DNA from: Cypionkella sp.
GTDB lineage: Bacteria; Pseudomonadota; Alphaproteobacteria; Rhodobacterales; Rhodobacteraceae
Assembly (NCBI GenBank): GCA_025458525.1
Contig: JALOSF010000001.1
Span: 45,963 to 109,962, forward strand
DNA length: 64,000 nt
Reading direction: 5' to 3'
A program made the translations under genes and the position numbers. A model generated the notes under the pieces. That model saw nothing but the letters and a program-made list of their open reading frames with translations, did not search any database and had not been told where the DNA came from. Positions 1-64,000 of the stretch are shown here, piece after piece. Numbering within the stretch: position 1 is the stretch's first letter; each line of letters begins with the position of its first letter.

Positions 1-380
1 TGCTTGTGATCTCTGACAGCTGCTATTCCGGCGCCTTGCTGCGCGGCGCGGGCGGGGCCGAACCCGTCGATGATGCCGACCGGCTGCGCGCCCTTCAGCG
101 GCTGGCGGACAAGCGGTCGCGTATCGTCATCGCCTCGGGGGGCAATGAGCCCGTGCTGGACAGCGGCGGCGATGGTCATTCGGTCTTTGCCCGCGCGCTG
201 CTGACCGGGTTGGCCGAGATGGAGGAGGAGGCCTTCACCGCGCGCGAACTTTTCGACCGCTACCTGCTGCCGATGGTGGTGGGACAGGCCGCCCAAGAGC
301 CGCAATACAGGCCGATCGAACGATCCGGTCACGAAGGTGGGGATGTGGTTCTGGCGCGGATCGGCGGACAGGGCGACTGA
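1..380 (+). CDS. Caspase-like (peptidase C14 / metacaspase family) protein, C-terminal part, truncated by window edge
   Basis: Open from window start; VISDSCYSG matches the catalytic Cys motif of caspase-fold peptidases, followed by SGGNEPVLD...HSVFARALLTGL. Confidence 0.75.
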   Translation, partial: LVISDSCYSGALLRGAGGAEPVDDADRLRALQRLADKRSRIVIASGGNEPVLDSGGDGHSVFARALLTGLAEMEEEAFTARELFDRYLLPMVVGQAAQEPQYRPIERSGHEGGDVVLARIGGQGD

Positions 381-447
381 CATCGGTGAAAGACCAGCCG
401 GGGGCAAGGTGCTGCCCCCGGTGCGATGCGCATCACGGACGTCGGCA

Positions 448-1965
448 TCAGTCTTCGTCGCCGCCGATCTGGGCCAGGACATGGCCCTTGCCCCGCAGCC
501 GCAGGATGATCGGCACGATCAGGGCAAGCGCCGCCACGATCAGGATGCCGGCTGCCACCGGAGTGGACCAAAGCGTGGTCCAGTCCCCTTGCGAGATCGA
601 CAGCGCCCGGCGCAACTGCTGTTCTGCCATCGGGCCAAGGATCAGACCTACAACCACCGGCGCAATCGGATAGCCATAAAGGCGCATCAGATAGCCAAGC
701 ACCCCGAAGATCGTCAGCATGGCAAGTTCGACCGGCGACGGGTTGATCCCGATGGTGCCCAAGGTCGCAAACAGAAGGATCCCGGCATAAAGCCACGGGC
801 GCGGAATGGTCAGCAGCTTGATCCACAATCCGATCAGCGGCAGGTTCAGCACCAGAAGCATCACATTGGCAATGAGCAGGCTGGCGATCAGACCCCAGAC
901 CAGATCGGGTGCCGTGACGAACAAGAGCGGCCCCGGTTGCAAGCCGAACTGCTGGAACCCGGCCAGCATGATCGCGGCCGTCGCCGTCGTGGGCAGGCCA
1001 AGCGTCAGCAAAGGCACCAGCGTTCCGGCGGCGGCGGCGTTGTTGGCCGCCTCTGGCCCGGCGACCCCTTCGATCGCGCCCTTGCCGAATTCGTCGGCAT
1101 GGCCAGAAAACCGCTTTTCGGTGCCATAGGACAGGAAACTGGCAATATCCGCCCCGCCGGCAGGCATCGCGCCAATCGGAAAACCGATTGCCGTGCCGCG
1201 CAGCCAGGACCGCCACGACCGCTTCCAATCAGACCGGCTCATGGCGACGCCGCCCTTGATGGCATGGACCTTGTCCTCGGCGCCGCCGATCTGGGCGGCC
1301 ACGAACAGCGCCTCGCCAACGGCAAACATCGCCACGGCCAGCGTCGTCACCTCGATCCCGTCCAGAAGCTGCGGCACGCCAAAGGACAGGCGCGCCTGCC
1401 CGGTCAGGCCGTCGATCCCAATCAGGGCCAGGGCCAGACCGATGAAAAGCGACGTCATCCCCTTGAGCGCGCTGTCACCAAAGGCAGCCGAGACGGTGAC
1501 AAAGGCCAGCACCATCAGGGCGAAATATTCGCGCGGCCCGAAGATCAGCGCCAGCTTGACGATATGGGGCGCCAGAAAGGCAAGCGCCATGGTGGCCAGC
1601 ACCCCCGCCACAAAGGATCCGATGGCCGCAGTTGCAAGCGCCGGACCGCCGCGCCCGGCACGGGCCATCTTGTTGCCCTCCAGCGCCGTCACGATCGACG
1701 CGCTTTCGCCCGGCGTGTTGAGCAGGATCGATGTGGTCGAACCGCCATACATCCCGCCGTAATAGATGCCCGCGAACATGATGAGCGACCCCGCAGGATC
1801 AAGCCCATAGGTCACGGGAAGCAATAGGGCCACCGTCAGCGCGGGCCCGATGCCGGGCAAGACACCGACCGCGGTGCCAAGCGTGACGCCGATCAGCGCA
1901 TAGAGCAGGATCATCGGGTCTGTCGCCACCGCCAGCCCCTGAAGCAAGAAGTCGATGGTGGTCAT
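448..1965 (-). CDS. tctA: Tripartite tricarboxylate transporter, large membrane subunit TctA
   Basis: 505 aa; [45 protein letters not shown] and [18 protein letters not shown] are TctA signatures. Confidence 0.93.
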
Positions 1966-1966
1966 C

Positions 1967-2458
1967 TCACCCTCCGAAGATCAGATTTTCCAGAAAGCCG
2001 GCCGGAAGGTTCAGTTTCAGCACCTGGTCGAACACGGCGTAAACCACCAGGGCGAACACGATCCCGATCGGAAGGGTCAGGGCAAAGTTGCGCTTGCCAA
2101 AGGCGGCGGCGGTCATGCTGAACAACACCCCGCCTGCAATGGAAAACCCCGCCGGATGCAGGAGCAGAAGCTGCAACAGCAGGCCGCCGACCACAAAGGC
2201 GATCGGCACAGGCGCCTGACGCGGCACCCCGCCATCGCCGCCGCGCAGCCCCTTGACCACATGGGCCAGCGCCAGCAGGACAAGGCCCCAGCCAACGAAA
2301 ATCAGGGTCTCGGCAGATCCGATGCCCGCGTAGCCGCCCTTGTCGGGGATGGTTCCGGCCTGCCAGATCAGAACCGCGCCACCGGCCGCCAACCCCGCGG
2401 CCACGATGAACGCCGCCCCATCGGGGCGACGTCCGGTTGCGGTCAGCCGCTTGATCAT
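1967..2458 (-). CDS. tctB: Tripartite tricarboxylate transporter, small membrane subunit TctB
   Basis: Hydrophobic protein between tctA and tctC; typical TctB length and position. Confidence 0.85.
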
Positions 2459-3399
2459 TTCACCAGACCGATGTCTTTCAACACCGCCGTCGTGGCTTCG
2501 ATCTCCTTGGCAAGCTGGGCCTCGAACTCGGCGCCTGCCAGATAGGTGTTGGCCCAGCCCTTGGTGTCCAGCATGGCCTTCCAGCCTGCCGAATTGACCA
2601 TCGCATCGATATCGGCCGCGACGGCCGCCTTCTGCTCGGCCGACAGGCCCGGAGCGGCGGCAACCATGCGCCAGTTCTGCACGTTCACATCATAGCCCGC
2701 TTCCATCAGCGTCGGCGCATCGGTGCCCTGCCATTTCTCGGCAGTGGAAACCGCCAGCATCCGCATGGTGCCGGCCTGAACCTGCGGCAGGAACTCGCCC
2801 ACGCCCGAGATGCCAACCGTCACCTGATTGCCCAGAATGGCCGCAAGCGCCTCGCCGCCGCCGGCAAAGGCGACATAGTTGATCTTGGTCGGATCGACGC
2901 CCGCCGCCTTGGCCAGCAGGCCAACGGTGATGTGGTCCACCCCACCGGCCGAGCCGCCGGCCCAAGACACCGAACCCGGATCTGCCTTCATCATCTCGAC
3001 CAGCTCGCCGATCGTCTGGATCGGCGAGGACGCCGATACGGCAATACCCACCGCCTCGCCGGTCAAGCGCGCGATCGGGGTCACATCCGCAAGCGAAACC
3101 GGCGAGTCATTGGTCAGGATCGCCCCGACCATCACATAGCCACCCACGATCAGTTGCGTCGGATCGCCCGCGGTGCCCGCCGCGAATTGCGCAAGGCCAA
3201 CGGTGCCGCCCGCGCCGGGCACGTTTTGCACCTGGACCGAGCCCGAAATCCCCTCGGCCTGCAACACTTCCTGCATCGACCGCGCCGTGCTGTCCCATCC
3301 GCCGCCCGGTGCGGCAGGGGCCATGATGACATAATCCCCGGCAAGCGCCGGAAGTGCAAAGGCCGCCGCAAAGACAGCGCTCAAAAGCGTGTGTTTCAT
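2455..3399 (-). CDS. tctC: Tripartite tricarboxylate transporter substrate-binding protein TctC
   Basis: Signal peptide MKHTLLSAVFAAAFALPALA, then APAAPGGGWDSTARSMQEVL; ATG chosen at 3399 inside the longer ORF. Confidence 0.9.
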   Translation of the reverse strand: MKHTLLSAVFAAAFALPALAGDYVIMAPAAPGGGWDSTARSMQEVLQAEGISGSVQVQNVPGAGGTVGLAQFAAGTAGDPTQLIVGGYVMVGAILTNDSPVSLADVTPIARLTGEAVGIAVSASSPIQTIGELVEMMKADPGSVSWAGGSAGGVDHITVGLLAKAAGVDPTKINYVAFAGGGEALAAILGNQVTVGISGVGEFLPQVQAGTMRMLAVSTAEKWQGTDAPTLMEAGYDVNVQNWRMVAAAPGLSAEQKAAVAADIDAMVNSAGWKAMLDTKGWANTYLAGAEFEAQLAKEIEATTAVLKDIGLVK

Positions 3400-3512
3400 C
3401 TGGTGTCTCCTCCCTGGGCACGGTTGCCCGCGCCGATTGTCTTGGGCTGCACCTCCTCGTGCCTGCCCTGCCGCGAAATTCAGCACATAAACCTGTCATC
3501 TGGCTGACACTG

Positions 3513-4592
3513 TCAGCGGCCTTCCAAGGCCTCATGCCACAGACGATAGAATCGGCGCCGCTTGGCCTGATCCAGATAGACCATGACCCCCGGACTGACC
3601 GACACGGGGCGCAGGTGGTTGCCCAGCGCGGCCTGCATGGCAAGCGCGGTGTTCGCGCCGGACACTTCCAGACTGACCGCGGGCAGGCGGAGTTTCTCGG
3701 ACAAGAGTGTCTGCCCCTCGCGACTCATCAGAAAGCCAAGGAAGGCGGCCCCAAGATCGGGGGAGGCAGAGGCGCGCGGCACCAGACCCACGCGCGACAC
3801 CACCACCGTGAAGTCACGCAGCAGCACAAAGCCAAGATCGGGCAGCCGCCGCGCCTGATCGGCGGCGTAAGAGCCAAGGATGTTGTAGCCGATCACCAGC
3901 CGCCCATCGGCCACCCTGTCGATGATCTGCTGGCTCGTGGAAAACGTCTGCATCCCGGCCCGCGCCATGCTGCGCAGCAAGGACCAGATATCGGGGAAAT
4001 GCTCGGCATCCCGGGCAAGGAACAGATAGCCCACCGCCGATTGCCGGATGTCATAGGTGCCGATCCGGCCGCGCAGATCGCGGGGCGCCTCGCGCAGCCA
4101 CTCCATCAATTCGAGCCGGGAAAGCGGGGGGCCGTCCGGAAAGCTCGGCTTGTGATAGACCAGGACCCCAGGCTCATAGGTCAGCGCAAAGGCTGTGTCC
4201 TGCCAATTGGCCCAGTCGGGCCAGTCGCGCGCCTCGGGCACGCGCACGCGCTGCGCATAGCCGTCGTTGGCCAGCTTGATCTGCAAATCCATGCCCGAGG
4301 AAAACACGAAATCCGCCGTCGGCGCGCCCGCATCGGTTTCTGCGACCACACGGTCTGCGATCTGCGCGGCGAGAAAATCTTCATAGCGCACCGCGACGTC
4401 CGGATGGCTGGCCTGAAAGGCTTCGATCAGCGGCCGTGCCAGCCGGTAATCGAAGGTGGAATAGATCACAAGGCTGCGATCCCCCTCTCCGCCCTTGGCC
4501 GGAAAGGTGACGGATTCGGCACAGGCCGCCGTGGCCGGAAGCAAGAGGGCCAGCACCAGGCGGATCAGGGCAAGTCCAGATGCGCGTGACAT
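3513..4592 (-). CDS. ABC transporter substrate-binding protein (iron(III)-binding-like periplasmic protein)
   Basis: Signal peptide; LVIYSTFDYRLARPLIEAFQASHPDVAVRYEDF typical of FbpA/AfuA-like SBPs. Confidence 0.75.
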   Translation of the reverse strand: MSRASGLALIRLVLALLLPATAACAESVTFPAKGGEGDRSLVIYSTFDYRLARPLIEAFQASHPDVAVRYEDFLAAQIADRVVAETDAGAPTADFVFSSGMDLQIKLANDGYAQRVRVPEARDWPDWANWQDTAFALTYEPGVLVYHKPSFPDGPPLSRLELMEWLREAPRDLRGRIGTYDIRQSAVGYLFLARDAEHFPDIWSLLRSMARAGMQTFSTSQQIIDRVADGRLVIGYNILGSYAADQARRLPDLGFVLLRDFTVVVSRVGLVPRASASPDLGAAFLGFLMSREGQTLLSEKLRLPAVSLEVSGANTALAMQAALGNHLRPVSVSPGVMVYLDQAKRRRFYRLWHEALEGR

Positions 4593-4670
4593 GACCAAAC
4601 CTTGCCCGATGCAACGCCAGTTCACAACCTCGGGCTTTGCCTCTATCCTCGGCCCCGGGGGGGACAGGGA

Positions 4671-5339
4671 ATGCGCCTGCTTGTGGTCGAAGATGATCTG
4701 CCGCTGGCCGAGGCGCTGACGGCGCTGCTCACGTCATCTGGCTATGTCGTGGATTGCGTGCATGACGGCGAGGCCGCGATGGCGCTGGCCACCGACGAAG
4801 CGTTCGATCTGGTGATCCTCGATCTCAACCTGCCACGGCAGGACGGGCTTGCGGTGCTGCACCACATGCGGGCGCGCAACAACACCGCCGCGGTCATGGT
4901 GCTGACGGCAAAGGGGGCTGCCGAAGACCGGGTGCGCGGCCTTGACCTTGGCGCCGATGACTATCTGACCAAACCGTTCGACGTGCGCGAGTTCGAGGCC
5001 CGGGTGCGCTCTCTCTTGCGGCGTCAAGCGGGGTTGCGATCTTCGACAATCTCTCTGGGCAATCTGTCGCTTGACCTGACGACCCGTCAGTTTTCCATTT
5101 CCGATCAGACGCTTGATCTGCCCCCGCGTGAACGCGCCCTGCTGGAGCTGTTGTTGACCCGCGCAGGAAAGGTGGTGGCCAAAGAGGCGATCATGCAATC
5201 GCTGACCACCTTGGACGACATCCTGTCCGACAATGCGATCGAGCAATATGTCTCGCGGCTGCGACGGCGGCTTGCGCCGCATGGCCTTGGCCTGCGCACG
5301 GTGCGTGGCATCGGCTATCTTCTGGAAAAGGCACGCTAG
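4671..5339 (+). CDS. tctD: Response regulator, OmpR/TctD family
   Basis: MRLLVVEDDLPLAEALTALL, VILDLNLPRQDGL, winged-helix C-terminus; next to tct genes. Confidence 0.88.
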   Translation: MRLLVVEDDLPLAEALTALLTSSGYVVDCVHDGEAAMALATDEAFDLVILDLNLPRQDGLAVLHHMRARNNTAAVMVLTAKGAAEDRVRGLDLGADDYLTKPFDVREFEARVRSLLRRQAGLRSSTISLGNLSLDLTTRQFSISDQTLDLPPRERALLELLLTRAGKVVAKEAIMQSLTTLDDILSDNAIEQYVSRLRRRLAPHGLGLRTVRGIGYLLEKAR

Positions 5340-5342
5340 GGG

Positions 5343-6743
5343 ATGGCGGCCTATTCGCTGCGCCGCCGCCTGCTGTTGTGGCTTTTCCTTGCGACGGCCG
5401 TGCTGGGCCTTCTGGCCCTGGCCGACACTTGGCGCGAGGCGTTGCGCACCGCCCAAGGCGTGTCGGACCGGGTTCTGGTCGGCTCCGCCCTTGCGATTGC
5501 CGAAAGCGTGACCGTGGATGAAACCGGCACGCTCGAGGTGGATATCCCCTATTCCTCGCTTGAAATGCTGACTTCGGCCGCGCAGGACAAGGTGTTTTAC
5601 CGCGTCGATGGGCAACCGGGCGGTTTTCTGACCGGCTATGCCGATCTGGACTATACCCAGCCCGAGGGGCAGGCCCCGGTGTTTTCCGACAGCACCTTCC
5701 GCGGCGTCGGCATCCGCAGCGCCACCTTGCGGCGCGAGGTGTCAACCGGCGCCAGTTCCATCGCCTTCACCGTCACGGTCGCGGAATCCACACTGGCACG
5801 CGCGGCACTGGCGCGGGCGATCCTGCTGCGATCGGCCCTGCGGCTGGCGGTTCTGATCTCTGGCGTCGCGGCCATTGTCTGGCTGGGCGTCACGCTGGCG
5901 CTGCGCCCGCTTGATCGGCTTGGTGCCGTCATCGCCGAACGCTCGCCCGATGACCTGCGCCCCGTGACCGCCGATGTGCCGCAAGAGGTGGCCGCGCTGG
6001 TGCTTGCCATCAACTCGTTCATGGCGCGATTGGACACGGCTGTGAATGCGCTGCGCAATTTCACCGGCAATGCCAGCCATCAGCTGCGCACCCCATTGGC
6101 CGTGGTGCGCACCCAGCTTGCGCTGATCGACCGCAGCACAACGCCACCGGCCCGGCAGGCCGCCATGGCCAAGGCGCAAATCGCGCTGGAACGGGCCGAA
6201 CGGGTTCTGGCGCAGCTTCTGGTGCTGGCGCGTGTGGATGCAGCCAGCGGGGCGGCCGCTCTCGGGCCTGTCAACATCGTTGCCACTGCCAAGGATCTGA
6301 CAGCCGAGATGGTGCCCTTTGCGCTGGAGCGTGACGTGGATCTTGGCTTCGAAGGCCCGGTCTGGGCCTTTGGTCATGCCGAGCCGGTATTGCTGGCCGA
6401 ACTGCTCAAGAACCTTGTCGGCAATGCCATCGCCTATGCCGGTCACGGCGCGGTGGTGACGGTGCGGGTAAAGGATCACCCCCAGGGCATCGAACTGGCG
6501 GTCGAGGACAACGGGCCGGGTCTGAGCCCAGCCCAGATCACCCTCGCGCTCCGGCGTCGTCGCGGCGCATCGATCCAGGCCCAGACCGCTGTTCGGGATC
6601 AGGAAGCGGGATATGGCTTTGGCCTTGCGATCAGCGCCGAAATCGCGGCGCTGTTCGATGCAGAGCTTCACCTTGCCCCGGGCGCGGGAGGGCGCGGGTT
6701 GCTGGCCAGCGTTGTGCTGCACCGGGCCCCTGCCGGCCCGTGA
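5343..6743 (+). CDS. tctE: Sensor histidine kinase, TctE family
   Basis: HAMP-like region, NASHQLRTPLAVVRTQ H-box, ELLKNLVGNAIAYAG N-box, EDNGPGLS. Confidence 0.88.
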   Translation: MAAYSLRRRLLLWLFLATAVLGLLALADTWREALRTAQGVSDRVLVGSALAIAESVTVDETGTLEVDIPYSSLEMLTSAAQDKVFYRVDGQPGGFLTGYADLDYTQPEGQAPVFSDSTFRGVGIRSATLRREVSTGASSIAFTVTVAESTLARAALARAILLRSALRLAVLISGVAAIVWLGVTLALRPLDRLGAVIAERSPDDLRPVTADVPQEVAALVLAINSFMARLDTAVNALRNFTGNASHQLRTPLAVVRTQLALIDRSTTPPARQAAMAKAQIALERAERVLAQLLVLARVDAASGAAALGPVNIVATAKDLTAEMVPFALERDVDLGFEGPVWAFGHAEPVLLAELLKNLVGNAIAYAGHGAVVTVRVKDHPQGIELAVEDNGPGLSPAQITLALRRRRGASIQAQTAVRDQEAGYGFGLAISAEIAALFDAELHLAPGAGGRGLLASVVLHRAPAGP

Positions 6744-6822
6744 CCCGTAAACGGCGCAGACATGCAAAAGGCGCGGAGGGTTGCCCCGCCGCGCCCCTGT
6801 GTCTGGCCCGAAGGTCAGGGAT

Positions 6823-7425
6823 TTACGCTTCTTCGGCGTTGTCGTCCGAACGCAGGCCCGAGGGCGACGCGATATTGGCGATCACGAAGTTGCGCTTGAT
6901 CGTCGGCACCACGCCTTCGGGCAGTTTCACGTCGTCGATGTGGATCACATCGCCGATGTTCTTGCCGGTCAGGTCAACCGTGATGTGATCGGGGATATCC
7001 CCTGCCGTCACTTCCAGTTCCACTTCGGGGCGCACCACAGTCAGCGTGCCGCCACGCTTCAGGCCGGGGGCCTTGTCGTGGTTTTCGAAGTTGACGTGAA
7101 TGAACAGATTGATGCGCGAGGTGCGACGCAGGCGCATCAGATCGACGTGGGTCGGAAGATCCTTGACCACATCGCGCTGCACACCGCGGCAGATGACGCG
7201 AACATCTTCCTGACCTTCAACCTTCAGGTTGAACAGCGTCGAAAGGAAACGGCCCTTCTTCAGCTTGGTCAGCAGGTAGTTGTATTTGATGTTGATCGGA
7301 AGCGGATCTGCGCCACCACCGTAAACAATACCGGGCACGAGTTGCTCACGACGAGCTTGACGGGCGGCCCCCTTGCCTGTCCCCATCCGTGCCTCGGCGA
7401 TCAGATCAGGGATCTCACCAGCCAT
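6823..7425 (-). CDS. rplY: 50S ribosomal protein L25/general stress protein Ctc
   Basis: [46 protein letters not shown]; long alphaproteobacterial form. Confidence 0.93.
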
Positions 7426-7497
7426 TGCAGTTCTCCATATGATAAGTCCACCGCCCTCCAAGGGTGCGCGGTGCGACCGGGGGGCTATAGCGGGGAA

Positions 7498-7950
7498 TCA
7501 GCGCGGGGGAAAGCGGAAATCGCGGCTTTCTTTGGCCCCCTTCGCCATGGCCTTTGCAAGATCGGCAATGGTGCGCGTGGCAAGATGGCGGCGCAGCACC
7601 GCCTCGGCCTCGGCCATTGCGGCGTGCAGGGTGGACTGCATCGCCGCCACGATGGCGCAGTCCTTTTCCGCGGCCAAGGGCTCTGCCGTCAGGAACGGCG
7701 CGCCGATGGCGTCATAAACCTCGGCCACCGTGATCTGATCCGCCGCCCGCGCCAGCCGCCATCCCCCCGCATGGCCCTTGCCCGACACCACCAGCCCCCG
7801 CACCCGCAAAAGCCCCAGCACCCGCCGCACGACGACCGGATTGGTCGCATTGTGCCCGGCAATCACTTCGGACGTGAACACCTGTTCGGGCGCTGCCGCC
7901 ATATGGCCCAGCGTGTGCAGCGCAAGGGAAAGCTTGTTGTTCCGTTTCAT
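7498..7950 (-). CDS. Rrf2 family transcriptional regulator
   Basis: KLSLALHTLGHMA...FTSEVIAGHNATNPVVVRRVLGLLRVRGLVVSGKGHAGGWRLAR...ITVAEVYDAIG. Confidence 0.85.
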   Translation of the reverse strand: MKRNNKLSLALHTLGHMAAAPEQVFTSEVIAGHNATNPVVVRRVLGLLRVRGLVVSGKGHAGGWRLARAADQITVAEVYDAIGAPFLTAEPLAAEKDCAIVAAMQSTLHAAMAEAEAVLRRHLATRTIADLAKAMAKGAKESRDFRFPPR

Positions 7951-7967
7951 GTAACTATTATAGTTAC
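7951..7967. promoter_or_regulatory. Perfect 17-bp palindrome GTAACTATTATAGTTAC, candidate operator for the adjacent Rrf2 regulator
   Basis: 8-bp arms around one central base, between divergent Rrf2 and oxidoreductase genes. Confidence 0.7.
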
Positions 7968-7995
7968 GTGATTCGTCAGACGCAAGGAAAAGCAG

Positions 7996-8892
7996 ATGGA
8001 AAACGACTGTGACGTGGCAATCGTGGGCGGCAGCTTTGCCGGGCTGGCCGCCGGGCTGATGCTGGCGCGGGGTCGGCGGCGGGTGGTGGTGTTCGACGAA
8101 GGCCAGACCCGCAACCGCTTTGCCGATGCGGGCCATGGCTTTCTGGGCATGGACGGGCTGGCCCCGGCAGAAATGCAGCGCCGCGGACAGGCCGATCTGC
8201 TGGCCTATCCCACCGCCCAGATCGTGCCGCAGCGCGTCACCTCTGTCACCGGAACGCAGGGCCGCTTTATCCTGACCGCCCGCGAAAGCTGGACCGCAAG
8301 ACAGGTGATCCTTGCGCATGGCATGCGTGACAACCTGCCCGATATTCCGGGCCTTGCCGAAGGCTGGGGCCAATGGGCCATGCAATGCCCCTATTGCCAC
8401 GGCTATGAGGCGGCAGACCAACCCACCGGCATCCTGATGACCGGCGCCGCCCCGCCACATCACCTGACGATGCTGCGCGACTGGACGGGCGATCTGGCCC
8501 TGTTCTGCAACGGATACGCCCCGGACGCAGACACGCGCGCCAAGGCAAACGCATGGGGTATTCCGGTCTATGATCCGCCCGTTGTGGCGATCCGCAACGA
8601 TGGCCCCCACCGCACCCTTCTGCTGGCGGATGGGCGCGAGGTGGCGCGCGCGGTGCTTTACCTCGTCTCTCGGTCAGAACCGTCCTGCGATCTGGCCGCA
8701 CAGCTTGGCTGCGCGATGGAGGATGGCCCGACCGGCCCCTTTGTCAGCGTCGACATGATGCAGCAAACCAGCGTTCCCGGCCTCTTTGCGGCGGGGGATC
8801 TGTGCCGCCCGATGTATGGCGCGCTGTTTGCCGCAGCCGATGGCGCCCGCGCCGGGGCGGGGGCGCATCACGCGCTGCTGTTTGCCGCCTGA
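7996..8892 (+). CDS. NAD(P)/FAD-dependent oxidoreductase, thioredoxin reductase-like
   Basis: DVAIVGGSFAGLAAGLMLARG Rossmann motif; CPYCHGYE; VPGLFAAGDLCRP. Confidence 0.85.
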   Translation: MENDCDVAIVGGSFAGLAAGLMLARGRRRVVVFDEGQTRNRFADAGHGFLGMDGLAPAEMQRRGQADLLAYPTAQIVPQRVTSVTGTQGRFILTARESWTARQVILAHGMRDNLPDIPGLAEGWGQWAMQCPYCHGYEAADQPTGILMTGAAPPHHLTMLRDWTGDLALFCNGYAPDADTRAKANAWGIPVYDPPVVAIRNDGPHRTLLLADGREVARAVLYLVSRSEPSCDLAAQLGCAMEDGPTGPFVSVDMMQQTSVPGLFAAGDLCRPMYGALFAAADGARAGAGAHHALLFAA

Positions 8893-8898
8893 CCGGGA

Positions 8899-9996
8899 TC
8901 AGCCAGAAAACAGGAAGTGCAGGACATCGCCATCCTTGACCTCATAGGTCTTGCCTTCAACCCGGAACTTGCCCGCTTCTTTCGCGCCCACCTCGCCCTT
9001 GCCGGCGATGTAATCGTCATAGGCAATGGTTTCGGCGCGGATGAAGCCCTTTTCGAAATCGCCGTGAATGACACCGGCCGCCTGCGGCGCCAGCGTGCCC
9101 TTCAGGATCGTCCAGGCGCGGGCCTCCTTTGGCCCCACGGTGAAATAGGTCTGAAGATCAAGCAGCTGATAGCCCGCGCGGATCAGCCGGTCGAGCCCGG
9201 CCTCGTGCAGGCCCATTTCCTCGAGAAACATGGCCGCCTCGTCCTGGGGCAACTGGCTGATCTCCTCCTCGATCCGGGCAGAAATCACCACCGTGCCCGC
9301 GCCTTGCGCGCGTGCCATCTCGGCCACGCGCTGCGATTGGCTGTTGCCCGACGCGGCCGAGGCTTCCTCGACGTTGCAGACGTAAAGCACGGGCTTGGAC
9401 GTGAGCAGTTGCAGCAAACGCCACGCGCGTTGGTCATCCTCGGCGACCTTGATCGTGCGGGCTGGCCTGCCCTCCTCCAGCACCTTTTGCGCCATCGCCA
9501 ACAGACGATCCTGATCGGCGGCTTCCTTGTCGCCGCCCTTCATCTTGCGGGCAAGATTGGCGCGCCGCCGCTCGATGCTTTCAAGGTCGGCCAGCATCAA
9601 CTCGGTTTCGATCGTCTCGGCATCGGCGACCGGGTCGATCCGGCCCTCGACATGGGTGATGTCGCCGTCTTCAAAGCACCGCAGCACATGGGCGATGGCG
9701 TCACATTCGCGGATATTGGCCAGAAACTGGTTGCCCAGACCCTCGCCCTTGGACGCCCCGCGCACAAGGCCGGCAATATCGACAAAGGTCATGCGGGTGG
9801 GGATGATCTGCTTGCTGCCGGCAATCGCGGCCAGCTTGTCCAGACGCGGATCAGGAACAGCGACCTCACCCACATTCGGCTCGATGGTGCAGAACGGAAA
9901 GTTCGCAGCCTGCGCCGCCGCTGTGCGGGTCAAGGCGTTGAACAGGGTCGATTTGCCCACGTTCGGCAAACCCACGATACCCATCTTGAAACCCAT
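8899..9996 (-). CDS. ychF: Redox-regulated ATPase YchF (Obg family)
   Basis: MGFKMGIVGLPNVGKSTLFNALT, FVDIAGLVRGASKGEGLGNQFL, C-terminal TGS-like domain. Confidence 0.96.
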   Translation of the reverse strand: MGFKMGIVGLPNVGKSTLFNALTRTAAAQAANFPFCTIEPNVGEVAVPDPRLDKLAAIAGSKQIIPTRMTFVDIAGLVRGASKGEGLGNQFLANIRECDAIAHVLRCFEDGDITHVEGRIDPVADAETIETELMLADLESIERRRANLARKMKGGDKEAADQDRLLAMAQKVLEEGRPARTIKVAEDDQRAWRLLQLLTSKPVLYVCNVEEASAASGNSQSQRVAEMARAQGAGTVVISARIEEEISQLPQDEAAMFLEEMGLHEAGLDRLIRAGYQLLDLQTYFTVGPKEARAWTILKGTLAPQAAGVIHGDFEKGFIRAETIAYDDYIAGKGEVGAKEAGKFRVEGKTYEVKDGDVLHFLFSG

Positions 9997-10153
9997 AGCA
10001 CCCTCCTTTGGCGACGGGCCGCTTCTACAGGGGGGGCCGCAAAGGATCAAGCTGTCGCGCCGCCCGCTTGGTGCCGTCGCCCTGCGGCGCAGCGCTGTGC
10101 CCCATTGATTTTCCGCGCCCGCCCGTGCAAACCCAAGCCCAAGTATCTCGGGG

Positions 10154-10951
10154 ATGACCATGACCAGAATTGACAAGACCTTTGCGCGCCTGACAGCCGA
10201 AGGCAAAAAGGGCTTTGTCGCCTATATCATGGCGGGCGATCCTGATGTCGCCACCTCGCTTGAGGTGATGCGCGGCCTGCCCGGCGCGGGCGTTGACATC
10301 ATCGAACTGGGCATGCCCTTCACCGATCCGATGGCCGATGGGCCGACGATCCAGCTTGCCGGGCAGCGCGCGCTGGACCATCACATGAAGATGGATCAAG
10401 TGCTGGATATGGTGCGCGCCTTTCGCCAGAACGACGCCACCACGCCCATCGTCCTGATGGGCTATTACAACCCGATCTATGCGCGCGGGGTGGACCGCTT
10501 TCTGGCCGATGCCGTCGCGGCGGGGATCGACGGCCTGATCGTGGTCGATCTGCCACCCGAGGAAGACAGCGAATTGTGCCTGCCCGCGCAGGCGGCCGGA
10601 CTGAACTTCATCCGGCTGGCGACCCCCACCACCGACGCAAAGCGCCTGCCTGCGGTGCTGAAAAACACCTCCGGCTTTGTTTATTACGTCTCTGTCACCG
10701 GCATCACGGGGGCCGCCGCGGCACAAGCCGCCGACGTGGGCCCGGAAGTGGCGCGCATCAAGCAATCGACCAGATTGCCGGTCATCGTGGGCTTTGGCAT
10801 CACCACACCCGAAGCCGCAAAGGCCATCGCCGGCGTGGCGGATGGCTGCGTCGTGGGATCGGCCATCGTCAAGGATATCGGTGCCGGAAAGCCGGTGGCC
10901 GAAATCCTGGCCAACGTCGCCGCGCTGGCCGCCGGGGCGCACGCCGCCTGA
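10154..10951 (+). CDS. trpA: Tryptophan synthase alpha chain
   Basis: [50 protein letters not shown]. Confidence 0.96.
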
Positions 10952-10976
10952 CCGCACGCCCGCCCGACAGCGGGCG

Positions 10977-11409
10977 TCAGCGCAGACCGAACTCGGCCAT
11001 CGCCTCGGCCAGACCGGGGGGCAGGGTTTCCTCATGCTCTCGACCCGGCAACAGATCGGGCGGGGCATCCTTGGCCTCCAGATAGCGCCAGCCCTGAAAC
11101 GGGCGCCGCGGCACGGATTGCGTGCGCGTCACTTCGGTGTCGAGCAGGATGGCACAGCGCGAAATGCCATCCGCACCCGTCACCTGTTCCAGCCCCACCA
11201 CCTGTTGGCGCGCAAGAATGACCCCCTTGATCACCCAATAAAGCGAACCGCCCGCCAGAACCTCGTCTGCGCGCTTTGGCCACATCCGGGTGACATGCAC
11301 GGCACAGCCCTCGGGCCAACGCGCGCGCTGGCTGCGCTGCCAGTCCAGCAAATCCTCGATGCTGTCGGCGCCAACGCAGAGTTTGAGCAGATGGACAGGG
11401 TCGGTCACA
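10977..11409 (-). CDS. DUF1489-like conserved hypothetical protein (GTG start)
   Basis: VTDPVHLLKLCVGADSIEDLLDWQ...HVTRMWPKRADEVLAGGSLYWVIKG; embedded in a much longer shadow ORF. Confidence 0.7.
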
Positions 11410-11537
11410 GGGCGATTCCTTTGGTCAGGCGGCACACCATAGGGCGCTTTGCGGTCACGGCAAGACGTTGACCGCGGTGGCCTGGGGGCGTATTTTGTGC
11501 GTTCCGCTGTAATCCCCACAAAAAGAAGGCTGCCCCC

Positions 11538-13817
11538 ATGTCCCGATTCGCTGCGCCCATTGCCGAACAGATCTGGGACATGAAATACCGGCTGAAGGCG
11601 CAGGACGGCACAGCCATCGACGGCACGGTGGAGGACACCTGGCGCCGGATCGCCCGCGCCTTGGCCGAAGTGGAAAAGGACCCGGCCCATTGGGAGGCGA
11701 AATTCTACGCAGCCCTTGAAGATTTCAAATACCTGCCCGCAGGCCGCATCACCGCGGGCGCGGGCACCGGCCGGTCGGTCACGCTGTTCAACTGCTTTGT
11801 GATGGGCACGATTCCCGACACGATGCCCGGCATTTTCGACGGGCTGAAAGAGGCCGCGCTGACCATGCAGCAAGGCGGCGGGATCGGCTATGATTTCAGC
11901 ACGATCCGCCCGCGCGGGGCCGAGGTGAAGGGGGTCGCCGCCGATGCCTCTGGCCCGCTGTCCTTCATGGATGTATGGGATGCGATGTGCCGCACCATCA
12001 TGTCCGCGGGCAGCCGCCGGGGCGCGATGATGGCCACCATGCGCTGCGACCACCCCGATATCGAACAGTTCATCGAGGCCAAGAAAGACCCGGCCCGCCT
12101 GCGCATGTTCAACCTCAGCGTGCTGGTCACCGACCCGTTCATGGCGGCGGTCAAGGCCGATGGCCCGTGGGACCTGGTGTTCGATGGCCGGGTCTATAAG
12201 ACGCTTCAGGCGCGCGATCTGTGGAACAAGATCATGCGCAACACCTTTGATTTCGCCGAGCCGGGCGTGATCTTCATCGACCGTATCAATGCGATGAACA
12301 ACCTTGCGTATTGCGAGACCATCGCCGCCACCAACCCCTGCGGCGAACAGCCCCTGCCGCCCTATGGTGCCTGCCTTCTGGGCAGCATCAACCTTGCCGC
12401 TCTGGTGCGCGACGCGTTTGAACCGGCGGCGGCGCTGGACATGGCGGCGCTCGATGACCTCGTGCGCACCGCGGTGCGGATGATGGACAATGTGGTGGAT
12501 GCCAGCCGCTTTCCCCTGCCCCAGCAAGCGGCCGAGGCCCGCAACAAGCGCCGCATCGGCCTGGGCGTCACCGGGCTTGCCGATGCGCTTTTGATGGTGG
12601 GCGCGCGCTATGGCAGCGCCGAGGCCGCGGCGCTTACCGAACGCTGGATGCATGCCATCGCGCGGGCCTCCTATCTTGCCTCGGTGGACCTTGCGCGCGA
12701 AAAGGGCGCCTTCCCGCTGTTCGACGCCGATGCCTATCTGTCGTCGGGCGCGATGGCGGGGATGGATGCCGACGTGAAGGACGCGATCCGCCAGCACGGC
12801 ATCCGCAACGCGCTGCTGACCTCGATCGCGCCGACCGGCACCATCAGCCTTTATGCCGGCAATGTCAGTTCCGGGATCGAGCCGGTGTTCGCCTATGCCT
12901 ATACCCGCAAGGTTCTGCAAAAGGACGGGTCGCGCACCGAGGAGGAGGTCGTCGATTACGCCGTCCGCCTGTGGCGAGAGAAATTTGGCGACGCCGAGCT
13001 GCCCGATTATTTCGTCAACGCCCAGACCCTGCCGCCGCTGGATCATGTGCGGATGCAGGCGGCGGCGCAGAAATGGGTCGATTCGTCGATTTCCAAGACC
13101 ATCAACTGCCCCGAGGACATCAGCTTTGACGATTTTGCGCAGGTCTATATGGCCGCCTGGGATCAGGGCTGCAAAGGTTGCACCACCTATCGCCCCAATG
13201 CGGTGACCGGGTCGGTGCTGTCCGTGTCGGAAACCTCCGACAAGACCCCGGCCGAGGCGCCAGCCACCGCCGCCCGCACCGAAGGCGAGGTCATCTACCT
13301 TGCCGATCCGCTCGACCGGCCTGCGGCGCTGGAAGGCGCCACCTACAAGCTGAAATGGCCGGGGTCGGAACACGCGCTGTATATCACCGTCAACGACATC
13401 GTCATCGCCGGCCACCGCCGCCCGTTCGAGGTGTTCATCAACTCCAAGAACATGGAGCATTTCGCCTGGACCGTCGCGCTGACGCGGATGATCTCGGCGG
13501 TGTTCCGGCGCGGCGGGGATATCTCGTTCGTTGTCGAGGAGCTTAAGGCCGTGTTCGACCCGCGCGGCGGCGCCTGGATGGACGGCAAATACATCCCCTC
13601 CATCCTCGCGGCCATCGGCGGGGTGATCGAGCGTCACCTGATCGAGATCGGCTTCATCGCCGGTGAGGGCATGGGCCTGAAGACCGACCCGCACGCCGAG
13701 GTGGTGGCACTTGGCACCCCTCGCGGCAAAAGCTGTTCCAGCTGCGGCAGTTATGAGATGCGCATGATCGAAGGCTGCATGACCTGCGCCAGCTGCGGCT
13801 ATTCCAAATGCGGCTGA
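11538..13817 (+). CDS. nrdJ: Adenosylcobalamin-dependent (class II) ribonucleotide reductase
   Basis: NCFVMGTIPDTMPGIFDGLKEAALTMQQGGGIGYDFSTIRPRGA, NPCGEQPLPPYGACLLGSINL, C-terminal Cys-rich SCSSCGSYEM...CASCGYSKCG. Confidence 0.93.
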   Translation: MSRFAAPIAEQIWDMKYRLKAQDGTAIDGTVEDTWRRIARALAEVEKDPAHWEAKFYAALEDFKYLPAGRITAGAGTGRSVTLFNCFVMGTIPDTMPGIFDGLKEAALTMQQGGGIGYDFSTIRPRGAEVKGVAADASGPLSFMDVWDAMCRTIMSAGSRRGAMMATMRCDHPDIEQFIEAKKDPARLRMFNLSVLVTDPFMAAVKADGPWDLVFDGRVYKTLQARDLWNKIMRNTFDFAEPGVIFIDRINAMNNLAYCETIAATNPCGEQPLPPYGACLLGSINLAALVRDAFEPAAALDMAALDDLVRTAVRMMDNVVDASRFPLPQQAAEARNKRRIGLGVTGLADALLMVGARYGSAEAAALTERWMHAIARASYLASVDLAREKGAFPLFDADAYLSSGAMAGMDADVKDAIRQHGIRNALLTSIAPTGTISLYAGNVSSGIEPVFAYAYTRKVLQKDGSRTEEEVVDYAVRLWREKFGDAELPDYFVNAQTLPPLDHVRMQAAAQKWVDSSISKTINCPEDISFDDFAQVYMAAWDQGCKGCTTYRPNAVTGSVLSVSETSDKTPAEAPATAARTEGEVIYLADPLDRPAALEGATYKLKWPGSEHALYITVNDIVIAGHRRPFEVFINSKNMEHFAWTVALTRMISAVFRRGGDISFVVEELKAVFDPRGGAWMDGKYIPSILAAIGGVIERHLIEIGFIAGEGMGLKTDPHAEVVALGTPRGKSCSSCGSYEMRMIEGCMTCASCGYSKCG

Positions 13818-13928
13818 CCGCCTAGCCGCGCCAGACCCCTGACCCGCCCCTGCACGCGCACGCTGCGGGCAGGCTGGTGCAGAAGGGGCGGCGCTGCTAG
13901 ACGTCGTGGCACAAGATCGGAGCCGCCA

Positions 13929-15086
13929 ATGCCCAACATCCTGACCGTCGCGCGTGCACCGCTTGCGGCTTTTGCGGCCATGGGCGTGGTCTGGGGCACC
14001 TTTGCCGCCGCGCTGCCCGACCTCAAGACGATGCTGGCCATAGACGAGGCGCAGCTGGGTGTCCTTTTGCTGTTCACCCCGATTGCGGCGGTGACGGCAA
14101 TGCTTCTGGCCCCGATGTTCGGCGCGGCGATGGGGCGGCTTGCCTTGCCCTGTGCGGTGCTGACCATGGGGCTTGGTTTTGCCCTGCCGGGACAGACGGC
14201 GAGCCTGATCCTGTTCCCGCTTGCCATGATGATCTGCGGCGCGGCAACCGGCCTGACAGATGTTCTGATGAACGCCCGTGTAGCGCAGATCGAGAACACG
14301 CGCAGCCTGCATCTGATGAACCTTTGCCACGCCGCCTACAGTTTCGGCTACGCCGGCGGCGCGCTGGCCACCGGCGCCATGCGGGGGGCCGGACTTGGGC
14401 CGTCGCTGGTGCTGGGAACGATGGCGCTTGTGGCGGCGTCTCTGGCGCTGCTGACATGGGAGCGCGACGGCCAGATCGACGGGCTGCGCAAGCCAAAGGA
14501 CAAGGGCGCCGCGCGGCTTGGCCTGATCCCGATCTTGGGCGGCGCGGTGGTGCTGATTGCCTTCATGACCGAGAACGCAGCCGAGGCCTGGTCGGCCCTG
14601 CATATCGAAAAGACACTTGGCGGCAGCCCGAGCGAGGGGGCGATGGGGCCGGCGGTGCTTGCGCTGACCATGGGGTTTGCGCGACTGGCGGGTCAGGGCC
14701 TTGTGGCGCGGGTCAGCCCCTTTCGTCTGCTGGTCGGTGGCGCGGTGATCGCGGCCTGCGGGGCGCTGATCGCCGCCGGGGCGCAATCGCCGGTGATGGC
14801 CTATGCCGGGTTCATCGTGATGGGGCTGGGCGCATCGGTGATCGCGCCCACCGCCTTTTCGCTGGTCGGTCGGCTGGCAGAGCCGCAGGCGCGGGCGCGG
14901 GCCGTCGCGCGGGCCACGCTGCTTGGCTATTTCGGTTACTTCTTCGGCCCGCCCATGCTTGGCTTCATCGCGGGCAGCTTTGGCCTGCGTATGGCCTTTG
15001 TGTTTGCCGCCTGCCTGTTGCTGGCGGTGCTGATCCTTGCGCCCTTGATGGCACGCGCGGGGCGCCGCTTACTGCCAGCTGTCTGA
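13929..15086 (+). CDS. MFS transporter
   Basis: About 12 hydrophobic segments; MFS-like pattern. Confidence 0.8.
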   Translation: MPNILTVARAPLAAFAAMGVVWGTFAAALPDLKTMLAIDEAQLGVLLLFTPIAAVTAMLLAPMFGAAMGRLALPCAVLTMGLGFALPGQTASLILFPLAMMICGAATGLTDVLMNARVAQIENTRSLHLMNLCHAAYSFGYAGGALATGAMRGAGLGPSLVLGTMALVAASLALLTWERDGQIDGLRKPKDKGAARLGLIPILGGAVVLIAFMTENAAEAWSALHIEKTLGGSPSEGAMGPAVLALTMGFARLAGQGLVARVSPFRLLVGGAVIAACGALIAAGAQSPVMAYAGFIVMGLGASVIAPTAFSLVGRLAEPQARARAVARATLLGYFGYFFGPPMLGFIAGSFGLRMAFVFAACLLLAVLILAPLMARAGRRLLPAV

Positions 15087-16232
15087 AAATCCCTTTGGGA
15101 TCAGAAGATTGTGACGCCCCAAATCGCCCACATCCCGTTCGCCACACAGGGCCATGGTGGTGTCGAGCTCTTTGCGGATGACCTCTAGCGCCTTTGTGAC
15201 CCCCGCCTCGCCCATCGCGCCAAGCCCGTAGATATAGCTGCGCCCGATCATGGTGCCCTTGGCCCCCATGGCCAGCGCCTTCAGCACATCCTGACCCGAG
15301 CGGATGCCGCTGTCCATCCAGACCTCGACCCGGTCGCCCACCGCATCGACGATGCGGGGCAACATGCGGATCGATGACAGCGCCCCATCCAGTTGCCGCC
15401 CGCCATGGTTCGACACGATGATGGCATCCGCGCCAAAATCGGCGGCCTTGCGGGCGTCGTCCTCGTCCAGGATGCCTTTCAGGATGAACTTTCCGCCCCA
15501 TTGGTCGCGGATGCGGGCGATCTTGGTCCAGTCCAGTTGCGGGTCGAACTGGTCGGAAATCCAGCTCATCAGGCTCGATGTATCGCCCACCCCTTTGACA
15601 TGGCCGACGATATTGCCAAAGCCGCGCCGCTTGGTGCCCAGCATTTCCAGCCCCCAACCCCATTTGGTGGCAAGGTCAAGCAGCACCGGCAGGGTCAGCT
15701 TGGGCGGGGCCGACAGGCCGTTCTTCAGATCCTTGTGCCGCTGGCCCAGGATCTGCAAATCCAGCGTCAGCACCAGCGCCGAACATTTGGCGTCCTTGGC
15801 CCGCTGGATGATTCGGTCAACGAAATCCTCATCCTGCATCACATAGAGCTGAAACCAGAACGGCGCGGGGCTGTTCGCCGCCACGTCCTCGATGGAACAG
15901 ATCGACATGGTGGACAGGGTGAAAGGCACGCCGAACTTTGCCGCCGCGCGGGCGGCCTTGATCTCGCCATCGGCGGCCTGCATGCCCGTCAGCCCGACGG
16001 GGGCCAGCGCGACCGGCATCGTCACCGGGAAACCCGCCATCGTGCCCGCGACAGACCGGCCCGACATATCGACCGCCACTTTCTGGCGCAGCCGAAGCTG
16101 GGCAAAATCCGAGGTGTTTTCGCGGAAGGTCTGTTCGGTATAACTGCCCGACTCGGCGTAATCGTAGAACATCTTCGGGGTGCGGCGTTTGTGGATCCGC
16201 TTCAGATCCTCGATACAGGTAATCACCGGCAT
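15069..16232 (-). CDS. lldD: FMN-dependent alpha-hydroxy-acid / L-lactate dehydrogenase
   Basis: MPVITCIEDLKRIHKRRTPKMFYDYAESGSYTEQTFREN, DAIIVSNHGGRQLDGALSSI, SGIRSGQDVLKALAMGAKG. Confidence 0.88.
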   Translation of the reverse strand: MPVITCIEDLKRIHKRRTPKMFYDYAESGSYTEQTFRENTSDFAQLRLRQKVAVDMSGRSVAGTMAGFPVTMPVALAPVGLTGMQAADGEIKAARAAAKFGVPFTLSTMSICSIEDVAANSPAPFWFQLYVMQDEDFVDRIIQRAKDAKCSALVLTLDLQILGQRHKDLKNGLSAPPKLTLPVLLDLATKWGWGLEMLGTKRRGFGNIVGHVKGVGDTSSLMSWISDQFDPQLDWTKIARIRDQWGGKFILKGILDEDDARKAADFGADAIIVSNHGGRQLDGALSSIRMLPRIVDAVGDRVEVWMDSGIRSGQDVLKALAMGAKGTMIGRSYIYGLGAMGEAGVTKALEVIRKELDTTMALCGERDVGDLGRHNLLIPKGFSDSWQ

Positions 16233-16367
16233 GGCCACCCCCTTGATTTGGTAAATCCGTGTTACCAATCGGCAGGGTGCAGCGCAATTGCAAAGGCGCT
16301 GCCGCCAAAGTCTGTTTTCCCGCCGAAGAAGATGGGATAGCAGGCAGGCAAGCGACAGGAGGCCAGC

Positions 16368-17285
16368 ATGACGGCAACAGTGTTCATCGACGGCGAGGCA
16401 GGGACAACGGGGCTCCAGATCCGTGACCGTTTGCTGGGGCGCAGCGACATCCGGCTGATCCAGATCGATCCGGACCGCCGCAAAGACCCGGCGGCGCGGC
16501 GCGAAGCCTTTGCTGCGGCCGATGTGGCGATCCTGTGCCTGCCCGATGCGGCGGCGGTCGAGGCGGTTGCGCTGTGCGAGGGCCTGCCCACGCGGATCAT
16601 CGACGCCAGCACCGCCTACCGTGTGAACCCCGACTGGGCTTATGGTTTTGCCGAACTCAGCGCCCAGAACCGGGCGCGGATCGCAGGGGCGGCGCGGGTG
16701 TCAAACCCCGGCTGCTATCCGACCGGGTCGATTGCCTTGCTGGCACCGCTGGTCGCGGCAGGTGTGATTGCGCCGGATGCGGCGCTGTCGATCAACGCGG
16801 TGTCTGGCTATTCCGGCGGCGGCAAGGCGCTGATCGCGGAATTCGACGAAGGCACGGCGGGGGCGTTCTTCCTCTATGGTCTGGACCACAAGCACAAGCA
16901 TCTGCCTGAAATCACTCAGCATTCGGGGCTGACCAGGCGGCCGATCTTTGTGCCGTCGGTTGGAAACTTTGCCCAAGGTATGATCGTGTCCATTCCGCTG
17001 CATCTGCCCAAGGGGCAGACGGCGGCGCAGATCCGCGACTGTCTTGCGGCCCGTTATGAAGGGTCGCGCTTTGTCTCGGTGCTGGACGAAGGCAGCCTGA
17101 CCGCCCGCGTCAATCCTGAACGGCTGAACGGCACCAACCGCATGGAACTGTCGGTTCACGCCAGCGCCGAAGGGGATCGGGTGGTGCTTTTGGCCACGCT
17201 GGACAACCTTGGCAAAGGCGCCTCGGGGGCGGCGGTGCAGAACCTGAACCTGATGCTGGGCATGGATGAAGGGGCCGGGCTGTAA
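16368..17285 (+). CDS. argC: N-acetyl-gamma-glutamyl-phosphate reductase
   Basis: VFIDGEAGTTGLQIRDRL, VSNPGCYPTGSIALLAPL; short-form ArgC. Confidence 0.93.
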   Translation: MTATVFIDGEAGTTGLQIRDRLLGRSDIRLIQIDPDRRKDPAARREAFAAADVAILCLPDAAAVEAVALCEGLPTRIIDASTAYRVNPDWAYGFAELSAQNRARIAGAARVSNPGCYPTGSIALLAPLVAAGVIAPDAALSINAVSGYSGGGKALIAEFDEGTAGAFFLYGLDHKHKHLPEITQHSGLTRRPIFVPSVGNFAQGMIVSIPLHLPKGQTAAQIRDCLAARYEGSRFVSVLDEGSLTARVNPERLNGTNRMELSVHASAEGDRVVLLATLDNLGKGASGAAVQNLNLMLGMDEGAGL

Positions 17286-17318
17286 CGCCCGGCCCACCGC
17301 CTCGCGCTCGCCGGGCGG

Positions 17319-20300
17319 CTAGACCTCCTCGACCATCACCACGCCCTGCATCGCCTTGATCGCGCCCTTGATCTGCGGCGTGACCGGATAGGGCTGCGGC
17401 AGGGTCAGGTCGATTTCGCGGCCCTGGTCATCGGGCACGCACAGCGTGATCTGCGCGCGCGACCGGCCCTCGACCCGCGACAGCAGCGCCGCAAGCGACG
17501 ACACCGCCTCTGCACGGTTGAGGTGGATGCGCAGATCGGCGGCCCCGGCCTGTTCGGCCACCGCATCGATCGGCTGCACCGCATTGGCAAGCAGCTTGAC
17601 CCCGTCCCCGTCGGGATCGGCCTTCACCGTCAGCACGACATTGCGGCCCGGTTCCAGAAAATCGCGCGCCGCCTCCAGCACGTCGGAAAACACCGTCACC
17701 TCGTAAAGCCCGGTCGGGTCCGACAGTTGCACAAAGGCAAAACGGTTGCCCTTGGCGCTTTTGCGTTCCTGCTTGGACGCGACCGAGCCCGCGAGCTTGG
17801 CAATCAGCGGCCCGCGTTGCGCCAGGGCCGTCACCTCGGCCAGCGTCTTCACTTCCTTGCGCTTCAGCGGCCCCATGTAATCGTCCAGCGGGTGGCCCGA
17901 CAGGTAAAAGCCCACCGCCTGATGTTCATGGCCCAGCCGTTCCACCGGCTGCCAGTCGTCGCGGAACGGCAGGCGCGGTTCGGGAATATCGGCCCCCGCC
18001 TCGCCGAACAACGACACCTGATTGCTGGCTTTCGCCTCGTGGATCGCGGCGGAATAGGCGACCAGCGCATCCAGCGCCTCGAACACGCGGGCGCGGTTCG
18101 CATCCAGCGCGTCAAAGGCCCCGGCGCGGGCCAGCATTTCCAGCGGGCGCTTGCCCACCCGTTTCAGATCGACGCGCCGCGCCATGTCGAACAGCGTGGC
18201 AAAGGGCTTTTCGCGACCATCCACCTGCCGCGCCTCGACGATCATCCTCATCGCCTCGACGCCCACGTTCTTGAGCGCGCCCAGCGCATAGATCACCTTG
18301 CCATCGCGCACGGTAAAGGTGGCAAGGCTCTGGTTCACGCAAGGCGCCACGGTGGTGATGCCCAGCTTGTCCACCTCGCGCTTGTAGATGGCCAGCTTGT
18401 CGGTCAGGTGGATATCGCAGTTCATCACCGCAGCCATGAATTCGACCGGGTAATTCGCCTTGAGATAGGCGGTCTGGTAAGACACCACCGCATAGGCCGC
18501 GGCGTGGGATTTGTTGAAGCCGTAGTTGGCGAACTTCTCAAGCAGGTCAAAGACCTCGCCCGCCTTTTTCGCGTCGATATTGTGGGTCTTTTTCGCGCCT
18601 TCGATGAATTTTGGCCGTTCCTTGGCCATTTCCTCGGCGATCTTTTTCCCCATCGCGCGGCGCAACAGGTCGGCGCCGCCCAGCGAATAGCCCGCCATCA
18701 CCTGGGCGATCTGCATCACCTGTTCCTGATAGACGATGATGCCTTGGGTTTCCTTGAGGATCGGATCGATGGTAGGGTGCAGCGATTCAATCTCGCGCAG
18801 GCCGTTCTTCACCTCGCAATAGACCGGGATATTTTCCATCGGGCCGGGACGATACAGCGCGACCAGCGCCACGATATCCTCGATGCAGGTCGGCTTCATG
18901 CGGCGCAGCGCATCCATCATGCCGCTGGATTCCACCTGAAACACCGCGACCGTCTTTGCGCTGGCGTAAAGCTCGTAGGTTGGCTTGTCGTCCAGCGGGA
19001 TCAGGTTGATGTCAAAGCTGATGCCCCGCAGCGCCAGAAGATCCATCGCGTTCTGAATCACGGTCAGCGTTTTCAGACCCAGAAAGTCGAATTTCACCAA
19101 CCCCGCCGCCTCGACCCATTTCATGTTGAACTGGGTGGCGGGCATGTCAGAGCGCGGGTCTTGATAGAGCGGCACCAATTCGTCCAGCGGGCGGTCGCCG
19201 ATCACCACCCCGGCGGCATGGGTGGACGCGTTGCGATAGAGCCCCTCGATCTGTTGTGCATAGGTCAGAAGGCGGCCCACCACCTCCTCCTTGGCGGCCT
19301 CGCGCAGACGTGGTTCATCCGCCAGCGCCTTGGTGATGCTGACGGGCTTCACGCCTTCGACCGGGATCATCTTGGACAGCCGGTCCACCTGCCCATAGGA
19401 CAGTTGCAGAACCCGGCCGACGTCACGCACCGCCGCCTTGGACAAGAGCGCGCCGAAGGTGATGATCTGCCCCACCTTTTCGCGGCCATAGCGGTCTTGC
19501 ACATAGCGGATCACCTCCTCGCGGCGATCCATGCAGAAGTCGATGTCGAAGTCGGGCATCGACACCCGTTCGGGGTTCAGGAACCGTTCGAACAGCAGCG
19601 CATAGCGCAAGGGGTCAAGGTCGGTGATGGTCAGCGCATAGGCGACAAGCGAGCCAGCCCCCGACCCCCGGCCCGGACCGACGGGGATATTGTGATCCTT
19701 GGCCCATTTGATGAAGTCGGACACGATCAGGAAATAGCCCGGAAACCCCATCTTTTCGATCACGTTCAACTCGAAATCCAGCCGGGCCTGATACTCCTCG
19801 GGCGAGACCGCATGGGGGATGATGGCAAGACGGGCTTGCAAGCCTTCGTTGGCCTGACGGCGCAGTTCCTGCACCTCGTCATCGGCGAATTTCGGCAGGA
19901 TCGGCTTGCGCTTGTAGGCGGCAAAGGCACAGCGGCGGGCGATTTCGACCGTGTTCTCGAGTGCCTCTGGCAGGTCGGCGAACAGCGCGCACATCTCTGC
20001 CTCGGATTTGAAATAGTGCTGCGGCGTCAGGCGGCGGCGCGGCTGTTGCTGATCGACATAAGCGCCTTCCGCGATGCAGATCAGCGCATCATGCGCCTCA
20101 TACATGTCAGCCTTGGGGAAATAGACATCGTTGGTGGCCACGATCGGCAAACCCATGTCATAGGCCAGTTCGATACATCCGCGTTCAGACGTCGCCTCGG
20201 CCTGCGGCAGGCGCCCGCCCTCGCCGGGGTGGCGTTGGAGTTCGACATAAAGCCGGTCACCAAAGGCGCTGTGCAGCTGCGCCAGCAGCGCACGCGCCTT

Positions 20301-20762
20301 GGCCACCTGCCCAACCTGCAACATTCGGCCCAGCGGTCCGTCCGGCCCCCCGGTCAGAGCGATCAAACCGTCGGCGTGGCGGGCAAGTTCGTCCAGCGTG
20401 ACATGGGGAAGCTGGCCATCGCCGCGCAGATAGAGGCACGAGTTGAGCTTCATCAGGTTCATATACCCCGCCTCGCTCTGCGCCAGCAGAACAATCGGGG
20501 CGGGCGGGCGGGGCCGCTCTCCGGCTTGGGCCGGATCATGGGCAAGGCTGATCTGACAGCCGACAATCGGCTGCACCCCCGCGCCAAGTGCCGTCACCGA
20601 AAATTCCAGCGCGGCAAACATGTTATTGGTGTCGGTGATGGCGATGGCCGGCATTTCCGCGGCTGCCGCCAGTTTCACAAGCGACTTGACCGGGACCGCC
20701 CCCTCCAGCAAGGAGTGTTCCGTATGGACCCGAAGATGAATGAATCGCGCAGGCTTTGACAT
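17319..20762 (-). CDS. dnaE: DNA polymerase III subunit alpha
   Basis: 1147 aa; FIHLRVHTEHSLLEGAVPVKSLV, VGPGRGSGAGSLVAYALTITDLDPL, PDFDIDFCMDRREEVIRY. Confidence 0.97.
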   Translation of the reverse strand: MSKPARFIHLRVHTEHSLLEGAVPVKSLVKLAAAAEMPAIAITDTNNMFAALEFSVTALGAGVQPIVGCQISLAHDPAQAGERPRPPAPIVLLAQSEAGYMNLMKLNSCLYLRGDGQLPHVTLDELARHADGLIALTGGPDGPLGRMLQVGQVAKARALLAQLHSAFGDRLYVELQRHPGEGGRLPQAEATSERGCIELAYDMGLPIVATNDVYFPKADMYEAHDALICIAEGAYVDQQQPRRRLTPQHYFKSEAEMCALFADLPEALENTVEIARRCAFAAYKRKPILPKFADDEVQELRRQANEGLQARLAIIPHAVSPEEYQARLDFELNVIEKMGFPGYFLIVSDFIKWAKDHNIPVGPGRGSGAGSLVAYALTITDLDPLRYALLFERFLNPERVSMPDFDIDFCMDRREEVIRYVQDRYGREKVGQIITFGALLSKAAVRDVGRVLQLSYGQVDRLSKMIPVEGVKPVSITKALADEPRLREAAKEEVVGRLLTYAQQIEGLYRNASTHAAGVVIGDRPLDELVPLYQDPRSDMPATQFNMKWVEAAGLVKFDFLGLKTLTVIQNAMDLLALRGISFDINLIPLDDKPTYELYASAKTVAVFQVESSGMMDALRRMKPTCIEDIVALVALYRPGPMENIPVYCEVKNGLREIESLHPTIDPILKETQGIIVYQEQVMQIAQVMAGYSLGGADLLRRAMGKKIAEEMAKERPKFIEGAKKTHNIDAKKAGEVFDLLEKFANYGFNKSHAAAYAVVSYQTAYLKANYPVEFMAAVMNCDIHLTDKLAIYKREVDKLGITTVAPCVNQSLATFTVRDGKVIYALGALKNVGVEAMRMIVEARQVDGREKPFATLFDMARRVDLKRVGKRPLEMLARAGAFDALDANRARVFEALDALVAYSAAIHEAKASNQVSLFGEAGADIPEPRLPFRDDWQPVERLGHEHQAVGFYLSGHPLDDYMGPLKRKEVKTLAEVTALAQRGPLIAKLAGSVASKQERKSAKGNRFAFVQLSDPTGLYEVTVFSDVLEAARDFLEPGRNVVLTVKADPDGDGVKLLANAVQPIDAVAEQAGAADLRIHLNRAEAVSSLAALLSRVEGRSRAQITLCVPDDQGREIDLTLPQPYPVTPQIKGAIKAMQGVVMVEEV

Positions 20763-20999
20763 GGGCTTAGCCTAGCGAAGCATCCGGACGGTGGGAAGGG
20801 TGCCTCATTCTTTGGCAAAAGCCGATGCAGCTTCAAAAAGGGCAAAAGAGAATTGTCTTGCTTTGTGGCATCCGGCCTTGCTTGATGATCTTACAGGGAC
20901 ATAAGAACAGCAAGACTTGGGGGAGCATGCCCCGCTTTACGCCGCATCGGGCGGGCATGCAAAACACCTCGAACGGGGAGAAGGCGGCGGACGAAACCT

Positions 21000-22394
21000 A
21001 TGTCTGAGATTGCGTTTCACTTGAACGGAACGCCCATCCGTCTGACCGGAGAACCGGCCACACGGACCCTTCTCGACTGGCTGCGCGAAAGCCGCGGGCT
21101 GACCGGCACCAAAGAAGGCTGCAACGAAGGCGATTGTGGGGCCTGCACGGTGATGGTGACAGATGCGCGGGGCAGCCGGGCGCTGAACGCCTGCATCCTG
21201 TTTCTGCCGCAACTCGATGGCAAGGCCGTGCGCACCGTCGAAGGCATCGCGGGGCCAAACGGGCAGCCCCATCCGGTGCAAGAGGCGATGGTGGCGCATC
21301 ACGGCTCGCAATGCGGGTTCTGCACCCCCGGCTTTGTGGTCAGCATGGCCACCGCCCATCTGAACGGTGCGACCGACCACGACGACCAGCTTGCCGGCAA
21401 TCTGTGCCGGTGCACGGGCTATGCGCCGATCCTGCGCGCGGCCAAGGCGGCCGAAGCCGCCCCGGTGCCGGACTGGATGAAGGGCGATGCCGCCTTGGTC
21501 GCGGCGCAGGACGGGCCCGCAGAACAGCGCCCTGCCGCAGCCGCTTTTCGCCCGCACAGCAGCGACGACTTGGCCGCCTGGTATCTGGACCACCCCGATG
21601 CCACGCTGATCGCCGGGGCCACCGATGTGGGTCTTTGGGTCACAAAGCACTTGCGCGACCTTGCGCCCGTGGCCTTTCTGAACGGTGTCCGTGATCTTCA
21701 GCAGATCGAGGATCGGGGCGACAGCTTGCGCATCGGCGCGGGCGTGACCATCGCCGATCTGCGCGCGGCCCTTGCCCCGCGCTTCCCCTCTCTGGGCGAG
21801 CTGTTGCGCCGCTATTCCAGCGAGCAGGTGCGCAACGCGGCCACCATCGGCGGCAATATCGCCAATGGCAGCCCGATCGGCGACGGGCCGCCCGCACTCA
21901 TCGCACTGGGGGCGACCTTGCATCTGCGCCGGGGGGATGCGCGCCGCGAGATGCCGCTGGAGGATTTCTTTCTGGAGTATCGCAAGCAGGACCGCCAGCC
22001 CGGCGAATTCGTCGAGGCGGTGACGATCCCGGCGACGGCCCCTGCCCTTCGCTGCTACAAGCTGTCGAAGCGCTTTGATCAGGACATCTCGGCGGTGTGC
22101 GGCTGTTTCAACGTAGCGCTGACCGATGGGGTGGTCAGCGGCGCCCGCATCGCCTTTGGCGGGATGGCGGGCACCCCGAAACGCGCCCGCGCGGTCGAGG
22201 CGGCGCTGATCGGCAAGCCGCTGACGCCCGAAGTCGCCGCAGAGGCGGCAGCCCTGATGGCGCAGGATTTCACGCCCATGTCCGACATGCGCGCCAGCGC
22301 CGCCTATCGGTTGACCACGGCGCAGAACATGCTGCGCCGCTATGTGCATGACCTCAACGGCGATGCGGTTTCGGTGCTGGAGGTGCGGGCATGA
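21000..22394 (+). CDS. xdhA: Xanthine dehydrogenase small subunit (2Fe-2S/FAD)
   Basis: [46 protein letters not shown] domain [15 protein letters not shown]. Confidence 0.95.
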
Positions 22395-24685
22395 GCATGG
22401 GAAAATCCCTGCCGCATGACGCGGCCCCGCTGCATGTGACCGGGCAGGCGCGCTATGTCGATGACATTCCGCTGCCGGGCAATGCCCTGCATCTGGCCTT
22501 TGGCCTTTCGACCATCGCACGCGGTCGGGTGACGGCGCTTGATCTGTCGGCGGTGCGCGCCGCCCCCGGTGTGGTCGCGGTCTATGGCCCCGACGATTTC
22601 GCCGAGATGCCCGATTGCAGCCCCTCGGCCCATGACGAGCCGATGCTGTCCACCGGCGAGGTGTTCTATCTGGGCATGCCGCTGTTTCTGGTGGCAGCCG
22701 ACAGCCATCTTGCCGCGCGCCGCGCCGCCCGGCTGGCCCGCGTCAGCTATGATGCCGCCGCCGCGATCCTGACGGTGGATGACGCGCTGGCCGCGAACAG
22801 CCGGTTCGAGGATGGCCCGGTGATCTGGGCCAAGGGCGACGCCGCGCGCGCCATCGATGCCAGCCCCCATGTGGTGGACGGTCGGTTCGAGGTGGGTGGG
22901 CAAGAGCATTTCTATCTGGAAGGTCAGGTCGCGGCCTGCCTGCCGCTGGAAGGCGGCGATCTCTTGATCCATTCCTCGACCCAGCATCCGACCGAGATCC
23001 AGCACAAGGTCGCCCATGCCCTGCACCTGCCGATGAGCGCGGTGCGCGTCGAGGTGCGGCGCATGGGGGGCGGCTTTGGCGGCAAGGAAAGCCAGGGCAA
23101 TGCGCTGGCCATCGCCTGCGCCGTGGTGGCGGCCCGCACCGGGCGGCCCGCCAAGATGCGCTATGACCGCGACGATGACATGATGATCACCGGCAAACGG
23201 CATGATCTGCGCATCCTCTATCGCGCAGGCTTTGACGATCAGGGCCGGATCACCGGGCTGGAATTCACCCATCTGTTCCGCTGCGGCTGGGCGCAAGACC
23301 TGTCCTTGCCGGTGGCGGACAGGGCGATGCTGCACGCCGACAACTGCTATCACCTGCCGCATATCCGGATCGAGAGCCACCGGCTCAAGACCCATACGCA
23401 AAGCGCGACCGCCTTTCGCGGCTTTGGCGGGCCGCAGGGCATGGTGGGGATCGAACGGGTGATGGATCACATCGCCCATACCCTTGGCCGCGATCCGCTG
23501 GAGGTGCGGCGCGCGAATTTCTATGCGGGCATGCAGACGCCAGCAGTGGCGCAATCCACGCCCTATTTCATGCCGGTCGAGGATTTCGCCGGACATGAGA
23601 TCGTGGCCGCACTGGCCGCCTCGTCCGATTATGCCGCGCGGCGGGCCGCGATTGCCGCATGGAACGCGACCAGCCCGATCCTGAAGCGCGGGATCGCGCT
23701 GACGCCAGTCAAGTTCGGGATTTCCTTCACGCTGACCCACCTCAATCAGGCGGGGGCCTTGGTGCATGTCTATCAGGACGGGTCGATCCATCTGAACCAT
23801 GGCGGCACCGAAATGGGGCAAGGCCTGTTTCAGAAGGTGGCGCAGGTGGCGGCTGGCGTGTTCGGGGTGGACGCCGCGCAGATCAAGATCACCGCGACCG
23901 ACACCGGCAAGGTGCCCAATACCAGCGCCACGGCGGCAAGTTCGGGGTCGGATCTGAACGGCATGGCGACGCAAGCGGCCTGCGTGACGATCCGCGACCG
24001 GATGGCCGACTTCATCGCCGGAAAACATCAGGTAAAGCCCGACACCGTGCGCTTCGAGGGCGGCATGGTGCGGGTGGCGGGCGAATCCTATGACTTTGCC
24101 CGCGTGGCGATGTGGGCCTATCAGGCGCGGGTCAGCCTGTCCTCCACCGGGTTTTACGCAACGCCAAAGCTGCAATGGGACCGCAAGGCGGGCAAAGGGC
24201 GACCGTTCCTTTACTTCGCCTATGGTGCGGCCGTGACCGAAGTGGTGATCGACACGCTGACGGGCGAAAATCGCATCCTGCGCGCCGACCTTCTGCACGA
24301 CACCGGGGCCTCGCTGAACCCCGCGCTGGACATCGGTCAGGTCGAGGGCGCCTATGTGCAGGGCGCGGGCTGGCTGACGACCGAGGAATTGGTCTGGGAT
24401 GCCAAGGGTCGGCTGACCACGCATGCGCCGTCAACCTACAAGATCCCGGCGTTTTCGGACCGCCCGCCCGTGTTCAACGTGGCGCTGTGGGGACGGCCCA
24501 ACCGCGAGGACACGGTGGGCAAGTCCAAGGCGGTGGGCGAGCCGCCCTTCATGCTGGGGATTTCGGTGCTGCATGCGCTGTCAGAGGCGGTGGCGGCCTG
24601 CGGGCCAGCCTATCCGGCGCTGGATGCGCCTGCCACGCCCGAACGGGTCTTGGCGGCCGTGGCGCGGGCGCGCGGCGATGTTTGA
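22391..24685 (+). CDS. xdhB: Xanthine dehydrogenase molybdopterin-binding subunit
   Basis: [57 protein letters not shown]. Confidence 0.95.
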
Positions 24686-25616
24686 TCTTGACTCGCTGGC
24701 CGAGGCGGTTGCGACCCATGGCAAGGTCGCGCGGGTGGTGATCGCCGCCCACGACGGATCATCCCCGCGCGAGACGGGGGCGGCGATGCTGATCTGGGAT
24801 GCGGGCCAATCCGGCACGATCGGGGGCGGCGCGCTGGAATGGGAAGCGGCGCGCCTTGCACGAGACATGCTGTCGGGCGCCGGGGCCGCGCGGGTGCAGC
24901 GCGTGCCGCTTGGCCCCGCGCTGGGGCAATGCTGCGGCGGCGCCGTGACCCTGGTGACAGAGGTGTTCAGCGCAGCCACCCTGCCCCGCCCCGAAGCAGG
25001 CGTCGTCGCCCGCGCAGTCGATGGCCGCCAGATGCCGCTTGCCGTCAAGCGCCTGCTGGACCGGGCCAGAGCGCAAGGGCAGCGGCCAGAGGTGCAACTG
25101 GTGCAAGGCTGGATGGTCGAGCCGGTGGCAACCCGCGCACGCGCGCTGTGGATCTGGGGCGCGGGCCATGTGGGGCGGGCGCTGGTATCGGTGCTGGCGC
25201 CGTTGCCGGGGATGCAGATCACCTGGATCGATGTCGCCAAGGACCGCTTTCCCGCCGACATCCCCGCCGGGGTGATCGCCCTGCCCTGCGCCGATCCGCC
25301 GCGTCTTGTGGCCCATGCCCCGCAAGAGGCCGAGCATCTGGTGCTGACCTATTCCCATGCACTCGACCTTGATCTGTGCCATCGCCTGCTGGGCCATGGC
25401 TTTGCCAGGGCGGGGCTGATCGGGTCGGCGACGAAATGGGCGCGGTTCCGTGCGCGGCTTGCCGCACTGGGCCATGCGCCGGGGGCGATTGCCCGCATCG
25501 ATTGCCCGATCGGCGATCCGGCCTTGGGCAAGCATCCGCAGGCCATCGCGATTGGCGTTGCACAGGCCGTGTTGCGCCCTGCCACCCGAGCCTTACAACA
25601 GGAGACAGCCCGATGA
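24678..25616 (+). CDS. xdhC: Xanthine dehydrogenase accessory protein XdhC
   Basis: GSSPRETGAAMLIW, GTIGGGALEWEAAR, WIWGAGHVGRAL, YSHALDLDLCHRLL...GLIGSATKWARF. Confidence 0.93.
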   Translation: MFDLDSLAEAVATHGKVARVVIAAHDGSSPRETGAAMLIWDAGQSGTIGGGALEWEAARLARDMLSGAGAARVQRVPLGPALGQCCGGAVTLVTEVFSAATLPRPEAGVVARAVDGRQMPLAVKRLLDRARAQGQRPEVQLVQGWMVEPVATRARALWIWGAGHVGRALVSVLAPLPGMQITWIDVAKDRFPADIPAGVIALPCADPPRLVAHAPQEAEHLVLTYSHALDLDLCHRLLGHGFARAGLIGSATKWARFRARLAALGHAPGAIARIDCPIGDPALGKHPQAIAIGVAQAVLRPATRALQQETAR

Positions 25617-27139
25617 CCCGGCCAGAATTGTTGCGCGTCGAGGGCGTGACCAAAGCCTATCCCGGCGTGGTGGCCAACAGCGATGTGTCCTTTTCGATCT
25701 CGCAAGGAGAGGTCCATGCCCTGTTGGGCGAGAACGGGGCCGGCAAATCGACGCTGGTGAAAATGATCTACGGGCTGGTCAAGCCCGACAGCGGGCGCAT
25801 GACGCTGAACGGTGCAGCCTATACCCCGGCCGAGCCGCGGGCGGCGCGGGCCAGCGGTGTTGCGATGGTGTTTCAGCATTTCAGCCTGTTCGAAGCGCTT
25901 AATGTGGCCGAAAACGTGGCGCTTGGCATGGAAAACCCGCCGCCAATGAAGGAATTGGCCAGCCGGATCAAGGCGGTCAGCGAAGAATACGGCCTGCCGC
26001 TTGATCCGGCCCGGATGGTGGGCGATCTGTCGGCGGGCGAACGGCAGCGGGTGGAAATCGTGCGCTGCCTGCTGCAAGACCCCAAGCTGCTGATCATGGA
26101 TGAGCCGACCTCGGTGCTGACGCCGCAAGAGGTGGACATCCTGTTCAAGACGCTGCGCAAGCTGTCGTCCGAGGGCACGGCGATCCTTTACATCAGCCAC
26201 AAGCTGGAGGAAATCCGCGCGCTTTGCGACGAGGCGACGATCCTGCGCCGCGGCAAGGTGGTCGCGACCTGCACCCCGCGCGACAGGTCCGCCCGCGAGA
26301 TGGCCGAATTGATGGTGGGCGCGACGCTGACCCCTCCGGCGCGGGCCGGCGGGGCCAAGGGTGCGGTTGCGCTTGAAGTGGCGGGCCTTTCGGTTGCCTC
26401 GCCCATCCCCTTTGGCACCACGCTCAAGTCCATCAGCTTCAAGGTCGCCAAGGGCGAGGTGCTGGGCATCGCGGGGGTGGCGGGCAACGGGCAGGACGAA
26501 TTGCTGCTGGCGCTGTCGGGCGAGCTGTTGGCCGCGCCAGAGGCGGTGCGCATCGATGGCGCGCCCGTGGGACAGGCCGGGCCGACGCAACGCCGGGCGC
26601 TTGGCCTTGTCTCTGCGCCCGAGGAACGTCTGGGCCATGCGGCGGCCCCGGACATGAGCCTTGTGGAAAATGCGCTGCTCTCCGGGGCGCTGCGGCAGGC
26701 GCTGACGCGGCGGGGGTTCATCGACTGGGCCAAGACCGAAACCTTTGCCGAAGGGATCATCAAGGATTTCGACGTGCGCACGCCCGGCACCCAAGTCGCG
26801 GCCCGGGCGCTGTCGGGCGGGAATTTGCAAAAATTCGTGGTGGGACGAGAGTTGAGCCAGACGCCTTCGGTGATCGTGATCAACCAGCCGACATGGGGGG
26901 TGGATGCGGCGGCCGCGGCCAGCATCCGTCAGGCCATTCTGGACCGCGCGGCGGGTGGCGCGGCGGTGGTCGTCATCAGTCAGGATTTGGACGAATTGCT
27001 TGAAATCGCAGATAGTTTTGCTGCGCTGAACGAAGGTCGGCTGACCCCGCCCCGCCCTGTGACCGGGCTGACGGTGGATGAAATCGGGCTGATGATGGGC
27101 GGCGCCCATGGAATGGAGGTTGCCCATCATGGCCATTGA
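25613..27139 (+). CDS. ABC transporter ATP-binding protein, purine/nucleoside (BMP-linked) importer
   Basis: Two ABC cassettes; LLGENGAGKSTLVKMIYGL, DLSAGERQRVEIVRCLLQDPKLLIMDEPTSVLTP. Confidence 0.92.
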   Translation: MTRPELLRVEGVTKAYPGVVANSDVSFSISQGEVHALLGENGAGKSTLVKMIYGLVKPDSGRMTLNGAAYTPAEPRAARASGVAMVFQHFSLFEALNVAENVALGMENPPPMKELASRIKAVSEEYGLPLDPARMVGDLSAGERQRVEIVRCLLQDPKLLIMDEPTSVLTPQEVDILFKTLRKLSSEGTAILYISHKLEEIRALCDEATILRRGKVVATCTPRDRSAREMAELMVGATLTPPARAGGAKGAVALEVAGLSVASPIPFGTTLKSISFKVAKGEVLGIAGVAGNGQDELLLALSGELLAAPEAVRIDGAPVGQAGPTQRRALGLVSAPEERLGHAAAPDMSLVENALLSGALRQALTRRGFIDWAKTETFAEGIIKDFDVRTPGTQVAARALSGGNLQKFVVGRELSQTPSVIVINQPTWGVDAAAAASIRQAILDRAAGGAAVVVISQDLDELLEIADSFAALNEGRLTPPRPVTGLTVDEIGLMMGGAHGMEVAHHGH

Positions 27140-27208
27140 CGCATGCGGGCCGCGCGGCCCGACACTGTGCACCAACTTCACCCGCGACCAAGGCAAAGGG
27201 GCTGCGAC

Positions 27209-28300
27209 ATGATCCGCCTTGAAAAACGCCCCTCCCCCAGCCGGTTCTGGCAAGGTGCCACGCCTGTGCTGGCGGTCGTGCTGACGATGATCGCGGGCGG
27301 GTTGATGTTTGCCGCCCTTGGCAAGAACCCGGTCGAAGCGATCCGCACGATTTTCTGGGACCCGCTGTTCAACCCGCAGTTTGCCGCCTATTCGCGGCCA
27401 CAGCTTCTGGTCAAGGCCGGGCCGCTGATCCTGATCGCGGTCGGGCTAAGCCTTGGGTTCCGCGCCGGCATCTGGAATATCGGTGCCGAGGGCCAGTATA
27501 TCATGGGTGCCCTGTTTGGCGCGGGTGTCGGACTTGCCTTTTACCCGGCCGAGCATTGGTTCATCTTTCCGCTTATGGTGATCGCCGGGGCTTTTGGCGG
27601 GTGGATCTGGGCGATGGTGCCGGCCATCCTCAAGACCCGGTTCAACACGAACGAAATCCTGGTCAGTCTGCTGATGGTTTACATCGCGCAGAACTTGCTC
27701 GCCTCGATGTCGCTGGGGCTGTTGCGCAACCCCGAGGGCGGCGGCTTTCCGGGCAGCCGCAACCTCAGCCAATATCCGGCCGCGTCGAACCCCGAACTGA
27801 TCGCCGGCACAGGAATGCATTGGGGGGTAATCGCGGCCTTTGTCGCGGTGATCGCGGCCTATGTGCTGTTGCAACGCCACATCCTTGGCTTTCACATAAA
27901 ACTTGCCGGACAGGCCCCCAAGGCCGCCCGCTTTGCCGGCGTCAATCCGACCGGGCTTGTGCTGCTGTGCATGGGGATTTCGGGGGCGCTGGCCGGGCTG
28001 GCCGGGCTGTTCGAAGTGTCGGGACCGGCGGGCCAGATCAGCATCGATTTCAACGTAGGCTATGGCTTTACCGCGATCATCGTGGCCTTCCTTGGTCGTC
28101 TGAACCCGATCGGCATTCTGCTTGCCGGGCTGCTGATGGCGCTGACCTACATCGGCGGCGAGCTTGCGCAATTCATGCTCGGGCTGCCTGCCGCCGCCAT
28201 TCAGGCGTTTCAGGGGATGCTTTTGTTCTTTCTGTTGGCGGTTGATCTGCTGAGCAATTACCGCATCCGGCTGGGTGCAACAGGGGAGGCTGCACGATGA
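27209..28300 (+). CDS. ABC transporter permease (BMP-linked importer)
   Basis: Hydrophobic; LGFRAGIWNIGAEGQYIMGALFGAGVGL; operon position. Confidence 0.9.
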   Translation: MIRLEKRPSPSRFWQGATPVLAVVLTMIAGGLMFAALGKNPVEAIRTIFWDPLFNPQFAAYSRPQLLVKAGPLILIAVGLSLGFRAGIWNIGAEGQYIMGALFGAGVGLAFYPAEHWFIFPLMVIAGAFGGWIWAMVPAILKTRFNTNEILVSLLMVYIAQNLLASMSLGLLRNPEGGGFPGSRNLSQYPAASNPELIAGTGMHWGVIAAFVAVIAAYVLLQRHILGFHIKLAGQAPKAARFAGVNPTGLVLLCMGISGALAGLAGLFEVSGPAGQISIDFNVGYGFTAIIVAFLGRLNPIGILLAGLLMALTYIGGELAQFMLGLPAAAIQAFQGMLLFFLLAVDLLSNYRIRLGATGEAAR

Positions 28301-29223
28301 TGGGCATTGATCCGGCGCTGCTGATCTCGGCGCTGATGGTGGCTTCGGTTCCGATCATCCTGGCCGCCATCGGCGAGTTGGTGGTGGAACGGGCGGGCGT
28401 TCTGAACCTTGGCGTCGAGGGGATGATGATCATGGGCGCGGTCTGCGGCTTCATCCTCTCGGTGCAATCGGGCAGCGCCTTTGTCGGCTTTGTCGGCGGC
28501 GCCTTGGGCGGGGCCGCGCTGTCGCTTTTGTTTGCGCTGCTGACACAGGTGTTTCTGGCCAATCAGGTCGCCTCGGGGCTGGCGCTGACCTTGTTCGGAC
28601 TGGGGCTGTCATCCCTGCTGGGCCAGAGTTTTGTCGGCATCCGCCCCCCCGCCACCGGCGTGGTGCCGTTCGGGCCGCTGGCCGACATTCCGTTTCTGGG
28701 GCGCGTTTTGTTCAGCCATGACTGGGTGGTTTACATGTCGGTGGTCGCGGTTGCGGCAACTTGGTGGGTGCTGAAGGCCACGCGGACCGGACTGATCCTG
28801 CGGGCCGTGGGCGAAAGCCATGACGCGGCCCATGCGCTTGGCTACAAGGTGCGGCGCATCCGGGTGCTGGCGATCCTGTTCGGGGGCGCCATGGCGGGCC
28901 TTGGCGGCGCCTACATCAGCCTTGTGCGCGTGCCGCAATGGACCGATGGCATCACCGCTGGCGCGGGCTGGATCGCCTTGGCCATTGTGGTCTTTGCCTC
29001 CTGGAAACCGTGGCGCGTCTTGATTGGCGCCTATCTTTTTGGCGGCATCTCTGTGCTACAGCTTAATCTACAGGCGGCCGGCGCGCGAATCCCGGTCGAA
29101 TACTTGTCCATGTCGCCGTATCTGATAACCATCCTTGTGTTGGTCATCATGTCCTCTGGCAAGGGCAAGGCCGCTTTGAACGCACCGGCCAGTCTGGGGC
29201 AGAACTTTCACGCCTCGCGCTGA
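28297..29223 (+). CDS. ABC transporter permease (BMP-linked importer)
   Basis: ERAGVLNLGVEGMMIMGAVCGF; operon position. Confidence 0.9.
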   Translation: MMGIDPALLISALMVASVPIILAAIGELVVERAGVLNLGVEGMMIMGAVCGFILSVQSGSAFVGFVGGALGGAALSLLFALLTQVFLANQVASGLALTLFGLGLSSLLGQSFVGIRPPATGVVPFGPLADIPFLGRVLFSHDWVVYMSVVAVAATWWVLKATRTGLILRAVGESHDAAHALGYKVRRIRVLAILFGGAMAGLGGAYISLVRVPQWTDGITAGAGWIALAIVVFASWKPWRVLIGAYLFGGISVLQLNLQAAGARIPVEYLSMSPYLITILVLVIMSSGKGKAALNAPASLGQNFHASR

Positions 29224-29273
29224 GGCAACACTTAAACCGGGGTCGATCAACGGCCCCCAACGGGGAGACTACA

Positions 29274-30365
29274 ATGAAACGCAGAACTTTGCTGGCGACG
29301 GCGGCACTTGGCCTTGGGCTTGCCTTTGGTGGCGCTGCCTCCGCGCAGGGCATGGACAAGGTCAAGGCCTGCTTTGTCTATGTCGGGCCGATCGGCGATC
29401 TGGGCTGGACCTATCAGCACCATCAGGGCGCGCTCGCGCTTCAGGCCGAGTATGGCGACAAGGTGGAAATCGCCTATCAGGAAAACGTGCCCGAGGGCGC
29501 CGATGCCGAGCGTGTGCTGACCCAGATGGCACTGTCGGGCTGCAACATCATCTTCACCACCTCGTTCGGTTACATGGATGCAACCAACTCGGTCGCCGCC
29601 AAGTTCCCCGACATCAAGTTCGAGCATGCGACCGGCTACAAGCGCGAACATCCGAACGTCTCGACCTATAACGCGCGCTTCTACGAAGGCCGTGCGATCC
29701 AGGGCCATATCGCGGGCAAGATGACCAAGACCGACAAGATCGGCTATATCGGGTCTTTCCCGATCCCCGAGGTTGTGATGGGCATCAACAGCTACTTCCT
29801 GCACGCCCGCAAGGTGAACCCCGATGTCGAACTCTCGGTCGTCTGGGCCTTCACCTGGTTCGACCCCGCGAAAGAAGCCGACGCTGCCAAGGCGCTGATC
29901 GATCAAGGCGTTGACGTGATCGCAAGCCACACCGATTCGACCGCCCCGCTGGCCGAAGCCGCCAAGACCAATGGCGCCGTGATCGGCTTTGGTCAGGCGT
30001 CCGACATGGCCGACTTCAAGCCCAGCCCGCGCGTGTCGTCGATCATCGACAACTGGAACCCCTACTACATCAAGCGTGTGGGCCAGCTGCTGGACGGCAC
30101 CTATGCCCAGACCGACAGCTGGGCCGGCATCCCCGAGGGCGAGGTGGAGATCGGCGAGATCACCGACGCGGTTCCCGCCGACGTGAAGGCCGAGGCCGAG
30201 GCCATGCGCGATGCCATCGCTGCGGGCACCTATCATCCCTTCACCGGCCCGATCAACAAGCAGGACGGCACCCCGTGGCTGGCCGAGGGCGTGACCGCAC
30301 CGGATGGCGACCTGTTGGGCATGAATTTCTATGTCGAGGGCATTGTCGGCGACATTCCAAAGTGA
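29274..30365 (+). CDS. BMP family ABC transporter substrate-binding protein
   Basis: Signal peptide; KVKACFVYVGPIGDLGWTYQHHQGAL typical of BMP family. Confidence 0.93.
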   Translation: MKRRTLLATAALGLGLAFGGAASAQGMDKVKACFVYVGPIGDLGWTYQHHQGALALQAEYGDKVEIAYQENVPEGADAERVLTQMALSGCNIIFTTSFGYMDATNSVAAKFPDIKFEHATGYKREHPNVSTYNARFYEGRAIQGHIAGKMTKTDKIGYIGSFPIPEVVMGINSYFLHARKVNPDVELSVVWAFTWFDPAKEADAAKALIDQGVDVIASHTDSTAPLAEAAKTNGAVIGFGQASDMADFKPSPRVSSIIDNWNPYYIKRVGQLLDGTYAQTDSWAGIPEGEVEIGEITDAVPADVKAEAEAMRDAIAAGTYHPFTGPINKQDGTPWLAEGVTAPDGDLLGMNFYVEGIVGDIPK

Positions 30366-30384
30366 TCGCCTGATCCAACCGACG

Positions 30385-30416
30385 AAAGGCCCGTGCGCTG
30401 CACGGGCCTTTTGCTT
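30385..30416 (+). terminator. Rho-independent terminator after the BMP operon
   Basis: AAAGGCCCGTGCgctGCACGGGCCTTTTGCTTTT hairpin plus T-rich tail. Confidence 0.85.
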
Positions 30417-30470
30417 TTGGCCGTCCTTCGATATCGGTGGCCAACCACTTACGACAGGACAGGGGCGGCC

Positions 30471-31547
30471 ATGCAGGCGGATGTTGTCATCATCGGAGGC
30501 GGAATCGCGGGGGTGTCGCTGGCAGCACGTCTGGCGCAGCGGTCGTCGGTGATCTTGCTGGAGACAGAGCCGCATCTTGCCCATCACGCTTCGGGCCGCT
30601 CTGCCGCGCTTTACGAGCCCCATTATGGCAGCCCGGCGGTGGTGGAACTGTCGCTCGCCTCGGGTTCGTTCTTTCGGGCGGCGCCGGGGATCCTTTCCCC
30701 ACGCGGGCTACTGATGGTCGGGCGGGCGGGGGATGAGGCGCCCTTTGCCGCCGAAAGCGCCGCGATGGCGCTGGAGCCGATCACGACGGCCGAAGCACGG
30801 GCGCGTGTTCCGCTTCTGAACCCGCAACGCGTGGCGATGGCCGCCTATTCGCCCGACGCCTGGGACATTGACACCGATCTGCTGTTGCAAGGCTTTGCGC
30901 GCGAGGCGCGGGCGGCCGGGGCACGCCTGTTGACCGGGGCGGAGGTGACGCGGATCGCGCGCCTGGGCGATCAATGGCATCTGAGCACCCCTCTGGGCGA
31001 GGTGTGCGGCCAAACGCTGGTCAATGCCGCGGGCGCTTGGGTGGACCGGGTGGCGGGCATGGCTGGGGTTCGCCCCTTGGGCTTTACGCCCTATCGGCGA
31101 TCGATGGCCCGGCTGCCCGCGCCCGGCGCGCAGGATGTCAGCGCCTGGCCCATGCTCTTTGGTGCCGGAGAGGCATGGTATGCCAAGCCCGATGCCGGGG
31201 CGCTGATCGTTTCCCCCGCCGATGAGGATGCGGCCGAACCGCATGACGCCTGGGCCGATGACATGGTGCTGGCCGAAGGCTTGGCGCGCTATGAGGAAAT
31301 GGTGACAGAGCCCGTCACGCGGCTTCTGTCAAGCTGGGCCGGGCTGCGCACCTTTGCCCCTGACCGGACGCTGGTGATCGGGCGCGACCGGGCGGAGCCT
31401 TCGTTCATCTGGCTGGCGGGACAAGGCGGCCAGGGGTTCCAGTCCTGCCCCGCGGCCAGTCAGCTTGCGGCAGACCTGATCCTGGATCGACCGCCAGATC
31501 TTGACGCACCGCTGGTCGCGGCCCTGTCGCCGGCGCGCTTCGGTTGA
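30471..31547 (+). CDS. FAD-dependent oxidoreductase (DAO family)
   Basis: MQADVVIIGGGIAGVSLAARLAQ; WAGLRTFAPDRTLVIGRD; GQGGQGFQSCPAAS. Confidence 0.85.
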   Translation: MQADVVIIGGGIAGVSLAARLAQRSSVILLETEPHLAHHASGRSAALYEPHYGSPAVVELSLASGSFFRAAPGILSPRGLLMVGRAGDEAPFAAESAAMALEPITTAEARARVPLLNPQRVAMAAYSPDAWDIDTDLLLQGFAREARAAGARLLTGAEVTRIARLGDQWHLSTPLGEVCGQTLVNAAGAWVDRVAGMAGVRPLGFTPYRRSMARLPAPGAQDVSAWPMLFGAGEAWYAKPDAGALIVSPADEDAAEPHDAWADDMVLAEGLARYEEMVTEPVTRLLSSWAGLRTFAPDRTLVIGRDRAEPSFIWLAGQGGQGFQSCPAASQLAADLILDRPPDLDAPLVAALSPARFG

Positions 31548-31638
31548 CGGGCGCTGCTTGGCAAGGCCTTGCCAGAGGCGGCGCCGGGCATGGATTTGCC
31601 TTGGTGACAGGGCTACGAATTTACGGCAGGCTGTCGCC

Positions 31639-32430
31639 ATGAAACCGATCCTTGTGCTTGTGATGTCCCTTGCCCTTGCGGCCTGCGGCGGCGGTCCATC
31701 GCCCGAGCCGCGTGCCGGTGCGACGCTGCCGGGTGTGGTGATCGCGCCGAATTTCGGCGACCGCGACCCGCATCCGTGGCAAGGGCGCGCGCCCTCCTCC
31801 TATCCGGTGCATGGCACCGACACCTCGCGCTATCAGGAGGAGGTGGATTGGGTGACGGCGCGTGCAAATGGGGTGAACTTCACCTTTATCAAGGCGACCG
31901 AGGGCGTCGATGACGCCGACCCCAAGTTCCGCGAGCATTGGAACAGCGCGCGCGCGGCCGGGGTGGCCACGGGGGCCTATCACTTCTGGTATCATTGCGC
32001 GCCGGGCCGGGCGCAGGCGCAGAATTTCATCCGTCGTGTGCCCAGATCGCCGGGCGCGCTGCCCCCGGTGCTCGATCTGGAATGGACCCCGTTTTCCCCC
32101 ACCTGCACCCGGCGCACACCGCAAGCCGAACTGCTGGCCGAGGCGCAGGCCTATATCGACACCGTCGCCCGGCATTACGGGCAAATGCCCATCGTCTATG
32201 TCAGCCCCGATATCTTTGAAGCGCGCGAGTTGTGGCGGCTGCGCGGGGTGGAATTCTGGCTGCGCTCGGTCGCGGGGCACCCGTCGCAGGTCTATCCGGG
32301 CACGCGCTGGACCTTCTGGCAATATTCCGGCACCGGCCGCATTCCGGGCAAATCGGGCGATGCCGACCTCAATGTGTTTGCAGGTTCCGCCGCAGATTGG
32401 CGCGACTGGCTGGCCCGGCGCACGCAATAG
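31639..32430 (+). CDS. GH25 lysozyme-like lipoprotein
   Basis: Lipobox LALAACGG; HGTDTSRYQEEVDWVTARANGVNFTFIKATEGVDDADPKF, WQYSGTGRIPG. Confidence 0.88.
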   Translation: MKPILVLVMSLALAACGGGPSPEPRAGATLPGVVIAPNFGDRDPHPWQGRAPSSYPVHGTDTSRYQEEVDWVTARANGVNFTFIKATEGVDDADPKFREHWNSARAAGVATGAYHFWYHCAPGRAQAQNFIRRVPRSPGALPPVLDLEWTPFSPTCTRRTPQAELLAEAQAYIDTVARHYGQMPIVYVSPDIFEARELWRLRGVEFWLRSVAGHPSQVYPGTRWTFWQYSGTGRIPGKSGDADLNVFAGSAADWRDWLARRTQ

Positions 32431-32516
32431 CGGCGCGCAAAGGGGCCAGACCGCCCCCTCGCCCCGCGCCTTTTGCAACAAGTCCGGGCGTTCGGGGGCT
32501 GGCCCCCGGCCCGGGG

Positions 32517-35012
32517 TCAGCCATCCGCGCGGATGCGGGCATTCGCGGGGTCAAAGGGGCTGTCCTCCACCACCACGGCATCCCATTCCTGACGCAGCAT
32601 CTTGACCTTCAGTCGGGTGCCGACCTCGGCCAGATCGGGGCGGACATAGCCCATGCCGATCTGCTTGCCAAAGGCGACCGAATAGCCACCCGAGGTCAGA
32701 CGCCCGACCTTTTCGCCGTCAAGCAGCAAGGCCTCCTTGCCCCAGGGGTCGGTATCCTCTGGCCCGTCGATCAGCAGCGTGACACAGCGCGATCGGATGC
32801 CGGTGGCCAGCATCGCCTCCTTGCCCTGAAACGCTTTTGACAGATCGACAAATCGGTCCAACCCGGCCTCTAGCGGGGTGGCGTCGCGGCCAAGTTCATT
32901 GCCAAAGGCGCGATAGGATTTTTCCTGCCGCAGCCAGTTCTGCGCCCGCGCGCCGACCAGTTTCATGCCGTGCTTTTCGCCTGCTTTCAGCAAAAGCTCC
33001 CACAGATGGCGCTGCATCTCGATCGGATGGTGCAATTCCCAGCCAAGCTCGCCCGTATAGGCCACGCGAATGGCCCGGACCGGGACCATCCCAAGCTCGA
33101 TGTTGCGCATCGACAGCCAGGGGAAGCGCTTGTTGGACAGCACGCTGGATGGATCTGCATCCTTGACGATCTCGGCCAGGATCTTGCGCGCATTCGGCCC
33201 GGCGAGCGCAAAGACGCCCCATTGCGTGGTCACGTCATGGATGTCGATATGGCCCAGCTCTGGCGCCTTGTCCTCGGCGCATTTGCGCAGGAAATCGGCG
33301 TCATAATCCGTCCATGCCCCGGCCGAGACGAGGTAGTATTCGTCCTGCGCCAGACGCACGATGGTGTATTCGGTGCGCGTGGTGCCCGTCGGGGTCAGCG
33401 CATAGGTCAGGTTGATGCGCCCCACCGCCGGCAACTTGTTGCAGGTCAGCCAATCCAGAAACCGCGTCGCGCCCGGCCCGCGCACGAGGTGCTTGGTAAA
33501 GGCGGTGGCGTCGATCAGACCGGCGGTTTCGCGGATCGCCTTGGCCTCCTCGACCGCATGGGGCCACCACGCCCCACGACGAAAGCTGCGGGCATGGTGG
33601 TCGAAATCCTCGGGCGCATCCTTGGGGCCGTAATAGATCGGGCGTTCCCAGCCGTTCACCTGCCCGAACTGCGCGCCAAGGGCCTTTTGCCGGTCGTAAA
33701 CCGGCGCGGTGCGCAGCGGGCGGCAGGCTTCGCGCTCCTCATCGGGGTGGTGCAGGATGAAGACATGCTCATAGCATTCCTCATTCTTGCGCGCGGCATA
33801 TTCCGTGGTCATCCACTGGCCATAACGGCGCGGATCAAGGCTGGCCATGTCGATCTCGGCCTCGCCTTCGGTCATCATCTGGGCAAGGTAATACCCGGTC
33901 CCGCCCGCCGCGGTGATGCCAAAGCTGAAGCCTTCGGCGATCCACATGTTGCGCAGGCCCGGCACCGGGCCGACCAGCGGGTTGCCATCGGGGGTATAGC
34001 AGATCGGGCCGTTGTAATCATCCTTCAGGCCCACGGTTTCCGACGACGGAATCCGGTGGATCATCGACATGTATTCCGCCTCGATCCGTTCCAGATCCAG
34101 CGGGAACAGATCGGCGCGGAAGGTTTCGGGCACGTCATAGAGGAAGCGCGCAGGCGCCCCCCGCTCATAGGGGCCAAGGATCCAGCCGCCACGCTCCTCG
34201 CGCACATACCATTTGGCATCGGCATCGCGCAGCACCGGGTGCTGGTCATTGGTCTTGCGCCATTCGACCAGCGCGGGATCGGGTTCGGTGACGATATACT
34301 GATGTTCAACCGGGATCGCCGGGATCTTGACCCCAAGCAGGCGCGCCGTGCGCTGTGCATGGTTCCCGGTGGCCGTGACGACATGTTCGGCGATGATCTC
34401 GAACCTGTCATCCGACGGCACCAGCCGCCCGCCGACCTCGACCATGCGGGTGCAGGACACCACCCATTCCGACCCGGTCCAGCGATAGCCATCGACCTGA
34501 ATCTTGCGCTCGATCGTGGCCCCGAGTTGCCGCGCGCCCTTGGCCATCGCCTGCGTCACGTCGGCCGGGTTGATGTAGCCGTCCTGCGGGTGATAAAGCG
34601 CGCCGACCAGATCTTCGGTCCGCACCAGCGGCCAGCGGTCCTTGATCTGCTTCGGCGTCAGGAATTCGTGATAGACCCCGGCGGTTTCCGCGACCGAGGA
34701 ATAGAGCATGTATTCATCCATCCGCTCTTGGCGCTGCGCCATCCGCAGGTTGCCCACGACGTAAAAGCCGGGGTTCAGGCCGGTTTCCGCCTCCAGCCCC
34801 TTGTAGAAATCGACCGAGTATTTGTGGATATGGGTGGTCGCATAGCTCATGTTGAACAAGGGCAGCAGACCGGCGGCATGCCAGGTGCTGCCCGCGGTCA
34901 ATTCGTCGCGCTCCACCAGCATCGTGTCCCAGCCCGCCTTGGCCAGGTGATAGGCGATGCCGTTGCCTACGGCACCACCGCCGACGACGAGGGCTTTGAC
35001 ATGGGTTTTCAT
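32517..35012 (-). CDS. FAD-dependent dimethylglycine/sarcosine dehydrogenase-like protein with GcvT domain
   Basis: 831 aa; KALVVGGGAVGNGIAYHLAKAGWDTMLVERDELTAGSTWHAAGLLP plus C-terminal aminomethyltransferase region. Confidence 0.88.
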   Translation of the reverse strand: MKTHVKALVVGGGAVGNGIAYHLAKAGWDTMLVERDELTAGSTWHAAGLLPLFNMSYATTHIHKYSVDFYKGLEAETGLNPGFYVVGNLRMAQRQERMDEYMLYSSVAETAGVYHEFLTPKQIKDRWPLVRTEDLVGALYHPQDGYINPADVTQAMAKGARQLGATIERKIQVDGYRWTGSEWVVSCTRMVEVGGRLVPSDDRFEIIAEHVVTATGNHAQRTARLLGVKIPAIPVEHQYIVTEPDPALVEWRKTNDQHPVLRDADAKWYVREERGGWILGPYERGAPARFLYDVPETFRADLFPLDLERIEAEYMSMIHRIPSSETVGLKDDYNGPICYTPDGNPLVGPVPGLRNMWIAEGFSFGITAAGGTGYYLAQMMTEGEAEIDMASLDPRRYGQWMTTEYAARKNEECYEHVFILHHPDEEREACRPLRTAPVYDRQKALGAQFGQVNGWERPIYYGPKDAPEDFDHHARSFRRGAWWPHAVEEAKAIRETAGLIDATAFTKHLVRGPGATRFLDWLTCNKLPAVGRINLTYALTPTGTTRTEYTIVRLAQDEYYLVSAGAWTDYDADFLRKCAEDKAPELGHIDIHDVTTQWGVFALAGPNARKILAEIVKDADPSSVLSNKRFPWLSMRNIELGMVPVRAIRVAYTGELGWELHHPIEMQRHLWELLLKAGEKHGMKLVGARAQNWLRQEKSYRAFGNELGRDATPLEAGLDRFVDLSKAFQGKEAMLATGIRSRCVTLLIDGPEDTDPWGKEALLLDGEKVGRLTSGGYSVAFGKQIGMGYVRPDLAEVGTRLKVKMLRQEWDAVVVEDSPFDPANARIRADG

Positions 35013-35320
35013 GAGGCGACTCCGGCATGAGGGTTTGCGACATCAATGCCTGAACCGATGGCGCGCGGACAAGATCACACGACCTTTGGCAGACGAAAAC
35101 GACATCCTGGCCCCGCGCAGACGAAAGCGCCGCCGCGATGCAGGTCGGCACGACGCGCGCAAACGCATGGAAGCGGCCTGCCGTTCCGCTGAAAACGAAA
35201 AACTTTTCTGTGCCTTGGCTGGGAACAGATCGGCCCGCGCGGGGGTTTTGTGTGCATACCGACGGCGAACAGGCCTGCATCCCTTGCGCCCTCTCGCTGT
35301 CCTTGCATCAACAGGAGACG

Positions 35321-36202
35321 ATGATGAAAACGCTTTTTGGAACGACCGCCCTTGTTGTCGCTATGGCCCTGCCGGCCTTTGCACAAGACACCGCCGCACC
35401 GATGCCGACGGACAATGCCGCCGCCATGACCTCGCCCTATCTGGCGGGCGTTGATCGCGGCGTGCGCGCTTCGGATTTCATCGGCAAGCGGGTTTATGTG
35501 ACCGAACAGGACACGACCGCCATGGTCGCAGACGGTCTTGCCGACGCGGACGCAAATTGGGAAGATGCGGGCGAAATCTCTGATCTGATCATTTCGCTCA
35601 ATGGCGACACCGAAGCGGTTCTGGTCGATTTCGGTGGCTTCCTCGGGATCGGCGAAAAGACCGTTGCGATCTCGATGGCCAATCTTGTGATGGTGCCCGA
35701 TGCCGACAGCGCCGATGATTATTTCATCGTGTTCCAGGGCAACAAGGCCGCGATCGAAGGGGCGCCGGAGTTCGATCCCGACATGATCTTCGAAGCGGCC
35801 CCGGCCGATGCCGCGATGGCGCCCGGCGCTGACACGGCCGCAAACACGACCGCGGCCGCACCTGCCACCGACATGAACGCCACCACCGAAACCGCCAACG
35901 ACATGGCGGCGGCCGAGCCTGCCGATCTGGCCGTGATGGCCGAGACCGATCTGGTCGGCAAGCGCGTGATGGGCATGAATGACGAGGACGTGGGCGAGAT
36001 CAGCGCCGTGGCGATGGACGCCGATGGCAAGATTTCGGGGGCTGTTGTCGATGTCGGCGGCTTCCTCGGGATGGGCGAAAAGCGCGTGGCGCTTGGGTCC
36101 GAGGCGCTGACCATCGTGCGCGATGCCAATGGCGAGGTGCAGCACTTCCGCGTGACCATGACGCAAGAGCAGCTGGAAACCCTGCCGGTCTATGAAGGCT
36201 GA
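35321..36202 (+). CDS. Secreted PRC-barrel domain protein (two PRC-barrel-like repeats)
   Basis: Signal peptide; repeated RVYVTEQDTTAMV...VDFGGFLGIGEKTVAI / RVMGMNDEDVGEISAV...VDVGGFLGMGEKRVAL. Confidence 0.85.
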   Translation: MMKTLFGTTALVVAMALPAFAQDTAAPMPTDNAAAMTSPYLAGVDRGVRASDFIGKRVYVTEQDTTAMVADGLADADANWEDAGEISDLIISLNGDTEAVLVDFGGFLGIGEKTVAISMANLVMVPDADSADDYFIVFQGNKAAIEGAPEFDPDMIFEAAPADAAMAPGADTAANTTAAAPATDMNATTETANDMAAAEPADLAVMAETDLVGKRVMGMNDEDVGEISAVAMDADGKISGAVVDVGGFLGMGEKRVALGSEALTIVRDANGEVQHFRVTMTQEQLETLPVYEG

Positions 36203-36263
36203 TCGTCAGGATTGAAACGGGGGGCGGGGTGGCACGGGCCAGCCCGCCCCTTTTTTCGTGTCA

Positions 36264-37055
36264 TCACGCCATGAAACGGCGGCCAAATGCGGCGGTCCCC
36301 GCAAAGACCAGCGCGGCGACGACAATGATTGATGGCCCCGCCGGAGTATCCTGCCACAGCGAGAGTTGCAGCCCGCCCAAGGCCGAAACCGCGCCGATAA
36401 GGGTGGCAAAAGCCGCCATCGCCTCGGGCGTGCGCGACAGGCTGCGCGCCGCCGCGGCCGGCACGATCAGCATGGCCGCAATCAGCAACGCGCCCACCAC
36501 CTTGATCGCCACGGCCACAACAATCGCCAGCGCGACGGTCAGCACCAACCGTTCTCGGTCCGGGTTCAGGCCGCTCGCATGGGCAAGGTCGGCGTTGAGC
36601 GTGGCGGTCAGCAGCGCCTGCCAGCGCCAGGCCAGCAGGGCCAGCACCACCACCGCGCCGCCCCAGACAAAACCAAGGTCGGCCTTGCTTACGGCAAGGA
36701 TATCGCCAAAAAGCCAGGCCGACAGGTCGGTGCGCACGCCCGGCACAAAAGACACCGCGACCAGACCGAAAGCCAGCGCAGAATGCGCCAAAACACCAAG
36801 GGTGGTGTCCATCGCCCAGCCCTTTGCCGCCAGCGTGGCAACCGTGACCGCCATCGCCAGCGCGATGGTGATGATACCCACCTCGACCGGAAGATCGGTG
36901 GCCAGCGCAAGGGCAACACCCAGAATGGCGGCATGGGCGGTTGCATCGCCGAAATAGGCCATGCGGCGCCAGACGACAAAGGACCCAAGCGGCCCGGTGG
37001 CCAGCGAAAGGCCAACACCGGCCAGCGCCGCACGTGTCAGGAAATCGTCAAGCAT
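36264..37055 (-). CDS. znuB: Zinc ABC transporter permease ZnuB
   Basis: MLDDFLTRAALAGVGLSLATGPLGSFVVWRRMAYFGDATAHAAILGVAL; operon with znuC. Confidence 0.93.
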   Translation of the reverse strand: MLDDFLTRAALAGVGLSLATGPLGSFVVWRRMAYFGDATAHAAILGVALALATDLPVEVGIITIALAMAVTVATLAAKGWAMDTTLGVLAHSALAFGLVAVSFVPGVRTDLSAWLFGDILAVSKADLGFVWGGAVVVLALLAWRWQALLTATLNADLAHASGLNPDRERLVLTVALAIVVAVAIKVVGALLIAAMLIVPAAAARSLSRTPEAMAAFATLIGAVSALGGLQLSLWQDTPAGPSIIVVAALVFAGTAAFGRRFMA

Positions 37056-37830
37056 GAATGTGGCGTCCTGACGCGTGAGTGTGGGTTTGGTCGTGATCAT
37101 GGTGATGGTCATGCGGGCCCCCCGCATGCTCATGATCATGCGCATGCTGATACAGGGCCAGCGCGCCCTGCGTGCCAAGACCGAACAGCGCGCGGTATTC
37201 CGCCGCCTGCGACACGACGCGCGGGGTCCCTTCGCAGCAGACATGACCGTTGAGGCAGATCACCCGGTCGCTTGCCGCCATCACAACATGCAGATCATGG
37301 CTGACCATAAGGACAGCCGCGCCGGTGGTCGCGCGCACATCCTCGATCAGCCGATAGAACCCGGCCTCTCCCGGCTGGTCGAGGCCCTGGGTCGGTTCGT
37401 CCAGCACCAGAAGCTGGGGCGACGACAAAAGGGCACGCGCCAGCAACACGCGCTGCAACTGCCCGCCCGACAGCGCCGCCATCTGAAGCTGGTCAACCCC
37501 CGTCAGGCCGACGCGCGCCAGCGCCTGCGCGGCCGCTGCGGCGCTGACCCGCTGGGGCAGCGACAAGAAACGGCGCACGGTGATTGGCAGGCTGCGGTCC
37601 AGCGCCAGACGTTGCGGGACATAGCCGATGCGCAGGCCGGGCGCGCGCCGCACCTCTCCTTGCGCCAGCGGCACGATCCCCAGCAGCGCCCGCAAAAGCG
37701 TGGATTTACCAGACCCGTTTGGCCCGACGATCGTCACGATCTCGCCGCGCTCCACCCCCAGCGACACGTCATGCAGCACTTCGGCGCCGCCAAAGCGGAC
37801 GCAGACATGATTGGCTTCGATCAGGGTCAT
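37048..37830 (-). CDS. znuC: Zinc ABC transporter ATP-binding protein ZnuC
   Basis: VGPNGSGKSTLLRALLG, LSGGQLQRVLLARALLSSPQLLVLDEPTQGLD; His-rich tail. Confidence 0.93.
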   Translation of the reverse strand: MTLIEANHVCVRFGGAEVLHDVSLGVERGEIVTIVGPNGSGKSTLLRALLGIVPLAQGEVRRAPGLRIGYVPQRLALDRSLPITVRRFLSLPQRVSAAAAAQALARVGLTGVDQLQMAALSGGQLQRVLLARALLSSPQLLVLDEPTQGLDQPGEAGFYRLIEDVRATTGAAVLMVSHDLHVVMAASDRVICLNGHVCCEGTPRVVSQAAEYRALFGLGTQGALALYQHAHDHEHAGGPHDHHHDHDQTHTHASGRHIHA

Positions 37831-38363
37831 GGCGCGACCGTGCGGCAGGCGGGGCACAGGCCCAAGGCTTCGATATTGGTGCGTTCGATCGCAAAACCGA
37901 TGGCCTGCGCGGCGGCATCCAGCGCGGCGCGCACCGGGGCTGCCGGTGCCTCGGCCACCGCATCGCAGGCTTTGCAGATCAGGAAGGTCGGCGCATGGGT
38001 TTCGCCCGGATGCATGCAGGCGGCAAAGGCGTTCAGGCGGCGGATCCTGTGGGCAAAACCCTGATCCACCAGAAACTCCAGCGCGCGATAAGCGACGGGG
38101 GGCTGATTGCCAAAGCCATCGGCGGCCAGCCGCTGCAACACGTCATAGGCCCCCATCGCCTTGTGGCTTTCCAGCAGGATTTCCAGCACGCGCTTGCGCA
38201 CCGGGGTCAACCGCGCGCCAGAGGCGGCGGCAAGCTGTTCGGCCCGGGCCAGAACATCGGCGGCACAATGGTCATGATCATGCCGGGCAAAGGCAAGATC
38301 CGGGCTGGTGCACCCAAGACAATCGTCCTGACCGGGATGAAGATCGGCATGGTCATGCGGCAT
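37827..38363 (-). CDS. zur: Fur-family zinc uptake regulator Zur
   Basis: RLTPVRKRVLEILLESHKAMGAYDVLQRL; HPGETHAPTFLICKACDAVAE. Confidence 0.9.
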   Translation of the reverse strand: MPHDHADLHPGQDDCLGCTSPDLAFARHDHDHCAADVLARAEQLAAASGARLTPVRKRVLEILLESHKAMGAYDVLQRLAADGFGNQPPVAYRALEFLVDQGFAHRIRRLNAFAACMHPGETHAPTFLICKACDAVAEAPAAPVRAALDAAAQAIGFAIERTNIEALGLCPACRTVAP

Positions 38364-38387
38364 GGAAGGTTTCCTTCGACCTTGACG

Positions 38388-38402
38388 TGTTACAGTATAA
38401 CA
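38388..38402. promoter_or_regulatory. Zur box-like palindrome TGTTACAGTATAACA
   Basis: In the zur-znuA divergent intergenic region; resembles the TGTTATANTATAACA core of known Zur boxes. Confidence 0.8.
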
Positions 38403-38439
38403 TACATAAGGCCAGAAATCTGTTCTGAAAGGCCAAACC

Positions 38440-39495
38440 ATGCGTTATATCGTATCGCTTCTGTTGACCAGCACCGCCCTGCCGGCCTTGGCCGACGTGC
38501 CGCGCGTTGTCGCCGATATCCCGCCAATTCACGCGATTGCCGCACAGGTCATGGGCGACCTTGGCCAGCCAGAACTGCTGCTGGACAGCGGCGCCAATGC
38601 CCATTCCTATCAGTTGCGCCCCAGTCAGGCCGCAAGCCTGGCAGAGGCGGATCTGATCCTGTGGGTCGGGCCGCAGATGACGCCGTGGATGGCGCGCGCG
38701 CTCGAAGGCTTGTCGGCCGATGTGCCACATCTTGCGCTGTTGACCGCCGAAGGCACCTACACGCGCGAATTTGGCGCGTCGAAACCGCATGACCACGCCC
38801 ATGGGGAGGAGGCGGGCCACGAAGGGCACGACCACGCCCACGAGCAGGAGGCGGGACACGAAGGGCACGACCACGCCCACGAGCATGAGGCAGGGCACGA
38901 AGGGCACGACCACGCCCATGAGGAGGCGGCAGGGCATGAAGGGCATGACCACGACGCACCGGGCCACAGCCACAGCGGCGTTGATCCACACGCCTGGCTT
39001 GATCCGGCGAATGCCCGGGTCTGGGCAGGGGTGATCGCGGCAGAACTGTCGCGCATCGACCCCGAAAATGCGGCGACCTATGCGGCCAATGCGGCGGCGG
39101 CGCAGGCGCGGATTGACGTTCTGGATGCCGAACTCGCCGCGATGCTTGCGCCGGCCAAGGGCAAGCCCTTTGTCGTGTTCCACGATGCCTATGGCTATTT
39201 CGCCGATCACTACGGGTTGACGGTTGCCGGGTCTATTGCCCTTGGCGATGCAAGTTCCCCCGGGGCCGCGCGGTTGCGTGACCTGTCACAAGACGTGGCC
39301 AGCGGCGGCGCGATCTGCCTGTTCCCCGAAGCGCAGCATGATGGCGCGCTGGTGACACAGATGGCCGAGGGCAGCGCGGCAAAGATCGGTGCGGCCCTTG
39401 ATCCAGAAGGCAGCAGCATCCCGCCCGGCCCGGATGCCTATGACGCCTTGATGCGCGCCTTGGCAACCAACATCGTATCCTGCGTCACCGGCTGA
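38440..39495 (+). CDS. znuA: Zinc ABC transporter substrate-binding protein ZnuA
   Basis: Signal peptide; VVADIPPIHAIAAQVMGDLGQPELLLDSGANAHSYQLRPSQA; His-rich loop. Confidence 0.94.
   Translation: MRYIVSLLLTSTALPALADVPRVVADIPPIHAIAAQVMGDLGQPELLLDSGANAHSYQLRPSQAASLAEADLILWVGPQMTPWMARALEGLSADVPHLALLTAEGTYTREFGASKPHDHAHGEEAGHEGHDHAHEQEAGHEGHDHAHEHEAGHEGHDHAHEEAAGHEGHDHDAPGHSHSGVDPHAWLDPANARVWAGVIAAELSRIDPENAATYAANAAAAQARIDVLDAELAAMLAPAKGKPFVVFHDAYGYFADHYGLTVAGSIALGDASSPGAARLRDLSQDVASGGAICLFPEAQHDGALVTQMAEGSAAKIGAALDPEGSSIPPGPDAYDALMRALATNIVSCVTG
38788..38943 (+). repeat. Four tandem 39-bp units encoding the His-rich repeat HDHAHxxxAGHEG in ZnuA
   Basis: HDHAHGEEAGHEG / HDHAHEQEAGHEG / HDHAHEHEAGHEG / HDHAHEEAAGHEG. 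Confidence 0.93.
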
Positions 39496-39540
39496 CCGGG
39501 CTTTGCGGGAAGGCGGGGGTCTGGCCGGGACGGCAGATCC

Positions 39541-40779
39541 TTAGCCTTCGACCCCGCCCAATCCTGCCGACTGAAACCAGCGAATGATCGCAAGTCGCTC
39601 CTCCGGCTCCATATAGCTCAGGTTGCCGGGGGGCATCGCGTGGCTGATGCCCGCCTGCATGTAGATCCGGCGCGCCTCATGGGCGATTTGTGCCTCGGTC
39701 TCCAGCACCACACCTTTCGGGGGCCACAGCATGCCATCCCAGTTCGGTTCGGCGGCGTGGCACATGCTGCACCGACCCTGCACGATGCTGACCACATCTT
39801 CGAAACCGGGGGCGGCGGCATGTTGCAGCGCGGCGCCGGTCAGCGCAGCCTCGGCCTGCGGCACCGTGCGCATCGGCGCGGTCGAGAGCCAGGCGATGAC
39901 AAGGAACAGGATCGCCGTCACGCCCCAGGTCCAGTGCGGATTGCCCTTGCGCGCATGTTTTGTGTTGAACCAGTGGCGGATCGTCACCCCCATCAGGAAG
40001 ACAAGGCTGGCGATGATCCAGTTGTATTCGGTGGCGAACACCAGCGGGTAATGGTTCGACAGCATCAGGAACAACACGGGCAACGTCAGATAGTTGTTGT
40101 GCGTGCTGCGCTGCTTGGCGATCTTACCATATTTGGCATCCGGGGTGCGCCCGGCCTTCAGATCGGCGACCACGATGCGCTGGTTCGGCATGATGATCAT
40201 GAACACATTGGCCGACATGATCGTGGCAGTAAATGCCCCAAGATGCAGCAAGGCGGCGCGGCCGGAAAACACCTGGGTGTAGAACCACGACATCCCCACC
40301 AGCACCACGAACAGCGCCACCATCAGCACCGTCTGATCGGCGTTCACAAAGACGCGGCACAGCGTGTTATAGGCCAGCCAGCCAAAGGCGAGCGAGGCAA
40401 GCGAGATGGCCACAGCCTGCCAGACCTGCAACTCCATCACCTGCGGGTCGATCAGGAACATCTCGGCGCCAAGGTAATAGACCAGCACCAGCATGGCAAA
40501 ACCCGACAGCCAGGTGGCGTAGCTTTCCCATTTGAACCAGGTCAGATGCTCGGGCATCATCGCGGGGGCGACCAGATATTTCTGGATGTGATAGAACCCG
40601 CCGCCGTGAACCTGCCATTCCTCGCCATGCGCAAGGGGCGGCAGGCTGGGCGTCTTGCGCAGGCCAAGATCCAGCGCGACGAAATAGAATGACGACCCGA
40701 TCCAGGCGATGGCCGTGATGACATGCAGCCAGCGCACGCCGATTTCCACCCATTCCCACATCACGGCATAATCATACAT
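39541..40779 (-). CDS. puuD: Membrane urate hydroxylase PuuD with C-terminal cytochrome c domain
   Basis: WVEIGVRWLHVITAIAWIGSSFYFVALDLGL; C-terminal CSMCHAAEPNWDG haem motif. Confidence 0.92.
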   Translation of the reverse strand: MYDYAVMWEWVEIGVRWLHVITAIAWIGSSFYFVALDLGLRKTPSLPPLAHGEEWQVHGGGFYHIQKYLVAPAMMPEHLTWFKWESYATWLSGFAMLVLVYYLGAEMFLIDPQVMELQVWQAVAISLASLAFGWLAYNTLCRVFVNADQTVLMVALFVVLVGMSWFYTQVFSGRAALLHLGAFTATIMSANVFMIIMPNQRIVVADLKAGRTPDAKYGKIAKQRSTHNNYLTLPVLFLMLSNHYPLVFATEYNWIIASLVFLMGVTIRHWFNTKHARKGNPHWTWGVTAILFLVIAWLSTAPMRTVPQAEAALTGAALQHAAAPGFEDVVSIVQGRCSMCHAAEPNWDGMLWPPKGVVLETEAQIAHEARRIYMQAGISHAMPPGNLSYMEPEERLAIIRWFQSAGLGGVEG

Positions 40780-40896
40780 CGGACGCCCCCCTGAATTGTC
40801 TTTGTCCCAAACGCTATACCGACGCGCCATCTTCTGTTAATCCTGCGAAATACCGGATCACTTTCAAACGTCGCCGTATAATGGGGATCTGCCCGG

Positions 40897-41820
40897 ATGT
40901 CCTACGTCAACAACCTTCGAATGTTCATCCGTGTCTATGAATTGGGCAGCATGAGTGCGGCCGCGCGTGACCAGCGCAGTTCGCCTGCGGTTGCCTCGGC
41001 GCGAATCTCGGAGCTTGAAAAGCATCTGGGGGTGCGCTTGTTCAACCGCACCACGCGCAGCCTGCAACCGACCGAGAATGGCCGCATCTTCTATGACGGG
41101 GCGCGGCGGGTGCTGGAAGCGATCGAAGATGCGGAATCGGCGGTGATGGATGTCACGCAAAACCCGCGCGGCACGATCTTTGTGGCCACCCCCTTGGGCG
41201 TGGGCAGGCGCTTCATCGCGCCGCATGTGCCCGCGTTCAAGGATCTTTACCCGCTGATCGATGTGCGGCTGCGCCTGTCCGACCGCGTGATCGACGTGGT
41301 CAGCGAAGGCATCGATGTGTGTTTTCACCTTGGCATCCTGGAGGACAGCACGCTGAAGGTGCGGCTGATTGCCGATTGCCAGCGCATCCTGTGCGCCGCG
41401 CCCGATTACATCGCCCGCCGCGGCCTGCCCGAGGACGGGGCGGCCCTGGTGCGGGACCGGCATGATTGCCTGAACCTGCGCTTTCCGGGCGCAAAGGAAT
41501 TCCAGTGGACGCTGATCACGCCAGAAGGACCGCGCCGGTTTGAGATCACCGGGCCGTTCGAATCGGACGACGGCGATGTGCTGACCCACTGGGCGCTGAC
41601 AGGGCGCGGCATCGTGATGAAGCCGCTGTTCGAGGTGGCCGAGCATCTGCGCAGCGGCGCATTGGTCCCGGTCGCCACCGCGACCCCGCCCTTGCCGGTG
41701 CAACTGTCCAGCCTGTCGCAACACCGCCGGCTGAAAGACCCCAAGGTGCGGCTGTTCACCGATTACATGGCCGCCCGCATCCGCGAGGAAATGCGCCGCG
41801 CCATCGACGGCGAGGCATGA
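40897..41820 (+). CDS. LysR family transcriptional regulator
   Basis: N-terminal HTH AARDQRSSPAVASARISELEKHLGVRLFNRTTRSLQPTENGR. Confidence 0.92.
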   Translation: MSYVNNLRMFIRVYELGSMSAAARDQRSSPAVASARISELEKHLGVRLFNRTTRSLQPTENGRIFYDGARRVLEAIEDAESAVMDVTQNPRGTIFVATPLGVGRRFIAPHVPAFKDLYPLIDVRLRLSDRVIDVVSEGIDVCFHLGILEDSTLKVRLIADCQRILCAAPDYIARRGLPEDGAALVRDRHDCLNLRFPGAKEFQWTLITPEGPRRFEITGPFESDDGDVLTHWALTGRGIVMKPLFEVAEHLRSGALVPVATATPPLPVQLSSLSQHRRLKDPKVRLFTDYMAARIREEMRRAIDGEA

Positions 41821-41822
41821 AA

Positions 41823-41853
41823 AAACGCCCGCAGCGCCAAGCTGCGGGCGTTT
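41823..41853 (+). terminator. Rho-independent terminator (possibly bidirectional)
   Basis: AAACGCCCGCAGCgccaaGCTGCGGGCGTTT, between convergent genes. Confidence 0.85.
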
Positions 41854-41868
41854 GTCGGATCGCGACGG

Positions 41869-43335
41869 TTACTGGATCTGCTGGCCGTTCACAAAGATCG
41901 ACCCGCCCTCTTTGGCTTCGATCTTCGAGGTCAGCACATCTTCGCCCTCGGTCTTGCCGAACATCGCCATCATCATCCGGGCCCCCATCGCATCGTCCTC
42001 GGTCAGGACGCCCAGCTTGATCAGCCCGTCGATCACCTTGTTGCCGCCTTCAAGCCGCAGATCGGCGGTGCCGATCGGCATCGGTGGGCCACCGGCCGCG
42101 ACCGCGGAGTTGTCGAAGGTGAAGGCACCCGTCCCGGTCAAGGCCGCGCCGATGGCCTTGACGGTCAGGGTGCGGATATCAAGCGTCTCAGCTTCGGGCA
42201 GCGAGGTGGGCGGGGCGCCGGTTTCACCCGATACCATCAGGTCCAGCACATCGATCTTGGCGGTGCCACCCAGATCCAGGGCCACATCCAGCGGCCCATG
42301 TTCCAGCACATTGCCCGCGTCGATCAAATTCCACGCCGCGTCATCCAGCACAAGGTTGGCAATGTCGAGCGTCAGCCCATAATCGCCCGAGGTTTCCCCT
42401 GTCACCATCGGCATGACAAACCCCATGCCAAAGACATCCGCGCTCATGTTCACGGGCGCGGGCACCATCGGCGGGCGGGCTGTCAGTTGCATGCCCTCGA
42501 CGCTGGTCGAGACATCGAAAGTATCGACATTGGCGGTGACGGCCGTGACCCCAGGCTCTGCCGAATAGGCAAAGCTCATCGGCACAAGCGGGTTGTTGTC
42601 CACCAGATCGCCGACCGATGCGCCTTGCGTGACCTCGAGGCTAAGCCCCAGACCGGCGCGCACGGCATCGGCAAAGGCCTGCGTGCTTTGCAAGCCCGCC
42701 AGATCCACGCCTTCGGGCAGCGTCAATTCGCCCGTCATGACCAGATCGGCCGTATCGCTGCTGGTCACGGTGTCGATCGCGGCGGCGGGGTCTTTTTGCG
42801 TGATCGCATAGACCAGCTTTTCGGCGGACATGTCGATGCCAAGCGCCTCGGCCCCGCGGGTATAGCGCCCGCCAACCGACACCAGATCAAAGACGCCATT
42901 AAAGGCCGTGTCGCCCTCGGCCATGTCAACTTGCAGCTTGAGGCTGTCGGCATCGATGCCATAGCCAAGCCCGCCCTCATCCTCGAACACGCTGACCGAC
43001 AGTTCCTGATGCGTCAGGACGACCGTGGCGGGGGCCGTGTTTTCAAGTTTGATCTCACCGGGAAAGAAGGCAACGCTGCCGTCTTCCTGCTCGACCAGCG
43101 ACAGTTCCGAAATCGTCGCAATCGGGGCTTCGCCGGTCGGCGCGACGGTGACACCGTTCAGCGTCAACTCGCCATCGCCGGCGACTTCGGTTGCCACGGT
43201 GATCGTCATGCCACCTTCGGTCGCTGCCGCCTGAAGGTCAGCCCAGACCTGATCCGCCGTCAGGGCCGCTTGCGCCGTGCCGCACAGCAAAAGCGCCATT
43301 ACCGGCGCGGTCATCAATACCTTTGTTCCGAACAT
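41869..43335 (-). CDS. DUF2125-like periplasmic protein
   Basis: Signal peptide MFGTKVLMTAPVMALLLCGTAQA; long beta-rich protein typical of DUF2125 (by memory). Confidence 0.6.
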   Translation of the reverse strand: MFGTKVLMTAPVMALLLCGTAQAALTADQVWADLQAAATEGGMTITVATEVAGDGELTLNGVTVAPTGEAPIATISELSLVEQEDGSVAFFPGEIKLENTAPATVVLTHQELSVSVFEDEGGLGYGIDADSLKLQVDMAEGDTAFNGVFDLVSVGGRYTRGAEALGIDMSAEKLVYAITQKDPAAAIDTVTSSDTADLVMTGELTLPEGVDLAGLQSTQAFADAVRAGLGLSLEVTQGASVGDLVDNNPLVPMSFAYSAEPGVTAVTANVDTFDVSTSVEGMQLTARPPMVPAPVNMSADVFGMGFVMPMVTGETSGDYGLTLDIANLVLDDAAWNLIDAGNVLEHGPLDVALDLGGTAKIDVLDLMVSGETGAPPTSLPEAETLDIRTLTVKAIGAALTGTGAFTFDNSAVAAGGPPMPIGTADLRLEGGNKVIDGLIKLGVLTEDDAMGARMMMAMFGKTEGEDVLTSKIEAKEGGSIFVNGQQIQ

Positions 43336-43434
43336 GCCGCTCTCCCAGCCAAGCAGTTTTATGCGCCGACACAAAACCGCTTTCCGGGCGCGGACGCAAG
43401 GTCAGGTTTCAGATACCCCGCCTCAACGGCTGCC

Positions 43435-43788
43435 TCAACTGCCGCGATAGGTCGAATAGGCAAAAGGCGAGATAAGCAACGGCACGTGATAATGCTGTGC
43501 GGCATCGGGCACGCCAAAACGAATGGGAATTTCGTTCAGAAACAATACCTCCCCCGAGGCCTGCCCCGTCGCGCGCAGATAGTCGCCCGCGCAGAACACC
43601 AGCTCGTAAGTGCCAGCCTTCAGGGCATCACCACTGAGCAGCGGGGCATCGGTGCGACCATCGCTATTGGTCAAAACTTCGGCAATCTTCGTGTGTGCAT
43701 TGCCGCTGACCCGATACAGCATGATCCGCACCCCTGCGGCAGGCTTGCCCAGCGCGGTATCCAGCACATGCGTTGACAGACGTCCCAT
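43435..43788 (-). CDS. uraH: 5-hydroxyisourate hydrolase
   Basis: LSTHVLDTALGKPAAGVRIMLYRV ... C-terminal HVPLLISPFAYSTYRGS. Confidence 0.95.
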   Translation of the reverse strand: MGRLSTHVLDTALGKPAAGVRIMLYRVSGNAHTKIAEVLTNSDGRTDAPLLSGDALKAGTYELVFCAGDYLRATGQASGEVLFLNEIPIRFGVPDAAQHYHVPLLISPFAYSTYRGS

Positions 43789-43943
43789 TGCCCGGTCCTT
43801 CCCTTGTTGCGCCTGCCATCACAGCACGAAAGCCCGGCCATGGCGACTGCCTGTGCGCGCGATATCTCTTTCTGGAATTTATTGATAAACGCCTCGGGTT
43901 TCTGCGCCTAATATACGGCAACGCTTGAAAGTGAGGAATCGTC

Positions 43944-45359
43944 GTGAACCGTTATCCCCGAGACTTTCGCGGCCACGGGCCAAATGCACCGGATGCCAAA
44001 TGGCCAGGCGGCGCCAAAATCGCGATTTCGCTGGTTCTGAACTACGAAGAAGGCGGCGAAAACAACATTCTGCATGGCGATTCCGGGTCCGAGGCGTTCC
44101 TGTCCGACATCGCGGGGGCAGCACCTTGGCCCGGAATGCGGCACTGGAACATGGAATCGATCTATGAATACGGGGCGCGGGCCGGGTTCTGGCGGTTGCA
44201 CCGCCTGTTCACCGAACGCGGGATCCCGGTCACGATCTACGGCGTGACCTCGGCACTTGCGCGCAACCCCGAACAGGTGGCCGCGATGAAGGACGCGGGC
44301 TGGGAAATCGCCAGCCACGGGCTGAAATGGGTCGATCACCGCGACATGCCCGAAGATGTCGAGCGCGCCCAGATCGCGGAGTCCTTCCGCCTGCACACCG
44401 AAGTGGTCGGCACGCCGCCGCAGGGGTGGTACACCGGGCGGTGCAGCATGAATACCGTGCGGCTGACGGCGCAAACCCATCGGCTTGCCTGGATTTCCGA
44501 TACCTATGACGACGATCTGCCCTATTGGATGGAAGTGGGCGACCATGACCAGCTGGTGATTCCCTACACGCTGGAGGCAAACGACATGCGCTTTGCCACC
44601 GCGCCGGGTTACATCACGGGCGAGCAATTCTATCAGTATCTGAAAGACAGTTTCGACACGCTTTATGCCGAAGGACAGGCAGGCGCGGCCAAGATGTTCT
44701 CGATCGGCCTGCATTGCCGGCTGATCGGGCGTCCGGGCAAGATTGCGGGGCTGAAGCGGTTTCTGGATTACGCGCAAGGCCATGAGGGCGTCTGGTTCCC
44801 GCGCCGCATCGACATCGCCGAGCATTGGGCCAAGGCGCATCCGCATCAGCGGCGCGAACGCCCCAGCCAGATGACGCGCGCCCGTTTCGTGGAACGGTTC
44901 GGCAGCATCTTTGAACATTCGCCCTGGATCGCCGAGCGGGCCTTCGATCTGGAGCTTGGCCCGGCGCATGACAGTGCGGTGGGCCTGCACAATGCGCTGA
45001 CCCGGATGTTCCGCAGCGCCAGCCCCGAGGAGCGGATGGGCGTGCTGACCGCGCACCCTGATCTGGCCGGAAAACTGGCGGCGGCCAAGCGGCTGACCGC
45101 CGAATCGGCGGCCGAACAGGCCAGCGCCGCGCTGGATGCGCTGACCGATGCCGAACGCGCCCGGTTCGAGACGCTGAACGCCGATTATGTGGCCAAGCAC
45201 GGCTTTCCCTTCATCATCGCGGTGCGCGACAACAGCAAGGCCAGCATCCTTGCCGCCTTTGAAACCCGCATCGCCAACGACACCGCCACCGAATTCGCGA
45301 CTGCCTGCGCTCAGGTGGAACGGATCGCAGAATTGCGCCTGAAAGACATCCTGCCATGA
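43944..45359 (+). CDS. puuE: Bifunctional allantoinase (PuuE, polysaccharide-deacetylase fold) / OHCU decarboxylase (UraD)
   Basis: N-terminal YPRDFRGHGPNAPDAKWPGGAKIAISLVLNYEEGGE; C-terminal FGSIFEHSPWIAERAF...LTAHPDLAGKLA...YVAKHGFPFIIAVRDNS. Confidence 0.92.
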   Translation: MNRYPRDFRGHGPNAPDAKWPGGAKIAISLVLNYEEGGENNILHGDSGSEAFLSDIAGAAPWPGMRHWNMESIYEYGARAGFWRLHRLFTERGIPVTIYGVTSALARNPEQVAAMKDAGWEIASHGLKWVDHRDMPEDVERAQIAESFRLHTEVVGTPPQGWYTGRCSMNTVRLTAQTHRLAWISDTYDDDLPYWMEVGDHDQLVIPYTLEANDMRFATAPGYITGEQFYQYLKDSFDTLYAEGQAGAAKMFSIGLHCRLIGRPGKIAGLKRFLDYAQGHEGVWFPRRIDIAEHWAKAHPHQRRERPSQMTRARFVERFGSIFEHSPWIAERAFDLELGPAHDSAVGLHNALTRMFRSASPEERMGVLTAHPDLAGKLAAAKRLTAESAAEQASAALDALTDAERARFETLNADYVAKHGFPFIIAVRDNSKASILAAFETRIANDTATEFATACAQVERIAELRLKDILP

Positions 45360-46198
45360 CCCAGTATTACGCCCCCCAAGGCGGCCTGCCGCCGCAAACC
45401 AGCCTGATGACCCAGCGTGCGGTGTTCACCGACGCCTATGCCTTCATTCCCAAGGGCTGCTTTTCCGACATCGTGACCAGCGCCCTGCCCGGCTGGGACG
45501 GCACAAGGCTGTGGATGATCGCCCGCCCGATGAGCGGCTTTTCCGAAACCTTCAGCCAATATGTGATGGAGGTCGCCCCCGGTGGCGGATCGGACGCGCC
45601 TGATGCCGAAGACGGGGCCGAGCACTGGCTGTTCTTCACCGAAGGACAGGCGACGCTGGTGCTTGGCGGCACGGCCCATGCGATGGTTGCAGGCAGCTAT
45701 GCCTTCATCCCGGCCGGCAGTCATTGGACGCTGCGCGCGACCGGGGCGGCGCCCGCCCGCTTTCACTGGCTGCGCAAACTTTACGAACCAGCACCCGGGG
45801 TCGCTTCGCCCGAACCGATCATCACCCATGACCGGGACGTGCCCCTGTCGCTGATGCCGGACACCAATGGCGTCTGGGGCACCACGCGCTTTGCCGACCC
45901 GAGTGACCTGCGCCATGACGCCCATGTGAACATCGTGACGCTTCAGCCCGGCGGCACCATTCCCTTTGAGGAAACCCATGTGATGGAACACGGGCTGTAC
46001 GTGTTGCAGGGCAAGGCGGTTTACAAGCTCAACCGCGACTGGGTCGAGGTGGAGGCTGGCGATTTCATGTGGCTGCGCGCCTATTGCCCACAGGCCTGCT
46101 ATGCTGCGGGGCCCGGCCCGTTCCGCTATCTGCTCTACAAGGACGTGAACCGCCACGCAAAGCTGCGCGGTCCCGGCGGGTTTGGCGCGCTGCGCTAA
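45356..46198 (+). CDS. (S)-ureidoglycine aminohydrolase-like bicupin protein
   Basis: Bicupin; MTQYYAPQGGLPPQTSLMTQRAVFTDAYAFIPKG; CTLQPGGTIPFEETHVMEHGLYVLQGKA-like region. Confidence 0.88.
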   Translation: MTQYYAPQGGLPPQTSLMTQRAVFTDAYAFIPKGCFSDIVTSALPGWDGTRLWMIARPMSGFSETFSQYVMEVAPGGGSDAPDAEDGAEHWLFFTEGQATLVLGGTAHAMVAGSYAFIPAGSHWTLRATGAAPARFHWLRKLYEPAPGVASPEPIITHDRDVPLSLMPDTNGVWGTTRFADPSDLRHDAHVNIVTLQPGGTIPFEETHVMEHGLYVLQGKAVYKLNRDWVEVEAGDFMWLRAYCPQACYAAGPGPFRYLLYKDVNRHAKLRGPGGFGALR

Positions 46199-46282
46199 CC
46201 GCACCGCCGCACGACCCTAGCATAGAACGCGACGACCGGGGGGCAGTGCGCCGCCCGGCCTTGCCCGGAAAAGGTGCCCTCG

Positions 46283-46759
46283 ATGCCGCAGATCACGCCT
46301 CGCCCCCTGACCGCCGAAGCCTTTGCACCCTTTGGCGACGTGCTGGAGGCGACCGGAGAGTTCCGGCTGATCAATGCCGGGCTGTGTCAGCGGCATCACG
46401 ATCTGGCCCGGCTGGACTTTGGCCCAGAGGGGCGGGCGGGGATTTCGGTGTTCAAGGCGGTGCCGCGCGCCCTGCCCTATGACTTCGATCTGATCGAGCG
46501 CCACCCCGATGGCAGCCAGGCTTTTCTGCCGCTGTCGCCCGACCCGTTTCTGGTGATCGTCTCGCAGGGGCCGGACCATGCGCCGCTGGCGTTCCTGACC
46601 GATGGCACCCAAGGCATCAACCTGCATCGCGGGACCTGGCACGGGGTGCTGACCCCGCTTGCAGCGCCCGGGCTTTTTGCCGTGGTGGACCGGATCGGCC
46701 CCACGCCAAACCTGGAAGAACACCGCTACACCGAGGTGTGGACGGTTCTGGCACCCTGA
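46283..46759 (+). CDS. allA: Ureidoglycolate lyase
   Basis: PRPLTAEAFAPFGDVLEA; QAFLPLSPDPFLVIVS; GINLHRGTWHGVLTPL. Confidence 0.92.
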   Translation: MPQITPRPLTAEAFAPFGDVLEATGEFRLINAGLCQRHHDLARLDFGPEGRAGISVFKAVPRALPYDFDLIERHPDGSQAFLPLSPDPFLVIVSQGPDHAPLAFLTDGTQGINLHRGTWHGVLTPLAAPGLFAVVDRIGPTPNLEEHRYTEVWTVLAP

Positions 46760-46846
46760 GGAGGGGGTGCCTCTAACTGACCTGCACCCAAGGGGCGGTG
46801 CCGGCAGCGCGAACAATCAACGGCCCCGAGGGAAAGGAGGAAACGG

Positions 46847-48325
46847 ATGAACACCCTTGTTCACCCGGTCGATGAGGTGTTGCCGACGCCCAAGCTGTTC
46901 ACGCTTGGCTTGCAGCATGTTCTGGTGATGTATGCAGGCGCGGTGGCTGTGCCGCTGATCGTGGGGCGCGCGCTGAAACTGCCGCCCGAGGATGTGGCTT
47001 TTCTGATTTCGGCCGATCTGTTCGTCTGCGGGATTGTCACACTCATTCAGGCCTTTGGTGCGACCCAGTGGTTCGGCATCAAGCTGCCGGTGATGATGGG
47101 CGTCACCTTTGCGGCCGTTGGCCCGATGGTCGCCATGGCCAATGTGCAAAGCGGGCCAGAAGGCGCGCGCGCGATTTTCGGGGCCATCATGGCCGCCGGG
47201 GTCATCTCGATGCTGATCGCGCCGCTGGTCAGCCGCCTGTTGCGGTTCTTTCCGCCCGTCGTCACCGGCACGATCATTCTGGTGATCGGCGTGTCGCTGA
47301 TGCGCATCGGCATCAACTGGATCTTCGGAAACCCCGTCGGGCCGACCGCGCCGCAGATCGTTGATCCGGCCCATGCAGACTGGCTGAAGGCCGTGACCGA
47401 AGGCGCCGTCGCCGCCGGCCTGCCCGAGGCGCCTGCCGGGCTTGCCCTTGCGCCACGGATGAACAATCCCGCTTATGCGCCGCTGGGCAACATCCTGGTG
47501 TCGGCCATCGTTCTCGGCTCCATCCTGCTGATCGCCAAGTTCGGGCGCGGCTTCATTGCCAATATCTCGGTGCTTTTGGGGATTGTCGTCGGTGTGGTGA
47601 TCGCCATCGCCATGGGCACGATGCATTTCGACAAGGTTGGCGAAGCCGCCTGGTTCGGACTGATCACCCCCTTCCATTTCGGCATGCCAACCTTTGATCC
47701 GATCATGATCGTCACGATGACCCTTGTGATGATTGTCGTGATGATCGAATCGACCGGCATGTTCCTTGCGCTGGGCGATATGACCGGGCGCAAGATCACC
47801 CAGCCGATGCTGTCGGCGGGCTTGCGGACCGACGGGCTTGGCACGCTGATCGGCGGGGTGTTCAACACCTTTCCCTACACCTCGTTTTCGCAAAACGTTG
47901 GCCTGGTCGGGGTGACGGGGATCAAGTCGCGCTTTGTCTGTGTGGCGGGCGGGATCATCATGCTGGCGCTGGGACTGATGCCAAAGATGGGCGCGCTGGT
48001 CGAATCGGTGCCGACCATGGTGCTGGGCGGCGCGGGGCTGGTGATGTTCGGCATGGTTGCAGCCACCGGGATTCGCATCCTGTCGGGCGTCAACTTCGCC
48101 ACCAACCGCAACAACCTGTTCATCGTCGCGGTCTCGCTCGGCTTCGGGATGATCCCGCTGATCGCGCCGAACTTCAAGATGTGGATGTGGCACGACCTTC
48201 ACCCGCTGATCGAGTCCGGCATCTTGCTCGCGTCGATCTCGGCGGTCGTGCTGAACGCCTTCTTCAACGGCGCCTCCGGGTCGGTCGAGGAGGCAAAGGG
48301 CGCGGCACTTGCGGCCGATCACTAA
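46847..48325 (+). CDS. NCS2 family purine (xanthine/urate) permease
   Basis: LGLQHVLVMYAGAVAVPLIVGRAL; VGVTGIKSRFVCVAGG; QNVGLV motif. Confidence 0.93.
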   Translation: MNTLVHPVDEVLPTPKLFTLGLQHVLVMYAGAVAVPLIVGRALKLPPEDVAFLISADLFVCGIVTLIQAFGATQWFGIKLPVMMGVTFAAVGPMVAMANVQSGPEGARAIFGAIMAAGVISMLIAPLVSRLLRFFPPVVTGTIILVIGVSLMRIGINWIFGNPVGPTAPQIVDPAHADWLKAVTEGAVAAGLPEAPAGLALAPRMNNPAYAPLGNILVSAIVLGSILLIAKFGRGFIANISVLLGIVVGVVIAIAMGTMHFDKVGEAAWFGLITPFHFGMPTFDPIMIVTMTLVMIVVMIESTGMFLALGDMTGRKITQPMLSAGLRTDGLGTLIGGVFNTFPYTSFSQNVGLVGVTGIKSRFVCVAGGIIMLALGLMPKMGALVESVPTMVLGGAGLVMFGMVAATGIRILSGVNFATNRNNLFIVAVSLGFGMIPLIAPNFKMWMWHDLHPLIESGILLASISAVVLNAFFNGASGSVEEAKGAALAADH

Positions 48326-48342
48326 GGCCTGGATGGCCGCCC

Positions 48343-49896
48343 CTAGCGGGCGGCCATCTGCGTTTTCAGAACCCGCCGCAAGATCTTGCCGCTGGCCGAT
48401 TTTGGCACCGCCTCGATGAACTCGATCCGCGCGGGCAGCTTGTATGTGGCCAGATGACCGCGCAGATAGGCGCTGATGTCCTCGGCCCTCACCTCGCCCT
48501 TGGGCACGACAAAGGCCACCGGCACCTCGCCCGCCTCATCGTCCGGCACCCCGATGACCGCCGCATCCAGAACGCCGGGGCAGGTCTGCAAGACCGCCTC
48601 GATCTCGGCCGGGGCGACCTGAAATCCCTTCACCTTGATCAGTTCCTTCAGCCGGTCGCGGATGAAAAGCTGGCCTTCTGCGTCAAAGGCCGCCATGTCG
48701 CCGGTGTGCAGCCAGCCTTCGGCATCGATGGTGCGCGACGTGGCCTCGGGATTGTTCAGATAGCCCAGCATCACCTGCGGGCCCTTCACGCACAGCTCCC
48801 CCTCTTGCCCCGGCGGCAGCGACGCGCCGGTTTCGGGATCGATCACCTTGCACAGCGTGTTGGGCACGGTGATCCCGACCGCCCCCGGCTTGGCATGGTC
48901 CTCATTCGAGAAATGCGAGATCGGGCTCATCTCTGTCATGCCATAGCCCTGAATCGTGCGCGCCCCCAGCCGCGCGGCACAGGCATCCGATAGTTCGGCA
49001 CCCAAGGGTGCAGCGGCCGAGACGAGGATTTCAAGGCTGGAGATATCGTATTGATCGACCATGGGGTGCTTGGCCATGGCGACGATCACCGGCGGCACCG
49101 CCATGACCATGCGCACGCGATGCGCCTGCACATGGCCAAGGAAGGCGGCCAGATCAAAGCGCGGCATGGTGACAAGGCAGGCGCCTGCCACCAGATGCGC
49201 GTTCATCAGCACATTCATGCCGTAGATGTGAAAGAACGGCAGAAAGGCCACCATTCTTTCGCCCGCCTCGATGCGGATCACGGCAAGTGCCTGATCGACA
49301 TTCACCACCAGATTGCGGTGGCTCAACATCACACCCTTGGGCAGGCCCGTGGTGCCGCTGGAATAGGGCAAGACGACAACATGGCGTTGCAGATCGATCG
49401 GCACCTGCGCCGCCAGCGGCGCCCCCATCAAATCATCGATCGACAGATGCCCGTCGGCCGCGCCGATCACGGCAATCATCTCCACTCCGGTGCCGGCCGC
49501 CCCCGCAAGGGCCTGCGGCAGGAAGTCGGGGATGGTGATCAAAAGCCGCGCCCCCGCATCCCGCAACTGGTGCGTCACCTCGGGCGCGGTATAGGTGGGA
49601 TTGAGCGTGGTGATCGTGCCGCCTGCATAGGCAACCGCATGAAACACCACCGCATAATCGGGCATGTTGGGCGCCATCAGGGCCACCACCTGCCCCGCAC
49701 CAAAGCCGCGCGCCGTCAATCCTCCGCCAAGTCGGCGAATGCGGTCCATCATCGCGCTGCCGGTCAAGCTGCGCCCCGTGGGGCCATCGAGCAGCACCAC
49801 CCGATCTGGCGCAGCCGAAAGCCCCTCGAACAGACACTCGGTGATGGAAATATCGCGGATGGGCACATCCGGCAGCGGGCTGGTGATCAGGGTCAT
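48343..49896 (-). CDS. Acyl-CoA synthetase / 4-coumarate-CoA ligase-like AMP-binding enzyme
   Basis: VVLPYSSGTTGLPKGVMLSHRN; GYGMTEMSPIS; GWLHTGDMAAFDAEGQLFIRDRLKELIKVKGFQVAPAEIE. Confidence 0.92.
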   Translation of the reverse strand: MTLITSPLPDVPIRDISITECLFEGLSAAPDRVVLLDGPTGRSLTGSAMMDRIRRLGGGLTARGFGAGQVVALMAPNMPDYAVVFHAVAYAGGTITTLNPTYTAPEVTHQLRDAGARLLITIPDFLPQALAGAAGTGVEMIAVIGAADGHLSIDDLMGAPLAAQVPIDLQRHVVVLPYSSGTTGLPKGVMLSHRNLVVNVDQALAVIRIEAGERMVAFLPFFHIYGMNVLMNAHLVAGACLVTMPRFDLAAFLGHVQAHRVRMVMAVPPVIVAMAKHPMVDQYDISSLEILVSAAAPLGAELSDACAARLGARTIQGYGMTEMSPISHFSNEDHAKPGAVGITVPNTLCKVIDPETGASLPPGQEGELCVKGPQVMLGYLNNPEATSRTIDAEGWLHTGDMAAFDAEGQLFIRDRLKELIKVKGFQVAPAEIEAVLQTCPGVLDAAVIGVPDDEAGEVPVAFVVPKGEVRAEDISAYLRGHLATYKLPARIEFIEAVPKSASGKILRRVLKTQMAAR

Positions 49897-50084
49897 GTTG
49901 GCTCCTCCAGCCAGCAGCCTAGCGCAGTCCCGCTGTGCCGCAATACGCCAAAAGTCGCCCGGGCGCACAGAGCAGCGCCCTGTCACCCTCGCGGCTGCGA
50001 CGCACAGAACATGCTGTAATTTTTTTCTGACAGGTTTATGCTGACACTGACGCGCGACAAATTAAATCGGAATGGCGCGGCGCG

Positions 50085-50230
50085 ATTGCGGAACCATTGC
50101 GAAAGCGCCAAGTCTTTTAATATCAATGGGTTAGGGTGGTTTCATTTCGAAATAATTGGTTACACTTTCGCAAAAGCTAACCTATTGATTTCATTGGGAT
50201 GGACCGCGATTGCGAAAGGTATTGCGAAAG
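50085..50230. repeat. Iterated ATTGCGAAAG-type motifs near left element end (candidate transposase-binding or operator sites)
   Basis: ATTGCGGAA 50085-50093; ATTGCGAAAG 50096-50105, 50209-50218 and 50221-50230; reverse-complement copy CTTTCGCAAA 50165-50174. Confidence 0.7.
50153..50165 (+). repeat. Left copy of 13-bp terminal motif TAATTGGTTACAC
   Basis: Exact match to 59077-59089; partial copy TAATTGGTAAC at 59057-59067. Confidence 0.75.
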
Positions 50231-50233
50231 CAA

Positions 50234-50677
50234 CTATTCGCTGTCTGGGGCGAACTCTGCATAGGCCAAGAGGTGAGCGGCTGTTGCTGCCGTCATGGCT
50301 TCATCGTCTGCCATTCGGTCAACTATATCCCGCTTTGCGGTTGCCACTGCCTTAAGCAGTTCACCCATGACCTTTGGCGCGTCCCGAAGGAAGTCACTGT
50401 AAGCCGGGAACAGAGGCCCACGGCCATGTGTCAGACGCAACAAGGCTAACTTGAAGGCTTCTGTTTCTTCCGGTGACCATTGGGCAATCGGGAAGCCTGC
50501 GAAGCTGTTATCGTCCCCCGGCTTCCTGAGAAGATATCGCACTGGAACAGACCCGCGAATCCGCCAAGAAGCGATGGTGCTTCGTCCAATCTGCAAGGCC
50601 TTTGCAAGCTCTGCGTCAGTTTCAGCGCCATGGATGCGCTTTAGGTTTGTGATCCGATCTTCAATGTCATCCGACAT
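50234..50677 (-). CDS. Phage CI-like repressor (HTH N-terminus)
   Basis: MSDDIEDRITNLKRIHGAETDAELAKALQIGRSTIASWRIRGSVPVRYLL; divergent from the transposase operon. Confidence 0.75.
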   Translation of the reverse strand: MSDDIEDRITNLKRIHGAETDAELAKALQIGRSTIASWRIRGSVPVRYLLRKPGDDNSFAGFPIAQWSPEETEAFKLALLRLTHGRGPLFPAYSDFLRDAPKVMGELLKAVATAKRDIVDRMADDEAMTAATAAHLLAYAEFAPDSE

Positions 50678-50695
50678 GTGGACTACCCCACAAAC

Positions 50696-50733
50696 AATGT
50701 TGCATTTGGCTTTGTGTTCGCATAATGTTGCAT
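50696..50733. promoter_or_regulatory. Two direct AATGTTGCAT motifs, candidate operators between repressor and Ner-like gene
   Basis: AATGTTGCAT at 50696-50705 and 50724-50733, 28 bp apart. Confidence 0.6.
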
Positions 50734-50763
50734 AAGGCAACACACGCAAGGGCGCGCTGCATC

Positions 50764-50961
50764 ATGCATACACCTTCACCCGACCTGTTGAAAGAGGTTC
50801 GCGCTAAGCTGGTCTTGCGCGGCACATCCTTTAGCGCCTTTTGCAAGGCCCATGGCTTTGTGCGGCAGGCTGTGACTGTGGCACTTTCGGGTGAAAGAAG
50901 CGGCCTTCGTGCGCGGGCTTTGGCTGAACGCTTTCTTGCAAAGGTCAGAGAAGCAGAATGA
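50764..50961 (+). CDS. Ner-like small HTH DNA-binding protein
   Basis: MHTPSPDLLKEVRAKLVLRGTSFSAFCKAHGFVRQAVTVALSGERSGLRARALAERFLAKV; position directly before transposase. Confidence 0.65.
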   Translation: MHTPSPDLLKEVRAKLVLRGTSFSAFCKAHGFVRQAVTVALSGERSGLRARALAERFLAKVREAE

Positions 50962-52967
50962 CACCTGTTTCCGCAGATACCTTTGCCAAAGCCTGTGGGA
51001 TCACTCCACAGGCCGCGCGACTTGCCTTCCGCAACGCGGCCCTTGGCAAGCCGTGGCGGGGACAGGTTCTGCCGGTGGTGGCTCTTCCCGGCAACCGTGG
51101 CGGCAAGGCGGGCACCGTCTGGGGGTTGGCGCTGGATCATTGCCCACCGGCCTTGCGTGACCGTTTAGACGCCCTTTTGCCGGTCATTCAAAGCCCCGTT
51201 CAAACGCTGGTTAAAGGCCATGTTGAAGACTGGCAATTTGAGGAACAGAAGGCCCGTCTTCGGATCATCCAGCCCATTCTTGAGGCCCCGAGGGGCACGG
51301 CGGAACGGGCGGAGCGGTTCCGCACTGTTGCGGCAACCTTGCAGGCCATACGGTCGCAAATCGTCCGGGTTCCAGAAAGCACGTTGCGCGATTGGGTCAA
51401 TGCGTTTGAAGAAAGCGGCCTTCTCGGGCTATTGCCGGAACAGCGCGGCGACCGGGGGCAATCGCGGGTCATAATCACGCGGGAATGGGATGCGGCGATT
51501 GACCTGCCCGAAAAGGTCTGCCGAGGTATCGCCGCCGATCTGGCGACCTATGCCCGAAGCCTGATCGCCAATGACGGCACGTCGATCCGCGAGACCTTGG
51601 AACTGGCAAGCAAGCGCCTGTGCCGCCTGTCTCTTGAGGCGGGAACGAAGCTTTTGGTTCGGGATTTGCAGCCGGTTTGCGGCCTGAATACAAAGTGGGC
51701 CGCGCGGCATGATCTGGACAGTTACCTTCTGATTTATTGGAAGAAGAAGGACAACAAGAGGCTGCAAGACAAGGTTGTGCCACGCGTCCGGCGCGGCCTG
51801 CACCCTGTCCCGATGGGTCTGCTGATCGGCGACGTTCACTATGTTGATATTCTGGTGGAAGAGGCCGGGGAACCTGTCCGCGTTCGCCTGATCGCATGGC
51901 TTGATGCGTCCAGCATGTTCGTTTGGGTGACGCCTGTCTTCCTGTCGAAGGGCAAGGGCATCCGTCAGGAAGACGTGGCGGAATCGCTTGCACAGGTGAC
52001 CCTATGCCCGCATGGGGGCATCCCGCAAGAATACTACCTCGATAACGGGGGCGAATATTCGGCGTTGGCAGGGGCTATGCAGCGTCTTGCCGTCCTTGCT
52101 GATCATGACTTCAAGGTGACCCTTGCGAAGCCCTACAGCCCGACTTCAAAGGGCGCGATTGAAGGCCTTTTCAACATCTTGGAAGGCATTTTCAAGGGCT
52201 TGCCGGGGTGGATTGGCGGCGACCGGACCAACAAGAAGACCGTCAACAAAGGGCAGGTTGTGGAGCCATACCGCAAAGGCCTTGTTGCACTGGAAGCGGA
52301 CATAAACGCCCTTGTTTCCTATTACAATTCCCGTCCGCAAGGGGCTGCAACCCGCCTTGCAGGGCTATCGCCGAAAGCCATGCTGGAAGCCAAGATCAAA
52401 GCCACGGGCTTCGTTGCGCGCGTTCCAGACGAAGCGTCCTTTGACCTGATATTCAGCCGGTCCGAAGTTCGCACCGTCCGGCAAGGCTGCATAACCGTTG
52501 ATGGGCGGCAATATCATGGCGCTTGTCTGGACGGCCTGTTGCCGGGTGACCCTGTGGAAGTGTTCCTGCCGTTGCGCAAGGATCGCGGCTTTGTCTTCGT
52601 CCGCACATCGAACAGTGAGGCACCTGTCCGGCTTGATATGCTTCCGATGTTCGCAGATGGGGACCGCAACGGCGCAAGGCTGCAAGGTCAGCTTGAAGCC
52701 GGGGTCAACCGGGCAATCCGTGACCTGTCACGCGACATTGATCCGAACCTGTCCACCTTTGAAGCCCGCAAGGCTGCGGCGGACATGACGCCGCCCATGG
52801 CACCTTCGCCTGATATCTGGACACGGGCCATCGACAAGACCAACCGGCCCATATCGGAAACCGACCTTGAAGAACAGGAAGACGCCCGCAAGCGGCGGCT
52901 TCTGGACGACCTGTTTCCCCGTTCGGGGGACCAGACAAGCCGAGAGGCCAGCGACGGCAATCGCTGA
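50958..52967 (+). CDS. Mu-like DDE transposase (MuA family)
   Basis: 669 aa; DDE residues in GDVHYVDI...YYLDNGGEYS...SPTSKGAIEGLFN; C-terminal MuA beta-barrel-like region; ATGA overlap with preceding ORF. Confidence 0.93.
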   Translation: MTPVSADTFAKACGITPQAARLAFRNAALGKPWRGQVLPVVALPGNRGGKAGTVWGLALDHCPPALRDRLDALLPVIQSPVQTLVKGHVEDWQFEEQKARLRIIQPILEAPRGTAERAERFRTVAATLQAIRSQIVRVPESTLRDWVNAFEESGLLGLLPEQRGDRGQSRVIITREWDAAIDLPEKVCRGIAADLATYARSLIANDGTSIRETLELASKRLCRLSLEAGTKLLVRDLQPVCGLNTKWAARHDLDSYLLIYWKKKDNKRLQDKVVPRVRRGLHPVPMGLLIGDVHYVDILVEEAGEPVRVRLIAWLDASSMFVWVTPVFLSKGKGIRQEDVAESLAQVTLCPHGGIPQEYYLDNGGEYSALAGAMQRLAVLADHDFKVTLAKPYSPTSKGAIEGLFNILEGIFKGLPGWIGGDRTNKKTVNKGQVVEPYRKGLVALEADINALVSYYNSRPQGAATRLAGLSPKAMLEAKIKATGFVARVPDEASFDLIFSRSEVRTVRQGCITVDGRQYHGACLDGLLPGDPVEVFLPLRKDRGFVFVRTSNSEAPVRLDMLPMFADGDRNGARLQGQLEAGVNRAIRDLSRDIDPNLSTFEARKAAADMTPPMAPSPDIWTRAIDKTNRPISETDLEEQEDARKRRLLDDLFPRSGDQTSREASDGNR

Positions 52968-53003
52968 CCCCTCTTTATGCAACCCATGATCGGAGAAGAT
53001 CAC

Positions 53004-53786
53004 ATGTTAGATATGCACTTGGATAGGGTTACCATTGAAACCCGCGCCCATTCAATCCTTAAGGAAGTCGCGGGGCAAGTCATTGCGACGGCGGGCCTTG
53101 GCATCATCCGGGGGCCTGTGGGGATTGGCAAAAGCTTCGCGCTGGAGACAATCCGGCGCGACCTTGAGGCAAACGGGGACCGCGTGTTGTTCCTGACCTC
53201 TTCGCCCGAAGTGGAAGGGTCAATCGGTTCCTTCGCCCGCGCCATGCTTGCGCCTTACGGCATCAGCGGCGGTGTCGCCAGTTCCGCCGTTGAGTCCCTT
53301 GCTGATCTGGTGTTGTCCGGGTCACCGTTCCGGGGCTTTGGTGAGCGTGTTCTTGTGATCATCGACGAAGGGCAAGGCCTCAAGACGAACATTCTGGAAA
53401 TGCTGCGCGGCCTTTGGGATCGCGGCGACGCCGCGCGCCTTGGCGACACCTTCGCCCCCGCCTTCGGGCTGTTGCTTGTCGGGAATGACTCCTTCTTTAA
53501 CAAAGGGGGCCGGACCAAGAAGGCAGAGTTCCGCCCGCTTATGTCGCGCGTGACGCATGATCTGGAATTGCCCCGGCCTGATCGGGCCGAATATGCCGAC
53601 CTTGCCCGTTGCCTGTTGCCTGAGGCCGAAGAACTGCGCCCGATGCTGGAAGCCTTCGGCCATGAAAGCGGCAACTTGCGGGCGGTGGCGAAAGCCCACC
53701 GACAGGCCGTCGCCTTGGCGGGGAACAGCCCTGTGACGGCTGAACACCTGCGGCGCGCCATTATGTTCTGTGGGGGGCGCAAATGA
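53004..53786 (+). CDS. MuB-like AAA+ ATPase, transposition target activator
   Basis: Walker A RGPVGIGKSFAL, Walker B VLVIIDEGQGLK; directly after transposase; GGAG upstream of ATG 53004. Confidence 0.9.
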   Translation: MLDMHLDRVTIETRAHSILKEVAGQVIATAGLGIIRGPVGIGKSFALETIRRDLEANGDRVLFLTSSPEVEGSIGSFARAMLAPYGISGGVASSAVESLADLVLSGSPFRGFGERVLVIIDEGQGLKTNILEMLRGLWDRGDAARLGDTFAPAFGLLLVGNDSFFNKGGRTKKAEFRPLMSRVTHDLELPRPDRAEYADLARCLLPEAEELRPMLEAFGHESGNLRAVAKAHRQAVALAGNSPVTAEHLRRAIMFCGGRK

Positions 53787-54133
53787 TGGACCGTCAAGAC
53801 GTGCTGATCCGGCTGACCATGACCAAAGAGGAAGCCGAAATGTTCCGGGGCCGATGGGCCATGATTGTTCCGCTTTCGGCGGATGAAGCGGACGAGTTGC
53901 GGGCCATCTTCAACGCGACCCACGACACCTTGCGCAAGATCGCGCAAGCCTTGTCCACCTTGGGCGTTGTGCTGGAAACGCGTGGTTCGGATGAACCCGA
54001 TGTTCGCAAGGTGCTGGATGCGTGGCTGAACCCGACCCGGCAGAACGAAGCCCTTATGGGTCGCGCGCGCGAACTGTTGGGCCGTGCAAAGTTTGTGGGT
54101 GGCATGGAAGATGGGGAGGGGCACGTTCAATGA
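53783..54133 (+). CDS. Hypothetical protein, early region of Mu-like element
   Basis: ATGA overlap with upstream and downstream ORFs; no recognised family. Confidence 0.7.
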   Translation: MMDRQDVLIRLTMTKEEAEMFRGRWAMIVPLSADEADELRAIFNATHDTLRKIAQALSTLGVVLETRGSDEPDVRKVLDAWLNPTRQNEALMGRARELLGRAKFVGGMEDGEGHVQ

Positions 54134-54510
54134 CGCAAGCTGATCAAGAAGACTACCGCGTCAAGAATGCGCGTGAAGGCAAGGCAATCTACATACCGGG
54201 CAAATCTGTCGAAGAAATGAAGGTGATACTCGCCGCCGAGAAAGCTGAGAAGGATGCAAAGGTGCCGCCCCTCAAGCTGACGGCCGAGGAAGCGGCGACC
54301 TATGCCGATGCGATTGACCTAGTGTGCGTGCGGTTAAAACAGGCCGAACATACGTTTGCCCTTTTGGCACGGATTCAGCAGGACGGTGAATATGAAGGGC
54401 ACTACGGCCTTCCCGCCATAGCAAACTGTGCAGCCGCCGCACTTCACGCGCTTGGTGAAGCTGAACTTGACACCCTGAACAAACTCTCAATCCGGCTTAT
54501 GGCCGGATAA
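54130..54510 (+). CDS. Hypothetical protein, early region of Mu-like element
   Basis: MTQADQEDYRVKNAREGKAIYIPGKSVEEMKVILAAEKAEKD; ATGA-coupled; no recognised family. Confidence 0.7.
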   Translation: MTQADQEDYRVKNAREGKAIYIPGKSVEEMKVILAAEKAEKDAKVPPLKLTAEEAATYADAIDLVCVRLKQAEHTFALLARIQQDGEYEGHYGLPAIANCAAAALHALGEAELDTLNKLSIRLMAG

Positions 54511-54524
54511 CAACGGAGGCACTT

Positions 54525-54935
54525 ATGACGATTTCCCCGCGTCAAATCAGCCTAATAAAACTGGCTGTTCGGCAATTGAAAATCCCGGATGATGTTTACC
54601 GGACGGCGCTTGCACAATTCGGCGTCACGTCCTGCACCGAGTTCGACACCGAAGGCTTTAACGCCTTCATGGCATGGCTTGAGCGTGTCGGATTCCGCCC
54701 GATGGAAAAGAAGGGGCAGGACTATGGCGAACGCCCCGGCATGGCATCGCTTGCCCAGTTGGAACTGATCCGGAACCTTTGGAACGAAGTGACCAACCAT
54801 CACTATCAGACCGAAGACCAGTTGAACGCATGGCTACTGCGGACCTTCAAGGTATCGTCCTTGCGCTTCGTGACAAAGCCGCTGGCACAGAAGATCATTA
54901 CGGCACTGCGGGCGATGAAGACCCGCGCGGCCTGA
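54525..54935 (+). CDS. gemA: GemA / Mu gp16-like regulatory protein
   Basis: ISPRQISLIKLAVRQLKIPDDVYRTALAQFGVTSCTEFD...MASLAQLELIRNLWNEV. Confidence 0.9.
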   Translation: MTISPRQISLIKLAVRQLKIPDDVYRTALAQFGVTSCTEFDTEGFNAFMAWLERVGFRPMEKKGQDYGERPGMASLAQLELIRNLWNEVTNHHYQTEDQLNAWLLRTFKVSSLRFVTKPLAQKIITALRAMKTRAA

Positions 54936-54962
54936 CCCATGCCAACGGATGACGGGGGCGGG

Positions 54963-54989
54963 CCGAAGGTTCCGCCCCTTCGGTTTTTT
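54963..54989 (+). terminator. Intrinsic terminator closing the early module
   Basis: CCGAAGGttccgccCCTTCGG followed by TTTTTT. Confidence 0.85.
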
Positions 54990-55165
54990 AGGACTTCATC
55001 AGAGGCCCGGAAACAGCGCTGTAAGCCCCCTTCGGGCCACCATTCCCCGCGCCAACCCGTTACCCCGTTTAAAAACGCCGGAAACCCGTTTAATTTTGCA
55101 AGCGCGGGGCATGGATAGGGGCGCACTTGACGCAATCGGGCGAAAGGGCGCATATTCAGGGGGTC

Positions 55166-55239
55166 GCGCGGTGTATCCCGATGGGCAAGGGAGCGCGCTG
55201 AAAGGCGGGCTGATGTTGGTTCGAGTCCAACCCCGCGCG
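55166..55239 (+). tRNA. tRNA-like / degenerate tRNA inside the element
   Basis: Acceptor GCGCGGT/CCCGCGC (6 of 7 pairs), D-stem TCCC/GGGA, anticodon stem GCGCG/CGGGC (4 of 5) with 8-nt loop CTGAAAGG, perfect T-arm GTTGG-TTCGAGT-CCAAC; no encoded CCA. Confidence 0.5.
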
Positions 55240-55351
55240 GCGTCTCTGCCTTCCCCAAGTGCCCCTCGTTCCCCGAGCTTCACCTGAAAAACTGACCCGG
55301 TTTCATCCTGGGAAACCTGCAAACCAAACCGCCCGAAAGACAACCTGGACA

Positions 55352-55666
55352 ATGACCCCAACCCGCGACCTTGCCACACTTTGGGATGACGACTTGCGCG
55401 CCGTTTTGCTGTCGGATGGGTCTGCCCAACCGGTGCAGTTCTTTGCAGGTCAGCACCATGTCGCGGCTTGGCAGGCTATGGGCTATGATGTTCGGGCGGC
55501 TGCAATCCGCGCGGCGGCGTTCGTCGAAAGCCCCAATGACCCGGAAGACTACATTGCCCAAGAAGTCGCGATTGCGCTAGGATCAGGCATCGCCACGGAT
55601 GACACATATCTATGGCGGATCGAACGCTTCCCGCGCCACATGCTTGGCGGTCCGTTCATCGCCTGA
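55352..55666 (+). CDS. Hypothetical protein
   Basis: MTPTRDLATLWDDDLRAVLLSDGSAQPVQFFAGQHHVAAWQAMGYDVRAAAIRAA; open, no recognised family. Confidence 0.55.
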   Translation: MTPTRDLATLWDDDLRAVLLSDGSAQPVQFFAGQHHVAAWQAMGYDVRAAAIRAAAFVESPNDPEDYIAQEVAIALGSGIATDDTYLWRIERFPRHMLGGPFIA

Positions 55667-55779
55667 CCTGCCCGAAAATCTCCCCTCACGGGTGTGCGGA
55701 TAATATCGCTTTCCCGGATCAGTTACACCTTTTCCCAGCAGCCTGCATCGCGCGGGCGATGGGACAAAGGGACATCCGA

Positions 55780-56670
55780 ATGTTGCTCAACGCACAAAAC
55801 CTTGACCTTGTTTTCTCGGGCTTGAAAACGGTCTTCAACGACGCCTTCACCGCCGCGCCATCCAAGTGGGCAGAAGTCGCAATGACCGTCCAGTCTTCAA
55901 GCGCGGACGAGCAATACACTTGGTTGGGCGAGTTCCCCCAGATGCGCGAATGGATCGGGCCGCGCCATGTGAAGAACCTGTCGGCGCACGGCTTCAAGAT
56001 CGTGAACCGCAAGTTTGAAAGCACCATCTCAATCAAGCGCGAGCATATCGAAGATGACCGTATCGGCATCTTCAAGCCCGCCCTCACCGAAATGGGCCGC
56101 GCGTCGGCGCAACACCCCGACGAACTTGTCTTCGGCCTTCTGTCGCAAGGCTTCAACACGACCTGTTATGACGGGCAGAACTTCTTTGACACGGAGCACC
56201 CGGTCAAGGATGCGAACGGTCAGGACGTGCTTGTCAGCAACATGCAAGATGGGGCCGGTCCGGCTTGGTATCTGATGGACACGACGCGCGGCGTGAAGCC
56301 GATGGTCTGGCAGACCCGGACGCCTTATGAGTTCACCGCCCTGACCCGCAGCGAAGACGAAAACGTGTTTCGCAATGACGAATACCTTTATGGGGTGCGC
56401 GCGCGGGCCAATGCAGGCTTTGGCCTGTGGCAACTGGCCTTTGGTTCTCGCGCTGAACTGACCCCGCAAAACTACGCCGCCGCCCGGTCTGCGATGATGC
56501 GCTTCACCGCTGACGGCGGCAACAAACTTGGCATCATGCCTTCCCTCTTGGTTGTGCCGCCGGAACTGGAAAGCGCGGCCTTGGCGTTGCTGAACACCGA
56601 ACTGGGGGCAAACGGCGAGTCCAACATATGGAAGGGCACGGCGAAAATCGCCTTGACGCCTTACCTGTAA
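55780..56670 (+). CDS. Mu gpT-like major capsid protein
   Basis: MLLNAQNLDLVFSGLKTVFNDAFTAAPSKWAEVAMTVQSSSADEQYTWLGEFPQMREWIGPRHVKNLSAHGFKIVNRKFESTISIKREHIEDD typical of Mu gpT; AAGG RBS. Confidence 0.93.
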   Translation: MLLNAQNLDLVFSGLKTVFNDAFTAAPSKWAEVAMTVQSSSADEQYTWLGEFPQMREWIGPRHVKNLSAHGFKIVNRKFESTISIKREHIEDDRIGIFKPALTEMGRASAQHPDELVFGLLSQGFNTTCYDGQNFFDTEHPVKDANGQDVLVSNMQDGAGPAWYLMDTTRGVKPMVWQTRTPYEFTALTRSEDENVFRNDEYLYGVRARANAGFGLWQLAFGSRAELTPQNYAAARSAMMRFTADGGNKLGIMPSLLVVPPELESAALALLNTELGANGESNIWKGTAKIALTPYL

Positions 56671-56679
56671 GGCGCGCCC

Positions 56680-57657
56680 ATGTCCGGCCTGATCCTTGCC
56701 CAATGTGACAAAGCCTTGCCGCCCGGTGGCGGTGCGCCCGAATGGGTGCACCTGCTTCCTGTCGGAGCTGTCGAAGGTCGCGACGGTCGCGCCTATTCCT
56801 TGCCTGACCCGGCAGGGCTGATCCTCGACTTCCAAGAGCGTGGCCTTGATCTGGTGATCGACTATGAACATCAGTCGGATATTCCAGAGGCCAAGCTGAA
56901 AGGCCCGGTTCGGGCGGCAGGCTGGATCAAGGAACTTGCCCACAATCCAAGCGGCCTTTGGGGCCGCGTCGAATGGACCGCGACGGCGCGCGAGATGATC
57001 GAGCGCAAGGAATACCGCTTCCTGTCGCCAAGCTTTTACCACAACAAAAGCGGCCAGATCATGCGCCTGAAAGGCGCGGGCTTGGTGCATGAACCGAACT
57101 TGCGGCTGCAAGCCCTTAACAGTCAGGAAAGCACGATGCTTGACCCAAAGACCAAGCGCGCAACGCCCCCAAACCCGAATCCCGAAACCTCACTTCGGTC
57201 GCCGCTGATCGCGCGGCTTATGAAGGTCTTGAACCTCTCGCCCGATGCGACCGAAGAAGAGGCGCTAGACGCCCTTGAGGCATGGCTTGCGGACAAGGCA
57301 ACCAAGCCCGACCCGAAGAAGTTTGTGCCGCTGGAAGCCGTGCAACAGATGCTGCAAGAGCAGCATTTGCAACGGTCCGTCATGGCCGAAGCGCAGGCCG
57401 TGGAAAAGGTCAATGCGGCCATTCGCAAGGGCTACTTTCCGCCCGCTCTGCGCGATTGGGCCATTGCCCTCTGCCGTGACGATTCCGCAAGCTTTGACGC
57501 CTTCCTATCCAAATCCGCCCCAGCCTATGCGCACATGGGGCAAGAGATCGTGACTGGCCTGCCGCCGGGGCTGTCGCGCGCAACCATCCAGACCGACGCC
57601 GAAGCCGCTATCTGTCACCAGTTGGGCTTGAAGCCGGAGCAACTCGCCAAAGGCTGA
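56680..57657 (+). CDS. Mu gpI-like prohead protease / scaffold protein
   Basis: WVHLLPVGAVEGRDGRAYSLPDPAGLILDFQERGLDLVIDYEHQSDIPEAKLKGPVRAAGWIKEL...YRFLSPSFYHN. Confidence 0.88.
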   Translation: MSGLILAQCDKALPPGGGAPEWVHLLPVGAVEGRDGRAYSLPDPAGLILDFQERGLDLVIDYEHQSDIPEAKLKGPVRAAGWIKELAHNPSGLWGRVEWTATAREMIERKEYRFLSPSFYHNKSGQIMRLKGAGLVHEPNLRLQALNSQESTMLDPKTKRATPPNPNPETSLRSPLIARLMKVLNLSPDATEEEALDALEAWLADKATKPDPKKFVPLEAVQQMLQEQHLQRSVMAEAQAVEKVNAAIRKGYFPPALRDWAIALCRDDSASFDAFLSKSAPAYAHMGQEIVTGLPPGLSRATIQTDAEAAICHQLGLKPEQLAKG

Positions 57658-57660
57658 CAC

Positions 57661-57919
57661 CGAATTGCCCTCTGTCTCACAAGCGCAGGGGGCAAAGGCC
57701 GGACCATTCGCAGACCGCGCCCATCCGTCCAATGGGTGAAGGAAGGCAAAGGTCCGGCCCACCAGATTGCCGCGCCTGTCCAAAGGCTGGGGGCGGCAGT
57801 GCAAGCCGGAAGGGAAAACCGGCCATAGGTGGCCCCCGTGAAGCCCGCGTTTTGGCTGGCGCGTGTGGATGGGGGCCAACTCGCAATTCCCCTTCACCCC
57901 AAGAAGGACACCTTCCCCG
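57661..57919 (+). other. Structured noncoding gap (candidate leader RNA or cis site)
   Basis: GGCCGGACC 57697-57705 / GGTCCGGCC 57751-57759; GGGGGC 57789-57794 / GCCCCC 57832-57837 enclosing GCCGG/CCGGC; alternative partner GGGGGCC 57871-57877. Confidence 0.45.
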
Positions 57920-58279
57920 ATGACCGAACGCCGAACCCTTCCCGCCCGCCCTATGCCAAAGCCCACAGCACAGGTTGAGGCATATGTTGACGCTATGGGG
58001 CCGGAACTCGCCGTCACCTTCCTGCTTGCCTTTGGCGGGGCGGAAATGGCGGTTCCCGATAGCCCGAACGGGCGTTCCGCCCACGAAGCCCTGATCGGAC
58101 CCGAAGCCGCCGCGCGCCTGTCCGCCGTCAAGGACCGGCTTCAACGCCGCGTCCCCTTGGCAAAGGCTTGGCTTGCCGCCATGCTTCATTGGCAGGGCCA
58201 TTCCACCGCCCATATCGCCCGCACCTTGCGGGTGTCGGATACGTCGGTTCGCAACATGCTGAAGGACAGAAGGGGATGA
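57920..58279 (+). CDS. HTH protein, possibly Mor/C-like late activator
   Basis: Mid-protein ELAVTFLLAFGGAEMAVPDSPNGRS, C-terminal HSTAHIARTLRVSDTSVRNMLKDRRG helix-turn-helix. Confidence 0.6.
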   Translation: MTERRTLPARPMPKPTAQVEAYVDAMGPELAVTFLLAFGGAEMAVPDSPNGRSAHEALIGPEAAARLSAVKDRLQRRVPLAKAWLAAMLHWQGHSTAHIARTLRVSDTSVRNMLKDRRG

Positions 58280-58440
58280 GTGGTCTTGCCGTTGTGATCG
58301 GGCTTTCCTTCCTTGCCGGGTTCGGCTTTGCCTTGGGTGTTGCCGCTTGGGAAGTCGTGATCCTTGCCGGGTGCAAGGGCCGTCACATCGCCCTGACCCT
58401 CGCCCGCGTCAGCGAATGCCAGAGGACCGAAGCGCCATGA
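58276..58440 (+). CDS. Small single-TM membrane protein
   Basis: MSGLAVVIGLSFLAGFGFALGVAAWEVVIL; ATGA overlap with upstream ORF. Confidence 0.6.
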   Translation: MSGLAVVIGLSFLAGFGFALGVAAWEVVILAGCKGRHIALTLARVSECQRTEAP

Positions 58441-58625
58441 CGGACCTCTTTGATCGCGCCCGCACCCTGATCAATGAAGCCGCTTCGCACCCTGACCCCG
58501 AAGCCGCGATGGAAGCCCTTGAGGCAGAGGCCATACCCCAAGACCGGCACATGTTCCCGTTGCTTTGGGAGGGTCTGACCCTCGCCTTGAACGGCGCACC
58601 GCCCGAAGAGGCCGATGCCCCATGA
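58437..58625 (+). CDS. Small hypothetical protein
   Basis: MTDLFDRARTLINEAASHPDPEAAMEALEAEAIPQDRHMFPLLWEGL; ATGA-coupled both sides. Confidence 0.6.
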   Translation: MTDLFDRARTLINEAASHPDPEAAMEALEAEAIPQDRHMFPLLWEGLTLALNGAPPEEADAP

Positions 58626-58999
58626 CAGACCAGCCCGGAACCGCCCTCGCCGTCCTCGCCCAAATCCGCGCACAAGCCCGCGCCGGGGCCGACGCGCTGG
58701 ACGGTCTGAACCGGGCCGTTGAAGCCCTCGAAGGCATCATTCAAGAGGGGCTTGAAGGGCCGTTTAACGGGGTCTTCAATGCGCTACCAAACGCTGCCAT
58801 TCGCACCCACCAGCGCGGCAAGATCGAACAAGACCCCGAGTTGCAGGCCTTCATCCGCGCCCGCTGCCTGACCCTGACCTTCCCCGAAGTCGCCGCCCAA
58901 GTCGCTGCCAACTTCCCCCCGGAACGCCGCGTCACCACGTCCAGCATCCACCGCTGGTGGCACCGAAGGGGCAAGAAGTCGCTTCCCTCAATCGGATAA
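58622..58999 (+). CDS. Hypothetical protein with C-terminal HTH-like region
   Basis: ELQAFIRARCLTLTFPEVAAQVAANFPPERRVTTSSIHRWWHRRGKKS; last ORF of element. Confidence 0.6.
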   Translation: MTDQPGTALAVLAQIRAQARAGADALDGLNRAVEALEGIIQEGLEGPFNGVFNALPNAAIRTHQRGKIEQDPELQAFIRARCLTLTFPEVAAQVAANFPPERRVTTSSIHRWWHRRGKKSLPSIG

Positions 59000-59076
59000 T
59001 ATCGGCTTTAGCCAGACGTTCCCGGAAATAGCGCCGGGATACCGGCCATTCCGGTTTAATTGGTAACGTTATGATT

Positions 59077-59089
59077 TAATTGGTTACAC
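59077..59089 (+). repeat. Right copy of 13-bp terminal motif TAATTGGTTACAC
   Basis: Exact match to 50153-50165. Confidence 0.75.
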
Positions 59090-59113
59090 AACAACACCAC
59101 CGCAGGAGGTGCC

Positions 59114-60349
59114 ATGTTCGACCAGTCTCGCCCCGGCCTACAAACCCCCGCCCTGCCGGGTGGCCCGCGCGACGGGCTGTGCACCGATTGCGGTGTGTCG
59201 CGTCTGGGCGATGGCAAGGCCTGCGGGCGCGCCTGCCAGTTCATCGCGCCGGATTATCCCACGCTGGAACGTGCCGTTCATGGCCGCACGGCCAGGCCCG
59301 ATACGGACGAGGCGTTTTTCGGCGTGACCCATACCATGCTGCGCGCGCGGCTTGCCCCGGCCGCCCCCGGCGCGCAATGGACCGGCATCACGACCACCCT
59401 TGCCGCCAGCCTGCTGGAACACGGCCTTGTCGATGCGGTCATGACCGTGGTGCCCGACCCTGCGGATCGCTGGAAACCCCTGCCCGCCCTGATCACCGAC
59501 CGCGCCGACATGGCACAGGCGCGCGGCATGCGGATGGGCTGGGCGCCGACTTTGGCGCTGCTGGAACCTGCGCGCGCGGCGGGCTACAGGCGGCTGGCGA
59601 TGATCGGCATCCCCTGCCAGACCTACGCCCTGCGCGCGCTCGAGACGGACCTGGGGCTTGAGGCGCTTTATGTCATCGGGACGCCCTGTTCCGACAACAC
59701 CACGACCGAGAATTTCCACACCTTCCTCAACCTTCTCGACAAGGCGCCGGAAACGATCAGCTATCTGGAGTTCCGCGCCGATTTCAAGGTCGAGCTGCGG
59801 TTTGACGATGGCCGCAAGCCCCGGTTTATTCCCTTCCTCCAACTGCCGATCAGCCAGTTGCCACCGGATTTCTTTCCGATGACCTGCAAGACCTGCGTCG
59901 ATTACACCAACCGTCTGGCCGATATCACCGTGGGCTATATGGGGGGCGACGGCGATCAATGGGTGATCGCACGCAACAGCCGGGGCGCGCAGCTGTTGTC
60001 ACTGCTGCAAGACAGGCTCCAGACCGCGCCACTGACCGACAGCGGCAAACGGATCGCGGCGGTCAAGGGGTTCATGGAAAACACCGCCCGCGCGGCAGGG
60101 GGCATGCCGTTGCGCCGGATGCCCAATTGGCTGCGCCCGTTGGTCAGCATCCTGCAAACCCGGCTGGGACCGAAGGGGTTGGAATTTGCCCGCGCGCGGG
60201 TCGAGATGAAGGCGGTCGAAACCGTGTTGCACCTGCGCCGCGCCCATCCGGCACGGATGAAGAACATGATCCCCGCCCATATCTGGCGGCTGGTGGCCCG
60301 CTATGGCCTGACGCCAACCCCGGATGAAACCCGCCCGCCCCGCGGCTAA
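59114..60349 (+). CDS. Coenzyme F420 hydrogenase/dehydrogenase beta-subunit-like Fe-S flavoprotein (possibly BciB-type 8-vinyl reductase)
   Basis: LCTDCGVSRLGDGKACGRACQFIAPDYP; IGIPCQTYALRALE; MTCKTCVDYTNRLADITVGYMGG. Confidence 0.8.
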   Translation: MFDQSRPGLQTPALPGGPRDGLCTDCGVSRLGDGKACGRACQFIAPDYPTLERAVHGRTARPDTDEAFFGVTHTMLRARLAPAAPGAQWTGITTTLAASLLEHGLVDAVMTVVPDPADRWKPLPALITDRADMAQARGMRMGWAPTLALLEPARAAGYRRLAMIGIPCQTYALRALETDLGLEALYVIGTPCSDNTTTENFHTFLNLLDKAPETISYLEFRADFKVELRFDDGRKPRFIPFLQLPISQLPPDFFPMTCKTCVDYTNRLADITVGYMGGDGDQWVIARNSRGAQLLSLLQDRLQTAPLTDSGKRIAAVKGFMENTARAAGGMPLRRMPNWLRPLVSILQTRLGPKGLEFARARVEMKAVETVLHLRRAHPARMKNMIPAHIWRLVARYGLTPTPDETRPPRG

Positions 60350-60462
60350 GCGCGGGTGTCGCGGTCGGCAGAGTTTCACACCAGGCGCTGATCTGCCGGC
60401 ACGGTTTTCGAATGTGCCGCGGGTTTGGCGGCAGCGCCCCACCCTTTGCCCGATCGCGGTGA

Positions 60463-61437
60463 TCAGCCCATCAGCCGGGCGACATCCAGCATCCGGTTGG
60501 AAAATCCCCATTCGTTGTCATACCAGCCAAAGACCCGCAGCATGCCCCCCCGGGTCACGCGCGTTTCCGCCGTGGCCATGACGATGCTTTCGGGCCGGGC
60601 CCGCAGGTCGGTAGAGACCAGCGCACGGTCCGTCACACCGATCACCCCCCCGGCCGCATGAAAGGCCGCGTTGACCTGTTCTACCGTCGCGGGACGCGCC
60701 GTCATCACCGCCAGATCGACACAAGACACGCTCGCCACCGGCACGCGCACCGCCGATCCCTCGATGCGCCCGGCAATCTGTGGCAAGACACGATCGAGCA
60801 GGCGGGACGCGCTGGTGGTGGTGGGAACCATCGACAGGGCAGCCGCACGCGAGCGGGCGAAATCGGCTGCCGGGGCATCGACGGTGGGCTGGCTGCCGGT
60901 ATAGCAGTGGATCGTGGTCATCGACCCCGTCACCACGCCCCAATGCGCATCGATCAGCCGGGCCAGCGGCGCCAGTGCATTGGTGGTGCAGGACGCATTC
61001 GACACGATCCGATGGTCGCCAAGCGCCGTCTCGTTCGCGCCAAGCACCACCGTCACCTCGGCCGCGGCCGAGGGGCCCGAGATCAGAACGCGCCGCGCGC
61101 CGGCCCGCAGGCCGCGCCCGGCGATCTCGGCGCTGTCCGCCCGTCCGGTGCATTCCATCACCACATCGACGCCATTCAGATCAAGCGCCGACAGGTCTGG
61201 CGCAAGGAATTGCGGGATCGCGCGCCCATTGACATGCAAGGCCCCGTCCCGAAGCGTGACGGTGCCGCGCCACGGGCCAAAGACGCTGTCATATTCGAAC
61301 AGATGCGCCCGCATCTCGGGCGTTGCGATGTCGTTGACGCCCACCACCTCCAGCCCGGGCCAACGCTCGGGCGATTCTGCCAAGGCGCGCAGGACGGACC
61401 GACCGATCCGCCCGAACCCGTTGATAAAAATCCGCAT
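60463..61437 (-). CDS. gap: Glyceraldehyde-3-phosphate dehydrogenase family protein
   Basis: MRIFINGFGRIGRSVLRAL; SNASCTTNALAPL; WYDNEWGFSNRMLDVARL. Confidence 0.92.
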   Translation of the reverse strand: MRIFINGFGRIGRSVLRALAESPERWPGLEVVGVNDIATPEMRAHLFEYDSVFGPWRGTVTLRDGALHVNGRAIPQFLAPDLSALDLNGVDVVMECTGRADSAEIAGRGLRAGARRVLISGPSAAAEVTVVLGANETALGDHRIVSNASCTTNALAPLARLIDAHWGVVTGSMTTIHCYTGSQPTVDAPAADFARSRAAALSMVPTTTSASRLLDRVLPQIAGRIEGSAVRVPVASVSCVDLAVMTARPATVEQVNAAFHAAGGVIGVTDRALVSTDLRARPESIVMATAETRVTRGGMLRVFGWYDNEWGFSNRMLDVARLMG

Positions 61438-61523
61438 CCTTCACCTCTCACAGGGCGGCAGCATCATCATGCCGCTGCCGGGCAGGCAAGCGCCGCTTTG
61501 TCACCCGAACAAGGTTTCCGCGC

Positions 61524-62489
61524 TCAGACCTCGACCTGGGTGCCCTGCCCGCGTTCGGTGGCACGGCGCACGGCCATGGCGGCCACGGCCAGATCCTGCA
61601 AGCCAACCCCGGTTCCATCGAACAAGGTGATGTCGGACGCAGAGCGCCGACCCGGGTGCTGCCCGGTCAGAACATCGCCCAAGGGCGTGATCGCCTCGGC
61701 CGTCAAGAGCCCGGCGGCGACGGCATGCTGGGCCTCGCCAATCGTGACCGACTGCGCCACCTCGTCGGTGAACACCATGGCACGGCCCAGAATCGCGGGG
61801 TCAACCTCCTGCTTGCCCTTGGTATCGGTGCCCATGCAGGCCAGATGGGTGCCCGGGGCCACATGCTCGGCCATCAGGCTGGCCGCCGGCGACGAGGTGA
61901 TCGTCACGATGACATCCGCCTCGACCATCCGCTCCAACCCCACCGCCTCGAAGGGCAAGCCCAACTCGGCCGCGATCCGCGCCAGACCGTCCAGCATGTC
62001 GGGATGCAGGTTCCACGCGATGACGCGGTCGAACTGGCGCACCCGGGCAGCGGCGCGCAGCTGGAAGCCGGCCTGATGCCCGGCGCCCACCATGCCAAGC
62101 ACGCGCGCATCACGCCGTGCCAGCCGGTCGATGGAAATTGCACTGGCCGCCGCCGTGCGCAAGGCGGTCAGCAATCCGCCCCCCACCATCGCCGTGGGCC
62201 GCCCCGTCTCGGGGTCGAACAGAAAGACCGTTGATTGATGGTTGATGATCCCGCGCGCGGCATTGCCCGGGAAATATCCGCCCGCCTTCACGCCAAGCTG
62301 CCCCCCGGCCCGGTCCAGCCCGGACTTGAAGCCATATTGACGCCCCTCGCCCAAAGCCTCGCGCACCACGGCAAAGTTATAGGCATCGCCGCGCGACATC
62401 GCGGCAAACACGGCCTCGACGGCTGCAAAGGCATCTTCGGGCGACACCAGCCCCGCAATCAGCTTTTCTGGAACGATCAGCATGGGCAA
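61524..62489 (-). CDS. bhcD: Iminosuccinate reductase BhcD (ornithine cyclodeaminase family)
   Basis: Ornithine cyclodeaminase fold (VLGMVGAGHQAGFQLRAAARVRQF) immediately downstream of bhcC. Confidence 0.82.
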   Translation of the reverse strand: MPMLIVPEKLIAGLVSPEDAFAAVEAVFAAMSRGDAYNFAVVREALGEGRQYGFKSGLDRAGGQLGVKAGGYFPGNAARGIINHQSTVFLFDPETGRPTAMVGGGLLTALRTAAASAISIDRLARRDARVLGMVGAGHQAGFQLRAAARVRQFDRVIAWNLHPDMLDGLARIAAELGLPFEAVGLERMVEADVIVTITSSPAASLMAEHVAPGTHLACMGTDTKGKQEVDPAILGRAMVFTDEVAQSVTIGEAQHAVAAGLLTAEAITPLGDVLTGQHPGRRSASDITLFDGTGVGLQDLAVAAMAVRRATERGQGTQVEV

Positions 62490-62559
62490 GCCCCTTCCTT
62501 GACGTCTTCAATGGTCTGTGCGGGCCCCGACCGGCAGGCCGGAGCCCCGATTGACAGGT

Positions 62560-63723
62560 TCAATAGGCCTTGCCGCGTGCACTGACCGGCCAGACCACTT
62601 CGACCTTGCCGCCCCGCACGCCGACATACCAGTCGTGGACGTTGCAGGTCGGGTCGCAATGCCCCGGCACCAGCCGCAGCTTTTGATTGACCTTCAGGAC
62701 ATTGCCCAGATCTTCGACCACGCCGTGTTCGTCGCTGCACTTGACGTATTTCACATCCGTGCGGCCAAAGATCACCGGCAAGCCGGAGTCGACCGACTGC
62801 GCCTTCAACCCGGCATCGACAATCGCCTTGTCGGCCTTCGCATGGCTCATGACACTGGTCAGGATGAACAGCGCATTCTCCCACTCGCCCTGATCAATGC
62901 GCTTGCCGTCCTTGTCGAGGATGCGGCCGTAATCGGCATCCATGAAGGCATAGCTGCCGCATTGCAGCTCGTTATAGACCCCCGAGGTGGACTCAAAATA
63001 GTAGCTGCCCGTGCCGCCGCCGCCGACGATGTCGCAATCCAGCCCCTCGGCTTTCAGCGCATCAACCGCGTCCTTGACCTGCGCCACCGCCAGATCGATC
63101 TTGGCCTTGCGGTCTGCGTAGCTGTCCATGTGCTGCATCGCGCCCTGATAGGCCTGAAGCCCGGCGAATTTCAGCCCCGGCGCGGCATCGATAGCCTTGG
63201 CCAAGGCGACCACCTCGGGCGTGGTCTTCACACCGCAGCGCCCGGCACCGCAATCGATTTCCACCAGACATTCGATCGTCGTGCCGTGCTTTACCGCCGC
63301 TGCCGACAGATCGGCCACGTTCTCGATCATATCGACGCAGCAGATCGTGCGCGCGCCCAGCTTTGGCAGACGCGCAAGCCGGTCGATCTTGGCCAGATCG
63401 CGCACCTGGTTCGACACCAGCACGTCCTTGATGCCGCCGCGGGCAAAGACCTCGGCCTCGCTCACCTTCTGGCAGCACACGCCAACGGCCCCGCCCAGCC
63501 GCTCTTGCAGCTTGGCCACATCGACCGATTTGTGCATCTTGCCATGCACCCGGTGGCGCATGCCATGCGCGCGGGCGTAATCCCCCATCTTCTTGATGTT
63601 GCGCTCCAGCGCATCAAGGTCCAGCACAAGGCAGGGCGTCTGGATATCCGCCTCGTCCATTCCCGGCAGGGCGGGAATGTCATAGCCGACCTCTAGTCCT
63701 TCAAAATCCGCGTGCTTGTTCAT
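62560..63723 (-). CDS. bhcC: Beta-hydroxyaspartate aldolase BhcC (D-threonine aldolase-like, PLP)
   Basis: QTPCLVLDLDALERNIKKMGDYARAHGMRHRVHGKMHKSVDVAKLQ; VPGHCDPTCNVHDWYVGVRGGKVEVVWPVSARGKAY. Confidence 0.85.
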   Translation of the reverse strand: MNKHADFEGLEVGYDIPALPGMDEADIQTPCLVLDLDALERNIKKMGDYARAHGMRHRVHGKMHKSVDVAKLQERLGGAVGVCCQKVSEAEVFARGGIKDVLVSNQVRDLAKIDRLARLPKLGARTICCVDMIENVADLSAAAVKHGTTIECLVEIDCGAGRCGVKTTPEVVALAKAIDAAPGLKFAGLQAYQGAMQHMDSYADRKAKIDLAVAQVKDAVDALKAEGLDCDIVGGGGTGSYYFESTSGVYNELQCGSYAFMDADYGRILDKDGKRIDQGEWENALFILTSVMSHAKADKAIVDAGLKAQSVDSGLPVIFGRTDVKYVKCSDEHGVVEDLGNVLKVNQKLRLVPGHCDPTCNVHDWYVGVRGGKVEVVWPVSARGKAY

Positions 63724-63727
63724 GGTG

Positions 63728-64000
63728 TCACCCTTTCATCCAAGGCAAAGTGTCCAGATCGACGTTCCCGCCGGTGATGATGACGCCAACGCGCCGCCCC
63801 CGGAAAACGTCCTTGTTCTTCAGAATGGTCGCCAGCGGCACGGCGCAGCTCGGCTCCATCACGATCTTCATCCGCTTCCACGTCAGCTTCATCGCGTCGA
63901 TGATCTCCTCCTCGGTTGCGGTGAAGATATCGGCCACGTGGTTTGACACGAAGTGCCAGGTCAGGTCCTTCAGCGGCACCTTCAAGCCATCCGCCACCGT
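63728..64000 (-). CDS. bhcB: Beta-hydroxyaspartate dehydratase BhcB (threonine/serine dehydratase family), C-terminal part, truncated by window edge
   Basis: C-terminal MEPSCAVPLATILKNKDVFRGRRVGVIITGGNVDLDTLPW; adjacent to bhcC. Confidence 0.78.
   Translation of the reverse strand, partial: TVADGLKVPLKDLTWHFVSNHVADIFTATEEEIIDAMKLTWKRMKIVMEPSCAVPLATILKNKDVFRGRRVGVIITGGNVDLDTLPWMKG

Follow-up and report, generated by a model that had tools for sequence, protein, structure and literature searches.

The window, a 64,000-nucleotide stretch of Cypionkella sp. DNA, contains a complete mobile element that moves like phage Mu and belongs to a family of such elements in the Rhodobacteraceae. We infer that this is, quite probably, a family of Mu-type phage satellites, whose encapsidation would rely on a small shell of their own and on the portal, terminase, tail and lysis proteins of a helper phage.

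The element is inserted as a single unit; its ends are TG...CA, and 4 bp of target are duplicated around it (Table 1). Its left terminus (TGACGCGCGACAAATTAAATC) and right terminus (TGTTGTGTAACCAATTAAATC) align in register, with ACAC lying outside both. A query made of the joined flanks gave a contiguous match across the junction, i.e. an empty site, in genomes of the same genus; three such empty sites align base by base with the window flanks, and in the window genome itself the query was split, with an overlap of exactly 4 bp. The preliminary description had noted matching terminal motifs, which are indeed present, and a ~9 kb element at 50015-59088. The size holds, while the left end moves to 50048 and the right end to 59093. 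A left end at about 50015-50020 (TGTAATTTTTT) was rejected because this sequence is host DNA in the congeners, the whole of 50015-50047 being host sequence kept in their empty sites. A search for ends by 30-bp terminal similarity had no success for several elements of the window type, because their termini have only short MuA sites in common; the final ends were obtained by aligning termini across relatives and then checking them against the empty sites.

Table 1. Features of the element (positions are those of the window)
Feature	Position	Strand	Evidence
Whole element, 9,046 bp, TG...CA ends	50048..59093	+	ends aligned with 12 relatives
Target-site duplication ACAC, 4 bp, left copy	50044..50047	.	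empty sites in congeners
Target-site duplication ACAC, 4 bp, right copy	59094..59097	.	borders right end
Left terminus with MuA-site-like sequence TGACGCGCGACAAATTAAATCGGAATGG	50048..50075	+	in-register match to right terminus TGTTGTGTAACCAATTAAATC
Right terminus, two MuA-site-like repeats (ACCAATTAAA)	59036..59093	-	termini alignment
CI-like repressor (HTH)	50234..50749	-	PF07022 E=1.1e-5
Ner-like HTH protein	50725..50961	+	phrog_925 E=3.7e-7; kept in relatives
MuA-type DDE transposase	50958..52967	+	phrog_310 E=7e-34; family alignment
MuB-type ATPase	52977..53786	+	PF13401 (AAA) E=9e-10; phrog_296 E=3e-20
o5, early ORF without assigned role	53783..54133	+	kept in some relatives; dN/dS 0.13 vs. 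L028
o6, early ORF without assigned role	54130..54510	+	kept in many relatives; dN/dS 0.16
GemA	54525..54935	+	PF06252 E=1.7e-20
Central direct repeat CCCCGTTTAA...CCCGTTTAATTTTGC	55063..55096	.	resembles right arm of Mu strong gyrase site
tRNA-like sequence between gemA and gpT	55165..55241	+	ARAGORN
o8, ORF matching no family (Pfam, PHROG)	55352..55666	+	
gpT major capsid protein, full length	55780..56670	+	PF10124 E=3.6e-127, 288/289 profile positions; gpT tree
Mu gpI-like head maturation protease with C-terminal scaffold part	56680..57657	+	PF10123 E=1.1e-61
Small ORF matching no family	57732..57923	+	ORF list; profile scans
Mor-like late transcription activator	57920..58279	+	phrog_836 E=1.4e-17
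Small hydrophobic ORF matching no family	58276..58440	+	ORF list; profile scans
Small ORF matching no family	58437..58625	+	ORF list; profile scans
o58622, right-end HTH protein, family hallmark	58622..58999	+	alignments; AF2 model

The genes first named from the sequence (repressor, Ner, MuA, MuB, GemA, gpT and the Mu-I protease) are all present and open according to Pfam and PHROG scans, and the repeated ATGA overlaps reported with them are real (ner/MuA, MuB/o5, o5/o6 and four more within 57920-58625). A Mor-like activator at 57920-58279 had not been named; the remaining ORFs match no family. The gpI-like protease is complete, its phrog_328 match spanning residues 6-324 of 325. The tRNA-like sequence, which had no match in an Rfam search, occurs at the same place in two other elements (L036 and L088; L and G numbers are our own labels). 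The MuA of L088 carries an insertion.

Portal, terminase, tail and lysis genes had been described as missing, and Pfam and PHROG scans, together with profiles derived from phages, found no portal, TerL, gpF, tape measure, tail fibre, small terminase or endolysin in the window element. The profiles (portal, TerL, F, tape measure, J, endolysin, small terminase and others), built on 12 full-length Mu-like phages, most of them from the same host family, were equally without a match in the 13 elements that could be delimited, the sole exception being a neck-type gene in two of them.

A genome-wide scan located close relatives in Pseudotabrizicola algicola ETT8 (84%), an Amaricoccus MAG, Anianabacter salinae ASV31, a Rhodobacter MAG and Phycocomes zhengii LMIT002. 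Relatives of the window transposase in other genomes of the host family are 35-43% identical, and a tblastn search with it against 50,697 phage records gave no match, the MuA of the element being too divergent. Architectures were compared by tblastn, with a set of proteins from satellites and phages as queries. At least 16 gene-complete elements (window, L015, L016, L017, L028, L075-L079, L082, L083, L085, L088, L090 and L102), plus many partial ones, share the order repressor, ner, MuA, MuB, (o6), gemA, [mor], gpT, [decoration], gpI, [mor], [neck], o58622. The 13 delimited elements measure 7.95-9.6 kb, and target duplications flank 12 of them (mean 8,456 bp, SD 515, range 7,951-9,585). Two transposase sublineages, the window type and the L034 type, have this one architecture; the target duplication is 4 bp in 6/6 window-type elements and 5 bp in 6/7 of the L034 type. 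Genome G389 holds four copies, with capsids that are nearly identical where intact, a sign of recent movement. The viral contigs L034 and L037 both end exactly at the right terminus of the element, as expected if the DNA beyond it varies.

The existence of these relatives bears on the idea that the element is an assembly artefact or a chimeric contig in a metagenome-type assembly. The window genome is indeed fragmented (197 contigs, 87% complete), but the 4-bp duplication is perfect, the flanks are unbroken, the congeners have empty sites and three of the close relatives lie in strain-named assemblies (P. algicola ETT8, A. salinae ASV31 and P. zhengii LMIT002). The idea is already refuted, and we give it next to no weight.

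In all gene-complete elements gpT precedes gpI. The order of complete Mu-like phages, gpI before gpT, is thus not that of the window element; it is seen in the nine full-length host-family phages for which the positions of both genes were established, and also in Mu, RS1, RhkS_P1 and MuM16-2. An order opposite to that of all full-length phages seen argues against a Mu-like prophage left defective when a ~35-40 kb phage suffered one or more internal deletions. Such an origin would agree with the Mu-like gene content and with the degraded copies that exist in the family (L018, L021, L023, L089, L094-L099). However, the architecture is identical in many genera, the ends and target duplications are intact, the genes are under purifying selection, the capsids of the elements form one clade separate from the capsids of co-resident phages, and o58622 is absent from the 50,697 phage records. 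Nor was a full-length parent found that shared the gene order and sequence and differed by one junction. We consider internal deletion largely refuted, with very little probability left to it. Elements matching the window element in content and size occur in many genera, no full-length relative was seen to share its gene order, and searching with profiles turned up no portal, TerL or tail genes. These results strongly support what the preliminary description had proposed, a streamlined, conserved transposable element rather than an internally deleted prophage. Its further proposals, that the element makes small heads of its own and takes packaging and tails from a helper, have circumstantial support.

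The history of the capsid points the same way. In a maximum-likelihood tree of 44 gpT proteins, 22 of the 24 satellite capsids fell in one clade (support 100/99) that holds no full-length phage capsid, and the other two (L076 and L077) formed a second clade near phage RhkS_P1. This topology agrees with one old satellite lineage in which the capsid was later exchanged once, and not with local prophages decaying repeatedly. For the window element compared with that of P. algicola, dN/dS was 0.06-0.28 for 9/9 genes tested (gpT 0.20, gpI 0.28, o58622 0.09), values indicative of purifying selection on all nine. Selection maintains the transposase, MuB, GemA, the capsid, the protease/scaffold and the right-end HTH protein across many genera. 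Identities in the same comparison were uneven (97% for MuB vs. 33% for the repressor and 64% for gpT), indicating that modules are exchanged as in phages.

As a conserved small element without genes for a full virion, the element has the general character of a phage satellite, and its gene content suggests how it might function as one. The CI/Ner switch would keep it silent until induction, after which MuA and MuB would carry out replicative transposition, the ends being paired via a putative central gyrase site. The Mor-like activator would switch on gpT and gpI, whose products would assemble a small shell of about T=3, with a capacity of roughly 11 kb (39 kb x (3/7)^1.5 = 10.9 kb by volume scaling from an assumed T=7 helper head). 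A shell of this capacity would suit an element of 8-9.6 kb together with 1-3 kb of host DNA, packaged in the fashion of Mu, which takes up host DNA by headful packaging (50-150 bp at the left end, up to 2-3 kb at the right end; PMC5977238). Portal, large terminase, tail and lysis proteins would be supplied by a co-infecting or co-resident Mu-like phage, and o58622 may be the adaptor that directs the helper terminase to satellite DNA. We see about even chances that the element's own shell (capsid plus scaffold/protease), built on the helper portal, controls particle size and acts as an exchangeable virion module, which would make this a new class of satellite with Mu-type replicative transposition.

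The shell module is replaced in some members that have the ends or the hallmark gene of the family. Variant L034 is a complete 9.04-kb element that has gpT and a 680-residue tape-measure protein, without gpI, while variants L029 and L081 have the tape measure and lack both gpT and gpI. The shell is therefore not universal in the family, which counts against the satellite model; the replacements in these three elements also indicate that the family characteristically exchanges virion genes which determine size. If the satellite model is true, sister elements with capsid and tape measure, or with tape measure only, would extend the trick to tail length.

The same proteins might instead serve in defence, with gpT and gpI poisoning or diverting the assembly of incoming Mu-like phages and no DNA being packaged, the element transposing within and between genomes by itself or using other carriers. 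Having no portal or motor of its own is in keeping with such interference, and the structural proteins of several satellites and of the capsid-less tape-measure variant could be dominant-negative. However, the elements have kept the protease/scaffold, Mor and often neck and decoration proteins, suggesting productive assembly, their narrow length range suggests a packaging limit, and spreading horizontally among dozens of genera calls for a vehicle. We consider interference without packaging unlikely, and prefer a satellite that would itself be encapsidated.

With regard to the helper, a Mu-type portal (PF06074) was found in 9 of 32 element-bearing genomes vs. 40 of 365 others (odds ratio 3.2, Fisher p=0.0097), and the portal genes in element-bearing genomes always lie apart from the element. 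The association is modest, and shared susceptibility to Mu-like phages could be an alternative cause. The neck gene of L076 shares 80% DNA identity over 357 bp with a Mu-like phage in the same genome. The portal co-occurrence and the shared neck gene favour Mu-like phages as helpers. It should be noted that no Mu-type portal was found in the window genome (87% complete, 197 contigs), which counts against the satellite model.

The lack of a Mu-type portal in 23 of the 32 carriers sampled would be understandable if packaging were left to a host gene transfer agent or to another type of phage, the shell of the element being merely incidental, and gene transfer agents are frequent in Rhodobacterales. 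The general view, however, is that they package no more than about 4 kb; the Mu-type portal is enriched in carriers, and both recombination and shared sites are with Mu-like phages. The element itself has its own mobility and no full cluster of head, portal, terminase and tail genes, in both respects differing from a gene transfer agent. We regard this route as highly improbable, and Mu-like phages as the preferred helpers.

With Mu and the Rhodovulum phages RS1 and vB_RhkS_P1, the element shares the repressor/Ner switch, MuA, MuB, GemA, Mor, gpT and gpI, and, as in Mu-like phages, the MuA/MuB transposition module is accompanied by TG...CA ends, a short target duplication and a central repeat resembling a gyrase site. 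Unlike those phages (~37-40 kb), it is <10 kb long, has its T gene ahead of I and lacks the portal, terminases, gpF, tail and lysis genes. It resembles cfPICIs in being of satellite size, in having its own capsid and maturation protease and in that helper tails would be needed, but differs in having a DDE transposase, no integrase, and neither portal nor terminase. The cfPICIs (capsid-forming PICIs) use a site-specific integrase and encode the complete head, including portal and terminases; tails are all they take. The element is thus functionally similar to capsid-forming satellites, yet falls outside their definition for want of a portal, terminase and integrase. To our knowledge, a capsid without a portal is unusual among described capsid-encoding satellites, and this also counts against the satellite model. 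P4-like satellites, PICI/SaPI, PLE and PICMI are likewise small helper-dependent elements, several with small capsids made from helper proteins; they remodel or use the helper capsid protein, whereas here both shell protein and scaffold/protease are encoded by the element. Capsid redirection is described for SaPI and PLE. We know of no MuA/MuB transposition in any of these four groups as described.

The described satellites known to us integrate site-specifically, and either remodel the helper capsid or bring the entire head. A widespread Mu-like transposing family that brings only the shell would bridge capsid-remodelling and whole-head satellites, would show that transposable phages too are parasitised by satellites, and would be a natural experiment on whether a helper portal accepts a foreign shell. 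It would also readily explain many small 'incomplete Mu prophages' that annotation discards in Rhodobacteraceae. Full-text literature searches, whose coverage of subscription papers and bioRxiv was thin, and a 2024 review that lists cfPICI among the satellite families (PMC11389934) contained no Mu-type or transposable satellite. The family is apparently undescribed.

The most constant marker of the family is o58622, modelled by AF2 as a long N-terminal helix followed by a C-terminal HTH (pLDDT 72). A Foldseek search with this model gave no significant fold match, a small terminase appearing only at rank 4, and a small-terminase profile from full-length Mu-like phages matched nothing among the 13 elements, o58622 included. 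We propose that o58622 may be a DNA-binding or small-terminase-like protein, and it is the best candidate for steering the helper terminase to satellite DNA. An o58622 profile had matches in 32 of 397 host-family genomes (one genome per genus; ~8%), with up to ten copies in one genome. In a class-level sample of 367 genomes the window genome was the sole match, ~363 other Alphaproteobacteria being without it. Among viral contigs, the profile was matched only on five short ones, of 4.5-9.2 kb, and the corresponding scans with MuA and MuB gave no hit.

A direct repeat, CCGTTTAA...GTTTAA, lies between gemA and gpT in most elements; its spacing is 11 or 20-22 bp, and its position, where the ends are known, is 0.52-0.62 of the element length. 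In several full-length phages of the same hosts, a comparable repeat in inverted orientation is found either inside the portal gene or in the F-I gap; where measurable, its position is 0.48-0.50 of the genome. In Mu, ATTTTTAAACCGGTATTTAACGG lies immediately right of the annotated gyrase cut site, between G and I, and GGTATTTAACGG is common to the Mu site and L015, L037 and L075. The Mu gyrase site, near the genome centre, is required for efficient replicative transposition (PMC10052514), and we read the central repeat of the elements as a putative gyrase site. A packaging site was rejected as the first choice, the repeat being central in satellites and full phages alike and resembling the gyrase-cut region of Mu. 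In four of the five testable cases, the repeat of the satellite was closest to that of the co-resident phage (best of 12), a match that could be caused by the host gyrase, by recombination with the helper or by a phage factor. In the fifth case (L077), the repeat was closer to those of other phages than to that of the phage in its own genome.

The satellite L076 and the Mu-like phage L120, both residents of genome G385, have a segment of a neck gene in common that is 80% identical at the DNA level. This identity far exceeds that of the remainder of both elements and we therefore conclude that the segment was recently exchanged between them. In genome G296, a stretch of about 100 bp in the satellite L086 is 80% identical to the co-resident phage L124, lying between mor (Mor-like late activator gene) and the right-end HTH gene o58622 in the satellite, and between F and the neck gene in the phage.

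In the Pseudotabrizicola algicola element L028, the mor-o58622 interval, probably a cargo site, is occupied by a pair of neighbouring paralogous ORFs of unknown family, and in the window by two unrelated small ORFs. In three sister elements, a tape-measure protein replaces the protease or the entire shell module (gpT capsid and gpI protease/scaffold). The gemA-gpT gap of the window and two relatives contains a tRNA-like sequence, with an ambiguous anticodon in the window and no match in an Rfam search; this sequence may be what is left of a phage tRNA, or it may act as a structured leader.

Coordinates of features in the satellites and Mu-like phages
Feature	Element	Position
Shared neck gene segment	L076	1735-2089
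Shared neck gene segment	L120	11967-12321
Shared stretch	L086	1400-1560 (reverse complement)
Shared stretch	L124	8900-9060
Paralogous ORF pair	L028	16913-18231
Tape-measure gene	L034	6660-8699
Tape-measure gene	L029	3990-5485
Tape-measure gene	L081	14408-16291
tRNA-like sequence	window	55165-55241
tRNA-like sequence	L036	1054-1144
tRNA-like sequence	L088	13031-13122
Insertion sequences	L119	6146-10075

Genome G389 carries several gpT copies on satellites, alongside the Mu-like prophage L119, where insertion sequences occupy the expected position of gpT; these insertion sequences are also present in some satellites. Up to ten copies of the family, mostly decayed, are found in genome G066 (L094-L097, L104, L105), suggesting past bursts of transposition.
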